A stretch of DNA of 42,675 nt from Candidatus Woesearchaeota archaeon. GTDB taxonomy: Archaea; Nanobdellota; Nanobdellia; Woesearchaeales; UBA525. This document shows positions 1 to 42,675 of the stretch, piece by piece. The notes under the pieces were generated by a model. The model was not told the origin of the DNA, made no database searches, and saw only the letters and a list, made by a program, of their open reading frames with translations. The DNA lies in NCBI GenBank assembly GCA_014874255.1, contig JACWAN010000096.1, positions 1 to 42,675 of the forward strand, written 5' to 3'. Position 1 is the stretch's first letter, and every line of letters starts with the position of its first letter. The position numbers and the translations under genes were made by a program.

Positions 1-153
1 CGAGCGGCCAAGTTCATGCGTGAGTATTATGGCATCGTGATGGACTGGACGTGCTGGCGCAAAGCCCTCATGAAGTGGCCGGTGTGGGCGTGGGACGCCT
101 TGCAGCGTGCCAGCGCGGGCGACGAGGCGTGCCTCGTCGCCCCTCCTCGATGA
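1..153 (+). CDS. C-terminal fragment of an unidentified protein, truncated by window start
   Basis: Frame 1 is open from base 1 (RAKFMREYYGIVMDWTCWRKALMKWPVWAWDALQRASAGDEACLVAPPR*). Its TGA at 151-153 overlaps the next ATG at 150 (ATGA). Confidence 0.5.
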   Translation, partial: RAAKFMREYYGIVMDWTCWRKALMKWPVWAWDALQRASAGDEACLVAPPR

Positions 154-478
154 AAGCTGTCGAGATACTCCTCGAAGCGTTGCCGACAGCGGTGATGGTC
201 ATCCTCGTCTCGCTCATCCCGGACGACTACTTCCTGACGGGGTCTACTTCCTCATCATCGCCGTCGCGTTCCTCCGACGGCACGAGCGGAACGACTGGAT
301 CTTCCTCGCGTTCGGCTTCGTCGTCATGGCCGTCTTCGAAGCGCCCTTCATCAGCATCGGTGTCGAGACGTTCCAGCGCAACTCGCTCCTCAGCCTCATG
401 CCGCTCTGGCTGCCCTTCTTCGGGGGCTACGCCTTCGTCGCGATGCGGCGCGCCGTCGTCATCCAGGACAGAAAGTGA
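150..478 (+). pseudogene. Small multi-TM membrane protein with an apparent -1 frameshift near 238-243
   Basis: Frame from 150 gives MKAVEILLEALPTAVMVILVSLIPDDYFLTG. Hydrophobic reading continues in another frame as VYFLIIAVAFLRRHERNDWIFLAFGFVVMAVFEAPFISIGVETFQRN... to 478. Confidence 0.5.
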
Positions 479-642
479 ATCGCCCCTCGGCAGTTACTCG
501 CTCTCATCACCGGGTCAGCCGGGGAAAAACCTCGTCATCGGGGCTTCGCCCCAACGACTCGGACCTTCTCCCTTCCGGTCGAAGAAACCTCGTCATCGGG
601 GCGTATGTTCTTTTTTACTGTTTTCTTTTTTAGAATCCTCAC

Positions 643-1281
643 TCAGTACTCGACGCCCCTCCGCGCGAGGACGCCCTGTTCGTAGTAGTGCTTCCGCTTC
701 ACCATCTCCGTCACCAGGTCTGCCTTGTCGAGCAGCTCTTTCGGGATCTCGCCGCTCCACGCGCCGCCCGTCAGGACGAGCTCGACGTGGTCCGGCTTCA
801 AGTCAATGAGTTCGAGCGCCTTCTCGAGCGGCAGCATCCCGTACGTCACCGCGTAGACGATCTCGTCGAGGATGACGAGGCCGTAGTCGCCCGATTCGAT
901 GATCTTCTTCGCGTGGCTGTATGCGTCCTCGCAGAACTGCCGCTGTTTCGTGTCGTTGACGAAACAATAGCGGCACGTGCCACACGGCTCGTCGTCGCGT
1001 ACCTGCATCGCCTCAATCTCGAGGAACTGCTCCTTGTCGAACTCGGCTATCTTGAGCTGCTTGTCCTCGCGGATGCAGCCGCGGCCGAATTGCCGTATCT
1101 TGAACCGGCCGTCGAGGAACCGTTCGGCGGCGAGCAGTTCACCCGTATAGCGGCCGCCCTTCATGAACTGGACCATGTAGACGAGGATGTTCTGTCCGAC
1201 GGCGCGGAGCGCCAAGCCTACGGCGGCGGTCGTCTTCCCTTTCCCTTGGCCGATGTAGGCGTGGACCAGCCCTTTCTTCAC
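643..1281 (-). CDS. cobO: Cob(I)alamin / corrinoid adenosyltransferase (CobO/BtuR type)
   Basis: GTG start; N-terminal GLVHAYIGQGKGKTTAAVGLALRA P-loop, LVILDEIVYAV, and LTGG...P.ELLDKADLVTEM. Lies 27 nt downstream of a B12-dependent RNR. Confidence 0.9.
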   Translation of the reverse strand: MKKGLVHAYIGQGKGKTTAAVGLALRAVGQNILVYMVQFMKGGRYTGELLAAERFLDGRFKIRQFGRGCIREDKQLKIAEFDKEQFLEIEAMQVRDDEPCGTCRYCFVNDTKQRQFCEDAYSHAKKIIESGDYGLVILDEIVYAVTYGMLPLEKALELIDLKPDHVELVLTGGAWSGEIPKELLDKADLVTEMVKRKHYYEQGVLARRGVEY

Positions 1282-1308
1282 AGGTATACAGCCTCGTGCG
1301 TAGCCTTC

Positions 1309-3480
1309 TTATCGCGAGAATTCCGCGAGGCTCTTGTTCTCCGAGAGCACTTTCAGCTCCTCGCGGATCGAGCGCCTTTCTCCTTTCTGCTCGTGCGCCT
1401 TGCTGAGCAGCGAGGTGACCGTCAGCACCTGCTCGCTCATCGAGCCGTCGCGGTAGATCGTGCACCCCTTGCACCCGAGCTTCCACGCCAGCAGGAAGAC
1501 GTTCTCCACGTCGAGCAGCGTCGCGTGGTTCGGTAGGTTCACCGTCTTCGAGACCGCGTTGTCGACGTGCGCCTGGACCGCGGCCTGCATCCGGACGTGC
1601 CACTCCGGCGGGATGTCGTGCGTCGTGACGAAGACGCGCTTCACCTCGTCCGGCACCTCTTTCGCAGCGGCCAATCCGAAGTTCGCGATCCGCTCGACGA
1701 GCTCCTCGGTGTAGAGGTCGAGTTCCTGGAGCCGCTCCTTCAGGTGGGGATCGATGTAGTAGAACTCCTCGCCGCCGAGCACCTTCTTGACGTAGCTGAC
1801 GTTGAACAGCGGTTCGATCCCGGAACTCGTCTCCGCGATCATGGACGTGCTGCCCGTCGGGCTGATCGCGAGCCTGGACGCGTTCCGCAGCTTCCGCTCC
1901 TCCGTCTTCTCCTTGCCGGTGAACCGCTTGGATTTGGCACAGTAGACACTCATCTTCCAGTCCGGGAACGGGGTCCGCTCCTTCGCGAGTGATTCGCTCG
2001 CCTCGTCCGCCGCCTCGCGGACCGCTTTCATCACGTCGCCCGCGGTCTTGACGCCCTCCTCGCTGTCGTACGGGATGCGGAGCTGGACGAGCATGTGCGC
2101 CAGCCCCATCACGCCCAGCCCGATCTTGCGGTGGCGCCACGTCACGGTCTGCGCCCGCTTGATAGGATACTGCGTCGCCTCGATCATGTCGTCGAGGAAC
2201 CGGACGCCGAGCGCCACGACTTCTTTGAGTCGCTTCCAGTCCACAACGTGCTCGTCCGTGACGAAGTTCGCGAGGTTGACGCTGCCGATGAACCCCTGCT
2301 CGTACGCGCTGAGCAGGAACTCCGCGCACGAACTGGTAGCTTCGAACGGATGGTCGGGCACGGGATTGGAGCGCTTCATCGCGTCCTTGAACAGCACCCC
2401 AGGATCGCCGTGGTTCCACGCGCTCGCCACGATGAGGTCGAAGACCTGCTTCGCGTTCATCCGCGCAGTTATTTCCTTCGTGGAGGGGTCCTTGAGCGCG
2501 TACTCCTTGTCCGCGATGACGGCGTGCATGAACTCGTCCGAGAGCAGCACGCTCAGGTTGAAGTTCTCCAGGATGCGCTCCTGGGATTTCGCGGTGATGA
2601 AGTCGAGCGCGTCCGGATGCGTGACGTCGAGCACGGCCATGTTGCCTCCCTGGCGTCGGCCGCCCTGCTTGATCGTCTTCGCCGACTCGCTGAACAGCCG
2701 GAGGAAGACGAGCGGCCCGGACGCGACGCCGCCGATGGACTTGACCCGCGCCCCCTTCCGCCTGAGCGAGGAGAAGTTGAACCCCGTTCCGCACCCCACT
2801 TGTTGCATCTTCGCCGCGTCGTACAGCGCGCGGTAGATCGCGGTGAGATCATCGCCGACCGGGATGGCGATGCTGCTCGCCAGCTGCTGGTAACCGGTGC
2901 CCGCGTTCATGAGGCACGGGCTGTTCGGCAGGAAGTCGAGGTCGCGCATCGCGCGCTTGAACCGGTTGCGCCACTGGCGCTGTTCCGCCTCGTCAGCGCC
3001 GAACCTCTTCTCCGCCGCCGCCACCGACTTGGCGACGCGGTCGAACAATTCGTCCGGGGATTCGAACCAGCCGCGCTCCTCGTCGCGCAGCAGGTACCGT
3101 TCGCGGAGGAGCTTGAGCGCGTTGATGCTCAGGTCTGTCGAGACCTGTTTGCCGATGAGCGCGGATTTCGCGTTCCGTTCGGCAGCACGCTGCTCCCGGT
3201 ACAGGATGAAATGCCTGGCGACGCGATGGTGGCCGCTCTCCATGAGCGTCTCTTCGACAAGGTCCTGGACCTCCTCGACGTACGGCAAGCGTTTCCCGCT
3301 CTCCTTCGCGTAGACCCTGAGGAGCTTCTTCTCGACCTTCTCCGCGAGCTCCGCGACGGGGAGATTCTCCTCGGACGCTCCGGCCGCGAGCTCGATGACG
3401 TGCTCGATCTTCTCCCGCTTGTACGGCACGATCCTGCCGTCCCGCTTCTTGATCTTCTCGAGAACGAACTGCTGCGCCAT
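1309..3480 (-). CDS. nrdJ: Adenosylcobalamin-dependent (class II) ribonucleoside-diphosphate reductase-like protein with N-terminal ATP-cone; atypical active site
   Basis: MAQQFVLEKIKKRDGRIVPYKREKIEHVI (ATP cone), NSPCLMNAGT, GCGTGFNFSSLR, IKQGGRRQGGNMAVLDVTHPD, SPTGSTSMIAETSSGIEPLF. The ATG at 3480 fits better than the longer ORF start. Confidence 0.9.
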   Translation of the reverse strand: MAQQFVLEKIKKRDGRIVPYKREKIEHVIELAAGASEENLPVAELAEKVEKKLLRVYAKESGKRLPYVEEVQDLVEETLMESGHHRVARHFILYREQRAAERNAKSALIGKQVSTDLSINALKLLRERYLLRDEERGWFESPDELFDRVAKSVAAAEKRFGADEAEQRQWRNRFKRAMRDLDFLPNSPCLMNAGTGYQQLASSIAIPVGDDLTAIYRALYDAAKMQQVGCGTGFNFSSLRRKGARVKSIGGVASGPLVFLRLFSESAKTIKQGGRRQGGNMAVLDVTHPDALDFITAKSQERILENFNLSVLLSDEFMHAVIADKEYALKDPSTKEITARMNAKQVFDLIVASAWNHGDPGVLFKDAMKRSNPVPDHPFEATSSCAEFLLSAYEQGFIGSVNLANFVTDEHVVDWKRLKEVVALGVRFLDDMIEATQYPIKRAQTVTWRHRKIGLGVMGLAHMLVQLRIPYDSEEGVKTAGDVMKAVREAADEASESLAKERTPFPDWKMSVYCAKSKRFTGKEKTEERKLRNASRLAISPTGSTSMIAETSSGIEPLFNVSYVKKVLGGEEFYYIDPHLKERLQELDLYTEELVERIANFGLAAAKEVPDEVKRVFVTTHDIPPEWHVRMQAAVQAHVDNAVSKTVNLPNHATLLDVENVFLLAWKLGCKGCTIYRDGSMSEQVLTVTSLLSKAHEQKGERRSIREELKVLSENKSLAEFSR

Positions 3481-3679
3481 GCCCGGACCCCCTTGTCGAG
3501 GGGAAAAAGAGGTCACGTTTAAAAATATTTGGACGGGCTCCCGCCTGCCCGCCGTTCCCTCTCTCCATCCCCCGCAGCCCTTCCGCTCCACCCCTCCTTT
3601 TCTCCAGCCAGTCTCCATCCTCTCCTTCCCCGCGGCCGTGCGGTCCGCCGCACTGCCTAGCAAGTTTTATAAGCAAGCT

Positions 3680-3701
3680 CATATCAACGATTATTGATAT
3701 G
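3680..3701. promoter_or_regulatory. Inverted repeat CATATCAA-N6-TTGATATG overlapping the arsR start codon; TATA box TTTTATAA at 3665-3672
   Basis: Perfect 8-6-8 inverted repeat; the right half contains the ATG at 3699. The TATA box is about 27-30 bp upstream, so the transcript is probably leaderless. Confidence 0.75.
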
Positions 3702-3983
3702 AATACTTCCGTCGATGCATCGCCGCTCCCGCCCCGCGAGCTCTTCCGCGCGCTCGGCGTCGAGACGAACTATCGGATACTCTCCGAGCTCTTCAAGGCC
3801 GAGCGGTGCGCCTGCGAGCTGCCCGCGCTCGTCGGCAAGACCCAGTCGAACACGTCGATGCACCTCGCCAAGCTCCTCCGGCTCGGCCTCGTCGGCGTGC
3901 GGCGCGACGGGAAGAGGCACGTCTACTCCCTCACGGATGCGCGGGCGCGCAGGACCCTGGCGGCATGCGAGGCGGGACGGTGA
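3699..3983 (+). CDS. ArsR-family metal-responsive transcriptional regulator
   Basis: LFRALGVETNYRILSELFKAERCACELPALVGKTQSNTSMHLAKLLRLGLVGVRRDGKRHVYSL. wHTH with CxC in the alpha-3 region, as in ArsR (CVCEL-like). Confidence 0.9.
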   Translation: MNTSVDASPLPPRELFRALGVETNYRILSELFKAERCACELPALVGKTQSNTSMHLAKLLRLGLVGVRRDGKRHVYSLTDARARRTLAACEAGR

Positions 3984-3988
3984 AGGCG

Positions 3989-4243
3989 ATGAAGCTCCAG
4001 GTGCTCGGCTCCGGCTGCCCGAGCTGCAAACGGCTCTACGAGATGACGAAACAGGCGGCGGCCGACCTCGGCCTCGACGCGGACGTCGAATACGTGACGG
4101 ACATCCAGCAGATACTGGCGATGGGCCTGATGAGCAGCCCGGTCCTCGCGGTCGACGGCAAGCCGGTCATCGTCGGCTTCGTCCCCGGTAGCGTCGACAA
4201 GGTGAAAGAGCTCCTCAAGGCGATCCCTCCGGTCGGGCGATGA
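3989..4243 (+). CDS. Small thioredoxin-fold redox protein (CPSC active site)
   Basis: MKLQVLGSGCPSCKRLYEMTKQAAADLGLDADVEYVTDIQQILAMGLMSSPVLAVDGKPVIVGFVPG; typical of thioredoxin-like proteins beside DUF318 permeases. Confidence 0.85.
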   Translation: MKLQVLGSGCPSCKRLYEMTKQAAADLGLDADVEYVTDIQQILAMGLMSSPVLAVDGKPVIVGFVPGSVDKVKELLKAIPPVGR

Positions 4244-4247
4244 GCGC

Positions 4248-5210
4248 ATGGATATCTTCGCCCCGTTCGGATGGTTCGCCACCTGGCTCGCGGCCGCGCT
4301 CGGCATCGTCCCAGGAACCCGTCTGTGGGACGCGGCCACATTCTTCGTCGCCGACACGCTCAAGATCTTCCTCCTGCTCGCGGTCATCATCTTCGCCGTC
4401 TCCTGGCTGCGCACCTACCTGCCGCCCGAGCGCATCCGGAAGCTGCTCGCCCACCAGCACAAGTACGTGGCGAACGTCCTCGCCGCCCTCCTCGGCGTCT
4501 TCACCCCGTTCTGCACGTGCAGCGCCATCCCCCTCTTCCTCGGCTTCGTCGAGGCCGGCGTGCCGCTCGGCGCCACCTTCTCCTTCCTCGTCGCCTCGCC
4601 CATGGTGAACGAGGTGGCGCTCGTCCTCCTCCTCTCCCTCTTCGGCTGGCGGATCGCGCTCCTCTACATCACCACAGGACTGGTCATCGCAGTCCTCTCC
4701 GGCATCCTCATCGGCGCGCTCCGGCTCGAGCACCTCGTCGCCGGCTTCGTCAAGAAGGCCGAGGTCATCGACGCGGCCGCGCTCCCGGAGCTGACGCACA
4801 AGGACCGGCTCGACTACGCGAAGGCGTACACAATCGACATCCTCAAGAAGGTGTGGCTCTACGTCCTCCTCGGCGTCGGCGCCGGCGCGTGGATCCACGG
4901 CTACGTCCCCGTGGATTTCCTCGCCCGGTACGCGGGCGCGGACAAGTGGTATGCGGTGCCGTTCGCGGTCCTGATCGGCATTCCGCTCTACAGCAATGCC
5001 GCCGGTGTCATCCCCCTTGTCTCTGCTCTCACGGAGAAAGGCGTCGCCATGGGGACGACGCTCGCCTTCATGATGGCCGTGACCGCGCTCTCGCTCCCGG
5101 AGTTCATGATCCTGAAGAAGGTGATGAAGACGCGGCTCCTCCTCATTTTCGCCGGCATCGTCGGCGCAGGCATCATCCTCACCGGCTTCCTCTTCAACGC
5201 GATATTGTGA
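4248..5210 (+). CDS. DUF318/ArsP-type permease
   Basis: TPFCTCSAIPLFLGFVEAGVPLGATFSFLVASPMVNEVA and IPLYSNAAGVIPLVSAL motifs; multiple TM helices. Confidence 0.88.
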   Translation: MDIFAPFGWFATWLAAALGIVPGTRLWDAATFFVADTLKIFLLLAVIIFAVSWLRTYLPPERIRKLLAHQHKYVANVLAALLGVFTPFCTCSAIPLFLGFVEAGVPLGATFSFLVASPMVNEVALVLLLSLFGWRIALLYITTGLVIAVLSGILIGALRLEHLVAGFVKKAEVIDAAALPELTHKDRLDYAKAYTIDILKKVWLYVLLGVGAGAWIHGYVPVDFLARYAGADKWYAVPFAVLIGIPLYSNAAGVIPLVSALTEKGVAMGTTLAFMMAVTALSLPEFMILKKVMKTRLLLIFAGIVGAGIILTGFLFNAIL

Positions 5211-5253
5211 ACGAACTGCTGCGACGTCAAAGGCTGAAAATGAGGCGACCATC

Positions 5254-6153
5254 ATGCATGAACATCCAAAGAACAGCAAGAAGGTCGTCGGCGCGATCAT
5301 CTTCAACCTCGCGATCAGCATCACCGCGTACATCGGCGGCGTCGTCTCGGGAAGCCTCGCGCTCATCTCCGAAGCGGGGCATAATCTCACCGACGTGCTC
5401 GCGCTCGGCATAGGGTACGTCGGCGAACGCCTCGGCGAGCGGCCGTCGAACAAGCGGCATTCATTCGGCTACAAGCGTGCGGAGGTGCTCGCCGCCCTCA
5501 TCAACGCAATCGCGCTCATCGTCATCGCCATCCTCGTCATCGTCGAAGCGGTCAATCGCTGGGCAGCACAGGCGCCCGTGGGGCTCACCGCGCTCTTCAT
5601 CTTCGGCGCCGTCGGGCTCATCGGGAACATCGCGTCCATCCTGCTCCTCCACGAAGATGCCGAGAAGACGCTGAACCGCAAGGCGATGTACCTGCACCTG
5701 TTCTACGACGTCCTCTCGTCCGCGGCGGTCATCCTCACCGGGTTTGTCATCTGGCTCACGGGAACGTACTATATCGATCTGGTCGTCAGCATCGGCATCT
5801 CGGGGTTCATGCTCTGGAACAGCATCACGCTCCTCCGCAACGTCATACACCTGATTATGCAGGGAGTTCCCGATGGTGTTGATATGGATGCGATTCGCAA
5901 AGATATCTTGAGCATACCCGCGGTCAATGACGTGCATACACTCCACGTGTGGGGGATAAATTCCGAGGAAAACGTCCTCTCTTGTCATCTCTGTACAAAG
6001 AGCGAAGACACGGATCAGGTCATCAATCAGATTAACGCACTCATGAAAGAGAAACACGACATCATCCACACGACGATACAGGTAGAACGCCGGGCGCTCT
6101 GCAAGAACAGCGATGAGGACTATGGGACGAAGCATGCCGCGCAGCACGGATAG
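5254..6153 (+). CDS. Cation diffusion facilitator (CzcD/ZnT family) transporter
   Basis: AISITAYIGGVVSGSLALISEAGHNLTDVLALGIGYVGERL and LHLFYDVLSSAAVI...; C-terminal domain with VNDVHTLHVWGI. Confidence 0.93.
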   Translation: MHEHPKNSKKVVGAIIFNLAISITAYIGGVVSGSLALISEAGHNLTDVLALGIGYVGERLGERPSNKRHSFGYKRAEVLAALINAIALIVIAILVIVEAVNRWAAQAPVGLTALFIFGAVGLIGNIASILLLHEDAEKTLNRKAMYLHLFYDVLSSAAVILTGFVIWLTGTYYIDLVVSIGISGFMLWNSITLLRNVIHLIMQGVPDGVDMDAIRKDILSIPAVNDVHTLHVWGINSEENVLSCHLCTKSEDTDQVINQINALMKEKHDIIHTTIQVERRALCKNSDEDYGTKHAAQHG

Positions 6154-6186
6154 GAAATGCCCTGTCTGCATAGAGAACTGCTCGAG

Positions 6187-6993
6187 ATGTACAACATGAT
6201 ATCCATCACCACAATCATCGTTCTCAGCGTCATCGTCGGGGTAATCACCGCCGGGCTCTCGATTCGGTTCGACCGCTTCTTTGTCATGCTCCTGCTGCTC
6301 TTCTTGGCGGGCGTGGCCATAAAAGACGCGGTGAACATCTTCCTCGTCGTCATCCTTCTCGGAGCGCTGACATTCTTGCTGGAGAGGAAGGAGGCCCTGA
6401 GGACGATTCCGCGAGAGGACCGCGTCAAGTTCCTGACGCTCGTGCCCGTCCTCGTCGCGGTCTTCTCCTTTCTCGGCTCCTGGCTCTTCATCGGCGCGTC
6501 AGATGCTGTCTTGATACTGGTCTTCGGCGTCCTGACGGTCCTCTACGGTCTGCGGCTCATAGTCATCCACTTCGGCGAGCACGAGAAGGGGCATACCGCG
6601 GCCAAGCCCGGCATGAGGATGTTCTGCGGGCTTGCCGGGCCGATGCTGAGCGGCTTCTCCGTCGGTTTCATCGGGACCTCCCTGAAGTCGTTGAAGATCC
6701 CCTTCGCGGTCAGGTTCGGCAAGATGAACCTGCCGCAGGTGTACGTGGAGAATGCCATCACCGCCGCGTACGCGTCGCTCTTCGCCATCATCTGGCGCTT
6801 CGTGTTCATCGGGACTGCCCAGATCCGGTCCGTCTTGTACGGCGTGGCCATCTGGGGGATCATTCACGCATTCTTCGACCTCACCGAGAAGACATTTCCT
6901 CGGCGCTGGAAGAAGGCGTTCCAGATAATCATCGGCGTCGTGCTGCTCGCGGCTGCGGTGAAGGTCTTCGCCTTGTTATTGATACCTGGATGA
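6187..6993 (+). CDS. TSUP (TauE/SafE)-like membrane transporter
   Basis: About 8 TM segments; GLAGPMLSGFSVGFIGTSLKSLKIPFAVRFGKMNLPQVYVENAITAAYASL. Start could also be 6157 or 6196. Confidence 0.6.
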   Translation: MYNMISITTIIVLSVIVGVITAGLSIRFDRFFVMLLLLFLAGVAIKDAVNIFLVVILLGALTFLLERKEALRTIPREDRVKFLTLVPVLVAVFSFLGSWLFIGASDAVLILVFGVLTVLYGLRLIVIHFGEHEKGHTAAKPGMRMFCGLAGPMLSGFSVGFIGTSLKSLKIPFAVRFGKMNLPQVYVENAITAAYASLFAIIWRFVFIGTAQIRSVLYGVAIWGIIHAFFDLTEKTFPRRWKKAFQIIIGVVLLAAAVKVFALLLIPG

Positions 6994-7030
6994 AGATTGA
7001 TGCTTTCGAGAGAACAGGAAGGTGGTACTG

Positions 7031-7660
7031 ATGAGTGATACGAAAAATGCGGAACACACACGAGACAGGCATATCCCTCCAGTGTGGGCGTTCGAGTTCC
7101 ACGGGCACCGATGCCCGTTCATGCCCATCGGCTACCGGATGGGTGTGCTTGCGATGAAGGCTCTCGGCGTCGAACACGAGGCGGACCACGGTTTTTTCGT
7201 CTTTCCGGAGCTCGGCGAGGGGCACCCGCAGACCTGCATGATGGATGGGCTGCAGGCAGCGACAGGCGCCACGTACGGCAAGGTCCTAATCGAGAAGCAG
7301 TTCTACGGGAAGCTCGCAGCGACGTTCTACCATCCGAAACACGGAGCGGTGCGCTATGCGCTCAAGCCGGACTTCGTCGACGAGATGGGGAAACACGAGT
7401 TCTTCAGCTATCGCAAGCGCGGCGTCGAACCATCGCAGATTCCGGCAGCGGTGACCGACGATCTGATCGCGTGGGTCGCGAAGCAACCTGACGAAGCACT
7501 CTTCAAAGTAGAGCCTCGCCCTGACTTCGTTTTCACGCCGACCAAGGGCTCTTTCAACAAGGCGTTATGCAGCGTCTGCGGGGAGTACGTCTTCGAGCGC
7601 TATCTCCGTCAGAAGGACGGGAAGCCCGTCTGCATCCCCTGCTCAGGATACGGGAAATGA
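7031..7660 (+). CDS. FmdE-family protein with C-terminal zinc ribbon
   Basis: VWAFEFHGHRCPFMPIGYRMGVLAMKALGVE... and C-terminal CSVCGEYVFERYLRQKDGKPVCIPCSGYG. Start 7022 is also possible. Confidence 0.85.
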   Translation: MSDTKNAEHTRDRHIPPVWAFEFHGHRCPFMPIGYRMGVLAMKALGVEHEADHGFFVFPELGEGHPQTCMMDGLQAATGATYGKVLIEKQFYGKLAATFYHPKHGAVRYALKPDFVDEMGKHEFFSYRKRGVEPSQIPAAVTDDLIAWVAKQPDEALFKVEPRPDFVFTPTKGSFNKALCSVCGEYVFERYLRQKDGKPVCIPCSGYGK

Positions 7661-7682
7661 GCGACGAAGACATGAAACGGAG

Positions 7683-8448
7683 ATGATGCCCCCCGGTCTC
7701 GTATCTGCTCAGCGCAGCCATCGTCTTCCTGTTCTCAGGCGTCCTGTCGATGGCGGGGCTCGGGGCGGCATTCATCTTCGTCCCCCTGTTCTATTACAGG
7801 GGGGTGTCACTCTCTGAAGCGACGCCTGCAGCATTGTTGCTCAACACCATCAGCCTGCTCTTCGCGGCGATCAGCTACTGGCGCGCGAAACTCATCAACT
7901 GGGCTGTCGGCCTCCCCATGCTCGTCGCGGCGGTGGCGTTCTCCCCGCTCGGGGCGGTGATGACGCCGTATGTGCCGAAGAGAATCCTGCTCGGGCTGTT
8001 CACGGCGTTCCTCTTCTTCGCTGGGGCGATGATGCTCTTCTACACGCCAAAACCCAAGAAGGAGAAAACGAGCCGGACGAAAGAGGTGCTCGTCGGTGCG
8101 GGCGTCGGCGCGATCGCCGGGTTCCTGGGCGGGCTGCTCGGCGTCGGGGGCGGGAACTTCATCCTGCCGGCGCTGGCGTGGCTCGGTCTCGACCCGAAGA
8201 TCGCCGCGGCGACGACCGCGCTCATCGTCGTCTTCTCGTCGTTCTCCGGGTTCCTTGGACACGCGACGCTCGGAGGCCTGGACGTCACGTTCATCGTCGT
8301 GACGGGGATTGCCGCGGCGCTGGGCTCCGTGGTCGGGGCCTACCTCATGAAGAGGAAGCTCTCGTCTGCGCAGCTCAAGAGGGTCATCGGCGTCCTCCTC
8401 TGGCTCATCGCGCTCAAAATAGCATGGGACGTCATCATGATGCACTGA
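7683..8448 (+). CDS. TSUP (sulfite exporter TauE/SafE) family protein; N-terminus needs a 1-nt shift in a C6 tract
   Basis: ORF track starts at 7750, but the upstream frame encodes a conserved-looking helix (VSYLLSAAIVFLFSGVLSMAGLGAAFIF). ATG ATG at 7683 after GGAG is joined only if C6 (7689-7694) is read as C5. GLLGVGGGNFILPAL motif present. Confidence 0.75.
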
Positions 8449-8474
8449 ACATCGACGAGCAGCGTCTCGCCCGC

Positions 8475-8512
8475 CATCATCCTCACCAGCTTCCTCTTCA
8501 ACGCGCTGCTCG
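8475..8512 (+). pseudogene. Relic of a permease 3' end (copy of the DUF318 permease C-terminus)
   Basis: ATCATCCTCACCAGCTTCCTCTTCAACGCG matches the permease gene end (~5172-5201) at 29/30 by eye; encodes IILTSFLFNA versus IILTGFLFNA. Confidence 0.6.
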
Positions 8513-8550
8513 GCTGGCCACGGCTTGTTTTTGCTTCTCTCCTCCGTTCC

Positions 8551-8665
8551 GCGGCCGCCGCGGAGAAATTGTCCTCCCTCCGGTCCGGGGCTTTGTCGGG
8601 CGCTCACCATAATGGCGCCGCGGCGCCATGTTCGCGTCCAGGTCTTGTTCCAAGGCGGCGGCCGC
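8551..8665 (-). repeat. Family-1 structured intergenic element, copy A (candidate ncRNA)
   Basis: Minus strand: GCGGCCGCCGC...GCGGCGGCCGC 11-bp outer stem, ATGGCGCCGCGGCGCCAT palindrome, and conserved core CGCCCGACAAAGCCCCGGACCGGAGGGAGGA shared with copies B and C. Confidence 0.7.
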
Positions 8666-8770
8666 AGCGCTGAGTGTGCAGACTGCTCTTTGAAGATGGC
8701 CGTGTATTTCAGGGCGGATAGGAAATCAAGAAGAGAAAGGAAAATCTGAAAAAAAGGGTTTCTGGAGGCC

Positions 8771-8908
8771 TTACTCGTAGACCGACCAGATGCCGAAGAC
8801 GATGGCTACAATGGCACCGAGCGGAACAGCCCAGGAAGCCATCGACGTGTAGTACCCGAGGGCGAGCAAGCCGCCAACGGCCGCAACCCAACCAGTCCAT
8901 CTTGCCAT
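8771..8908 (-). CDS. 45-aa small membrane protein, absent from the supplied ORF track
   Basis: MARWTGWVAAVGGLLALGYYTSMASWAVPLGAIVAIVFGIWSVYE*. GGGGTGGT SD-like sequence precedes the ATG; TATA-like TATATATA further upstream. Confidence 0.75.
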   Translation of the reverse strand: MARWTGWVAAVGGLLALGYYTSMASWAVPLGAIVAIVFGIWSVYE

Positions 8909-8975
8909 TATATACCACCCCATGGTTTTTTTGCAATATGTTTTCTCTCACTAAATCAAGAACCATATATATAGT

Positions 8976-8995
8976 TTCCGAAAAAAGGTTCGGAA
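8976..8995. promoter_or_regulatory. 7-6-7 inverted repeat TTCCGAA-N6-TTCGGAA next to the small-protein TATA box
   Basis: TTCCGAAAAAAGGTTCGGAA lies directly upstream (minus strand) of CTATATATATGG. Confidence 0.5.
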
Positions 8996-9111
8996 TCCGG
9001 ACAGGGATAAGGAAAAGAATCGCCTTTTCAGCTAAAATCTGTCTAGCTGCAGCCCGTCGTGGCGCCGCAATCATCCTCGCTAGCGTTCGGAGATTGTGGA
9101 TCCGACCTCGC

Positions 9112-12100
9112 TCAACTGCATCCGGTGGTCGCTCCACAATCCTCGCAGAGCGCGCAGCTCCCGTTCCGCTTCAGCCGCATCGACTGGCAGCCCGGGCATC
9201 TGTCCCCAGTATATCCTTTCGCCTTCGCCTCCGCGACTAAGCGTTCCTCTTCGGAGAGCACGCGTTCCGCCTTCTTCTTCGGCGCCTCTCCCGCACGTGC
9301 AGCGCGCGTCGGCTTGACCTCCTTCAGATGGACGAGGTCCTGGCGGCCGAGGTACTCATGGCCCAGCACCCGGTAGAGATAATCGACGGGTGACGTCGCG
9401 TTCTTGATGGCCGCGTCCCCGGTGACCGGCCCGCCGGGCGGGAAGTCAGTGAACGCGAACCGCTCCACCAGCTCTGAGAGCGGGATGCCGCGCTGCAGCG
9501 CGTAGCTGACGAGCTGGCTGTACGCGGCGAGCATGCCGCGGAACTCCTCAGGCTCCGCCTCCATGGATAATTCGACGGAACCGAGGCCGCCGTCCTGGTA
9601 TTCGGCGGTGAGGACCTGGACAGGCTTCCCGACGATGGCGGCAACGCGGACGACGCCTTCCCATTCCGGCGTGCCGACGTGCCGCGCGGCGATGCCGTGC
9701 TGCACCGCTTCCGGCGTCACGGCAGCTTCGTCCACGTCGTCCTCCTCGAACTGGCTCAAGTCCTCGGAGACGGTGTTGAGGGGCTGGCTCAGCTTCGAGC
9801 CGTCGCGGTAGAGCGCGTTCGCCTTGAGCATCAGCTTCCAGCTGAGCAGGTAGGCGTCCTCGATGTCCTTGAGCGTGGCCTCGTTCGGCATGTTGATCGT
9901 CTTGCTGATCGCGCCGCTGATGAACGGCTGGGCCGCGGCCATCGCCTTGATGTGCGCCTGGTACTCGAGGAACCGCTTCCCCTTCCGGCCGCACCGGTTC
10001 GCGCAGTCGAACACGGGCAGGTGCGCGTCCTTGAGGCCGGGCGCGCCCTCGAGCGTCATCGTGCCGCAGACGTACTCGTTCGCGGCCTCGATCTCCTCCT
10101 TGGAGAACCCGAGCGCGGCGAGGAGATTGAAGCTGGGGTCCTCATACTCCGCCTTCTTGAAGCCGAGCTTCTCGAGCGCCTTGTCGCCGAGCGTGAACCG
10201 GTTGAAGACGAAGCCGATGTCGAACGCGGCCGGCAACTGCTTCTCCGCGGCGACGAGCGCCTCTTCCGGCAGGCCTCTCTTCCGGAGCGCGTCGTGCGTC
10301 ACGCCCTTCTTCAGGCCGTCGAGCGTGCCGTGGCCGACCGCGTACGTGATGATCGCGTCGATCTCCTTCGACGGATAGCCGAGCTTCTTCAGCGCGGAAG
10401 GGACTGATTGGTTGATAATCTTGAAGTAGCCGCCGCCCGCGAGCTTCTTGAACTTGACGATGGCGAAGTCCGGCTCGATCCCCGTGGTGTCGCAGTCCAT
10501 GACGAGGCCGATCGTCCCGGTCGGCGCGAGGACGGTTGCCTGCGCGTTCCGGTAGCCGTGTTGTTCGCCCAGGCTGAGCGCCTCGTCCCAGCACGCCTTG
10601 GCCGCGGCGACGAGCGGCGCCGGACAGTGTTTCGGGTCGATGCCCATCGGCGTGACCGTCAGTCCCTCATACTCCGACTGCTTGGCGTTGTACGCCGCTC
10701 GCCGGTGGTTCCGGATGACACGGAGCATCTGCTCCTTGTTCTTCGCGTAGCCGGCGAACGCGCCCAGCGAGGCGGCCATCTCAGCGCTCGTCGCATACGA
10801 CTGGCCGGTCAGGATGGCGGTGACCGCGCCGATGAAGCCGCGCGCCTCGTCGCTGTCGTACGGGACGCCGGCGCGCATCAGCGCGCTGCCGATGTTCGCG
10901 TACCCGAGTCCCAAGGAACGGAACCGGTAGCTGAGCCGCGCCATCGGCTCGCTCGGGAACTGGGCCATGAGGACGCTGATCTCGAGCACGATCGTCATGA
11001 GCCGCACGGCGTGCCGGAACGCGTCCACGTCGAGCGTCCCGTCCTCCTTGAGGAACTTGACGACGTTGATGCTGGCGAGGTTGCACGCGGTGTCGTCGAG
11101 AAAGAGGTACTCGCTGCACGGATTTGACGCGTTGATCCTCCCGTCCGCGGGGCAAGTGTGCCACTCGTTGATTGTCGTGTCGTACTGGACGCCCGGGTCG
11201 GCGGAGTGCCACGCGGCGAGGCAGACCTTGTTCCAGAGGTCGCGCGCCTTGAGCGTCCGCCACTTCCCGCCGTCCGTGCGCTTGATCAGGTCCCACTCCC
11301 CGTCGTCCTCGACCGCCTTGAGGAACGCGTTCGGGATCCGGACCGTGTTGTTGGCGTGCTGTCCCGCCACGGTCTGGTAGGCCTCGCCTTCGTAGTGCGT
11401 GTCGAACACCTTGAAATCAGGGTCGTAGATCCCTTGCTCTCCGAGCTGGATGATTCGGAAGACGTAGTTGAGGGGGACGCCGAGCCGCTTCGCGTCCCTG
11501 ATCGCGTTCTTGAGCGCAGGGTTCGTGTTCCAGTTCGCGCCCGCTTTCGCCGCTTCTGCGACCTTCGTGAGCGCCGCCTTGGAGACCCTGCTGCCCGCGA
11601 CCAGGTCCGCCACTTTCTGCTCCTCGCGGTACTTCCACATGATGAAGGTCTCGATCTCCGGGTGGTCCATGTCGAGGCAGACCATCTTCGCCGCCCTTCT
11701 GGTGGTGCCGCCGGACTTGATCGCGCCCGCGCCCGCGTCGAAGAGCTTGAGGAAGCTCATCAATCCCGAGGAGGTGCCTCCTCCGCTGAGCGGCTCGCCC
11801 TTTCCCCTGAGCCGGGAGAAGTTGCTTCCCGTGCCGCTCCCGTACTTGAAGATGCGCGCTTCCCGGATCGCGAGGTCGAAGATGCCGCCTTCGTTGACGA
11901 GGTCGTCCCGCAAGGATTGGATGAAGCACGCGTGCGGCTGCGGCCGCGTGTACGCGTCCTCACTCTTCCTCGTCTCGCCGGTCGCGGGATCCGCGTAGTA
12001 GTGGCCCTGCGGGCTGCCGGTGATGCCGTACGCCCACGCCAGTCCGGTGTTGAACCATTGCGGCGAGTTCGGCGCCGTCATCTGGCTGAGGAGCATGAAC

Positions 12101-12495
12101 GCGAGCTCGTCATAGAACGCCTGCGCGTCCTGTTCGCTGGCGAAGTAGCCGTGGTTCTCGCCCCAGCTGCGCCAGCATCCGGCAAGGCGGTGCGCCACCT
12201 GCTTCACGCTCGTCTCGGAGCCGAGGACCGGCTTGCCGTCCGGCCCCTTCTTCATGTTCCCGTGCTCGTCTTTCTGCGGCACGCCCGCCTTGCGGATGTA
12301 CTTCTGCGCGAGGATGTCCGTGGCGAGCTGGCTCCACCCGGTCGGCACTTCCACGCCCTTGATTTCGAAGACGACGCTCCCGTCAGGGTTCCTGATGACC
12401 GAGTCGCGCCGCTCGTAGCTGAACCGTGCGTAGGGGTCCTTCCCCTCTTCCGTGAACATCCGCTTGACCGAGAGACCTTTCGAGACCATGACCAT
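9112..12495 (-). CDS. nrdJ: Adenosylcobalamin-dependent (class II) ribonucleotide reductase, large form with C-terminal Cys motif
   Basis: NSPQWFNTGLAWAYG, QPHACFIQS, KYGSGTGSNFSRLRGKGEPLSGGGTSSGLMSF, NASNPCSEYLFLDDTACNLASINV, and C-terminal CPGCQSMRLKRNGSCALCEDCG. Start 12495 or 12489. Confidence 0.95.
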   Translation of the reverse strand: MVMVSKGLSVKRMFTEEGKDPYARFSYERRDSVIRNPDGSVVFEIKGVEVPTGWSQLATDILAQKYIRKAGVPQKDEHGNMKKGPDGKPVLGSETSVKQVAHRLAGCWRSWGENHGYFASEQDAQAFYDELAFMLLSQMTAPNSPQWFNTGLAWAYGITGSPQGHYYADPATGETRKSEDAYTRPQPHACFIQSLRDDLVNEGGIFDLAIREARIFKYGSGTGSNFSRLRGKGEPLSGGGTSSGLMSFLKLFDAGAGAIKSGGTTRRAAKMVCLDMDHPEIETFIMWKYREEQKVADLVAGSRVSKAALTKVAEAAKAGANWNTNPALKNAIRDAKRLGVPLNYVFRIIQLGEQGIYDPDFKVFDTHYEGEAYQTVAGQHANNTVRIPNAFLKAVEDDGEWDLIKRTDGGKWRTLKARDLWNKVCLAAWHSADPGVQYDTTINEWHTCPADGRINASNPCSEYLFLDDTACNLASINVVKFLKEDGTLDVDAFRHAVRLMTIVLEISVLMAQFPSEPMARLSYRFRSLGLGYANIGSALMRAGVPYDSDEARGFIGAVTAILTGQSYATSAEMAASLGAFAGYAKNKEQMLRVIRNHRRAAYNAKQSEYEGLTVTPMGIDPKHCPAPLVAAAKACWDEALSLGEQHGYRNAQATVLAPTGTIGLVMDCDTTGIEPDFAIVKFKKLAGGGYFKIINQSVPSALKKLGYPSKEIDAIITYAVGHGTLDGLKKGVTHDALRKRGLPEEALVAAEKQLPAAFDIGFVFNRFTLGDKALEKLGFKKAEYEDPSFNLLAALGFSKEEIEAANEYVCGTMTLEGAPGLKDAHLPVFDCANRCGRKGKRFLEYQAHIKAMAAAQPFISGAISKTINMPNEATLKDIEDAYLLSWKLMLKANALYRDGSKLSQPLNTVSEDLSQFEEDDVDEAAVTPEAVQHGIAARHVGTPEWEGVVRVAAIVGKPVQVLTAEYQDGGLGSVELSMEAEPEEFRGMLAAYSQLVSYALQRGIPLSELVERFAFTDFPPGGPVTGDAAIKNATSPVDYLYRVLGHEYLGRQDLVHLKEVKPTRAARAGEAPKKKAERVLSEEERLVAEAKAKGYTGDRCPGCQSMRLKRNGSCALCEDCGATTGCS

Positions 12496-12657
12496 CGTAC
12501 CACCGTCGCTGCATGCCCTGTCGCTGCTGCCCGCCTCCCGGACGGTCCCCTTCCTGCCGTCCCGGCGAGACACAAGATGTTGTGGTTCGTCGAGAATCCA
12601 CACCCTATATGTGCCGTTCCGAGACGGCCCCCGAGTTTTATAAAGATTATTGTCTCG

Positions 12658-12671
12658 CAACGTATACGTTG
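12658..12671. promoter_or_regulatory. Perfect 14-bp palindrome CAACGTATACGTTG upstream of the large RNR TATA box (~12636-12645)
   Basis: Self-complementary over 14 bp; lies 12-25 bp upstream (minus orientation) of CTTTATAAAA. Confidence 0.6.
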
Positions 12672-12808
12672 ACGGGGATGGAAAGGAAATCCCGTTCCGT
12701 TTCTCCGCTCACACCCCTTCGATTCGCGAGGGAAAGGTGACGAAAGGACGGCCCAACATCCCTTCCCTACCTCTCTTCCCGACATCTCGTCCCTACAGCT
12801 CTTCTCAT

Positions 12809-12986
12809 GAGGAATGCCGCCTTGGATTCGTGCCGGGCGCGAACATGGCCGAGCGTTTTTGCGAGACTCGTGTTCGGAGAACGCGAGGATCGAGAACGAA
12901 GCGTAGCTGAGCGACCGAGGCCATAATCGTAATCGCCCGACAAAGCCCCGGACTGGAGGGAGAATAGATTCTCCGCGGCATTCTTC
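12809..12986 (+). repeat. Family-1 structured intergenic element, copy B (candidate ncRNA)
   Basis: Outer stem GAGGAATGCCGC / GCGGCATTCTTC (one G.U); ATGGCC...GGCCAT inner stem; core CGCCCGACAAAGCCCCGGACTGGAGGGAGAATAGATTCTCCGC. Confidence 0.7.
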
Positions 12987-13028
12987 GGACTAACGACGAA
13001 ACACAGTTATTTTTCAATCAAGAATCCT

Positions 13029-15041
13029 CTACGACTCCTTCGCGAGCTGCTTCGTCCGCTTCCGGAGGAAGGTGTCCAAGGCGAGGATCATCCGCTCCTT
13101 CGAGGGGGTGTCGAGCTTCCGCGCCAGCGACTTCTCCTTCAGCTCGTTCCGGACCCAGAGCGCCACGGGGTTCTGGCCCTCCTTGCCCTGCGCGAGCGCC
13201 GCCTCGAACTCCGCGCGCGTCATCGCGTCGAGCGCCGCCTGGAGGTCGAAGAGGTCGCGCACCTCGCGCTCGCCGAGCAGCAGCGGCTTCGCCTGCTTCG
13301 CCGCCTGGGCGAACGCGTTCGCCGCGAGGTCCTTGGAACGCTGCCGGAAATAGCGCGCCTTGAAGCTCCGCTGGACGCCGAGGATGAGGAGGAAGAGCAC
13401 GAGGATGGCCGCGGCGAGCACGCCGATCTTGCCCGGTACGTACTGGATCCTCAGGCCGAAGAGCATGGACTGCTTGAGGAGCTCGCTCAGCACGACGTAC
13501 GGGTTGTACGCGCTCAGCGTCCGCACGATCGCGTTCATCGACTCCAGCGGCAGGACCAGGTTGCTGATGAAGAGGAAGACGCTCCCGATGCTGAGCGAGG
13601 AGATCATCGCCGCCTCCTGCGTGCCGGCGAGATAGCCGATGATCATGCCGAGGAACGAGAAGAGCGTGATCGCGATGGAGATGATGACGACGCTCACCCC
13701 GAAGTTCGCGAACAGCGGGGCTTTCACGAAGAAGTAGCTGATGCCGAGGATGACGCACGCCTGCACCATGAGGACCAGGAAGGTCGTGACGAAGCTGAGC
13801 AGCACGTGGTACTCGTCCCTCGTCGCCGTCGTGAAGTTCCGGAACGCGGCCTTGCTCGTCTTGTCCATCACGATGAGCGTGCTGCTCAGCATGAGGCCGA
13901 GGAACATGATGACGAGCATCAGGATGTACGGGTAGGTGAACGTGAGCTTCGAGTCCTCGGCGTTCACCGCCTGGATGCGCGTCGTGATGGGGGAGGCGAC
14001 GCTGCCCGCGCTCGTGCCGAGCGACTCCTGGAGCGATTCGTCCGTGTGCTGGAGCGTGCCCTGGAGCGTGGCGAGTTTGCCTCTCGTGGCCGTGAGGAGC
14101 GCCTTCGTCTGCCCGAGCCCCGCGTCCGCCTCCTGGGACGCGTTGACCAGCTCGCCGAACCGCTCCTGCACCTGCTGCATCGACGTCGCTGCCTGGTCGA
14201 TGATGTCGGAGACCTGCGACGCGGCGTCCGGCGCGGCGTCCGCCACCTGCGCGAGCTGCTCGCTCTCGTTCTGGAGCTGGAGGATGGTCGCGTCGATCTC
14301 GTCGCGGGTCGCGTTCTCCGCCTGATTGCGCGCGTCCTGCAGCGTCGTGACCGCCTGGTCGATGGCGTCGCTGCCCTGCTGCTTCACCTGAGTCACGATC
14401 CCGGCGAGGCCGTTCACCCTCCCCCTGATCTGGAGGAGGTCGACGTAGGAGACGTTCACGTCCACGCCTTCGAGCGCGCTCTGCCCCTGGCCGAGCTGGC
14501 CGATGGCGGCGCCGAGGTCCTGGTCGATGGACGCTGCGGCCGCGCGCTGGCTGTGAATCTGCTGCTGCGCGACCGCGACGCGCTGGAGCATCGTGCCTGC
14601 CAGGTTCTCGCTGATCGCGCTGCTCTGGATGTCGAGCTGCTTGCTCAAGCCGTCGATGATCTGGTAGACAAGGTTGATCCTCGAGTAATCCACCGCGAAC
14701 GTCACGGTGTTGGTGCCGTTCTCCTTGACGCTGAAGTCCGCAGGGAAGAGGATACAGGTATGCACCTCTCCCGTCTTGATCCGGTCGGTGCACTCCGTCT
14801 CGTTCGCGAAGACGTTCACCTGGTAGTTCTGCGCCTTGAGCGTGTCGATGACGCTGTTCACGAGCGGCGTGTACTCGGGCGCATGGACGCCGACGACGAT
14901 CTGGCCCTTCTCGCTGCCGCCCGTGTAGGCGGCGCTGACGAGGAGGATGATGAGGAGCGGGCCGAAGATGATGGTGAAGGCGCTCTCCCGCGAGCGGAAG
15001 AGGAGCTTGAGGTTCTTCGCGATGACGGCCGGCCATTTCAT
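13029..15041 (-). CDS. ABC-2 type transporter permease with large extracytoplasmic coiled-coil domain
   Basis: N-terminal TM (FTIIFGPLLIILLVSAAYTGG), long coiled-coil region, then 5-6 TM segments. 4-bp overlap with the ATPase gene. Confidence 0.85.
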   Translation of the reverse strand: MKWPAVIAKNLKLLFRSRESAFTIIFGPLLIILLVSAAYTGGSEKGQIVVGVHAPEYTPLVNSVIDTLKAQNYQVNVFANETECTDRIKTGEVHTCILFPADFSVKENGTNTVTFAVDYSRINLVYQIIDGLSKQLDIQSSAISENLAGTMLQRVAVAQQQIHSQRAAAASIDQDLGAAIGQLGQGQSALEGVDVNVSYVDLLQIRGRVNGLAGIVTQVKQQGSDAIDQAVTTLQDARNQAENATRDEIDATILQLQNESEQLAQVADAAPDAASQVSDIIDQAATSMQQVQERFGELVNASQEADAGLGQTKALLTATRGKLATLQGTLQHTDESLQESLGTSAGSVASPITTRIQAVNAEDSKLTFTYPYILMLVIMFLGLMLSSTLIVMDKTSKAAFRNFTTATRDEYHVLLSFVTTFLVLMVQACVILGISYFFVKAPLFANFGVSVVIISIAITLFSFLGMIIGYLAGTQEAAMISSLSIGSVFLFISNLVLPLESMNAIVRTLSAYNPYVVLSELLKQSMLFGLRIQYVPGKIGVLAAAILVLFLLILGVQRSFKARYFRQRSKDLAANAFAQAAKQAKPLLLGEREVRDLFDLQAALDAMTRAEFEAALAQGKEGQNPVALWVRNELKEKSLARKLDTPSKERMILALDTFLRKRTKQLAKES

Positions 15042-16102
15042 CTGCGTCCGCCTCCCTCATCCTTCTTTTCCTTCGCATTCGCCGCCTGTTCCGCGCCGCC
15101 CTTCCCTTCGCCGTTCTCAAGGCCTTCTTTCGGCTGCTGCGTGCCGTTCTTGTAGATGCTCACGAAGACGTCGTCCAGGTTCGGCTTGTTGAGCCTGATG
15201 TCGAGGAGCTGCTCGCCCGCCTTCTCGAGGAGCGTGAGCACCTCCTTGATGATCCGCTCCGGCTCCTCGGTCCGGATGGTGAGATAGGTGCCTTGCCGCG
15301 CCACCCCGGTGATGTTCTTCCCCTTCAGCTTCGGCACGATCTTCGCGTAGCTGCCAGGGTAGCTCTCCACCATGATCTCCTGCTCCTTGTTGTACTTGAG
15401 CTTCAGCTTGTCCGGCGTGTCGACGTCGACGAGCCGGCCGTCCTTGACGATCGCGATCCGGCTGCAGAGCGTGTCCAGTTCGTTGAGGTGGTGGCTGCTC
15501 AGCACGACGGTGGTGCCGCGCATGTTGATGCGGCGCACGACCTCCCAGATCTGGTTGCGCAGCACGGGGTCGAGATCGGCCGTCGGCTCGTCCAGGATCA
15601 GGACGGCAGGGTTGTGGACCATGGCGCACGCGATGTCCAGCCGCCGCTTCATCCCGCCGCTCAGGTCCTTCGCCATGACGTACTGGCTCGCCTTGAGGCC
15701 CATCAACCGGAGGAGGACGTCGACGTTGGAGCGGATGGCGCGGCCGCTCAGGTCGTACATCTGCGCGAAGTACTCGAGGTTCTCCCGCACGGTGAGCTTC
15801 TCGTAGAAGCTGGGCGTCTGCGCCGCGAAGCCGTAGCTCTTGTTCACGACGAGCGGCTTCAGGAGGATGTTGAACGCGCGGCCGTTGCCTGCGGCGTCGT
15901 ACTGCGTGTAGGTCACCATGCCCCTGTCGGGCCGCAGGAACCCGACGAGCAGGTTCAGGAGCGTGGTCTTGCCGCTGCCCGAGGAGCCGATGATGCCGAG
16001 GATCTCCCCCTGCTCCACCTTGAGCGAGACGTCCCGCAGGACGTGGTTCTCGCCGAAGGACTTGGAGACGCCCCTCACCTCGAAGACGGCCCTCGACCCC
16101 AT
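15038..16102 (-). CDS. ABC transporter ATP-binding protein
   Basis: Walker A GSSGSGKTTLLN, signature DLSGGMKRRLDIACAM, Walker B VLILDEPTADLD. TATA TTTATAAAA upstream at ~16120-16132. Confidence 0.96.
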   Translation of the reverse strand: MGSRAVFEVRGVSKSFGENHVLRDVSLKVEQGEILGIIGSSGSGKTTLLNLLVGFLRPDRGMVTYTQYDAAGNGRAFNILLKPLVVNKSYGFAAQTPSFYEKLTVRENLEYFAQMYDLSGRAIRSNVDVLLRLMGLKASQYVMAKDLSGGMKRRLDIACAMVHNPAVLILDEPTADLDPVLRNQIWEVVRRINMRGTTVVLSSHHLNELDTLCSRIAIVKDGRLVDVDTPDKLKLKYNKEQEIMVESYPGSYAKIVPKLKGKNITGVARQGTYLTIRTEEPERIIKEVLTLLEKAGEQLLDIRLNKPNLDDVFVSIYKNGTQQPKEGLENGEGKGGAEQAANAKEKKDEGGGRR

Positions 16103-16208
16103 GCCAGCCGTTGCGTCCCCGCGTTTTATAAATGTTGTTCAAAGGGCGGTTTTGCCGTCGGCTCCTTTTATTTTTTCAGTCTCCGTTTCCCGTCTCGTCC
16201 TTGAGAAC

Positions 16209-16337
16209 ATCATCGCCGCCGTCCACAGGGTGAGCGTCCCGGCCGAGAAAGAAGCGGGTGCGGCGGAGGTCGGCCCCTTCGGGGAGGACCCGCACCTTCG
16301 GGAAAAAAGCGGAGAGCGAACAGGACGCGGCGATGAT
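16209..16337 (+). repeat. Family-3 structured intergenic element, copy H
   Basis: ATCATCGCCGC...GCGGCGATGAT terminal stem with a bulged C; core GGCCCCTTCGGGGAGGACCCGCACC and AAGCGGAGAGCGAAC shared with 28647-28777. Confidence 0.7.
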
Positions 16338-16347
16338 GCGAAAAACA

Positions 16348-17001
16348 TTATTTCCGTCCGACGAGCGCCCTCTTCAGCGAACGCAAGTAGAGATTGCGTG
16401 ACGGCACGACGATCTCTTCCAGCCGCATGCCGAAGGCGTCCGCGAGCCGTCCGGTCTCCAGCAGCCGGAAGCCCCACGCTTTGCTCGCGGCCTTCCCGAC
16501 GGGATCGTCCTTGATGGTCACGAGGAGGAGCGTGCCGCCAGGCCTGAGGACGCGCAGCAGCTCCCGCGCCGCGCGCTCCGTGTCCGGGACGTATTCGAGC
16601 ATGCCCGCGCTCATCACGAGATCGAACTCGCCGTCTCCGAACGGGTGCGGTCCTCCGTCCGGATAGGCGCGTGCCGCGCGCAGGTCGAGCGCGTCCGCTC
16701 CGTAGAGCGCGATCCCCTTCTCTTTCGCGCGCCGCTCCGCCAGTCCGAGCATCTGCGGCGAGCGGTCGAACGCGTGGATGCTCGCGAGCTCGCCCCGTTC
16801 GCGCAGCACGTCGTCGAGCGCGAAGGAGAGCGGGCAGTGGCCGCAGCCCGCATCGAGCACCCTCGCTCCGTCGAGGATGCGCTTCCCGGGCTGCCGGAAC
16901 AACGAGCGGTAGAACCCCTCGTAGCCCGCGAGCGCAGCGCACGCGGCGTAGGTCTTCGAAGCGAACGAACCGTATGCCATCCTCTCGCCCCTTTCGCTCA
17001 T
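16348..17001 (-). CDS. Class I SAM-dependent methyltransferase
   Basis: GARVLDAGCGHCPLSFALDDVL, FDLVMSAGMLEYVPDTERAARELLRVLRPGGTLLLVT. Confidence 0.9.
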   Translation of the reverse strand: MSERGERMAYGSFASKTYAACAALAGYEGFYRSLFRQPGKRILDGARVLDAGCGHCPLSFALDDVLRERGELASIHAFDRSPQMLGLAERRAKEKGIALYGADALDLRAARAYPDGGPHPFGDGEFDLVMSAGMLEYVPDTERAARELLRVLRPGGTLLLVTIKDDPVGKAASKAWGFRLLETGRLADAFGMRLEEIVVPSRNLYLRSLKRALVGRK

Positions 17002-17005
17002 CCCT

Positions 17006-18040
17006 TCATCCTTTGAGCCGTGTCGGCAGCAATCCGCACCCCTCGCATCCGGGCGGCGTCGTCCCGGCGAGCATCATCCTCGCCGCGCGCCTCATCTCCC
17101 CGGCAGGATCCTCCACCGTCGTCTTGTGCCTGATCTGGCAATAGGCCGCGCTGCCGTTGTAGTGGATGTAGGCCATCCTCGTCTGCTTGCACACGTTTCC
17201 CGCGTTGCTCAGGCCGGAGGCGGTGAAGATGACCGCCTTCACTCCGCGCGGCCGCGGCAGCACGAGCCGGTCGAGCGTCTCCTCCTTGAGGCCTGGGCCG
17301 TACCAGTTCGTGTAGTCGCCGTGCGCCGCGTCGCACGTCGCGAGCGGCGCGAACACCATGAAGTCCGGCTCGATCTCGCGGTCGAGGGCGAGGATCCGCT
17401 CCTCAAGATGCTGCCTGTCGCTCTTCCGGACGACGCCGGAGATGCCGATGAGCATCGTGCCGTCGCGCGCCTCCCGCGCCTCCCGCAATGCGCGGACGTT
17501 CTTGACGACGAGATCGTAGTCGAGCCCTCTCCGCATCCGTTCCATCTCCTCTGGCCGTGAAGCGTCGAGCGAGACGAGGTAGGCATCGAGCCCGCTTCCC
17601 AGCACTTCCTCGCGCCGCTCTTCGTCCAGGAGCGTGCCGTTCGAGACCGTGTAGGTGAAGATGCCTCTCCGTTTCGCTTCCTCGACGAACCGCGCGAATT
17701 GCGGATGGAGCAGCGGCTCTCCCTGTCCCTGGAGCTGGAGTGCGACGACGGAAGGATGGTCGTCGAGAGCTTTCCGGTAGGCGCTCTGGCTCATGTTGCC
17801 TGAGCGCGTGCCTGCGCGATGGAGCTCGCCCGGCCCCTTTCCCGCGTGCTGGAGGCAGTAGCCGCATCCGAGGTTGCAGAGCGAGGTGAGCTCTATCTGG
17901 AGGTATGCGGCCGGATCGCCGCGCGCCGCGTCGCCGAGCAGCGCGTTATACAGCCGGCCGGGGTGGCGAGCGATCGGGTGTTCCAATATCCTCGCTTTCA
18001 TCCCGAGCCGGGCGAGTCCCGTGATTGTCCTGATCCTCAT
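17006..18040 (-). CDS. Radical SAM protein with SPASM-like C-terminal cysteines
   Basis: LTSLCNLGCGYC (CxxxCxxC), LQLQGQGEPLLHPQF; C-terminal VCKQTRMAYIHYNGSAAYC...CEGC. TATA-like ATATAAC ~18067. Confidence 0.88.
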   Translation of the reverse strand: MRIRTITGLARLGMKARILEHPIARHPGRLYNALLGDAARGDPAAYLQIELTSLCNLGCGYCLQHAGKGPGELHRAGTRSGNMSQSAYRKALDDHPSVVALQLQGQGEPLLHPQFARFVEEAKRRGIFTYTVSNGTLLDEERREEVLGSGLDAYLVSLDASRPEEMERMRRGLDYDLVVKNVRALREAREARDGTMLIGISGVVRKSDRQHLEERILALDREIEPDFMVFAPLATCDAAHGDYTNWYGPGLKEETLDRLVLPRPRGVKAVIFTASGLSNAGNVCKQTRMAYIHYNGSAAYCQIRHKTTVEDPAGEMRRAARMMLAGTTPPGCEGCGLLPTRLKG

Positions 18041-18248
18041 GATCGTCTTCCTCGTCTGCTCTTCAACATATAACCACTTTCTAGTAGTATGTTCGTTTGA
18101 GTATTACTTCCTTTCTCTTGTATTTTCTCGTATTATGTCAAAAAGACGAGATTCTTTGATGATATCGACAAAAATAGGCTTGAGAATCAAGGGTGTTGCG
18201 TAGTGCGAGAAGAAGCAGAAAAACCGTTTCCGGATCGACGCGATTCTT

Positions 18249-18503
18249 TCAGCACGCGTTGAGCAGCAGGAGGCTTCCGACCGCGACGGCACCCAAGGCG
18301 TAGCGGGGATGGCTCTTCGCCGTTTCGTACGCCCTCGCAGCGAGGTCCCGTGTGCCTGACGCGAGCAGCCGCAGCCCGTGCGAGGCGGTGACAGGCAGGG
18401 ATATCCCGTTCTCGGTCCGTTGCCCGCCGACGGGTCCGCTCCGTGCATTCCCTGAATACGCATCCCCTACTGATCCGTCCAGCGACTCATATCCTTGTGT
18501 CAT
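18249..18503 (-). CDS. Hypothetical 84-aa protein with C-terminal hydrophobic tail
   Basis: MTQGYESLDGSVGDAYSGNARSGPVGGQ...HPRYALGAVAVGSLLLLNAC; same strand and directly upstream of the radical SAM gene. Confidence 0.45.
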   Translation of the reverse strand: MTQGYESLDGSVGDAYSGNARSGPVGGQRTENGISLPVTASHGLRLLASGTRDLAARAYETAKSHPRYALGAVAVGSLLLLNAC

Positions 18504-18627
18504 GTTCTCATCTCCACATCATATGTTCCCGTCTGTTTTGTCTGTTTTCCGGAGGTGTTCTTTTTTACATAGATAATACTTATGACTGTGAAATATACAT
18601 TAATATCAGAAAACTTAAAAATATTGA

Positions 18628-18641
18628 TATGTTTCAACATA
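18628..18641. promoter_or_regulatory. Inverted repeat TATGTT-TC-AACATA between TATA (CTTAAAAATA) and start of the Lrp-like gene
   Basis: Perfect 6-2-6 repeat; TATA centred ~18618 puts the transcription start at ~18644, the MSIDLL start. Confidence 0.5.
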
Positions 18642-18643
18642 AA

Positions 18644-19600
18644 ATGTCCATCGATTTGCTTGACCGGAAGATCCTCTACGAGCTCGACCGGAACTGCCGC
18701 GCGACGCACGCACAGATCGCGAAAGCCGTGAAGAGCGGCCGCAACGTCGTCGCCTACCGCATCCGGAAGCTCGAGGAGCAAGGCATCATCCGCGGCTACT
18801 TCGCCGAGATCAACAACCACGCGCTCGGCCTCACCGGCTTCCGCGCCTTCTTCCGTTTCGCCCATCACGACCCTGCCCGGATCGCGGCGTTCTTCGGGGA
18901 AGCGCTCAAGGACCCCCGTGTCGCGTGGTGCTTCTCGGTCAAGGGACAATGGGACGCGGACATCGTCTACTGGGCGAAGAGCCGCTTCGAGTTCTACCGC
19001 CTCCTCGCAGGCCTCAAGACCGCGTTCAGCGATCTCCTCGCCGAGGAACGCGTCGCGGTCATCGTCGACATCTGGCACTTCCCCAAGCGCTACCTCGTCG
19101 GCGACAAGCGAGACAACCACTACCTCTTCAGCGAGACCGACGCGACCGTGACGCCGGAAGAAGGGGCAATCCTCCGAGCGCTCGCCTTCGACAGCCGCAA
19201 GGACATCCTCCGCCTCAGCCGCGAGACGGACCTGAGCGTCAACACCGCGAAGAAATATCTCGCCTCGCTCCTCAAGAAGAAGGTGATCCTCGCCTTCCGC
19301 CCCTTCATCGACATCGCCGCCCTCGGCTACCGGTATTCGCGGCTCCACCTCACGCTCCGCGATCACACCGAGGAGCAGCGGCGCAGCATCCTCACCTTCC
19401 TCTCCCTGGACCCCGACGTCGTCTATCTCGACTTCTACATCAACGGCGCCGACGTCGAGATCGAGTATCACGTGCCTTCGGAGGACGCGCTCGACGCGAA
19501 GATCGACGTGCTCCTCTCGCGCTTCGGCGCCGTCATCGCGGCCTACGAGACCGTCAAGTTCGAGAAGGAGCACGTCGTCCGCTACCTGCCAGGAGCATAG
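18644..19600 (+). CDS. Lrp/AsnC-family transcriptional regulator with a second HTH-like domain
   Basis: MSIDLLDRKILYELDRNCRATHAQIAKAVKSGRNVVAYRIRKLEEQGIIRGYFAEIN, then a second HTH ILRALAFDSRKDILRLSRETDLSVNTAKKYLASLLKKKVI. Start 18629 is also possible. Confidence 0.88.
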   Translation: MSIDLLDRKILYELDRNCRATHAQIAKAVKSGRNVVAYRIRKLEEQGIIRGYFAEINNHALGLTGFRAFFRFAHHDPARIAAFFGEALKDPRVAWCFSVKGQWDADIVYWAKSRFEFYRLLAGLKTAFSDLLAEERVAVIVDIWHFPKRYLVGDKRDNHYLFSETDATVTPEEGAILRALAFDSRKDILRLSRETDLSVNTAKKYLASLLKKKVILAFRPFIDIAALGYRYSRLHLTLRDHTEEQRRSILTFLSLDPDVVYLDFYINGADVEIEYHVPSEDALDAKIDVLLSRFGAVIAAYETVKFEKEHVVRYLPGA

Positions 19601-19604
19601 CGCC

Positions 19605-19769
19605 GGCTCTTCGGCAAATTCGCTTTGCGGTGTTGCCGGCTGCGACCCGTGTCGCTGTGTTCTTCGCGTCAGCGGAGCTCCCCGTAGGGGGCAACCCCCT
19701 CTCCTCCTTCGCTTCATTCTCTGCTACGGGTCGCCCTTTGGCCGGCAACACATCATTTGCCTAAGAGCC
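19605..19769 (-). mobile_element. MITE-like foldback element, family 2, copy D (165 bp)
   Basis: TIR GGCTCTTCGGCAAAT / ATTTGCCTAAGAGCC; flanked by perfect 9-bp direct repeats CATAGCGCC at 19596-19604 and 19770-19778. Confidence 0.9.
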
Positions 19770-19825
19770 CATAGCGCCGCAATCTTTATATTGCTCTCGG
19801 AATCCGCTCCGGACAGGTGGGGGCG

Positions 19826-21079
19826 ATGTACGGTCATCTCAAGGAAGCGGACCCGGCGGTCTACGCGATTATGCGGCGCGAGCTCGCCCGCCAGCGCGAA
19901 GGCGCAGAGCTGATCCCGAGCGAGAATCTCGTCTCTTTGCCGGTGCTGGAAGCGCTGGGCAGCGTCTTCACGAACAAGTACAGCGAGGGCTACCCGAAGA
20001 AGCGCTATTACGGCGGGAACGAGTTCATCGACCAGTCAGAGGAACTGGCGATCGAGCGCGCCAAGCAGCTCTTCGGGGCTGAGCACGTCAACGTCCAGCC
20101 CCTTTCCGGGAGCCCGGCGAACATGGCCGCGTACTTCGCGCTGATGGAGCGGGGCGACAAGCTCATGGGCTTGAAGCTCGACCACGGCGGCCACTTGACG
20201 CACGGTCACCCGGTCAACTTCAGCGGCAAGTACTACACGATCGTGCCGTACGAGGTCGACCCGACGACGGAACGTTTGAACTACGACGCGATCGAGGCGC
20301 TCGCGATGAAGGAACGGCCGAAGGTCCTCCTCGCAGGCTTCACCGCGTACCCGCGGGACATCGACTACAAACGTTTCCGGGAGATCGCGGACAGGTGCGG
20401 CGCGTACCTCATGGCGGACATCAGCCACACCGCCGGCCTCATCGCCGGCAAGCAGCTCATGAACCCGGTGCCGTACTGCGACGTCGTCACGACGACGACG
20501 CACAAGACCTTGCGGGGACCGCGCGGCGCGATGATCCTGTGCCGGCAGCAGCACGCGCAAGCGATCGACAAGGCGGTCTTCCCGGGTTTGCAGGGCGGGC
20601 CGCACGAGAACGTCATCGCCGCGAAAGCGGTAGCGTTCGCCGAGGCGCTCAAGCCCGAGTTCCAGGCGTATGCGAAACAAGTCATCGCGAACGCGAAAGC
20701 GCTCGGCGAAGCCCTGACGGCGAGAGGGGTCCGTCTCGTGACCGGCGGCACGGACACGCACCTGCTGCTCGCCGACGTCAGGCCGTTCAGGATCACCGGG
20801 AAAGCCGCCGAGTCGGCGCTCGACAAGGCGGGCATCTACGTCAACAAGAACACGATCCCTTACGACCCGGAGAAACCCTTTGTCACGTCCGGCATCCGGA
20901 TGGGCACTCCCACCTTGACGACGCGCGGGATGAAAGAAGGGGAGATGAAGGTCCTCGGCGGCCTGATCGTCGACGTCCTCGAGAACGCGGAGAACGGAGA
21001 GCGGCTCAAGGGCATCCGGGAACAAGTGCTCGCGCTCTGCAAGCGGTTCCCAATCTACTCCGAGATACAACTCAGTTGA
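19826..21079 (+). CDS. glyA: Serine hydroxymethyltransferase
   Basis: ELIPSENLVSLPVLEALGSVFTNKYSEGYPKKRYYGGNEFID, DVVTTTTHKTLRGPRGAMILC (PLP lysine). ATG after GGTGGGG. Confidence 0.97.
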   Translation: MYGHLKEADPAVYAIMRRELARQREGAELIPSENLVSLPVLEALGSVFTNKYSEGYPKKRYYGGNEFIDQSEELAIERAKQLFGAEHVNVQPLSGSPANMAAYFALMERGDKLMGLKLDHGGHLTHGHPVNFSGKYYTIVPYEVDPTTERLNYDAIEALAMKERPKVLLAGFTAYPRDIDYKRFREIADRCGAYLMADISHTAGLIAGKQLMNPVPYCDVVTTTTHKTLRGPRGAMILCRQQHAQAIDKAVFPGLQGGPHENVIAAKAVAFAEALKPEFQAYAKQVIANAKALGEALTARGVRLVTGGTDTHLLLADVRPFRITGKAAESALDKAGIYVNKNTIPYDPEKPFVTSGIRMGTPTLTTRGMKEGEMKVLGGLIVDVLENAENGERLKGIREQVLALCKRFPIYSEIQLS

Positions 21080-21270
21080 ATGATCAATGCTCCAGAACCG
21101 AAATTCCCAGACTAAAAAGAACCAATACCGAAAAAAAAGAACAATCCGAAACGTAGAACACGAAAATCATTTATTATTACTGATACTCATTATTACTAAT
21201 ATTTTATCATCACCATCATCATTTGATTCATTATCACGAACGTCCACATGACTGACTCCAGGGAACGACG

Positions 21271-22860
21271 ATGAAGCCGCAGAACCAGGACGAGTACACC
21301 GCCGGCGAGCGCGCCATCCTCGCGAAGCACGTCACAGCCATTGACGGCAATGTCTACTGCGTCAAGAACCTCCCGGAAGAAGTGGTCGCCGTCCTCTTCG
21401 CGTACGTCAGCAGGAGCCCGTTGAGCTTCCGCCGCAACCTCCTCAAGCTGATCGGCGAGGGCGAGCTCTACGTCAGGAACGTCACGGACGTCTACGGCGA
21501 GGACGACGCCGGCTACGCGTCCGCGAAAGAGAAGGCGATGAAGTTCCACGACAAATGGGTCGTCGGGTACGGCCACGGCTCGGTCGCGGAGCACGCGGAC
21601 ATCAAGTTCGCCCTCGAGGACGTCTCGATACTCTTCACGAAGGTCCTGGAGGACAACCGGCTCGGCCGCTACACGGAGAAATCGACGCGCTATGTCGAGT
21701 TCGACAAGCAGCATTATCACCGGCCGCACGCGCTCCTCGACGACCCCGTTCTCGGAAAACTCTACGTCGAGGCGTGCGACGCGCTCTTCGACCTGTACGA
21801 GGCGCTCCTCCCGAAGGTGCGCGATTACGTCCGCAGCCGATGGCCCCGCCCCGCGGAGATGCCGGAGCGGCCGTACGAGGCTTCCGTCAACGCGAAGGCG
21901 TTCGACGTCGTCCGCTACGTCTTACCGGCGTCGACGTACACGATGCTCGGCTGCTCGATGAACGCGCGCGTCGCGGAGCACGCGATCACGAAGCTGCTGA
22001 GCCACCCGCTCGAAGAAGTGCGGCTGGTCGGCGAGCGGATGCTCGCAGAAGGCCGCAAGATATGCCCGACGCTGCTGAAGCACGCCGCGCAGAGCGAGTA
22101 CCACACGGAGACGCGCATCGTCATGGACGCCCTCACGAAGAAGCTCCTCACGGGCACGGCGCCGAAGAACGGGAAGCCCGTCACGATCGTCCACTTCGAC
22201 CCGGAAGCCGAAGAGAAACTGATCGCGGCGATGCTCTACGAGCAGACCGAGATGTCGTACGCGGAATTAGTAATCAAAGTAAAAGGACTCGACCAGGAAC
22301 AGAGAAAATCCGTCATCCAATCCTACGTTGCGAAGAAAGGGAAGTTTGATTGGCCGCAGCGCGCGCTCGAGTCCGTCACGTTCACCGTCGACATCCTCAT
22401 GGACTACGGCGCGTTCCGCGACCTGCAGCGTCACCGGATGAACACGCAGCTCAACCAGCGCGTCACGACCGCTCACGGCTACGAGGTCCCGCAGGAGATC
22501 GCGGACGCCGGCCTCGAGAACGAGTTCGCCGTCGGGATGGAGCGCGCGCGGAAGGCGTACGAGACGATCGCGAAGACGCATCCGTTCGAGGCGCAGTACG
22601 TCGTCCCGCTCGCGTACCGGAAACGGACGCTCTTCGTCCTCAACCTGCGGAACCTAGAGCACATCGTCCGCCTGCGTTCGACGCCGCAGGGCCACATCTC
22701 CTACCGGCGGATCGCCCATCAGCTCTATGATGAAGTGGCCGCGCGGAGCCCGCTCCTCGCCTCGCTCCTCACCGTCGACAAGACGGAGCACTACCTCGGC
22801 CGCCTCGACGCGGAGCTCGCTACCGAGAAGAGACGGGAAGCGCTCGAGAAAAGGCAATAA
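21271..22860 (+). CDS. Tandem ThyX-like (flavin-dependent thymidylate synthase family) protein
   Basis: Two ThyX-like halves: VGYGHGSVAEHADIKFALEDVSILFTKVLEDNRLGRYTEKSTRYVEF and MDYGAFRDLQRHRMNTQLNQRVTTAHGYEVP. Confidence 0.85.
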   Translation: MKPQNQDEYTAGERAILAKHVTAIDGNVYCVKNLPEEVVAVLFAYVSRSPLSFRRNLLKLIGEGELYVRNVTDVYGEDDAGYASAKEKAMKFHDKWVVGYGHGSVAEHADIKFALEDVSILFTKVLEDNRLGRYTEKSTRYVEFDKQHYHRPHALLDDPVLGKLYVEACDALFDLYEALLPKVRDYVRSRWPRPAEMPERPYEASVNAKAFDVVRYVLPASTYTMLGCSMNARVAEHAITKLLSHPLEEVRLVGERMLAEGRKICPTLLKHAAQSEYHTETRIVMDALTKKLLTGTAPKNGKPVTIVHFDPEAEEKLIAAMLYEQTEMSYAELVIKVKGLDQEQRKSVIQSYVAKKGKFDWPQRALESVTFTVDILMDYGAFRDLQRHRMNTQLNQRVTTAHGYEVPQEIADAGLENEFAVGMERARKAYETIAKTHPFEAQYVVPLAYRKRTLFVLNLRNLEHIVRLRSTPQGHISYRRIAHQLYDEVAARSPLLASLLTVDKTEHYLGRLDAELATEKRREALEKRQ

Positions 22861-22978
22861 AATATAAATCAGGAGATTCTCGTCCCGCCTACCCATAACC
22901 GCGTCTCATCACTGAACGGCATCTCCCTGATGTGCTCTCTCCGAGAAAAAGAGGAATATTTCCGAATAACTCGGAAGA

Positions 22979-23605
22979 CTACTTCTTCCTGACATACATC
23001 CCGACGCCGATGATGAGCAGCACGAGCACCGCTCCCCCGAGGAAGAAGAGGAGCGCGTCGTTCGGGATGAGCGGACCTGCGCTGTTGACGGCGGCTGTGG
23101 GCGCGGCCATCGGCGCCGCGAATGCCGCCGCCTTGGGCGCGGCCTCTGCCGTGAGCGTCGGAGCCGCCTCTCCCGCCATCATCAATCGCGGTAGCTGCGC
23201 GGGCGTGAGGAGGTCGCTCGCGATCTTGAGGATGATGGCCGCCGCCGCGGTGATGAGCGCCGCGGGGAGCAGCCCTTTCAGCTTGTGGAGAAAAGACTCT
23301 TTCTCCTCTTCCGGCGCGATGATGATGTACTTGTTCGCGAGCCGGTAGTGCAGTACCTCTTTCCCCTTCTCGCTGTAGTGGTACTCGTCCGCGACGACCA
23401 GCTTGGCGTCGACGAGCTGCTTCAGGTTGTAGTGGACCGTGCTCAACGGGAGGCCTAAAGCCCTCGCGATCTCGGTCTCCGTGCCGTCCTTGCCGCCGCT
23501 GAAGTGCTTGAGCAGCTTCGTGCACGTCTCGTTGCTGATGACCTGCGCGAGCTTCTTCGCTTTCTCCTCGTTGAGGGAGACCAGCATGAAGGGTTCGTCC
23601 GCCAT
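22979..23605 (-). CDS. Membrane-anchored winged-helix (ArsR-like) regulator
   Basis: MADEPFMLVSLNEEKAKKLAQVISNETCTKLLKHFSGGKDGTETEIARALGLPLSTVHYNLKQLVDAKLV, followed by two hydrophobic segments and an Ala/Pro-rich linker. Confidence 0.8.
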   Translation of the reverse strand: MADEPFMLVSLNEEKAKKLAQVISNETCTKLLKHFSGGKDGTETEIARALGLPLSTVHYNLKQLVDAKLVVADEYHYSEKGKEVLHYRLANKYIIIAPEEEKESFLHKLKGLLPAALITAAAAIILKIASDLLTPAQLPRLMMAGEAAPTLTAEAAPKAAAFAAPMAAPTAAVNSAGPLIPNDALLFFLGGAVLVLLIIGVGMYVRKK

Positions 23606-23708
23606 GCCGCCGGAGAAGCGCAGGTGATATTTAAAGCGGTCGATGGGTGCGGACCTGCTTGAAGCCTTGCCGCAAGACATTTAATCGCGGAGCCGTTCCC
23701 CTTCTCCG

Positions 23709-24317
23709 ATGATAACGCTGTCGACGCCTCCTTCGGTGCTGCGCGACAACCGCTTCAACGAGGATGGCCTCGCTGAGACTGAGCAGGGGCTGCTCGTCCC
23801 GGCCTACATAGGGAGCCAGCTCGGCTTCAACGTGCCTGGTCGGTTCTTCTTGGAGAAGGAGTTCCATCCCCGGCTCCGCGCGGCAGGCGTGCTGCCCCTC
23901 TGCCCGTTCACGGCCTGCGCCGAGTACCTCGACGCCGGGCAGCGCGCGCGGGCGAAGACGTTCGCCGAGGCGTATGAGTTCTGGGACGCCTTCAACCACC
24001 TCATCGGCCCGGTCAATTACGGGATGCTGATGCCGCGCGCCAAGTTCATGATCGCAATCCTCGACGGCGGCCACGTGGTGGACGATGGCGTCGCGGCGGA
24101 GATCGGCTACTTCGCCGTCAAGCAGGGCTCGGCGTTCGGCATCCGGAGCGATTTCCGTCTCAGCGAGAACCTCGCGTCTTCGGTCAACGCGGCGGTACGC
24201 AACTTCCTCGACTATGATCCCCAATATCACGGACGCTATTTCGTCGGCGACGACGCGTACGACGAGGCGTTCGTCGGGATCGCGGATCTCTCCCGTCGCC
24301 TGCGCAACGCCGCGTAG
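23709..24317 (+). CDS. Nucleoside 2-deoxyribosyltransferase-like protein
   Basis: FLEKEFHPRLRAAGVLPLCPF, NYGMLMPRAKFMIAILDGGHVVDDGVAAEIGYFAVKQG, GIRSDFRLSEN...NAAVRNFL. Confidence 0.75.
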   Translation: MITLSTPPSVLRDNRFNEDGLAETEQGLLVPAYIGSQLGFNVPGRFFLEKEFHPRLRAAGVLPLCPFTACAEYLDAGQRARAKTFAEAYEFWDAFNHLIGPVNYGMLMPRAKFMIAILDGGHVVDDGVAAEIGYFAVKQGSAFGIRSDFRLSENLASSVNAAVRNFLDYDPQYHGRYFVGDDAYDEAFVGIADLSRRLRNAA

Positions 24318-24343
24318 CGGTCCCTAGATGGAGCGTTGTTCTT

Positions 24344-25450
24344 CTACTTCCGCATCTTGCGGTGCATGGCGAGGCTGAACGCGAGGAGCAGGAGGATGAC
24401 GCCCACGACGAAGACGGAGAGCTCGATGAGGCTCCGTGCCGACGTGCCGGGGAGCTGCTGCTTAATCCGCGCGGTGAGCATCTCCTGCTTCGCGTCCGTG
24501 TTCGACTTGATGGTGAGGACGAAGCCGTGCTCGCCGGTGGCCCCTTTGTCCGCGTAGATGGTGAGGATGCCCTGCTGCGAGCCGCCCGCCGGGACGACGA
24601 TCAGCGAACGCGGCTTGATCTCGTAGCTGCCCCAGCCGTCCGTGCCCTGCACGCTGAGCACGTAGGCCTGGCTCTCCTGCTCGTTGTTCTGGATCGTGAA
24701 GGGGTAGTCGCCCCCGTTCACCGGGTCGATGTCCTGGATGTTGAGGATATTGACGATGGATTTGCCCGCGGTGGGCGACTCGGCGGCGCACAGCCCCGAC
24801 TGCGCAGTCCCCATCTTCGTCGGGATGTAGAACGACTCCTGCACCCCCGGAGATTTCGGCCAGTCGACGTAGAACACCACGTCGTACTCGCTCTTCGGGA
24901 CGCACGCGGGCAGCCGGAGGAAGAACTGCTCGTGCACCTGGTCGCCGCTCTTGATGACGTCGAGGTACTGCTTCTGCTCCAGCCCCAGCTCGGGCACCTG
25001 GACCGTGAACTCGAGGTTGCGGAGGTCGTACGAGCGGTAGTTGGTCAGCGTGGCTGTGACGGTGAACGCCCGCCCTTCCAGCACGACGGGCGGGTCGATC
25101 GCGATGCTGTCCACGACGAGGTCGCATGCGTCGCCCAGGCCGTTGTGGTTCTGGTCCGCCTGGTCCGGGTTCGCGACGCCGACGCAGTTGTCCACGATGT
25201 CCGGCACCTTGTCGCAGTCCAGGTCGGCGAGGAGCGCGCCTTTCGCGTCGGCGATGTAGCACCCGCCGAAGGTCTGCTGCGGCGCGAAGGGCGGCGTGGC
25301 GTGGCTCTTGTTGTTCAGGACGTAGTCTTGCTGCCAGCTCGGCACGGTGTCGCCGCCGTATGGGCCGTAGTAGTCGCTGTAGACTGCCGCGGCGACGGGC
25401 GCTGCCGCTACGATGAGCAGGACGATGACCGCGAGGAGCGTGCGCATCAC
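24344..25450 (-). CDS. Secreted/membrane-anchored protein with thrombospondin type-3 Ca-binding repeat
   Basis: Signal peptide MMRTLLAVIVLLIVAAAPVAAA; DLDCDKVPDIVDNCVGVANPDQADQNHNGLGDACD; C-terminal TM ELSVFVVGVILLLLAFSLAMHRKMRK. Confidence 0.85.
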   Translation of the reverse strand: MMRTLLAVIVLLIVAAAPVAAAVYSDYYGPYGGDTVPSWQQDYVLNNKSHATPPFAPQQTFGGCYIADAKGALLADLDCDKVPDIVDNCVGVANPDQADQNHNGLGDACDLVVDSIAIDPPVVLEGRAFTVTATLTNYRSYDLRNLEFTVQVPELGLEQKQYLDVIKSGDQVHEQFFLRLPACVPKSEYDVVFYVDWPKSPGVQESFYIPTKMGTAQSGLCAAESPTAGKSIVNILNIQDIDPVNGGDYPFTIQNNEQESQAYVLSVQGTDGWGSYEIKPRSLIVVPAGGSQQGILTIYADKGATGEHGFVLTIKSNTDAKQEMLTARIKQQLPGTSARSLIELSVFVVGVILLLLAFSLAMHRKMRK

Positions 25451-25594
25451 CTTCCTGATTAAAGGGCTAGTATTTAAAAACTTTTCTAATAAATAGTCAC
25501 TTTAGAGTGGTATATAACTTACTCCTTCCTCTCCTCTCGTGCCCTCCAGCCCCCTGAGGGAATCCTTTTAAATGACGCTTCCTCCCTGCCGTGC

Positions 25595-26503
25595 ATGAGG
25601 ATCCTCATCACCGGCGGCGCGGGCTTCATCGGCTCGAATCTGGCGGAGCACCTCCTCGCGAAAGGGCATGCCGTCACAGCGTTCGACAATCTGAGTTCCG
25701 GGAAGAAGGAGAACCTCCCTCCCGGAGCCGTGCTCATCAAGGGCGACGTCAGGGACACGAACGCGGTCGCGAACGCGATGGCGGGCCAGGACGCGGTCGT
25801 CCACCTGGCGGCGGAGGTCTTCGTCGCCAAGACGATCGAGGACCCTGCGCTCGCAGAGCAGGTGAACGTCCTCGGCACGATCAACGTCCTCCAGGCGGCC
25901 AGACAAGCGGGCGTCAAGAAGGCCGTCCTCGCTTCCAGCGCCGCCATCTACGGGGACGAACCGACCGTGCCGACGACGGAATCGGAACGGCCACGGCCGA
26001 TGAGCCCGTACGCGATCACGAAGCTTGCGATGGAGGACTACGCCGTGTTCTACGCATCCAACGGTTTGCCGACGTGCTGCCTCCGGTTCTTCAACGTCTA
26101 CGGGCCGAAGCAGGACCCGAAGAGCCAGTACTCGGCCGCGATCCCCGCGTTCATCACGCGCAGCCTGGAAGGCGAGCCGCTCACCGTCTACGGCGACGGC
26201 CTCCAGACGCGCGATTTCATCTCCGTCGGCGACGTCTGCCGCGCCGTCGAGCTTGCCTTGACGAAAGGGAGCGGCACGTGCAACGTCGCCACCGGGAAGA
26301 GCGTCACGGTCAAGGCGCTCGCCGGGATGATCGTCAGGCTCACCGGGAGCAAGAGCGCGATCGTCCACGCCCCCGCGCGCGCCGGCGACCCGCGGACGAG
26401 CCTCGCCGACGTCACAAAGGCGAAGAAACAGCTTGGTTTCGTCGCGGCGACGAGCCTCGAGGAAGGGCTGAAGAAGACGGTCGCGTCCTACAAGAAGCGT
26501 TGA
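25595..26503 (+). CDS. NAD-dependent epimerase/dehydratase (UDP-glucose 4-epimerase-like SDR)
   Basis: MRILITGGAGFIGSNLAEHLL, SSAAIYGDEP, SPYAITKLAMEDY, RFFNVYGPKQDP. Confidence 0.92.
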   Translation: MRILITGGAGFIGSNLAEHLLAKGHAVTAFDNLSSGKKENLPPGAVLIKGDVRDTNAVANAMAGQDAVVHLAAEVFVAKTIEDPALAEQVNVLGTINVLQAARQAGVKKAVLASSAAIYGDEPTVPTTESERPRPMSPYAITKLAMEDYAVFYASNGLPTCCLRFFNVYGPKQDPKSQYSAAIPAFITRSLEGEPLTVYGDGLQTRDFISVGDVCRAVELALTKGSGTCNVATGKSVTVKALAGMIVRLTGSKSAIVHAPARAGDPRTSLADVTKAKKQLGFVAATSLEEGLKKTVASYKKR

Positions 26504-26552
26504 GCCGCTGTTCGTCTTGGGTCTTCGCTCTTTTCTTTTTTTCTTATTCGTC

Positions 26553-26720
26553 GGCTCTTAGGCAAATGAGGTGTTGCCGGCCAAAGGGCGACCTGTAGCG
26601 ATAAGAAGAAGCGGAGAGTTGAGGGGGATGCCCCATCCGGGGCTTCAACGATGCAGCGAAGAACGCAGCGACACGGGTCGCAGCCGGCAACACCGTCGAA
26701 GGCGAATTTGCCTAAGAGCC
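26553..26720 (+). mobile_element. MITE-like foldback element, family 2, copy E (168 bp)
   Basis: Perfect 15-bp TIR GGCTCTTAGGCAAAT / ATTTGCCTAAGAGCC; perfect 9-bp direct repeats TTATTCGTC at 26544-26552 and 26721-26729. Confidence 0.92.
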
Positions 26721-26874
26721 TTATTCGTCGCTGCACGAGCACGTACCGCAGTCGCTGCTGCTCCTGCGCACGAATCAAAGATTCGTTGCGCCGCTGTGCG
26801 CGGATATCGTCACGACGCGAGGAAGGACAGTGTCTCGTGCAGAAAAAGTCGCTTCTTAAAGAAAGACGGTCTGC

Positions 26875-27579
26875 TCAGCTCTTTATCTCCCGTCCTTTCC
26901 TGCGTTTCATCCGGATGATATCCCGCAGGATGCGGAACGCGCCGAAGACGGACTGTCCCTTCTGCGTGGCGTACTCGTCGTACGTGATCGTCACGGGCAC
27001 CTCGACGTGGCGCAGCCCTTTCAGCTTCACCTCGTAGACGATCTCCGAGGCGTGCGCCATCCGGTCCTGCGCGATCTCGATCTTCTCGGCAGCCGTCCGC
27101 GAGAGTGCGCGGAACCCGTTATGCACGTCCGTCAATTTGACGCCGAGGAGGACGCGCTCGACGAGAAGCGAGCCCTTGAGCGTGACCCATTTGTACCACG
27201 GGATGCCCGGCGCTTTCCCGAGGAAGCGCGAGCCGAGCGCGATGTCCGCCTCGCCGTTCAGGACGGGCGCGACCAATCGTTTGATCTCTGCCGCTTTGTG
27301 CTGGCCGTCGCCGTCGAACGTGACGATGACGTCCGCTCCTTTCTTGAGGGCCGCCCGGATGCCGGTCCGCAGGCTGGCGCCCTGGCCCTGGTTGACGGGA
27401 TGCCGGATGACGGTCGCGCCGGCCTTCCTCGCCGCCGCTCCGGTCTCGTCCTTGCTGCAGTCGTCCACGACGATGACGTCCCGGTAGCCGTGTTTCGCGA
27501 GGCCCTTGACGACCGTCGAGATCCGCTTCTCCTCGTTGTACGCGGCGACGACGATGAGGATGCGTGGCTTCGTCATCAT
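26875..27579 (-). CDS. Family 2 glycosyltransferase, dolichol-phosphate mannosyl/glucosyl synthase-like
   Basis: ILIVVAAYNEEKRISTVVKGLAKHGYRDVIVVDDCSKDETG, VTFDGDGQHKAAEI, LGSRFLGKAPGIPWYKW. Confidence 0.92.
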   Translation of the reverse strand: MMTKPRILIVVAAYNEEKRISTVVKGLAKHGYRDVIVVDDCSKDETGAAARKAGATVIRHPVNQGQGASLRTGIRAALKKGADVIVTFDGDGQHKAAEIKRLVAPVLNGEADIALGSRFLGKAPGIPWYKWVTLKGSLLVERVLLGVKLTDVHNGFRALSRTAAEKIEIAQDRMAHASEIVYEVKLKGLRHVEVPVTITYDEYATQKGQSVFGAFRILRDIIRMKRRKGREIKS

Positions 27580-28049
27580 TCAGCCTCCACCCCGCGTCGT
27601 ATCGTCGTGATCCGCTCTTCCGTCAGCGTGCGGACGAGACGCTTCATCTCCAGGACGAAATCGACGAGCGCTGCGTGGTCGAGCGGCACTTCCTTGTTTT
27701 TCAGGTAGTATTGGTTGTCAATGCGAAGCTCCTTGTCCGCGATGAGCATCGCCGCGGTCCCTTTCGTGAGCAGCCCTTCCTGTTCGAGGGCTTCTGCGAC
27801 GGCGAGCGTGCATTCGTGGATCTCCGATCGGATGCCGAGCCGCATCATCACCGCGTAGAACGCGAAATACTCACAGTAGTATTTCGTCGTGGCAAGCCAC
27901 ATCCGCGAGCGCCCTTCAATCCGTTCCAGTATTTCGAGCGTCTCCTCCGAGTTCCGGAGGTATTCCTGCGCGAGGTTCCCGTTCGGCCTGACGAGGCGGA
28001 TGCCCCTCTCTTTCTTCCTGCACCAGTCCAGCGTCACCATGCCAGCCAC
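27576..28049 (-). CDS. HEPN-like protein
   Basis: All-alpha 157 aa; WLATTKYYCEYFAFYAVMMRLGIRSEIHECTLAVAEALEQEG resembles HEPN helix 2-3. Overlaps an MNT-domain gene. Confidence 0.65.
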   Translation of the reverse strand: MAGMVTLDWCRKKERGIRLVRPNGNLAQEYLRNSEETLEILERIEGRSRMWLATTKYYCEYFAFYAVMMRLGIRSEIHECTLAVAEALEQEGLLTKGTAAMLIADKELRIDNQYYLKNKEVPLDHAALVDFVLEMKRLVRTLTEERITTIRRGVEAE

Positions 28050-28594
28050 CGTACCGCATCCTCGCTCCCGCGGAGGAGCAGATGGTTCTTAATGATTTCG
28101 CGCTTCAGGGCGGAGGTTATCCGGTCGAACCGTTTGACGTGGATGAGATGGACCTCTTTCCGGTAGCGTTCGGAAAAGGCGGTGAACGGGATGCTCTCCC
28201 CAATGAGCAGCAGGTCGAGGTCGTGCGCTTTCTTGACGCTCGTGGTCGCGGAGCCGAAGAGGATCGCGGCCGTCCCGTCCGGGAGCTTCTCGCGGAGCAG
28301 CGTCACGAGCTCGAGGAGGAGCGGTTCCTCTTCGCAGCGCGCGAGCAGCTTTGTCTTCTCCGCGATGATGAGGTGCTCTGTCAGGCCGGGGTGCTCCTTG
28401 TTGAGTCGGAAGAACGTCATGTTTCCTTTCTGCCGCTTCTTGAGGATGCCGTCGGCGACGAGCGGCGCCAGCTTCAGCCGGAGCGTCGTGTGCGGCATCC
28501 CTTGCTCTTTCGCGAGCGCGGAGAGGTGGAGCTCCTCGTCCGGGTTTGAGAGGAACGGTTCGAGGACAGATTTTTCTGTCATTTTTTTGACCAT
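28034..28594 (-). CDS. HTH-fused minimal nucleotidyltransferase (MNT) protein
   Basis: N-terminal winged helix (LHLSALAKEQGMPHTTLRLKLAPLVADGILKKRQKGNMTFF) and GSATTSVKKAHDLDLLLIG (GSx9DxD nucleotidyltransferase). Start 28594 or 28582. Confidence 0.82.
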   Translation of the reverse strand: MVKKMTEKSVLEPFLSNPDEELHLSALAKEQGMPHTTLRLKLAPLVADGILKKRQKGNMTFFRLNKEHPGLTEHLIIAEKTKLLARCEEEPLLLELVTLLREKLPDGTAAILFGSATTSVKKAHDLDLLLIGESIPFTAFSERYRKEVHLIHVKRFDRITSALKREIIKNHLLLRGSEDAVRWLAW

Positions 28595-28646
28595 TCTGTT
28601 AATATAATGACAATTACTATTTAAGATTGTCGGTTCGAGCAGGGGC

Positions 28647-28777
28647 ATCATCGCCACGCCCGGTTCGCTCTCCGCTTCAGTCTCGGATAGTGCGGGTCCT
28701 CCCCGTAGGGGGCATCCCCGACCGCACTCGCTTCGTTCTTCGCTTCACCACTCACCCCTAAGGGCGGCGGCGATGAT
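28647..28777 (-). repeat. Family-3 structured intergenic element, copy G
   Basis: ATCATCGCC/GGCGATGAT terminal stem; minus-strand core GTGCGGTCGGGGATGCCCCCTACGGGGAGGACCCGCAC; AAGCGGAGAGCGAAC shared with copy H. Confidence 0.7.
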
Positions 28778-28828
28778 ACCTGAGAGAAGAATGAAGAGAG
28801 AAAAATAAAAGCTGTTTTTCACTCAGGT

Positions 28829-31762
28829 TCACGCGAGGCCGAGCGCCTGCATCTTCGACCAGTCGACCTTCCAGACGATGATCCGCGTGCCCATGAAGTC
28901 CGTGACGTCGCTGAACTTCTGGAACGCGCCGGTGCCGTCGCCGTCGAGGAAGAAGAGCCGCGTGAAGAGCGAGCCGGCGTTCTCCGGCGCTGTCAGGAGG
29001 ACGCGCGGGTTCGCGGGGTCGCGCAGGTCGACGAGGAACGATTCGCCGAGCGTGCCGCCGGTCTCCACCGTCTCGACGGTGCCGTTCAGCGCGAGCACGA
29101 TGCTCGTCGGCCTGACGTCGTTGTTCTGCCCGGTGAGCTGGCCCTGGGCGTTGTAGAACCCGAGCGAGACGAAGGACCGGTTCACCGCGGACTCGTTCAG
29201 GACGAAGCCGTTGAGGACGATGTTCACGCCCTGCTGCTGGCCCACCTGGACGTTGAGCGTGCAGAGGTAGACGGAGTCGTTCTGCTGGGAGTGGACGCAG
29301 TTGCTCCACGAGGAGGACGGGTAGCCGGGCCACGGCGCGATCCAGTTGTTGACCGAGGTCTGGTCGCCGAGGGTCTGCAGCTGGTAGTAGAGGTTCTTCG
29401 CGTCCGCCTCGCTCAGGTTGTACTTCGCCGCCATCGCCGGGATCGCGGTGTCCTGCGGCTGGGCGCGGAAGTTGACGTACGCGTCGGCCCGCGTGAAGTT
29501 CCAGGAGCCGAAGTGGCCCCAGACGCCGCCCTTGCCGACCATGTCGCCGCTCGTGATGAAATAATCGTCCGGCGGCTGGCAGACCGTGTGGTTCAGCACG
29601 GTCTGCGCCTGTTCCTCTGAGAGGCCGTTGGCGAGGAGCGTCTGGTGCGCCTGCGCCGGCGGCATCATGATGATCCGCTTGGTGAGCATGATCGCTTGGT
29701 ACTGGTCGTGGCCGGGTAGGCCGTCCTGGACGTCCTGCGCGCCCTGGTAGTTGCCGCAGTCCATCATCCGGAGGATGCCGAGCGCCTCGGTCTCGTTCGG
29801 CGTGAGGAGCGCCTCGCCGATCCAGTGCGCGTCCGATCCCATCTGGGAGGCGCCGTCGAACGTGACCCGCCGGTCCGCGATGTCCTTGAACCAGTGGCCG
29901 AAGTCCCACCACGAGTTGATGATCGCGTCAGGCGCGGTGTTCTGCTTGATGTTCGTGAGCGTGTCGTACCATGGCTTCGTGATGATTGGCGCGGACTGCT
30001 GCCCGGCCTGGTAGCCCTGGATCGTGATCGGGATGAGCGCCAGCGAGAGGATGACGAAGAGCGCCGGCACGACCCACGCCTTCGAGAGGTTGAGATGCCC
30101 GACCAGCCAGTCCTTCAGGATGCTGTAGACCGCGCCGGCGGAGATGGCCGCTCCCACGATGAGCGGCGGGAGCACCATGATGATGAACCGGACGCCTTTC
30201 GTCATGGTGAAGATCGACGCTGCCAGCCAGACGGCGATGAAGATCGCGTACTTCACGTCGATGGCGCGGTCGTCCTTGAGGAGGAGGAGGCCGCCGACGA
30301 TGACCGGCAGGCCCATGACCGCGAGGAACCAGAGGATGGAGAGCGACGTGCCTGCCGGGGAGGTGAGGTAGAGGAAGACCGCGAGGCCGAAGCCGAGCAG
30401 CGTCCAATCCTTCCACCGCAGCTCTTTGCGCGGCACGAGGGAGAAGAGCATCCCCATCAGGCCGAGGATGAAGATGAGCTCGCCCCCGGTCGCGTTGACG
30501 ATGTCCGCGATGCTCGGCTGGTTCAGTTCAGCGACGGTGGTGAGGACGTTCGGCCAGATCTGCCCCGCCTGCGCCGCCGCCTTGAAGTCTGCGGTGACCG
30601 CGAACGCGCTGACCGGACCCTGGATGAAATTCGGGAGCCCGACGAAGAGCGCGATGAAGAGCCCGTCGACGATGAGGAAGCCGGCGAGCATGATGAGCGA
30701 CCACGTCACCTCCTTGTTCCTGGCGAGGCTCTTGAGGTCGCCTTTCTGGAGGAAGTGCCGCAGGACCTGGTAGATGAAATAGGAGACGACGACGATGAGG
30801 AAGATGTCGAAGAAGAACCACCAGTACCCCCACGTCAGGGCGAACAGCCCGAAGACGAGGCCGGAGGCGACGAGCCAGATGGAACGTTTGAGCCACGTCC
30901 CCGCTTCGAACGCCTCGAGGAAGAGCCACGCGATCGTGATGGGGAAGAAGAGCTGCAGTACGTGCGTCGACGCGTAGCCCGCTGCCGATTGGGTGATGTA
31001 CGACGGATGCACGGCGAGGAGCAGCGCGGCGAAGAAGCCTGCGAAGAGGCCTTCCCGCCAGCCCATGAAGAACGCGGGGATGACTGCGAGTGCCGCGAAC
31101 AGGAGGGGCATCCAGAAGAGGGTGTACATCGGCGTCGTCTGGAAGCCCAAGGCAGTTTCTGCCTTGTAGACGTACGCGGTGAACGTGGTGTACGCGTCCC
31201 AGTTCGTCGGGACGCCGAGCGGGGCGAGCATGTGCATGTTCCACGGCACCCCGTCGACCACCTTGTCGCCCGGGTACCCGTTCTTGACGATCTGCTCGAC
31301 CTTGAGGAGGTTGTAGTACGTGTCGATGTCCGGCAGGAGGGTGTGGCCGTTGCTGTCCTCCAGCTGCGACTTGAAGTAAGCCGCTGTTTGTGTGATCTGG
31401 CTGTCGATCTCCTTCTTGGTGGCGGGGTCCGCCAGCGCTTTCTGGTACTGCTGCGTGACGAGCTGCTGCTTGTTCGCCGACGGGAGGTTGGGGTACTGCT
31501 GGCTGATCTGCGCGCCGATAGAGTTCTGGATGTTCGCGTCGACCGAGCTCTTCGCCCATTGCTGCGTGACCGGCAGCCAGTACGTGGGGGCGCGGAACAG
31601 GACGGAGACGAGGAGGGGGAGGAGGAGGAGCGCGATGGTGAAGCCGACGACAATCTTCCGCTCGTGCCGCTCGACGAACGCGCCGGTCTTCTCGGCGAAC
31701 GCCGAGGGCTCGTGCCGCTTCGGCTTCTCCTTGCTCTCCGTCAGCAGTCTCTTGCGTGCCAC
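28829..31762 (-). CDS. STT3/AglB-family oligosaccharyltransferase
   Basis: Many TM segments, INSWWDFGHWFKDIADRRVTFDG (WWDxG), GTG start after GGGGTGG; C-terminal globular domain. Confidence 0.93.
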   Translation of the reverse strand: MARKRLLTESKEKPKRHEPSAFAEKTGAFVERHERKIVVGFTIALLLLPLLVSVLFRAPTYWLPVTQQWAKSSVDANIQNSIGAQISQQYPNLPSANKQQLVTQQYQKALADPATKKEIDSQITQTAAYFKSQLEDSNGHTLLPDIDTYYNLLKVEQIVKNGYPGDKVVDGVPWNMHMLAPLGVPTNWDAYTTFTAYVYKAETALGFQTTPMYTLFWMPLLFAALAVIPAFFMGWREGLFAGFFAALLLAVHPSYITQSAAGYASTHVLQLFFPITIAWLFLEAFEAGTWLKRSIWLVASGLVFGLFALTWGYWWFFFDIFLIVVVSYFIYQVLRHFLQKGDLKSLARNKEVTWSLIMLAGFLIVDGLFIALFVGLPNFIQGPVSAFAVTADFKAAAQAGQIWPNVLTTVAELNQPSIADIVNATGGELIFILGLMGMLFSLVPRKELRWKDWTLLGFGLAVFLYLTSPAGTSLSILWFLAVMGLPVIVGGLLLLKDDRAIDVKYAIFIAVWLAASIFTMTKGVRFIIMVLPPLIVGAAISAGAVYSILKDWLVGHLNLSKAWVVPALFVILSLALIPITIQGYQAGQQSAPIITKPWYDTLTNIKQNTAPDAIINSWWDFGHWFKDIADRRVTFDGASQMGSDAHWIGEALLTPNETEALGILRMMDCGNYQGAQDVQDGLPGHDQYQAIMLTKRIIMMPPAQAHQTLLANGLSEEQAQTVLNHTVCQPPDDYFITSGDMVGKGGVWGHFGSWNFTRADAYVNFRAQPQDTAIPAMAAKYNLSEADAKNLYYQLQTLGDQTSVNNWIAPWPGYPSSSWSNCVHSQQNDSVYLCTLNVQVGQQQGVNIVLNGFVLNESAVNRSFVSLGFYNAQGQLTGQNNDVRPTSIVLALNGTVETVETGGTLGESFLVDLRDPANPRVLLTAPENAGSLFTRLFFLDGDGTGAFQKFSDVTDFMGTRIIVWKVDWSKMQALGLA

Positions 31763-31825
31763 ACAACCACCCCGCTTGGTTGTTTCCGGCAGCGACAGAC
31801 GATTTAAAAACTTAATGAAAAGGTT

Positions 31826-31990
31826 GGCTCTTAGGCAAATGGTGTGTCGCCAGCCAAAGGGCGAGGCATGCAAAGAAAACGGCGGAAGAGGTCGGGGGGT
31901 TGCCCCATCCGGGGGTGACCGGTGCAGTGACTTTCCGAGCGATTGCCGAGCAGCCGGAGACACCGCCGGAGGCGAATTCGCCTAAGAGCC
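31826..31990 (+). mobile_element. MITE-like foldback element, family 2, copy F (165 bp)
   Basis: TIR GGCTCTTAGGCAAAT / ATTCGCCTAAGAGCC; perfect 9-bp direct repeats GAAAAGGTT at 31817-31825 and 31991-31999. Confidence 0.92.
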
Positions 31991-32024
31991 GAAAAGGTTC
32001 TTGTTAGGAAGTTCTCTTTCGAAG

Positions 32025-32173
32025 GGGCGCTGCCTTGGAACGATTTGCCGGGCGCGAGCATACTCGCTCCGTTCGTAGTGTTCGCTTCGCGAACAGATGC
32101 GGCCGCGGCCGCATAATCCTGAGCGTCCGACAATGCCCCGGACCGGAGGGAGGATAGATACTCCGCAGCACCC
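32025..32173 (+). repeat. Family-1 structured intergenic element, copy C (candidate ncRNA)
   Basis: Outer stem GGGCGCTGC / GCAGCACCC (one mismatch), palindrome ATGCGGCCGCGGCCGCAT, core CGTCCGACAATGCCCCGGACCGGAGGGAGGATAGATACTCCGC. Confidence 0.7.
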
Positions 32174-32240
32174 GAGAAAGCCTGTTCAACAGGCCGCGAG
32201 GCAGGCAGATTTAAAAAAGAGCCCGTCCCTTCCGCCAGCG

Positions 32241-33371
32241 ATGGCGAGGGGAAAACCGGCGTCTGCGTCCCGGCGCAGGGAAGACCGCGAAAACGGCAAG
32301 CGCGTCCTCCTCTGCGCGAACTACTTCCTGCCGCACCGGGACGGCGTCGCGAACTACGCTTCCAGTCTCGCACGCCACCTCTCGAAACTCGGCAACGATG
32401 TCACGATCCTCACGTTCAACACCGATAATGTCGCTTCTGATGAGCGATGGGAAGGGATGCGCGTCGTCCGTCTCCCGTGCAGGAACCTCCTCTCCGGGAC
32501 GTACACGCTGCCGAAGAAGAACGAGGAATACTCGCGTCTCTCCTCCTCCCTCGGAAAATTTGATACGATTATCACGAACACGCGGTTCTTCCCGATGACA
32601 TGGCTCGGCGGCCGGCTCGCAAGGAAGACCGGCGCACGTTGGATCCACGTCGAGCACGGCAACCGGTTCGTGAAGCACCAGAACCCGTTCGTCTCGCTCG
32701 TCGCGTGGCTCGTCGACCAGACGCTCGGCAAGTGGGTCTTCCGCTCGGCAAACATCACCGTCGGCATCGCGCCAGCGAACGTCGCGTTCGCGCGCCGCAT
32801 GGGCGCGAAAAAAACAGCCTACATCCCGAACGCGATTGAGCTCGAACGGTTCAAGAAGGTGAAGACCGACCTCCGCGAACGGCTCGGCATCGCTCCTGAA
32901 GAGAAGGTTGTCGTCTTCACCGGCCGGCTCATCAAGATGAAAGGCGTGCACGACCTCATCGACGCGATGAAAGGCGTCGACGCCTGCCTCCTCGTCGTCG
33001 GCGACGGCCCAGAACGCCCGCGGCTGGAAACGCAGGCGAAGGAAGCCGGCGTCCGCGCACATTTCCTCGGCAAGCAGGACGAGCACGGCGTCATCGAAGC
33101 GCTCTCCATCGCCGACGTCTTCGTCAACCCATCCTACAGCGAAGGCATGCCGACAAGCGTCCTCGAAGCCGCGGCGATGGGACTGCCGATCGTCGCCACC
33201 GACGTCGGCGGGACAAAGGAGATACTCACGAAGGAGGAACTGATCACACCCGGTGACTCTCAGGGACTAGTCCGGATAATCAAGAACAAGCTCAAGGAGC
33301 GAGGGCGGAAGAGGAACCTGACGCGCTTCACATGGGATGAGAACGCGAAACGGTTCGAGGGGATACTGTGA
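32241..33371 (+). CDS. GT-B glycosyltransferase (family 4)
   Basis: RVLLCANYFLPHRDGVANYASSLARHLSKLG, VVFTGRLIKMKGVHDLIDAM, VGDGPERPRLE, PSYSEGMPTSVLEAAAMGLPIVATDVGGTKEIL. TATA-like ATTTAAAAAA ~32210. Confidence 0.95.
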   Translation: MARGKPASASRRREDRENGKRVLLCANYFLPHRDGVANYASSLARHLSKLGNDVTILTFNTDNVASDERWEGMRVVRLPCRNLLSGTYTLPKKNEEYSRLSSSLGKFDTIITNTRFFPMTWLGGRLARKTGARWIHVEHGNRFVKHQNPFVSLVAWLVDQTLGKWVFRSANITVGIAPANVAFARRMGAKKTAYIPNAIELERFKKVKTDLRERLGIAPEEKVVVFTGRLIKMKGVHDLIDAMKGVDACLLVVGDGPERPRLETQAKEAGVRAHFLGKQDEHGVIEALSIADVFVNPSYSEGMPTSVLEAAAMGLPIVATDVGGTKEILTKEELITPGDSQGLVRIIKNKLKERGRKRNLTRFTWDENAKRFEGIL

Positions 33372-33393
33372 GCGCCAATAAAACAGATGAGAT

Positions 33394-34182
33394 ATGAGCG
33401 ATATGAATTTCTCTGCTTTACGGGAAAAGTTTCGATACGGCCGGGGCCTCATCCGAATAGCTCGGAACTGGCCCGAGCTGCTTCTCTGGAACTTCGGCGT
33501 CCTCAAAGGGCAGTTCCGTGTGGCCCATCTGCGTTCAGGATTGCGTTTCAAGCTTCGATGGCGGAACGCGGATCTTTCCATGCTCTCGGAAGTTATTGGA
33601 TTGGGTATTTATGATCAGGTCCTTCCTCCAGGAAACGAGGTTGAAGGGGTAATCATCGACATCGGCGCTCATCTCGGGTTCTTCTCCTTGGAGATGGGTC
33701 GCCGTTTCCCTTCCGCGAAAGTCTACGCTTTCGAGCCGTTTCCGGAGAACTATGCTTTGCTCCGAGAGAATCTTGGTCTGAACGAGGTCTCGAATGTCAC
33801 CGCACACAATCTCGCCGTCGCAGGCAAGACAGGCAGCATATCGTTCTTTCCCGTCGAAGAGCATTCTGGTTGCCACAGTATGTACGACCGTGAAGGGGCG
33901 GGTGCCCCTATCAAGGTCGAGGCGACGACGCTCGCTACAATCTTCAAGCGAGAGAGGATACGCCGGTGCTCTTTTCTGAAGATGGATTGCGAAGGCGCAG
34001 AATTCCCGATACTGCTCAGCTCTTCGGACGCGACGCTCCATAAAGTAGATCGGATCGCGATGGAATTTCACGAGTATCTCGCGAAGAAACCTGTGGAATC
34101 GCTCGTCAAGCGGCTCAGGAACGCGGGGTTCTCTGTGCGCCTCGATAGAAAATACAGTTTTCTCTATGCGCGGAGAAAATAA
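33394..34182 (+). CDS. FkbM-family methyltransferase
   Basis: GVIIDIGAHLGFFSLEMGRRFPSAKVYAFEPFPENYALLRENLGLN, FLKMDCEGAEFPILLSS. Confidence 0.92.
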   Translation: MSDMNFSALREKFRYGRGLIRIARNWPELLLWNFGVLKGQFRVAHLRSGLRFKLRWRNADLSMLSEVIGLGIYDQVLPPGNEVEGVIIDIGAHLGFFSLEMGRRFPSAKVYAFEPFPENYALLRENLGLNEVSNVTAHNLAVAGKTGSISFFPVEEHSGCHSMYDREGAGAPIKVEATTLATIFKRERIRRCSFLKMDCEGAEFPILLSSSDATLHKVDRIAMEFHEYLAKKPVESLVKRLRNAGFSVRLDRKYSFLYARRK

Positions 34183-34260
34183 CAATCTCTTTTTGGATAA
34201 AAAGCAACGTTATAAATATGCAGATAAACACTGTTGGTGAGGATATATGGGGCGTTGACG

Positions 34261-35193
34261 ATGAAGGTCTTGGTGACTGGCGCGACCGGCTTTGTCGGTG
34301 CGAATCTCGTTCGGGCGCTTGTACAGCGCGGCGATGATGTGTTTGTTGTTGTCCGTCCTGAATCGAACCGCTGGCGCCTCTCGGACGTCGCCTCCAAGCT
34401 GACCTTCGTCACGTGCGACCTGCTCGACGCGAAAGCCGTCGAACGCGTCCTCGACGAGACGAAGCCGGAGATCATCTTCCACTGCGCGGTCTACGGCGGC
34501 TTCCCTGAAGAGAAGGACCTCGACAGGATATGCGCGACGAACATCACCTCCACCATCCTGCTGTTCAACGCGGCGGCGAAACGGAACGTGAAGTTCATCA
34601 ACATCAGTTCCTCATCGGAATACGGCCTGAAAGAACATCCCATGAAGGAGGATGACGCGCTCGCTCCGACGACCGATTACGGCGTGTCGAAAGCGACGGC
34701 AACCAGGTATGTCAGCCTGATGGCGAAGAAGGACGGCACGCCCGCGATCACGCTACGCCTCTTCTCCCCGTTCGGCTATTACGAATCCAAGAACCGGCTT
34801 TTTCCTTCCATCCTGTTGAACATCGTCCGCGGCCAGGACATCACGATCGGAGACCCTTCCTCCGCGAGGGATTTCATCTTCATAGCCGACGCGGTGGACG
34901 GCATTCTCACCCTCGCGGAACGCTGCGCTGAGTATCCGGGAGAGGTCTTCAACATCGGCACCGGCACCCAGCGCACCGTGGGCGAGATCGCCGAGCTCGC
35001 GCTGAAGGCGTCGGGCAAAGACCTCAAGATCGTCTCGGGGAACTCGACGACGCGCGCGTACGACGCGCGCACATGGGTTGCGGACATGGACAAGACGTTC
35101 AGCCGCGTCGAGTGGCGGCCAGAAACGCCAATAGAAGAGCATATTGCGGAATTACTCAGATGGTTTGAGGAGAACGAATCATTGTACCCCTAA
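34261..35193 (+). CDS. NAD(P)-dependent sugar epimerase/reductase (SDR)
   Basis: MKVLVTGATGFVGANLVRALVQRG, SSSSEYGL, DYGVSKATATRY, FNIGTGTQRTVGEIAE. Confidence 0.9.
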   Translation: MKVLVTGATGFVGANLVRALVQRGDDVFVVVRPESNRWRLSDVASKLTFVTCDLLDAKAVERVLDETKPEIIFHCAVYGGFPEEKDLDRICATNITSTILLFNAAAKRNVKFINISSSSEYGLKEHPMKEDDALAPTTDYGVSKATATRYVSLMAKKDGTPAITLRLFSPFGYYESKNRLFPSILLNIVRGQDITIGDPSSARDFIFIADAVDGILTLAERCAEYPGEVFNIGTGTQRTVGEIAELALKASGKDLKIVSGNSTTRAYDARTWVADMDKTFSRVEWRPETPIEEHIAELLRWFEENESLYP

Positions 35194-35247
35194 ACATCCC
35201 CTCTCGAGGATGCATTCATCCATAGGGGTTTGTTGTGTCTCCCGTAT

Positions 35248-37071
35248 TCAGCCGTCATAATATGCGTCTGCAGCGTTCACTCCTTTCGCTTCTTTCTTTC
35301 CCTCGTCGAGAGCGGACAGAAAGCCGTCAACGAGCGACTGTTCCTCGGGCGCTATCTGCGGTTCGGGGTCGTCGATCGTCCTGTCGAAGCGGAGCTTGGG
35401 AAAGACCTTCGTCTCATAGTCGAGCGTGATGTGCACGAGGAAAGGCCACTTCCTGCTGAACGCGTCGTCGATTTTTTGTCGCCAATCAGGATCGTCGTGC
35501 CGGATTCTCATCGCGGGAACTCCATATGCTTCTGCGATGGCGGCGAAGTCGCAGCTGAAGTAGCCGTTCTTTTCGTCCGTGCCGTAATATCGCTGGTCGA
35601 AATAGAGTTCTTGGAACTGCTTGATCATCCCCAACGCCTTGTTGTCGAACACGATGATAAGCACCGGCGCCCGCATCTTCGCGAGGATGTTGATCTCCTG
35701 GATGTTCATCTGCATTCCGCCATCCCCATTGATGGAGATCGTCTTCCTTCCCGTCTCCAAAGCTATCCCTATTGCGGCGGGGAGCGCATAGCCCATCGGC
35801 GCCATGCCTCCGCTCGTGACAAACTGTTGTTCCTCGCGCAGTGATAGTGCCTGCGCGGCAATCATCTGCACTTGTCCTATGTCCGCGCACGCGACCGCAT
35901 CGGAAGCCATATGGTCGGATATTGCTTGCATGGCCTCATACTGGAAAGATTCTGCCTTGGCCCTCACGAGTTCCGACATCGGCGTGAACGTGGAACGTAA
36001 TCTTTTTAGGAAATCATTCCATCGGTCGACAGCGATGCGCGCGGGAGCGCGCCGCAAACGGCCGTTGAGCGCACGAAGGAACACGCGGACATCCACGAGC
36101 AGAGATTTTGTGACGGCAAGGTTGACCCCTATCTCGTCATTGTCGATATCCACTTGGACGATTGTCTTCCCCTTGTAGAGATCGCGCTTGTTGCCGGTCT
36201 GCCGCGAGTCGAGTCTCGAGCCCAAGACAAGGATCGTGTCCGCTTTGGCCAGGGCGATGTTTGCATACCTGTTCCCGTATGAGCCGATGAAGCCGAGGAA
36301 GTCGGCGTGGTCTTCAGGTATACTCCCTTTTCCGAGGAGCGAAACGACCACCGGGATGTGTAGCTTGTCCATCATCTTCAGCAGTTCTTGCCGTGCTTCG
36401 GCGATCTTGCATCCGTTTCCGAGGAGGATCAGGGGCGCTTTAGCGGATTCCAAGCACTTGACCACATACTCTATATCGGCATCCTTCACCGTAGTGTCAG
36501 TCAAGGTCGGCGCGGGCATCTCTGCAGGGACATCGATGTCTGCCCGTTGCAGGTTCATCGGGATATCGAGCACCACCGGACCCGGACGGCCATCCAAGGC
36601 GATGCTGACCGCCCGGTGTAGCTCTGCAGGAATCTGCTGCGCATCGTCGATAAGCTTCGCGTATTTGGTGATGGGGCGTACGACGCTGACGATGTCGGTC
36701 TCCTGGAAACCGAGCTGGCGGCATTTCTTGTCCCATTTGAAATCATACGTGTTGACCTGGCCGGAGATGATGAGGATGGGGACTGAGTCGAAGTATGCTT
36801 CACCGATGCCTGTGATGAGATTGGTCGCTCCCGGGCCGCTCGTCACGACGATGACGCGTAGCTGATGGTCGACCTTGGTGGCGCCGCTGGCGGCGAAGAT
36901 CGCGCCCTGCTCATGATTGAAGTTCCTGAACCTCATGCCGCGCGTGCAGAAAGAGTCTATGGTGTGCGTGATGGCCCCGCCAGTATAGCCATATACCGTC
37001 TTGATGCCCAAGCTCTTGAGATAGTCCGCTATATAATCGCTCGCCTTCACGTTTCTCGCTAACAGAGGCAT
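35248..37071 (-). CDS. Thiamine-pyrophosphate-dependent enzyme, acetolactate-synthase-like
   Basis: SDYIADYLKSLGIKTVYGYTGGAI, SGPGATNLITGIGEAYFDSVPILIISGQV, and TPP motif INGDGGMQMNIQEINILAKMRAPVLIIVFDN. Confidence 0.92.
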   Translation of the reverse strand: MPLLARNVKASDYIADYLKSLGIKTVYGYTGGAITHTIDSFCTRGMRFRNFNHEQGAIFAASGATKVDHQLRVIVVTSGPGATNLITGIGEAYFDSVPILIISGQVNTYDFKWDKKCRQLGFQETDIVSVVRPITKYAKLIDDAQQIPAELHRAVSIALDGRPGPVVLDIPMNLQRADIDVPAEMPAPTLTDTTVKDADIEYVVKCLESAKAPLILLGNGCKIAEARQELLKMMDKLHIPVVVSLLGKGSIPEDHADFLGFIGSYGNRYANIALAKADTILVLGSRLDSRQTGNKRDLYKGKTIVQVDIDNDEIGVNLAVTKSLLVDVRVFLRALNGRLRRAPARIAVDRWNDFLKRLRSTFTPMSELVRAKAESFQYEAMQAISDHMASDAVACADIGQVQMIAAQALSLREEQQFVTSGGMAPMGYALPAAIGIALETGRKTISINGDGGMQMNIQEINILAKMRAPVLIIVFDNKALGMIKQFQELYFDQRYYGTDEKNGYFSCDFAAIAEAYGVPAMRIRHDDPDWRQKIDDAFSRKWPFLVHITLDYETKVFPKLRFDRTIDDPEPQIAPEEQSLVDGFLSALDEGKKEAKGVNAADAYYDG

Positions 37072-37184
37072 ATATATAAATTCTATGAATGAGTTGCATG
37101 AATAGTCGAGGAACTTGCCAGCGTTTCTCCTTGCGCTTCCTTTCGGGAAAATATATATAAGAGCCCTTTCAGTTTGTCCTGACC

Positions 37185-37994
37185 ATGGTTCAAGAACGCC
37201 CTTCCTCGGAAAAACAAAAAATCAAGGTTGTCATCCTCTGCGGCGGCTTCGGCACGCGGCTCAAGGAGCAGACGGAGTTCATCCCGAAGCCGATGGTGCG
37301 CGTCGGCGACCAGCCGATCCTCTGGCACATCATGAAGATCTACGACCACTTCGGCTTCAAGGAGTTCGTCCTCCCGCTCGGCTACAAGGGGGAGATGATC
37401 AAGGACTTCTTCGTCAACTACAACTGGAAGCAGGCGGATTTCACGCTCGACATACGCAAAGGGACCCCGCTCATCCATGATGGCGGAAGGTGCGAGGACT
37501 GGACCGTCCATTTCGTCGAGACCGGCCTCAACACCAAGACCGCGCTCCGCGTCAAGCTCGCGAGCCGCCTCCTCAAGGACGACGAGCGCTTCATGCTCAC
37601 CTACGGCGACGGCGTGGCGGACATCGACATCGGGAAGCTCCTCGAGTTCCACAAGAAGAAAGCGAAAGAGGGCGCGGTGGCGACGATCTCCGGCTTCGCA
37701 CCGACGCACCGCTTCGGCATCGTCGAGCACAAGGACGGCCTCGTGGTCGAATTCAAGGAGAAGCCGCGCATGATCGACCGAGTCAACTGCGGCTTCATGG
37801 TCTTCGAGCGCGCCGCCCTGGAATACTTCGACGGCGAGGACATCATGCTCGAGGAGCTCCTGCCGCGCATCGCCGCGGACGGCAAGCTCGCCCTCTATGC
37901 GCACGAAGGCGAGTGGCACGCGATGGACACGCAGCGGGACTACGAGGAGCTGAACAGGCTCTGGAACGAGGAACCCGACTGGAAGGTCTGGTGA
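37185..37994 (+). CDS. rfbF: Glucose-1-phosphate cytidylyltransferase (RfbF-like)
   Basis: VVILCGGFGTRLKEQTEFIPKPMVRVGDQPILWHIMKIYDHFGFKEFVLPLGYKGEMIKDFFVNY; TATA AATATATATAAG at ~37150. Confidence 0.95.
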   Translation: MVQERPSSEKQKIKVVILCGGFGTRLKEQTEFIPKPMVRVGDQPILWHIMKIYDHFGFKEFVLPLGYKGEMIKDFFVNYNWKQADFTLDIRKGTPLIHDGGRCEDWTVHFVETGLNTKTALRVKLASRLLKDDERFMLTYGDGVADIDIGKLLEFHKKKAKEGAVATISGFAPTHRFGIVEHKDGLVVEFKEKPRMIDRVNCGFMVFERAALEYFDGEDIMLEELLPRIAADGKLALYAHEGEWHAMDTQRDYEELNRLWNEEPDWKVW

Positions 37995-38092
37995 GGCCGT
38001 CCGTCCGGACGGGAGATCGTTCTCGCTCTCAGCAACGGGAATCTCGCGCCGCGACCTGAAAATATATAAACCGCGGGAGAGCACCATTTCCC

Positions 38093-39184
38093 ATGAGCGT
38101 CGACGGTCCATTCAACGGTTTCTTCCGGGGAAAGAAGGTCCTCATCACCGGCCACACGGGGTTCAAGGGCTCGTGGCTCGCCCTCTGGCTGACCGAGCTC
38201 GGAGCGGACGTGACCGGCTTCTCGCTCGACCCGCCCACCGAGCCGAACCTCTTCAAGGAGATCAGGCTGAAGAAGCGGATAAAGGATGTGCGAGGCGACA
38301 TTCGCGACCTGGCAGCCCTCGAGAAGGCGTTCTCGGAGAGCCGGCCGGAGATCGTGTTCCACCTCGCCGCCCAGCCCATCGTCCGAACGTCATATGACGA
38401 TCCCATCACGACCTATACGAGCAACGCCATCGGCACGCTCAACGTCCTCGAAGCGGTGCGCCGCACGCCCAGCGTGGCCGCCGCGATCATGATAACGACC
38501 GACAAGGTCTATCGCAACGAGGAAACCTTCTACGGCTTCCGCGAGCTCGACCCCCTCGGCGGACATGATCCCTACAGCGCGAGCAAGGCCTGCGCGGAGA
38601 TCATCATCGAGTCGCACCGCAAGTCGTTCTTCGCGGGGAAGCGGGTCGCTTCTGTCAGGGCGGGCAACGTCATCGGCGGCGGGGACTGGGCGAAGGACCG
38701 GATCATCCCCGACCTCGTCCGGGCATTCGCCGAAGGGAAATCGCTTGAGATGAGGAACCCGTCGGCGACGCGGCCCTGGCAGCACGTCCTCGAGCCGCTC
38801 AGCGGCTACCTCTGGCTCGCCGCGCAGATGGTCACGGGGAAAGCCGAGGCCGGCGCTTGGAACTTCGGTCCCGCCGAAGAGGACGCGATCCCTGTCGAGC
38901 GCATCGTCAAGAAGGCAATCGATGCATGGGGCGGCGGTTCCTATTCCGTCGCGAAGGACGCGGCCGCGGTCCATGAGGCCGCCTTCCTCAAGCTTGATTG
39001 CAGCAAGGCGCACGCGCTCCTGCATTGGCACCCCGTCTACGGCGTCGACGACGCCGTCAGTGAGACGATTGGCTGGTACAAGGCGCATCTCGACGGCCGG
39101 GACGTGCTGGCCCTGACGCTGAAACAGATAGCGGACTATACTGCATGTGCACGCGCGAAGGGCCTCGCGTGGGCGGGAAGATGA
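38093..39184 (+). CDS. rfbG: CDP-glucose 4,6-dehydratase (RfbG-like)
   Basis: GKKVLITGHTGFKGSWLALWLTELGADVTGFSLDPPTEPNLF, HLAAQPIVRTSYDDP, TTDKVYRNEE, DPYSASKACAE. Confidence 0.96.
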   Translation: MSVDGPFNGFFRGKKVLITGHTGFKGSWLALWLTELGADVTGFSLDPPTEPNLFKEIRLKKRIKDVRGDIRDLAALEKAFSESRPEIVFHLAAQPIVRTSYDDPITTYTSNAIGTLNVLEAVRRTPSVAAAIMITTDKVYRNEETFYGFRELDPLGGHDPYSASKACAEIIIESHRKSFFAGKRVASVRAGNVIGGGDWAKDRIIPDLVRAFAEGKSLEMRNPSATRPWQHVLEPLSGYLWLAAQMVTGKAEAGAWNFGPAEEDAIPVERIVKKAIDAWGGGSYSVAKDAAAVHEAAFLKLDCSKAHALLHWHPVYGVDDAVSETIGWYKAHLDGRDVLALTLKQIADYTACARAKGLAWAGR

Positions 39185-40503
39185 GCGGCGAAACGCGCTC
39201 CGGCCTCCGGGAGCGCATCCGGAAGCTCGTCCGCGAGTACCACGAGCGGTTCCCGCCCCGCATCCCGGACAGCCTCGTCCCGGTGAGCGGCAAGATCTAC
39301 GGCGACGAGGAGCTCGTCAACCTCGTCGACGCCGCCCTCGACGGGTGGTGGACGGACGGACGCTTCGGCCAGGAGTTCTCGGACGCCCTCGCGTCGTACG
39401 TCGGGCTCAAGGAGGCCGTCCTCGTCAATTCCGGCAGCTCGGCGAACCTCATCGCCTTCATGACGCTCACCTCGCCGCTCCTCTCGAAACGCAGGATACT
39501 CCCTGGCGACGAGGTCATCTGTACCGCCGCCGCCTTTCCGACGACGGTGAACCCGATACTCCAGGCGGGCTGCGTTCCCGTCTTCGTCGACGTACGCCTC
39601 GAGACGCACAACATCGACACGACAAGGCTCGAAGCGGCGCTCTCGCCGAAGACGAAAGCGGTCTTCATCGCCCACACCCTCGGCAACCCGTTCGACCTTG
39701 CGGCGGTGAAAGCGTTCTGCGAACAGCACGGGCTGTGGCTCATCGAGGACTGCTGCGACGCCCTCGGCGCGCGGTTCGACAGCCGTCCGGTCGGGACCTT
39801 CGGCGACCTCGCCACCTTCAGCTTCTACCCCGCCCACCAGATAACTGCCGGCGAAGGCGGCGCCGTCGTCACGGACAACGCGCTGCTCGCCAAGATCGCC
39901 CGTTCCTTCCGGGACTGGGGACGCGACTGCTGGTGCCCGACGGGGAAGGACAACACGTGCGGCGCCCGCTTCAACCAGCAGCACGGCACCCTGCCGTTCG
40001 GCTACGACCACAAGTATGTCTACTCGCATCTCGGCTACAACCTCAAGCTCACCGACTTCCAGGCCGCGATCGGCGTGGCGCAGCTCAAGAGGCTGCCCGG
40101 CTTCGTCGAGCGGCGGAAGCAGAACCATGCCGCGCTCTCCGCGTTCTTCACGGAGAACGGGTTCGACCGTTTCTTCATCCTCCCCGAAGCGGATGCGCGG
40201 GCCGAGCCCTCCTGGTTCGGCTTCACGCTCGTCATCAAGGACGGGGTGCCGTTCACCCGCGCCGAACTCCTGGCGCACCTCAACGAGGAAGGCGTCCAGA
40301 CGCGGCTCGTCTTCGCCGGGAACGTCACGCGGCAGCCGTATTTCGTCAAGAGCGCATATCCGTACCGCGTCGTCGGCGGGCTCGTCAACACCGACCGGAT
40401 CATGAACGACGCGTTCTGGATCGGCGTCTACCCCGGCATCGACGAGGAGAAGATCAACCGTATCCGTGATGCATTCGCGACGTTCCTTGAGAGATATCCA
40501 TAG
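39181..40503 (+). CDS. rfbH: CDP-4-keto-6-deoxy-D-glucose-3-dehydratase (E1/RfbH-like)
   Basis: SFYPAHQITAGEGGAV (PLP-lysine replaced by His) and C-X57-C-X1-C-X7-C (CDALG...DCWCPTGKDNTC). ATGA overlap with rfbG. Confidence 0.96.
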   Translation: MSGETRSGLRERIRKLVREYHERFPPRIPDSLVPVSGKIYGDEELVNLVDAALDGWWTDGRFGQEFSDALASYVGLKEAVLVNSGSSANLIAFMTLTSPLLSKRRILPGDEVICTAAAFPTTVNPILQAGCVPVFVDVRLETHNIDTTRLEAALSPKTKAVFIAHTLGNPFDLAAVKAFCEQHGLWLIEDCCDALGARFDSRPVGTFGDLATFSFYPAHQITAGEGGAVVTDNALLAKIARSFRDWGRDCWCPTGKDNTCGARFNQQHGTLPFGYDHKYVYSHLGYNLKLTDFQAAIGVAQLKRLPGFVERRKQNHAALSAFFTENGFDRFFILPEADARAEPSWFGFTLVIKDGVPFTRAELLAHLNEEGVQTRLVFAGNVTRQPYFVKSAYPYRVVGGLVNTDRIMNDAFWIGVYPGIDEEKINRIRDAFATFLERYP

Positions 40504-40512
40504 GCCTTGACG

Positions 40513-41493
40513 ATGAGACCGCTCCTCACCATCGGCATCCTCGTCTACAACAAGAAGCCATACCTCAAGACGCTCCTCGACCAGACGATCGCCCAGATCG
40601 CCGAGGGCGGCCTCGAACGCGAGGTGGAGATTGTCGTCTCGGACAACGCCTCGACCGACGGCACTCAAGCGCTGATGCGCGGCTACATGCGCAGGAAGCT
40701 CCCCTATCTCCGCTCCAACCGGAACCCGCGCAACCTCGGGTTCCACGGCAACATCCTCAAGGAGGTCGAGCTGGCCCGCGGCAAGTACCTCTGGTTCATG
40801 GGCGACGACGAGCTCCTCCCCGGCGGGCTGGCGCGCCTGCTCGGCATCATCAAGGAGAACGACCGCAACGACCCGGTCTTCCTCATGTCCATCGCGAACT
40901 CGAAGGAACGGAAGGTGTGGCGTTCCACGCTCTTCAAATCGCTCGGCTTCATCCTCCCGAACAGCGCGAACATGAGCACGACCATCCTGCCGGTCGCGCC
41001 GGCAAAACAAATCAGGAAGGACCTACTCCGAAAACGCGAGGTCAATAAGATATGGACGCACAACCAGTTCAGCCTCCTCCTCGGCGCCAGGCCGGGCTCG
41101 GAATATGTCCTCTTCACGAACGACGTCTTCACGTACATGACGCACTTCGCGAAGGGGACACGGCCCGGGGCGTACGGCCACCTCACGAACAAGGAGGACT
41201 ATTACGACCTGCTGCTCTATGTCGACCAGCACGCAGGCACCGACCTCTTCCGACGGCTGCCGAAGGCGTTCGAATTCCTCGTCTTCGTGCCCGTCGTCGA
41301 GGCCTTCAACCCGGAAGGGGAGAAGGTGCGCGCGGAGATCCGCGAGATGCGCAAGAGATACGGCTTGCCGCTGCTCTTCCTGACCTCACTCATCCTCCTA
41401 CTGCCGCACTGGTTCCGGAGGCTCCTAGCGGACACCGGCTACCTCGTCTACGGCCAGAGATACGCGACGTTCAGGCGACGTCTCCTGAGCTAA
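40513..41493 (+). CDS. Family 2 glycosyltransferase
   Basis: LLTIGILVYNKKPYLKTLLDQTIAQI, EIVVSDNASTDGTQALM, GKYLWFMGDDELLPGGLARLL. Confidence 0.9.
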   Translation: MRPLLTIGILVYNKKPYLKTLLDQTIAQIAEGGLEREVEIVVSDNASTDGTQALMRGYMRRKLPYLRSNRNPRNLGFHGNILKEVELARGKYLWFMGDDELLPGGLARLLGIIKENDRNDPVFLMSIANSKERKVWRSTLFKSLGFILPNSANMSTTILPVAPAKQIRKDLLRKREVNKIWTHNQFSLLLGARPGSEYVLFTNDVFTYMTHFAKGTRPGAYGHLTNKEDYYDLLLYVDQHAGTDLFRRLPKAFEFLVFVPVVEAFNPEGEKVRAEIREMRKRYGLPLLFLTSLILLLPHWFRRLLADTGYLVYGQRYATFRRRLLS

Positions 41494-42566
41494 TCGTCGA
41501 ACAGGATGTCTCTCGCACCCTTCTCCTTGTTTTCCTTCAGGAATTCTTGTACGCCGACCACTTTCCGTCTCCTGAACAGGTTCATGAACTTGACGTAGAT
41601 ATATCTATAAGTGAGATTCGCGGCTTTCATGAGGGTTTTCACCTTTATGAGGATGAACGTTACCCTGTACGGAAAGGTGTATTTCCCTACGCTCGAAAGA
41701 TATCCTTTTGTCTCGTCGAGTATCATCTGCAGCTCCTTCCGCTCGCAACCATCCTCCTCGATGGTCGCAAAATAGAAGATGACATACACGAGGAAATTAT
41801 GGTATGTCGCGCGTACGGCTGTTTTGTAGTCCTCCTCTGAGATGAAGCCTGTTTCCCGCAGTTGTTTGAACGTGCGCGAAAGCTTCACATGGATGAGCAA
41901 GGCCGTCCGCTTGCTCGCTACAGATCCCTCCTGCGTCGCGAGGATCTTTGGATGGACTATCACATACGCCGTTCTCACGGTTTTGAGCGCGTAGAATTGC
42001 AGGGCGACGTGCATGAAATCATGGTATCTCTCCGGCAAATCGGCTTTTATCGTCTCATAGGACGCTTTACTGATGATGTTCGCCCCGATGAACGACATAG
42101 GCATAGGGTTCTTGACGAAGAAGTCCTTGATGCGGCCTTTCCCACGAAGCTCGGGAGGTCCTTTCCAGAAAAGGGTCCCTTCTCGGTGCAGAGTCCTGAA
42201 CTCCACCATCGCGTAGTCCGGACGCCTTCTGCGCAGCGTCTTCACAACTGAGCCTATCGCTCCCTTCATGAAATAATCATCGTCTCCGATGAACCAGCAA
42301 TATTCGCCCCGTGCTTTCTCCAATACCGCGATGAAATTCCGGTCGAAGCCGATGTTCTCCCCGTTCCGGTGATACGATATGAATTTGTGCCGCTTCGAAT
42401 ATCCTTTGACCATCTCTTCCGTTCCGTCTGTCGAGGCGTTGTCGGAGATGCAGAGCTCGACGGCGGTATTCATGGACGATGCTTCTCTTATCACACTTGC
42501 TATCAGCCGCTCCAAGAACCGCTTCCGGTTGTACGTGGGGACGCAGATGGAGAGTATCTTTTTCAT
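41490..42566 (-). CDS. Family 2 glycosyltransferase (RfbV/abequosyltransferase-like)
   Basis: MKKILSICVPTYNRKRFLERLIASVI, ELCISDNASTDGTEEMVKGY, EYCWFIGDDDYFMKGAIGSVV. Confidence 0.9.
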   Translation of the reverse strand: MKKILSICVPTYNRKRFLERLIASVIREASSMNTAVELCISDNASTDGTEEMVKGYSKRHKFISYHRNGENIGFDRNFIAVLEKARGEYCWFIGDDDYFMKGAIGSVVKTLRRRRPDYAMVEFRTLHREGTLFWKGPPELRGKGRIKDFFVKNPMPMSFIGANIISKASYETIKADLPERYHDFMHVALQFYALKTVRTAYVIVHPKILATQEGSVASKRTALLIHVKLSRTFKQLRETGFISEEDYKTAVRATYHNFLVYVIFYFATIEEDGCERKELQMILDETKGYLSSVGKYTFPYRVTFILIKVKTLMKAANLTYRYIYVKFMNLFRRRKVVGVQEFLKENKEKGARDILFDD

Positions 42567-42592
42567 CTTGGACCACTCGTCAGCGGTTCTTT

Positions 42593-42667
42593 ACGCGCGC
42601 TTCGCCTCTGCACGTGAACGCCGCGTTGCTTCAGCTCGTGGAAGGAGTGCGAGGGCGAAGCGCGTGT
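42593..42667. repeat. Inverted-repeat intergenic element near window end
   Basis: ACGCGCGCTTCGCC (42593-42606) pairs with GGCGAAGCGCGTGT (42654-42667), 14 bp with one G.T, around a ~47-nt loop. Confidence 0.5.
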
Positions 42668-42675
42668 TACGAACG

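Follow-up and report, generated by a model that had tools for sequence, protein, structure and literature searches.

The window, that is, the whole 42,675-nucleotide stretch of Woesearchaeales DNA that was analyzed, contains two class II ribonucleotide reductase (RNR) genes, one of which encodes a protein without the redox cysteines of this class. Here, a tailless copy, termed a companion, is defined as one with no Cys whatever after the YRDGS strand, and CxxxC and C...C tails were scored as tails. The relevant features, all on the minus strand, are as follows.

1309–3480, minus strand: tailless, redox-cysteine-free NrdJ_Z paralogue (companion), 723 amino acids from ATG (ORF, profile, alignment and AlphaFold2 evidence)
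3184–3456, minus strand: ATP-cone domain, residues 9–99 (PF03477; E value, 4.2e-20)
2872–2874, minus strand: Ser203 codon, at a redox Cys position (T. maritima C134; E. coli C225; alignment)
2332–2334, minus strand: Ser383 codon, at the conserved Asn position (T. maritima N320; E. coli N437; alignment)
2326–2328, minus strand: Cys385 codon, kept thiyl-radical cysteine on the finger loop (alignment; kept in 77 of 77 companions)
2320–2322, minus strand: Glu387 codon, kept general-base glutamate (alignment)
2293–2295, minus strand: Gly396 codon, at the second redox Cys position (T. maritima C333; E. coli C462; alignment)
1312–1419, minus strand: C-terminal 36 residues, Cys-free; in tailed relatives a Cys-rich tail takes this place (alignment and tail inspection)
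643–1281, minus strand: corrinoid adenosyltransferase gene CobO/BtuR, 27 bp downstream of the companion on the same strand (PF02572; E value, 8e-52)
9112–12495, minus strand: intact tailed class II RNR of the PF08471/PRK07562 type, the probable partner (profile matches and motif inspection)

The product of 1309–3480 matched the Pfam domains ATP-cone, Ribonuc_red_lgN, and Ribonuc_red_lgC, the latter two covering the all-alpha and barrel domains of RNRs. Its best curated match over the cut-off was NCBIfam NrdJ_Z (TIGR02504; 620 bits against a cut-off of 400), and its best solved relative in a phmmer search was T. maritima NrdJ (1xje; E value, 1.5e-100). An AlphaFold2 model (mean pLDDT 89.5) was matched to 1xje by Foldseek with a TM-score of 0.84 by target length. 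The 10-stranded barrel with a finger loop was recovered by the Pfam, PDB, and Foldseek matches and in the model, where the loop lies between strands 379–382 and 389–391, as in RNRs.

In the phmmer pairwise alignment, Cys134, Asn320, Cys322, Glu324, and Cys333 of T. maritima NrdJ aligned with Ser203, Ser383, Cys385, Glu387, and Gly396, respectively. The radical cysteine is kept at the tip of the finger loop (Cys385, equivalent to C322), the redox pair is replaced by Ser203 and Gly396, and the tail after the YRDGS strand has no Cys, neither as a C-terminal pair nor in a zinc finger. The NXCXE finger-loop motif common to RNR classes O, I, and II (PMC9669993) reads SSCAE or SACAE, with Asn replaced by Ser in six of six genus members. 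The preliminary description had reported a class II RNR-like protein without the two active-site redox cysteines and the C-terminal CxxC, but with the ATP cone, radical cysteine, and Glu retained and the finger-loop Asn changed to Ser; the alignment bears it out on each point and places the motifs at the same positions (about 2886–2860 and 2346–2272). It was also right that the second RNR at 9112–12495 keeps its cysteines, which are found in PHACF, NPCSE, ACNLAS, and a Cys-rich tail. No obvious replacement pair at shifted positions was found in the focal protein. The two candidates, C673 and C230, appear unconvincing as substitutes; C673 (in KGCT) is shared with certain intact tailed RNRs, and one of the six genus members has Ser in place of C230. 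These comparisons confirmed, at the level of sequence, that the focal protein is a real class II RNR homologue minus the reducing cysteines.

The named relatives at 71–96% identity were from Candidatus Woesearchaeota/Nanoarchaeia MAGs. The Ser/Ser/Cys/Glu/Gly pattern was present in all six genomes of the focal genus, and the substitutions are thus clade-wide. By the Nei–Gojobori method, dN/dS was approximately 0.13 for the closest pair within the genus and 0.06–0.08 for three other close companion pairs. The focal ORF is an intact gene under purifying selection.

To place the protein within its order, about 140 RNR regions of Woesearchaeales were fetched and 193 class II RNR ORFs were aligned. 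Tailless NrdJ_Z copies numbered 77 and came from about 15 families. Both redox cysteines were lost in 16 of them, one in 15, and none in 46. The radical cysteine was kept in every copy, and the base Glu was kept in 69 (Asp in seven and Gln in one, from genome G024). Asn of the NPC motif was replaced by Ser, Asp, or Gly in 45 copies. Companions retained a median of 96% of the 125 columns with conservation of 95% or more among tailed NrdJ_Z. Among the most changed columns were the two redox Cys and, besides the Pro and Asn of NPC, a loop-2 Arg and the Gly at position 230. The changes cluster on active-site residues (positions 384, 383, 230, 396, and 203 and loop-2 position 277), and unrelated lineages repeatedly have Ser at 203 and 383.

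Several individual loci showed further peculiarities. One companion clade (L193, L194, L222, L235, L148, L151, and L248) carries coupled Asn-to-Asp and Glu-to-Asp changes flanking the radical cysteine (TTDPCGDQ). Three consecutive overlapping class II RNR genes, none with a tail Cys and one without an ATP cone, lie at 944–6746 of L153 (G256). The NrdJ_Z at 4606–6768 of L219 (G293), which adjoins another class II RNR, has a full zinc-finger tail, yet its Asn and second redox Cys are both Ser, indicating that the order of losses differs there. An apparent companion–PduO fusion at 3948–6656 of L239 (G209) was set aside as a probable deletion or assembly join; its PduO part lacks the N-terminus.

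An IQ-TREE phylogeny of 112 rows was built with the catalytic columns removed. The companion label required 11 changes on this tree, eight of them forced by well-supported branches; the count is approximate, the label set being imperfect (G209, G092, and G120 were scored as tailed). A single companion origin, found in 0% of bootstrap trees and at odds with the at least eight forced changes, is not supported. By E. coli position, 10 changes were counted at C225, 13 at C462, 10 at N437, two at E441, and none at C439. The probability that all 23 cysteine losses spared the radical cysteine by chance is approximately 9e-5 in an idealized calculation in which the three cysteines are equally free to go. 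The focal genus forms a long isolated branch, and the sister genus-level companions (G006–G009) are placed elsewhere on the tree. Independent cases also occur in another order of the class, where the protein of G419 has two motifs, SLASSIAIP and TSSCAE, that closely resemble those of the focal protein, although its best matches by similarity (about 50% identity) were tailed RNRs and not proteins of the focal genus. On this evidence, related archaea underwent this change many times. Judged against open-access work, no paper on a Woesearchaeota RNR with this feature was found, and the wider pattern of tailless NrdJ_Z copies in Woesearchaeales is apparently undescribed so far.

A clue absent from the preliminary description is that companions occur together with an intact class II RNR, mostly encoded next door. 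A second class II RNR was present in 50 of 52 companion genomes (44 of 46 in the first search and six of six later), a count in which MAG incompleteness affects the absences; the two exceptions are fragmented, G004 being 73% complete and the companion of G127 lying on a 5.6-kb contig. Where an intact tailed NrdJ_Z was present, about six of 30 genomes had a second one. Of 73 companions, 51 (in 10 families) had a partner RNR no more than 5 kb away, compared with five of 49 tailed NrdJ_Z genes (Fisher p = 2e-11, only indicative because the rows are related). Those five exceptions are themselves degenerate or represent a tailed copy beside its own close paralogue (family f38). Companion and partner genes abut or overlap in G193, G223, G256, and G293. 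The partners are drawn from at least five NrdJ subfamilies, indicating that the association was re-formed repeatedly. In the partner genes that were inspected, NPCxE is kept, in some cases with an intein within the motif, and a Cys-containing tail is mostly present. Taken together, the co-occurrence and linkage of the two genes resemble those of an NrdJa/NrdJb-like arrangement and suggest a two-component system.

Probable inteins were seen in nine tailed partners (L143, L159, L167, L168, L170, L176, L177, L257, and L284), either at the NPC radical-cysteine site or right after PHA, before the redox cysteine. In L233 (G079), a TLYNC-type partner gene is apparently split into two frames separated by stop codons, and the genome has a further tailed RNR. 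The plus-strand genes at 3699–6993 of the window, between the two RNR genes, encode an ArsR/SmtB regulator, an MTH895/ArsE-type thioredoxin, an ArsP-like permease, a CDF transporter, and a TauE-like protein.

Other neighboring genes were also compared. In five of six focal-genus members, CobO is the next gene downstream of the companion, and an adenosyltransferase gene (BtuR/CobO or PduO type) was found at 56 of 73 companion loci; this adjacency is not specific to companions, being common beside intact tailed genes as well (28 of 49 loci). NrdR was found in 10 companion loci; the RNR genes often share an operon with the adenosyltransferase gene and sometimes with NrdR. An ATP cone is present in the companion and absent from the partner in families f1, f60, f26, f59, and f24, but the arrangement is reversed in f9 and f16, both proteins have a cone in f2, f37, and f38, and neither has one in one f7 genome (G015). 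These cases contradict, as a general rule, the idea that the companion is a dedicated ATP-cone subunit.

The explanation that we tentatively prefer, with a little less than an even chance of being correct, is that the companion is a specialized class II RNR paralogue that recurrently evolved into a partner subunit of the neighboring intact class II RNR, and that it has probably kept the AdoCbl/thiyl site but not nucleotide reduction. The genes with which it is associated, those for an intact RNR, NrdR, and adenosyltransferase, place it in AdoCbl-dependent dNTP synthesis. The companion would bind nucleotides and AdoCbl and would associate with the tailed RNR, probably via the RNR dimer face that bears the specificity site. 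It may thereby supply allosteric or structural control, including, in the focal family, an ATP cone that the partner lacks. In the simplest scenario, a duplicate or second RNR would have been gained and the two proteins would have come to associate, after which the companion lost its tail, and the Cys pair and Asn decayed or were replaced in several lineages. Tail loss was probably the first of these losses, and companions that keep the Cys pair could be re-reduced by the partner's tail. Because a tailless RNR is hard to turn over in the cell, tail loss is reasonable only if another protein provides a tail or turnover is not needed, and the disappearance of the Cys pair and Asn in several lineages suggests that reduction is no longer the companion's job. 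Three observations count against the partner-subunit reading: the radical cysteine, which a subunit with a purely regulatory role could do without, is kept in 77 of 77 companions; the complementary distribution of the ATP cone is a tendency, not a rule; and the two RNR genes of the window are 5.6 kb apart with opposite-strand genes between them. The invariance of the radical cysteine argues against a purely structural role and allows for real radical chemistry, and an AdoCbl-coupled radical step is likely to have been retained.

The strongest competing explanation is that the companion is a self-standing AdoCbl radical enzyme, in which the Cys385 thiyl takes H3' (or another hydrogen), Glu387 acts as a base, and the outcome is non-reductive, such as isomerization, dehydration, base release, or a reaction of another substrate. 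On this view, class II RNRs would several times have given rise to a novel type of AdoCbl-dependent radical enzyme, one that uses the thiyl on nucleotides without dithiol reduction. It might do so within a heteromeric complex, starting or gating the radical reactions of the neighboring RNR. The radical cysteine was never lost, compared with approximately 10 and 13 changes of the redox cysteines on the tree, and Glu is kept in 69 of 77 copies, with Asp in seven. Also in line with it are the adenosyltransferase gene directly downstream in five of six genus members, the clustering of changes in the active site while about 96% of the other invariant columns are kept, and the fact that unrelated lineages have repeatedly acquired Ser at 203 and 383. 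However, the loop-2 and Asn changes could equally reflect a loss of catalysis, Gln replaces Glu in G024, and the nearly constant presence of an intact RNR, joined in some families by NrdR, suggests a role in dNTP synthesis and not in a pathway of its own. We consider this explanation unlikely, but it keeps substantial probability because the radical cysteine is invariant in every companion; for the same reason, the different radical chemistry suggested in the preliminary description may apply.

It is less probable still that the companion is a non-catalytic homologue with an unrelated role, for example a nucleotide sensor or regulator, like the inactive large-subunit homologues of betaherpesviruses. 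Such inactive homologues are known (PMC5469499), and the ATP cone and many structural invariants are retained here, but an invariant radical cysteine, a mostly kept Glu, and adjoining adenosyltransferase genes would not be expected of them. Improbable to a somewhat greater degree is an RNR that reduces ribonucleotides with another reductant, either formate, as suggested in the preliminary description, or a small external thiol. The kept radical Cys and Glu with a changed Asn are compatible with it, and DTT reduces the active-site disulfide of NrdJa without a tail (PMC4520616), but that precedent needs the Cys pair that the focal protein lacks, and an intact RNR is already in the genome. Formate-dependent class III RNRs keep a beta-A Cys and a finger-loop Met (PMC9669993), where the focal protein has Ser203 and SSCAE, and eight genomes from the focal family yielded neither an NrdD gene nor a PFL-like one; the formate mechanism is disfavored, although formate could come from elsewhere. 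Finally, a decaying pseudogene or assembly artefact, which the several missing catalytic residues might suggest, is very unlikely given the agreement of six independent genus assemblies (71–96% identity) with open frames, dN/dS of 0.06–0.13 in close companion pairs, the confident fold, and the recurrence across many families.

A previous review stated that every class I and class II RNR has both redox cysteines (PMC4390871). In contrast, members of the class II family in these archaea have repeatedly lost both redox cysteines, and never the radical cysteine, while an intact copy was kept. They provide many natural replicates of one change and a way to ask what purpose the thiyl radical serves once reduction is gone, and they bear on whether class II RNRs can be heteromeric. 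They also call for caution in annotation, as these genes are named vitamin B12-dependent ribonucleotide reductase, whereas their products probably cannot reduce ribonucleotides alone.

Compared with known systems, the focal protein shares the barrel, finger loop, radical Cys, base Glu, and overall fold of T. maritima NrdJ (1xje/3o0o; TIGR02504), but it lacks the redox Cys pair, the Asn of NXCXE, and the Cys tail, and a second intact class II RNR is encoded alongside. Class III NrdD of the formate-dependent type likewise lacks a complete redox Cys pair of the class I/II type (PMC9669993; PMC4390871), but NrdD has a beta-A Cys, a finger-loop Met, and a glycyl-radical domain, none of which is present in the focal protein. 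The inactive cytomegalovirus protein is also an RNR large-subunit homologue (PMC5469499), but it is viral, of class I type, and of a different role, whereas the archaeal companions keep the radical Cys in 77 of 77 cases. In Leeuwenhoekiella blandensis, the ATP cone has moved to the partner subunit NrdB (PMC5794259), so that the cone is likewise on the other component when the catalytic subunit has none; that system is class I and its partner is the radical-generating subunit, whereas the focal companion is an RNR paralogue. The split NrdJa/NrdJb of Pseudomonas aeruginosa also consists of two gene products, one of them without the reducing tail, which is supplied in trans by NrdJb, a subunit required in vivo (PMC4520616). 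There, NrdJa has all of the catalytic machinery, NrdJb being a small thiol-exchange subunit, whereas the pair in the window consists of two full-size RNR homologues, only one of which has the Cys pair.

What the first reader, a model, noticed from the sequence alone, without database searches (positions are those of the whole stretch)
12809..12986. Family-1 element copy B: three-copy intergenic family with covarying outer and inner stems, a strong candidate for an undescribed ncRNA
All three copies share the order GCCTTGG..., (C/G)GGCGCGA(A/G)CAT, variable hairpin, (C)ATAAT/ATTAT, CG(C/T)CCGACAA(A/T)GCCCCGGAC(C/T)GGAGGGAG(A/G)A..(T)CTCCGC. The outer stem is completely different in each copy yet pairs: GAATGCCGC/GCGGCATTC (B), GCGGCCGCCGC/GCGGCGGCCGC (A), GGGCGCTGC/GCAGCACCC (C, one mismatch). 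CGGGCG/CGCCCG and CGGAG/CTCCG can also pair. Conserved loops plus sequence-variable stems is the pattern expected of structured RNA, and differs from TIR-defined MITEs, whose ends should be alike.
Basis: partly seen in the sequence, partly recalled or inferred. Interest (0 to 1): 0.8.

Follow-up and report, generated by a model that had tools for sequence, protein, structure and literature searches.

The report
Archaeal palindromic repeat mimicking a ncRNA
The three copies seen in this window belong to an undescribed family of hairpin-shaped repeats with at least 122 copies in one small archaeal genome and relatives across the Woesearchaeota; their matching stems look like a conserved RNA, but the evidence points to a dispersed palindromic DNA element whose stem arms change together.

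Summary
Copies A, B and C are real; a covariance model finds 122 copies in this 1.29-Mb genome, 67 in a sister species, fewer in other relatives, and family members in about 5% of genomes of the order (Woesearchaeota by record title). Rfam has no match. The unit is a closed three-way junction: variable outer stem P1, CTT bulge, GGN/NCC pairs, P2, P3. Covariation is massive (460 double-change cells in 54 sequences), but its character argues against an ordinary ncRNA gene. G·T and A·C mispairs are equally rare (33 vs 28), arms change together at every divergence, no TATA-like promoter precedes the elements (1/71 vs 21% of gene starts), and there is no clear orientation bias to neighbouring genes. 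The copies are intergenic, patchy among species, sometimes inside transposon ends, and twice at gene starts. At several loci shared with the sister species the outer stem stays while the interior is exchanged. I conclude: a new family of palindromic, MITE/RPE-like dispersed DNA elements, probably homogenised by gene conversion. How it moves is not shown, and an RNA role is not excluded.

The parts
12808..12987 (+). Copy B, whole element (180 nt, closed by P1)
   Evidence: in the R1 own-genome list; RNA fold z -4.1
12808..12820 (+). B: 5' arm of outer stem P1 (TGAGGAATGCCGC)
12821..12823 (+). B: conserved CTT bulge between P1 and P1a
   Evidence: J1-J3 invariant or nearly so in 55 copies
12824..12826 (+). 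B: 5' strand of P1a (GGA), pairs with TCC 12972-12974; third pair covaries A-T/C-G over the family
12834..12839 (+). B: base of P2, 5' strand (CGGGCG)
12845..12924 (+). B: upper P2 (ATGGCC/GGCCAT) with a copy-specific extension
12934..12939 (+). B: base of P2, 3' strand (CGCCCG)
   Evidence: read
12948..12963 (+). B: P3 hairpin region with lineage core CGGACTGGAGGGAG at 12949-12962
12964..12974 (+). B: rest of the linker and 3' strand of P1a (..TCC)
12975..12987 (+). B: 3' arm of P1 (GCGGCATTCTTCG)
8549..8667 (-). Copy A, whole element (119 nt, 13-bp P1); best own-genome R1 score
   Evidence: DNA fold z -2.6
32025..32173 (+). Copy C, whole element (149 nt; P1 GGGCGCTGC/GCAGCACCC with one mismatch)

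Best explanation
This is an interspersed palindromic DNA element, MITE-like and similar in behaviour to Rickettsia palindromic elements, native to a clade of Woesearchaeota. SHOWN: a compact unit of about 100-200 nt closed by a 9-18 bp inverted repeat (P1), then a CTT bulge, GGN/NCC pairs and an interior of P2 and P3 hairpins. It is scattered mainly in intergenic DNA, at least 122 copies in this genome. Stems pair by Watson-Crick rules with no preference for G.T over A.C mispairs. At several loci shared by sister species the outer stem stays while the interior is of another type. INFERRED: copies spread as a folded single-stranded hairpin or as cargo of resident transposases. Once resident, they are homogenised by gene conversion through the conserved junction, and the arms are kept complementary by arm-templated correction and/or a need for the folded DNA. 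That would produce RNA-like covariation without RNA selection.
For: Copy number 122/67/26/14/12/0 in six congeners; 10 of 371 genomes in a phylum-wide draw, all of the same order. Intergenic in all gene arrangements: divergent 20, convergent 18, antisense to both 17, sense with both 9. No promoter signal on either strand (Fisher p 3e-5). Pooled stems: 1866 WC, 33 G.T, 28 A.C; own P1: 600 WC, 15 G.T, 12 A.C. Double/single changes about 6:1 at all divergences. Near-identical interiors with different P1. Sister-species loci: same P1 with a different interior at L057, L091 and L053; an internally deleted remnant keeping P1 at L078. Associations, by reading: inside TIRs of an IS with TTAAAGTTC repeated at both ends, between IS200/IS605-like end hairpins, and inside another TIR with CTCTTGAAC repeated at both ends. 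In frame at the N-terminus of a signal-peptide-like ORF and overlapping the start of a gene downstream of a pelota-like gene.
Against: No transposase has been tied to the simple copies, and Y1 transposase presence does not track copy number. No target-site duplications were found for simple copies; the weak excess of short flank repeats is mostly repeats within the palindromes. No clean empty site was obtained. At most sister-species sites that could be aligned on both sides the element or a remnant is shared, so recent jumping was not seen. Junctions and loops are strongly conserved over families, which needs a function or frequent conversion. The RNA control for the G.T/A.C test is small: 9 tRNAs, 4 G.T and 0 A.C.
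Confidence: 0.58

Rival explanations
1. Undescribed trans-acting structured ncRNA, many paralogous genes per genome.
For: Three covarying helices, conserved junction and L2 loop CGATTCATGCAG across families; retention at loci shared by sister species, and at L045 4 of 15 P1 pairs differ with all four compensated.
Against: No TATA-like signal upstream on either strand; G.T not above A.C; up to 122 copies yet absent from close relatives; interiors exchanged under unlike stems.
Confidence: 0.14
2. A read-through RNA element (processing, stability or termination hairpin) used in whatever transcript crosses it, like REP/BIME sequences.
For: Intergenic placement in all gene orientations, stable folds, retention at shared sites.
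Against: Sense-with-both-genes is the rarest arrangement (9 of about 64); the conserved three-way junction is more than a stability hairpin needs; G.T/A.C symmetry.
Confidence: 0.13
3. Plain MITEs: non-autonomous copies of ordinary TIR or IS200/IS605 insertion sequences.
For: Copies inside IS terminal repeats in SI073_bin58 and in 36_9, and between IS200/IS605-like hairpins in UBA10207 and UBA153.
Against: Most own-genome copies have no shared ends beyond P1, and P1 differs between copies; unlike ends surround the same core in different genomes; simple copies show no target duplication.
Confidence: 0.1
4. P1 is a pre-existing palindrome into which the core inserts.
For: Near-identical interiors with unlike P1.
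Against: Only one perfect palindrome with arms of 10 bp or more in 64.6 kb of element-free intergenic DNA, the chance level; P1 sequences form related subfamilies.
Confidence: 0.03

Closest known systems
Rickettsia palindromic elements (RPE) and the similar Wolbachia elements
   Same: About 100-150 bp palindromic repeats, many copies, scattered between genes, able to sit in frame in genes, folding into stable hairpins (general knowledge; the literature search returned papers naming them).
   Different: Archaeal host, three-way junction with invariant CTT bulge and GG/CC, variable outer stem, mostly intergenic; no sequence comparison with RPEs was made.
MITEs
   Same: Short, non-coding, inverted ends, high copy; some copies lie within IS terminal repeats with a repeated flank sequence.
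   Different: Simple copies have no common terminal sequence and no detected target-site duplication.
REP / REPIN sequences
   Same: Intergenic palindromes in high copy number.
   Different: REP sequences are conserved in sequence; here stems vary freely and the junctions are conserved; Y1 transposase does not track copy number.
Integron attC sites
   Same: DNA hairpins with variable sequence, conserved fold and extrahelical bases.
   Different: attC has conserved outer boxes and a single hairpin in cassette arrays; here the outer stem is variable, the form is a three-way junction, and copies are dispersed.
Structured ncRNA families of Rfam 15
   Same: Conserved loops with covarying helices.
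   Different: No match at gathering score in the window, and no credible weak hit on the element in related loci.

Membership tests
Structured ncRNA gene | Covarying helices beyond shuffled and slid controls | tested here: met
Structured ncRNA gene | G-U pairs tolerated, so G.T clearly exceeds A.C | tested here: not met
   33 vs 28 in 77 copies; 15 vs 12 in own P1; small tRNA control 4 vs 0
Structured ncRNA gene | Own promoter upstream | tested here: not met
   TATA-like motif at -30..-21 in about 1% of 71 elements, against 21% of 163 gene starts
Structured ncRNA gene | Transcript with defined ends | not testable with these tools
   no expression data
Rfam family | Match to a curated covariance model | tested here: not met
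Cis-regulator / riboswitch | Consistent sense orientation upstream of genes | tested here: not met
   arrangements 20/18/17/9
MITE | Common terminal inverted repeats plus target-site duplication | tested here: inconclusive
   seen by reading in composite copies; not in simple copies
MITE | Mobilised by a transposase in trans | not testable with these tools
   an IS-like copy shares the TIR in G288; movement needs experiment
RPE-like palindromic element | Multi-copy dispersed palindrome of about 100-150 bp | tested here: met
RPE-like palindromic element | Found in frame inside protein genes | tested here: inconclusive
   one N-terminal in-frame case and one start-overlap case; the scan of own and related copies found mainly spurious GC-rich frames
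RPE (the Rickettsia families themselves) | Sequence homology to known RPE families | not tested
   no RPE sequence was compared
attC site | Conserved R'/R'' boxes at the outer ends, cassette array | tested here: not met
   outer stem is the most variable part; copies dispersed over contigs on both strands
REP/REPIN with RAYT | Y1 transposase accompanies the repeats | tested here: not met
   Y1 hit in G000 and G004 but not in G001, G003, G005, G006, G008, G009, G039 or G170; present in several genomes without a detected element

The most novel reading that the evidence does not exclude
A hairpin element whose locus keeps its own palindromic outer stem while the interior is replaced as a cassette at a fixed CTT/GG...CC boundary, and whose two arms are written from one another. 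That would be a folded single-stranded DNA element with a movement or exchange chemistry not described for archaea, leaving complementary flanks where ordinary transposons leave direct repeats. The short G005 variant keeps only variable P1, CTT and GG...CC, which fits that boundary being the recognised part.
Probability: 0.2. Interest if true: 0.85.

Novelty: new variant of a known kind. Interest (0 to 1): 0.58.

Why it matters
The family would pass standard tests for a new ncRNA (multi-copy, intergenic, three covarying helices, no protein coding), yet its mispair pattern and concerted arm changes point to DNA. It is a natural test case for telling RNA selection from palindrome maintenance in comparative ncRNA discovery: G·T versus A·C counts, and double versus single changes by divergence. 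It also documents an undescribed, very dense repeat family, one copy per about 10.6 kb, in small DPANN archaeal genomes, with sister species close enough to study its turnover.

Tried and rejected
Rfam at gathering and permissive thresholds: nothing for the element. Literature: nothing on Woesearchaeota with structured RNA or miniature inverted repeats; unrelated hits for noncoding RNA and for DPANN palindromic repeats. Viral contigs: no match to the type-b pattern. Insertion into pre-existing palindromes: palindromes are absent outside elements. Target-site duplication of simple copies: no clear sign. Protein-coding origin: mostly spurious frames. Y1 transposase as mobiliser: no correlation. 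Clean empty site for copy B in four congeners: B absent, but intergenic DNA too diverged, and G001 holds another hairpin there.

Full report
1. What is there. The window is contig C75 of a 1.29-Mb, 122-contig, 81.5% complete MAG. The same element occurs in MAGs titled Woesearchaeota in GTDB contigs; UBA153 (DASH) appears to be the relative listed as G001, since a contig of the same length, 104447, occurs in both. Copies A (8549-8667, -), B (12808-12987, +) and C (32025-32173, +) were re-read. The exact core gave 6 places, two mismatches gave 77, and model R1, built from 29 copies, gave 122 at E<=0.01, about one per 10.6 kb.

2. Anatomy. In 55 simple copies the strongest mutual-information pairs include the P1 pairs, J6-L10 (A-T 32, C-G 19) and K-1/L1 (T-A 39, C-G 10). 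This gives P1 (9-18 bp), a CTT bulge, P1a (GGA/TCC or GGC/GCC), a junction, P2 in at least two types, and P3. Type a P2 is CGGGCGCGAACATGGC..GCCATAATCGTGAGCGCCCG; type b has loop CGATTCATGCAG. Some copies carry extra inserts in the P2 loop, between P2 and P3, or in the P3 loop. In other genomes P3 is also sequence-variable while the L2 loop and CTTGGA are conserved. Six short variants in G005 reduce to P1-CTT-GGCGC..GCGCC-P1' or P1-CTT-GGCCC..GGGCC-P1'.

3. Distribution. Copy numbers with up to 150 candidates scored: own 122, G004 67, G005 26, G001 14, G003 12, G002 0. In a draw of 288 genomes of the order 15 have a match; in 371 of the phylum 10 match, all in the same order. These two searches cap candidates per genome and lose weak matches. 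The pattern scan of 85,462 species gave 76 stretches, most from a handful of Woesearchaeota MAGs; the bacterial hits I read lacked the structure and look like chance. No viral contig matched.

4. RNA or DNA? Covariation is very strong. But G·T and A·C mispairs, which differ for RNA and not for DNA, are equal: 33 vs 28 of about 1942 pairs (p 0.61). Between copies, double changes exceed single ones about 6:1 at every identity level up to 0.85-0.90; sequential compensation would leave more singles among close pairs. The alignment used there had been thinned of near-identical rows, so the very closest pairs are few. The elements lack the TATA-like signal of gene starts and have no clear orientation rule (gene calls are from a home-made codon model). 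Flanks are pyrimidine-rich 5' and purine-rich 3', unexplained.

5. Turnover. Copies with 83-96% identical interiors differ in up to 6 of 9 inner P1 pairs. Flanking DNA in G004 matches G000 at about 80-95%. At the sites I aligned: nearly the same element at L048-3275; same P1 with a different interior at L057+2420, L091 and L053; P1 with four compensated differences at L045; P1 partly unmatched at L043; a different P1 and interior at L038; an internally deleted remnant at L078; similar P1 with unrelated interior at L077; no element seen at the second L048 site; and a different hairpin at L068 where G004 has the element. I read this as old residence with interior exchange, most simply gene conversion; no formal conversion test was run.

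6. Transposon links, by reading. In SI073_bin58 the element fills a MITE with ends GGCTAATATGAAATCC; in one copy TTAAAGTTC stands on both sides; a longer sequence with the same left end starts an open frame. In UBA10207 and UBA153 it sits between hairpins with TTTA/TAAA loops that resemble IS200/IS605 ends (a recalled resemblance, not tested). In 36_9, GGTAAAGTCAAG ends with CTCTTGAAC repeated. In G005 it lies in frame before a signal-peptide-like segment, and in G006 it overlaps the start of the gene after a pelota-like gene, where G008 lacks it and G009 has a different copy.

7. Verdict. A new family of dispersed palindromic elements that works like MITEs/RPEs; membership in either is not claimed, since simple copies fail or leave open the MITE features and RPE homology was not tested. 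The movement mechanism is inferred only.

Noticed in passing
window 19613-19771 (-), 26552-26720 (+), 31823-31991 (+): A second repeat family with inverted ends GGCTCTTAGGCAAAT / ATTTGCCTAAGAGCC and internal palindromes (GTGTTGCCGGC/GCCGGCAACAC); one copy lies just upstream of copy C, and part of another appears inside a family-1 copy (L033). MITE-like.
   Followed up: partly
L098:1350-1475 (G001, site orthologous to copy B): A different large inverted-repeat element (CTGGCGCG..CGAGAAC / GTTCTCG..CGCGCCAG) occupies the same intergenic gap as copy B; unlike hairpin elements recur at the same gaps in related genomes (also L068 vs L239).
   Followed up: no
L280-L285 (G005): Short variants of about 49 nt: variable P1, CTT, GGCGC/GCGCC or GGCCC/GGGCC, loop around GACATACGAAGTGAGA.
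   Followed up: partly
G000 elements with P3-loop inserts, e.g. L034, L052, L077, L087: Recurrent modular inserts (GTTCCGGCTCTGTAGCGGCGGAACC..., ACTCTGGTTCGAAGAACCAGAGGATCAGGAGCTCGG...) in the P3 loop, also hairpin-like; another set sits between P2 and P3 (ACACAACGAATTCGGAGAATTCGTGCGCCCG...).
   Followed up: no
flanks of own-genome elements: 5' flank pyrimidine-rich for about 30 nt, 3' flank purine-rich for about 15 nt, seen over all gene arrangements pooled.
   Followed up: partly
L254, L257 (G005): Paralogous genes with signal-peptide-like N-termini; one carries the element in frame in the n-region.
   Followed up: partly
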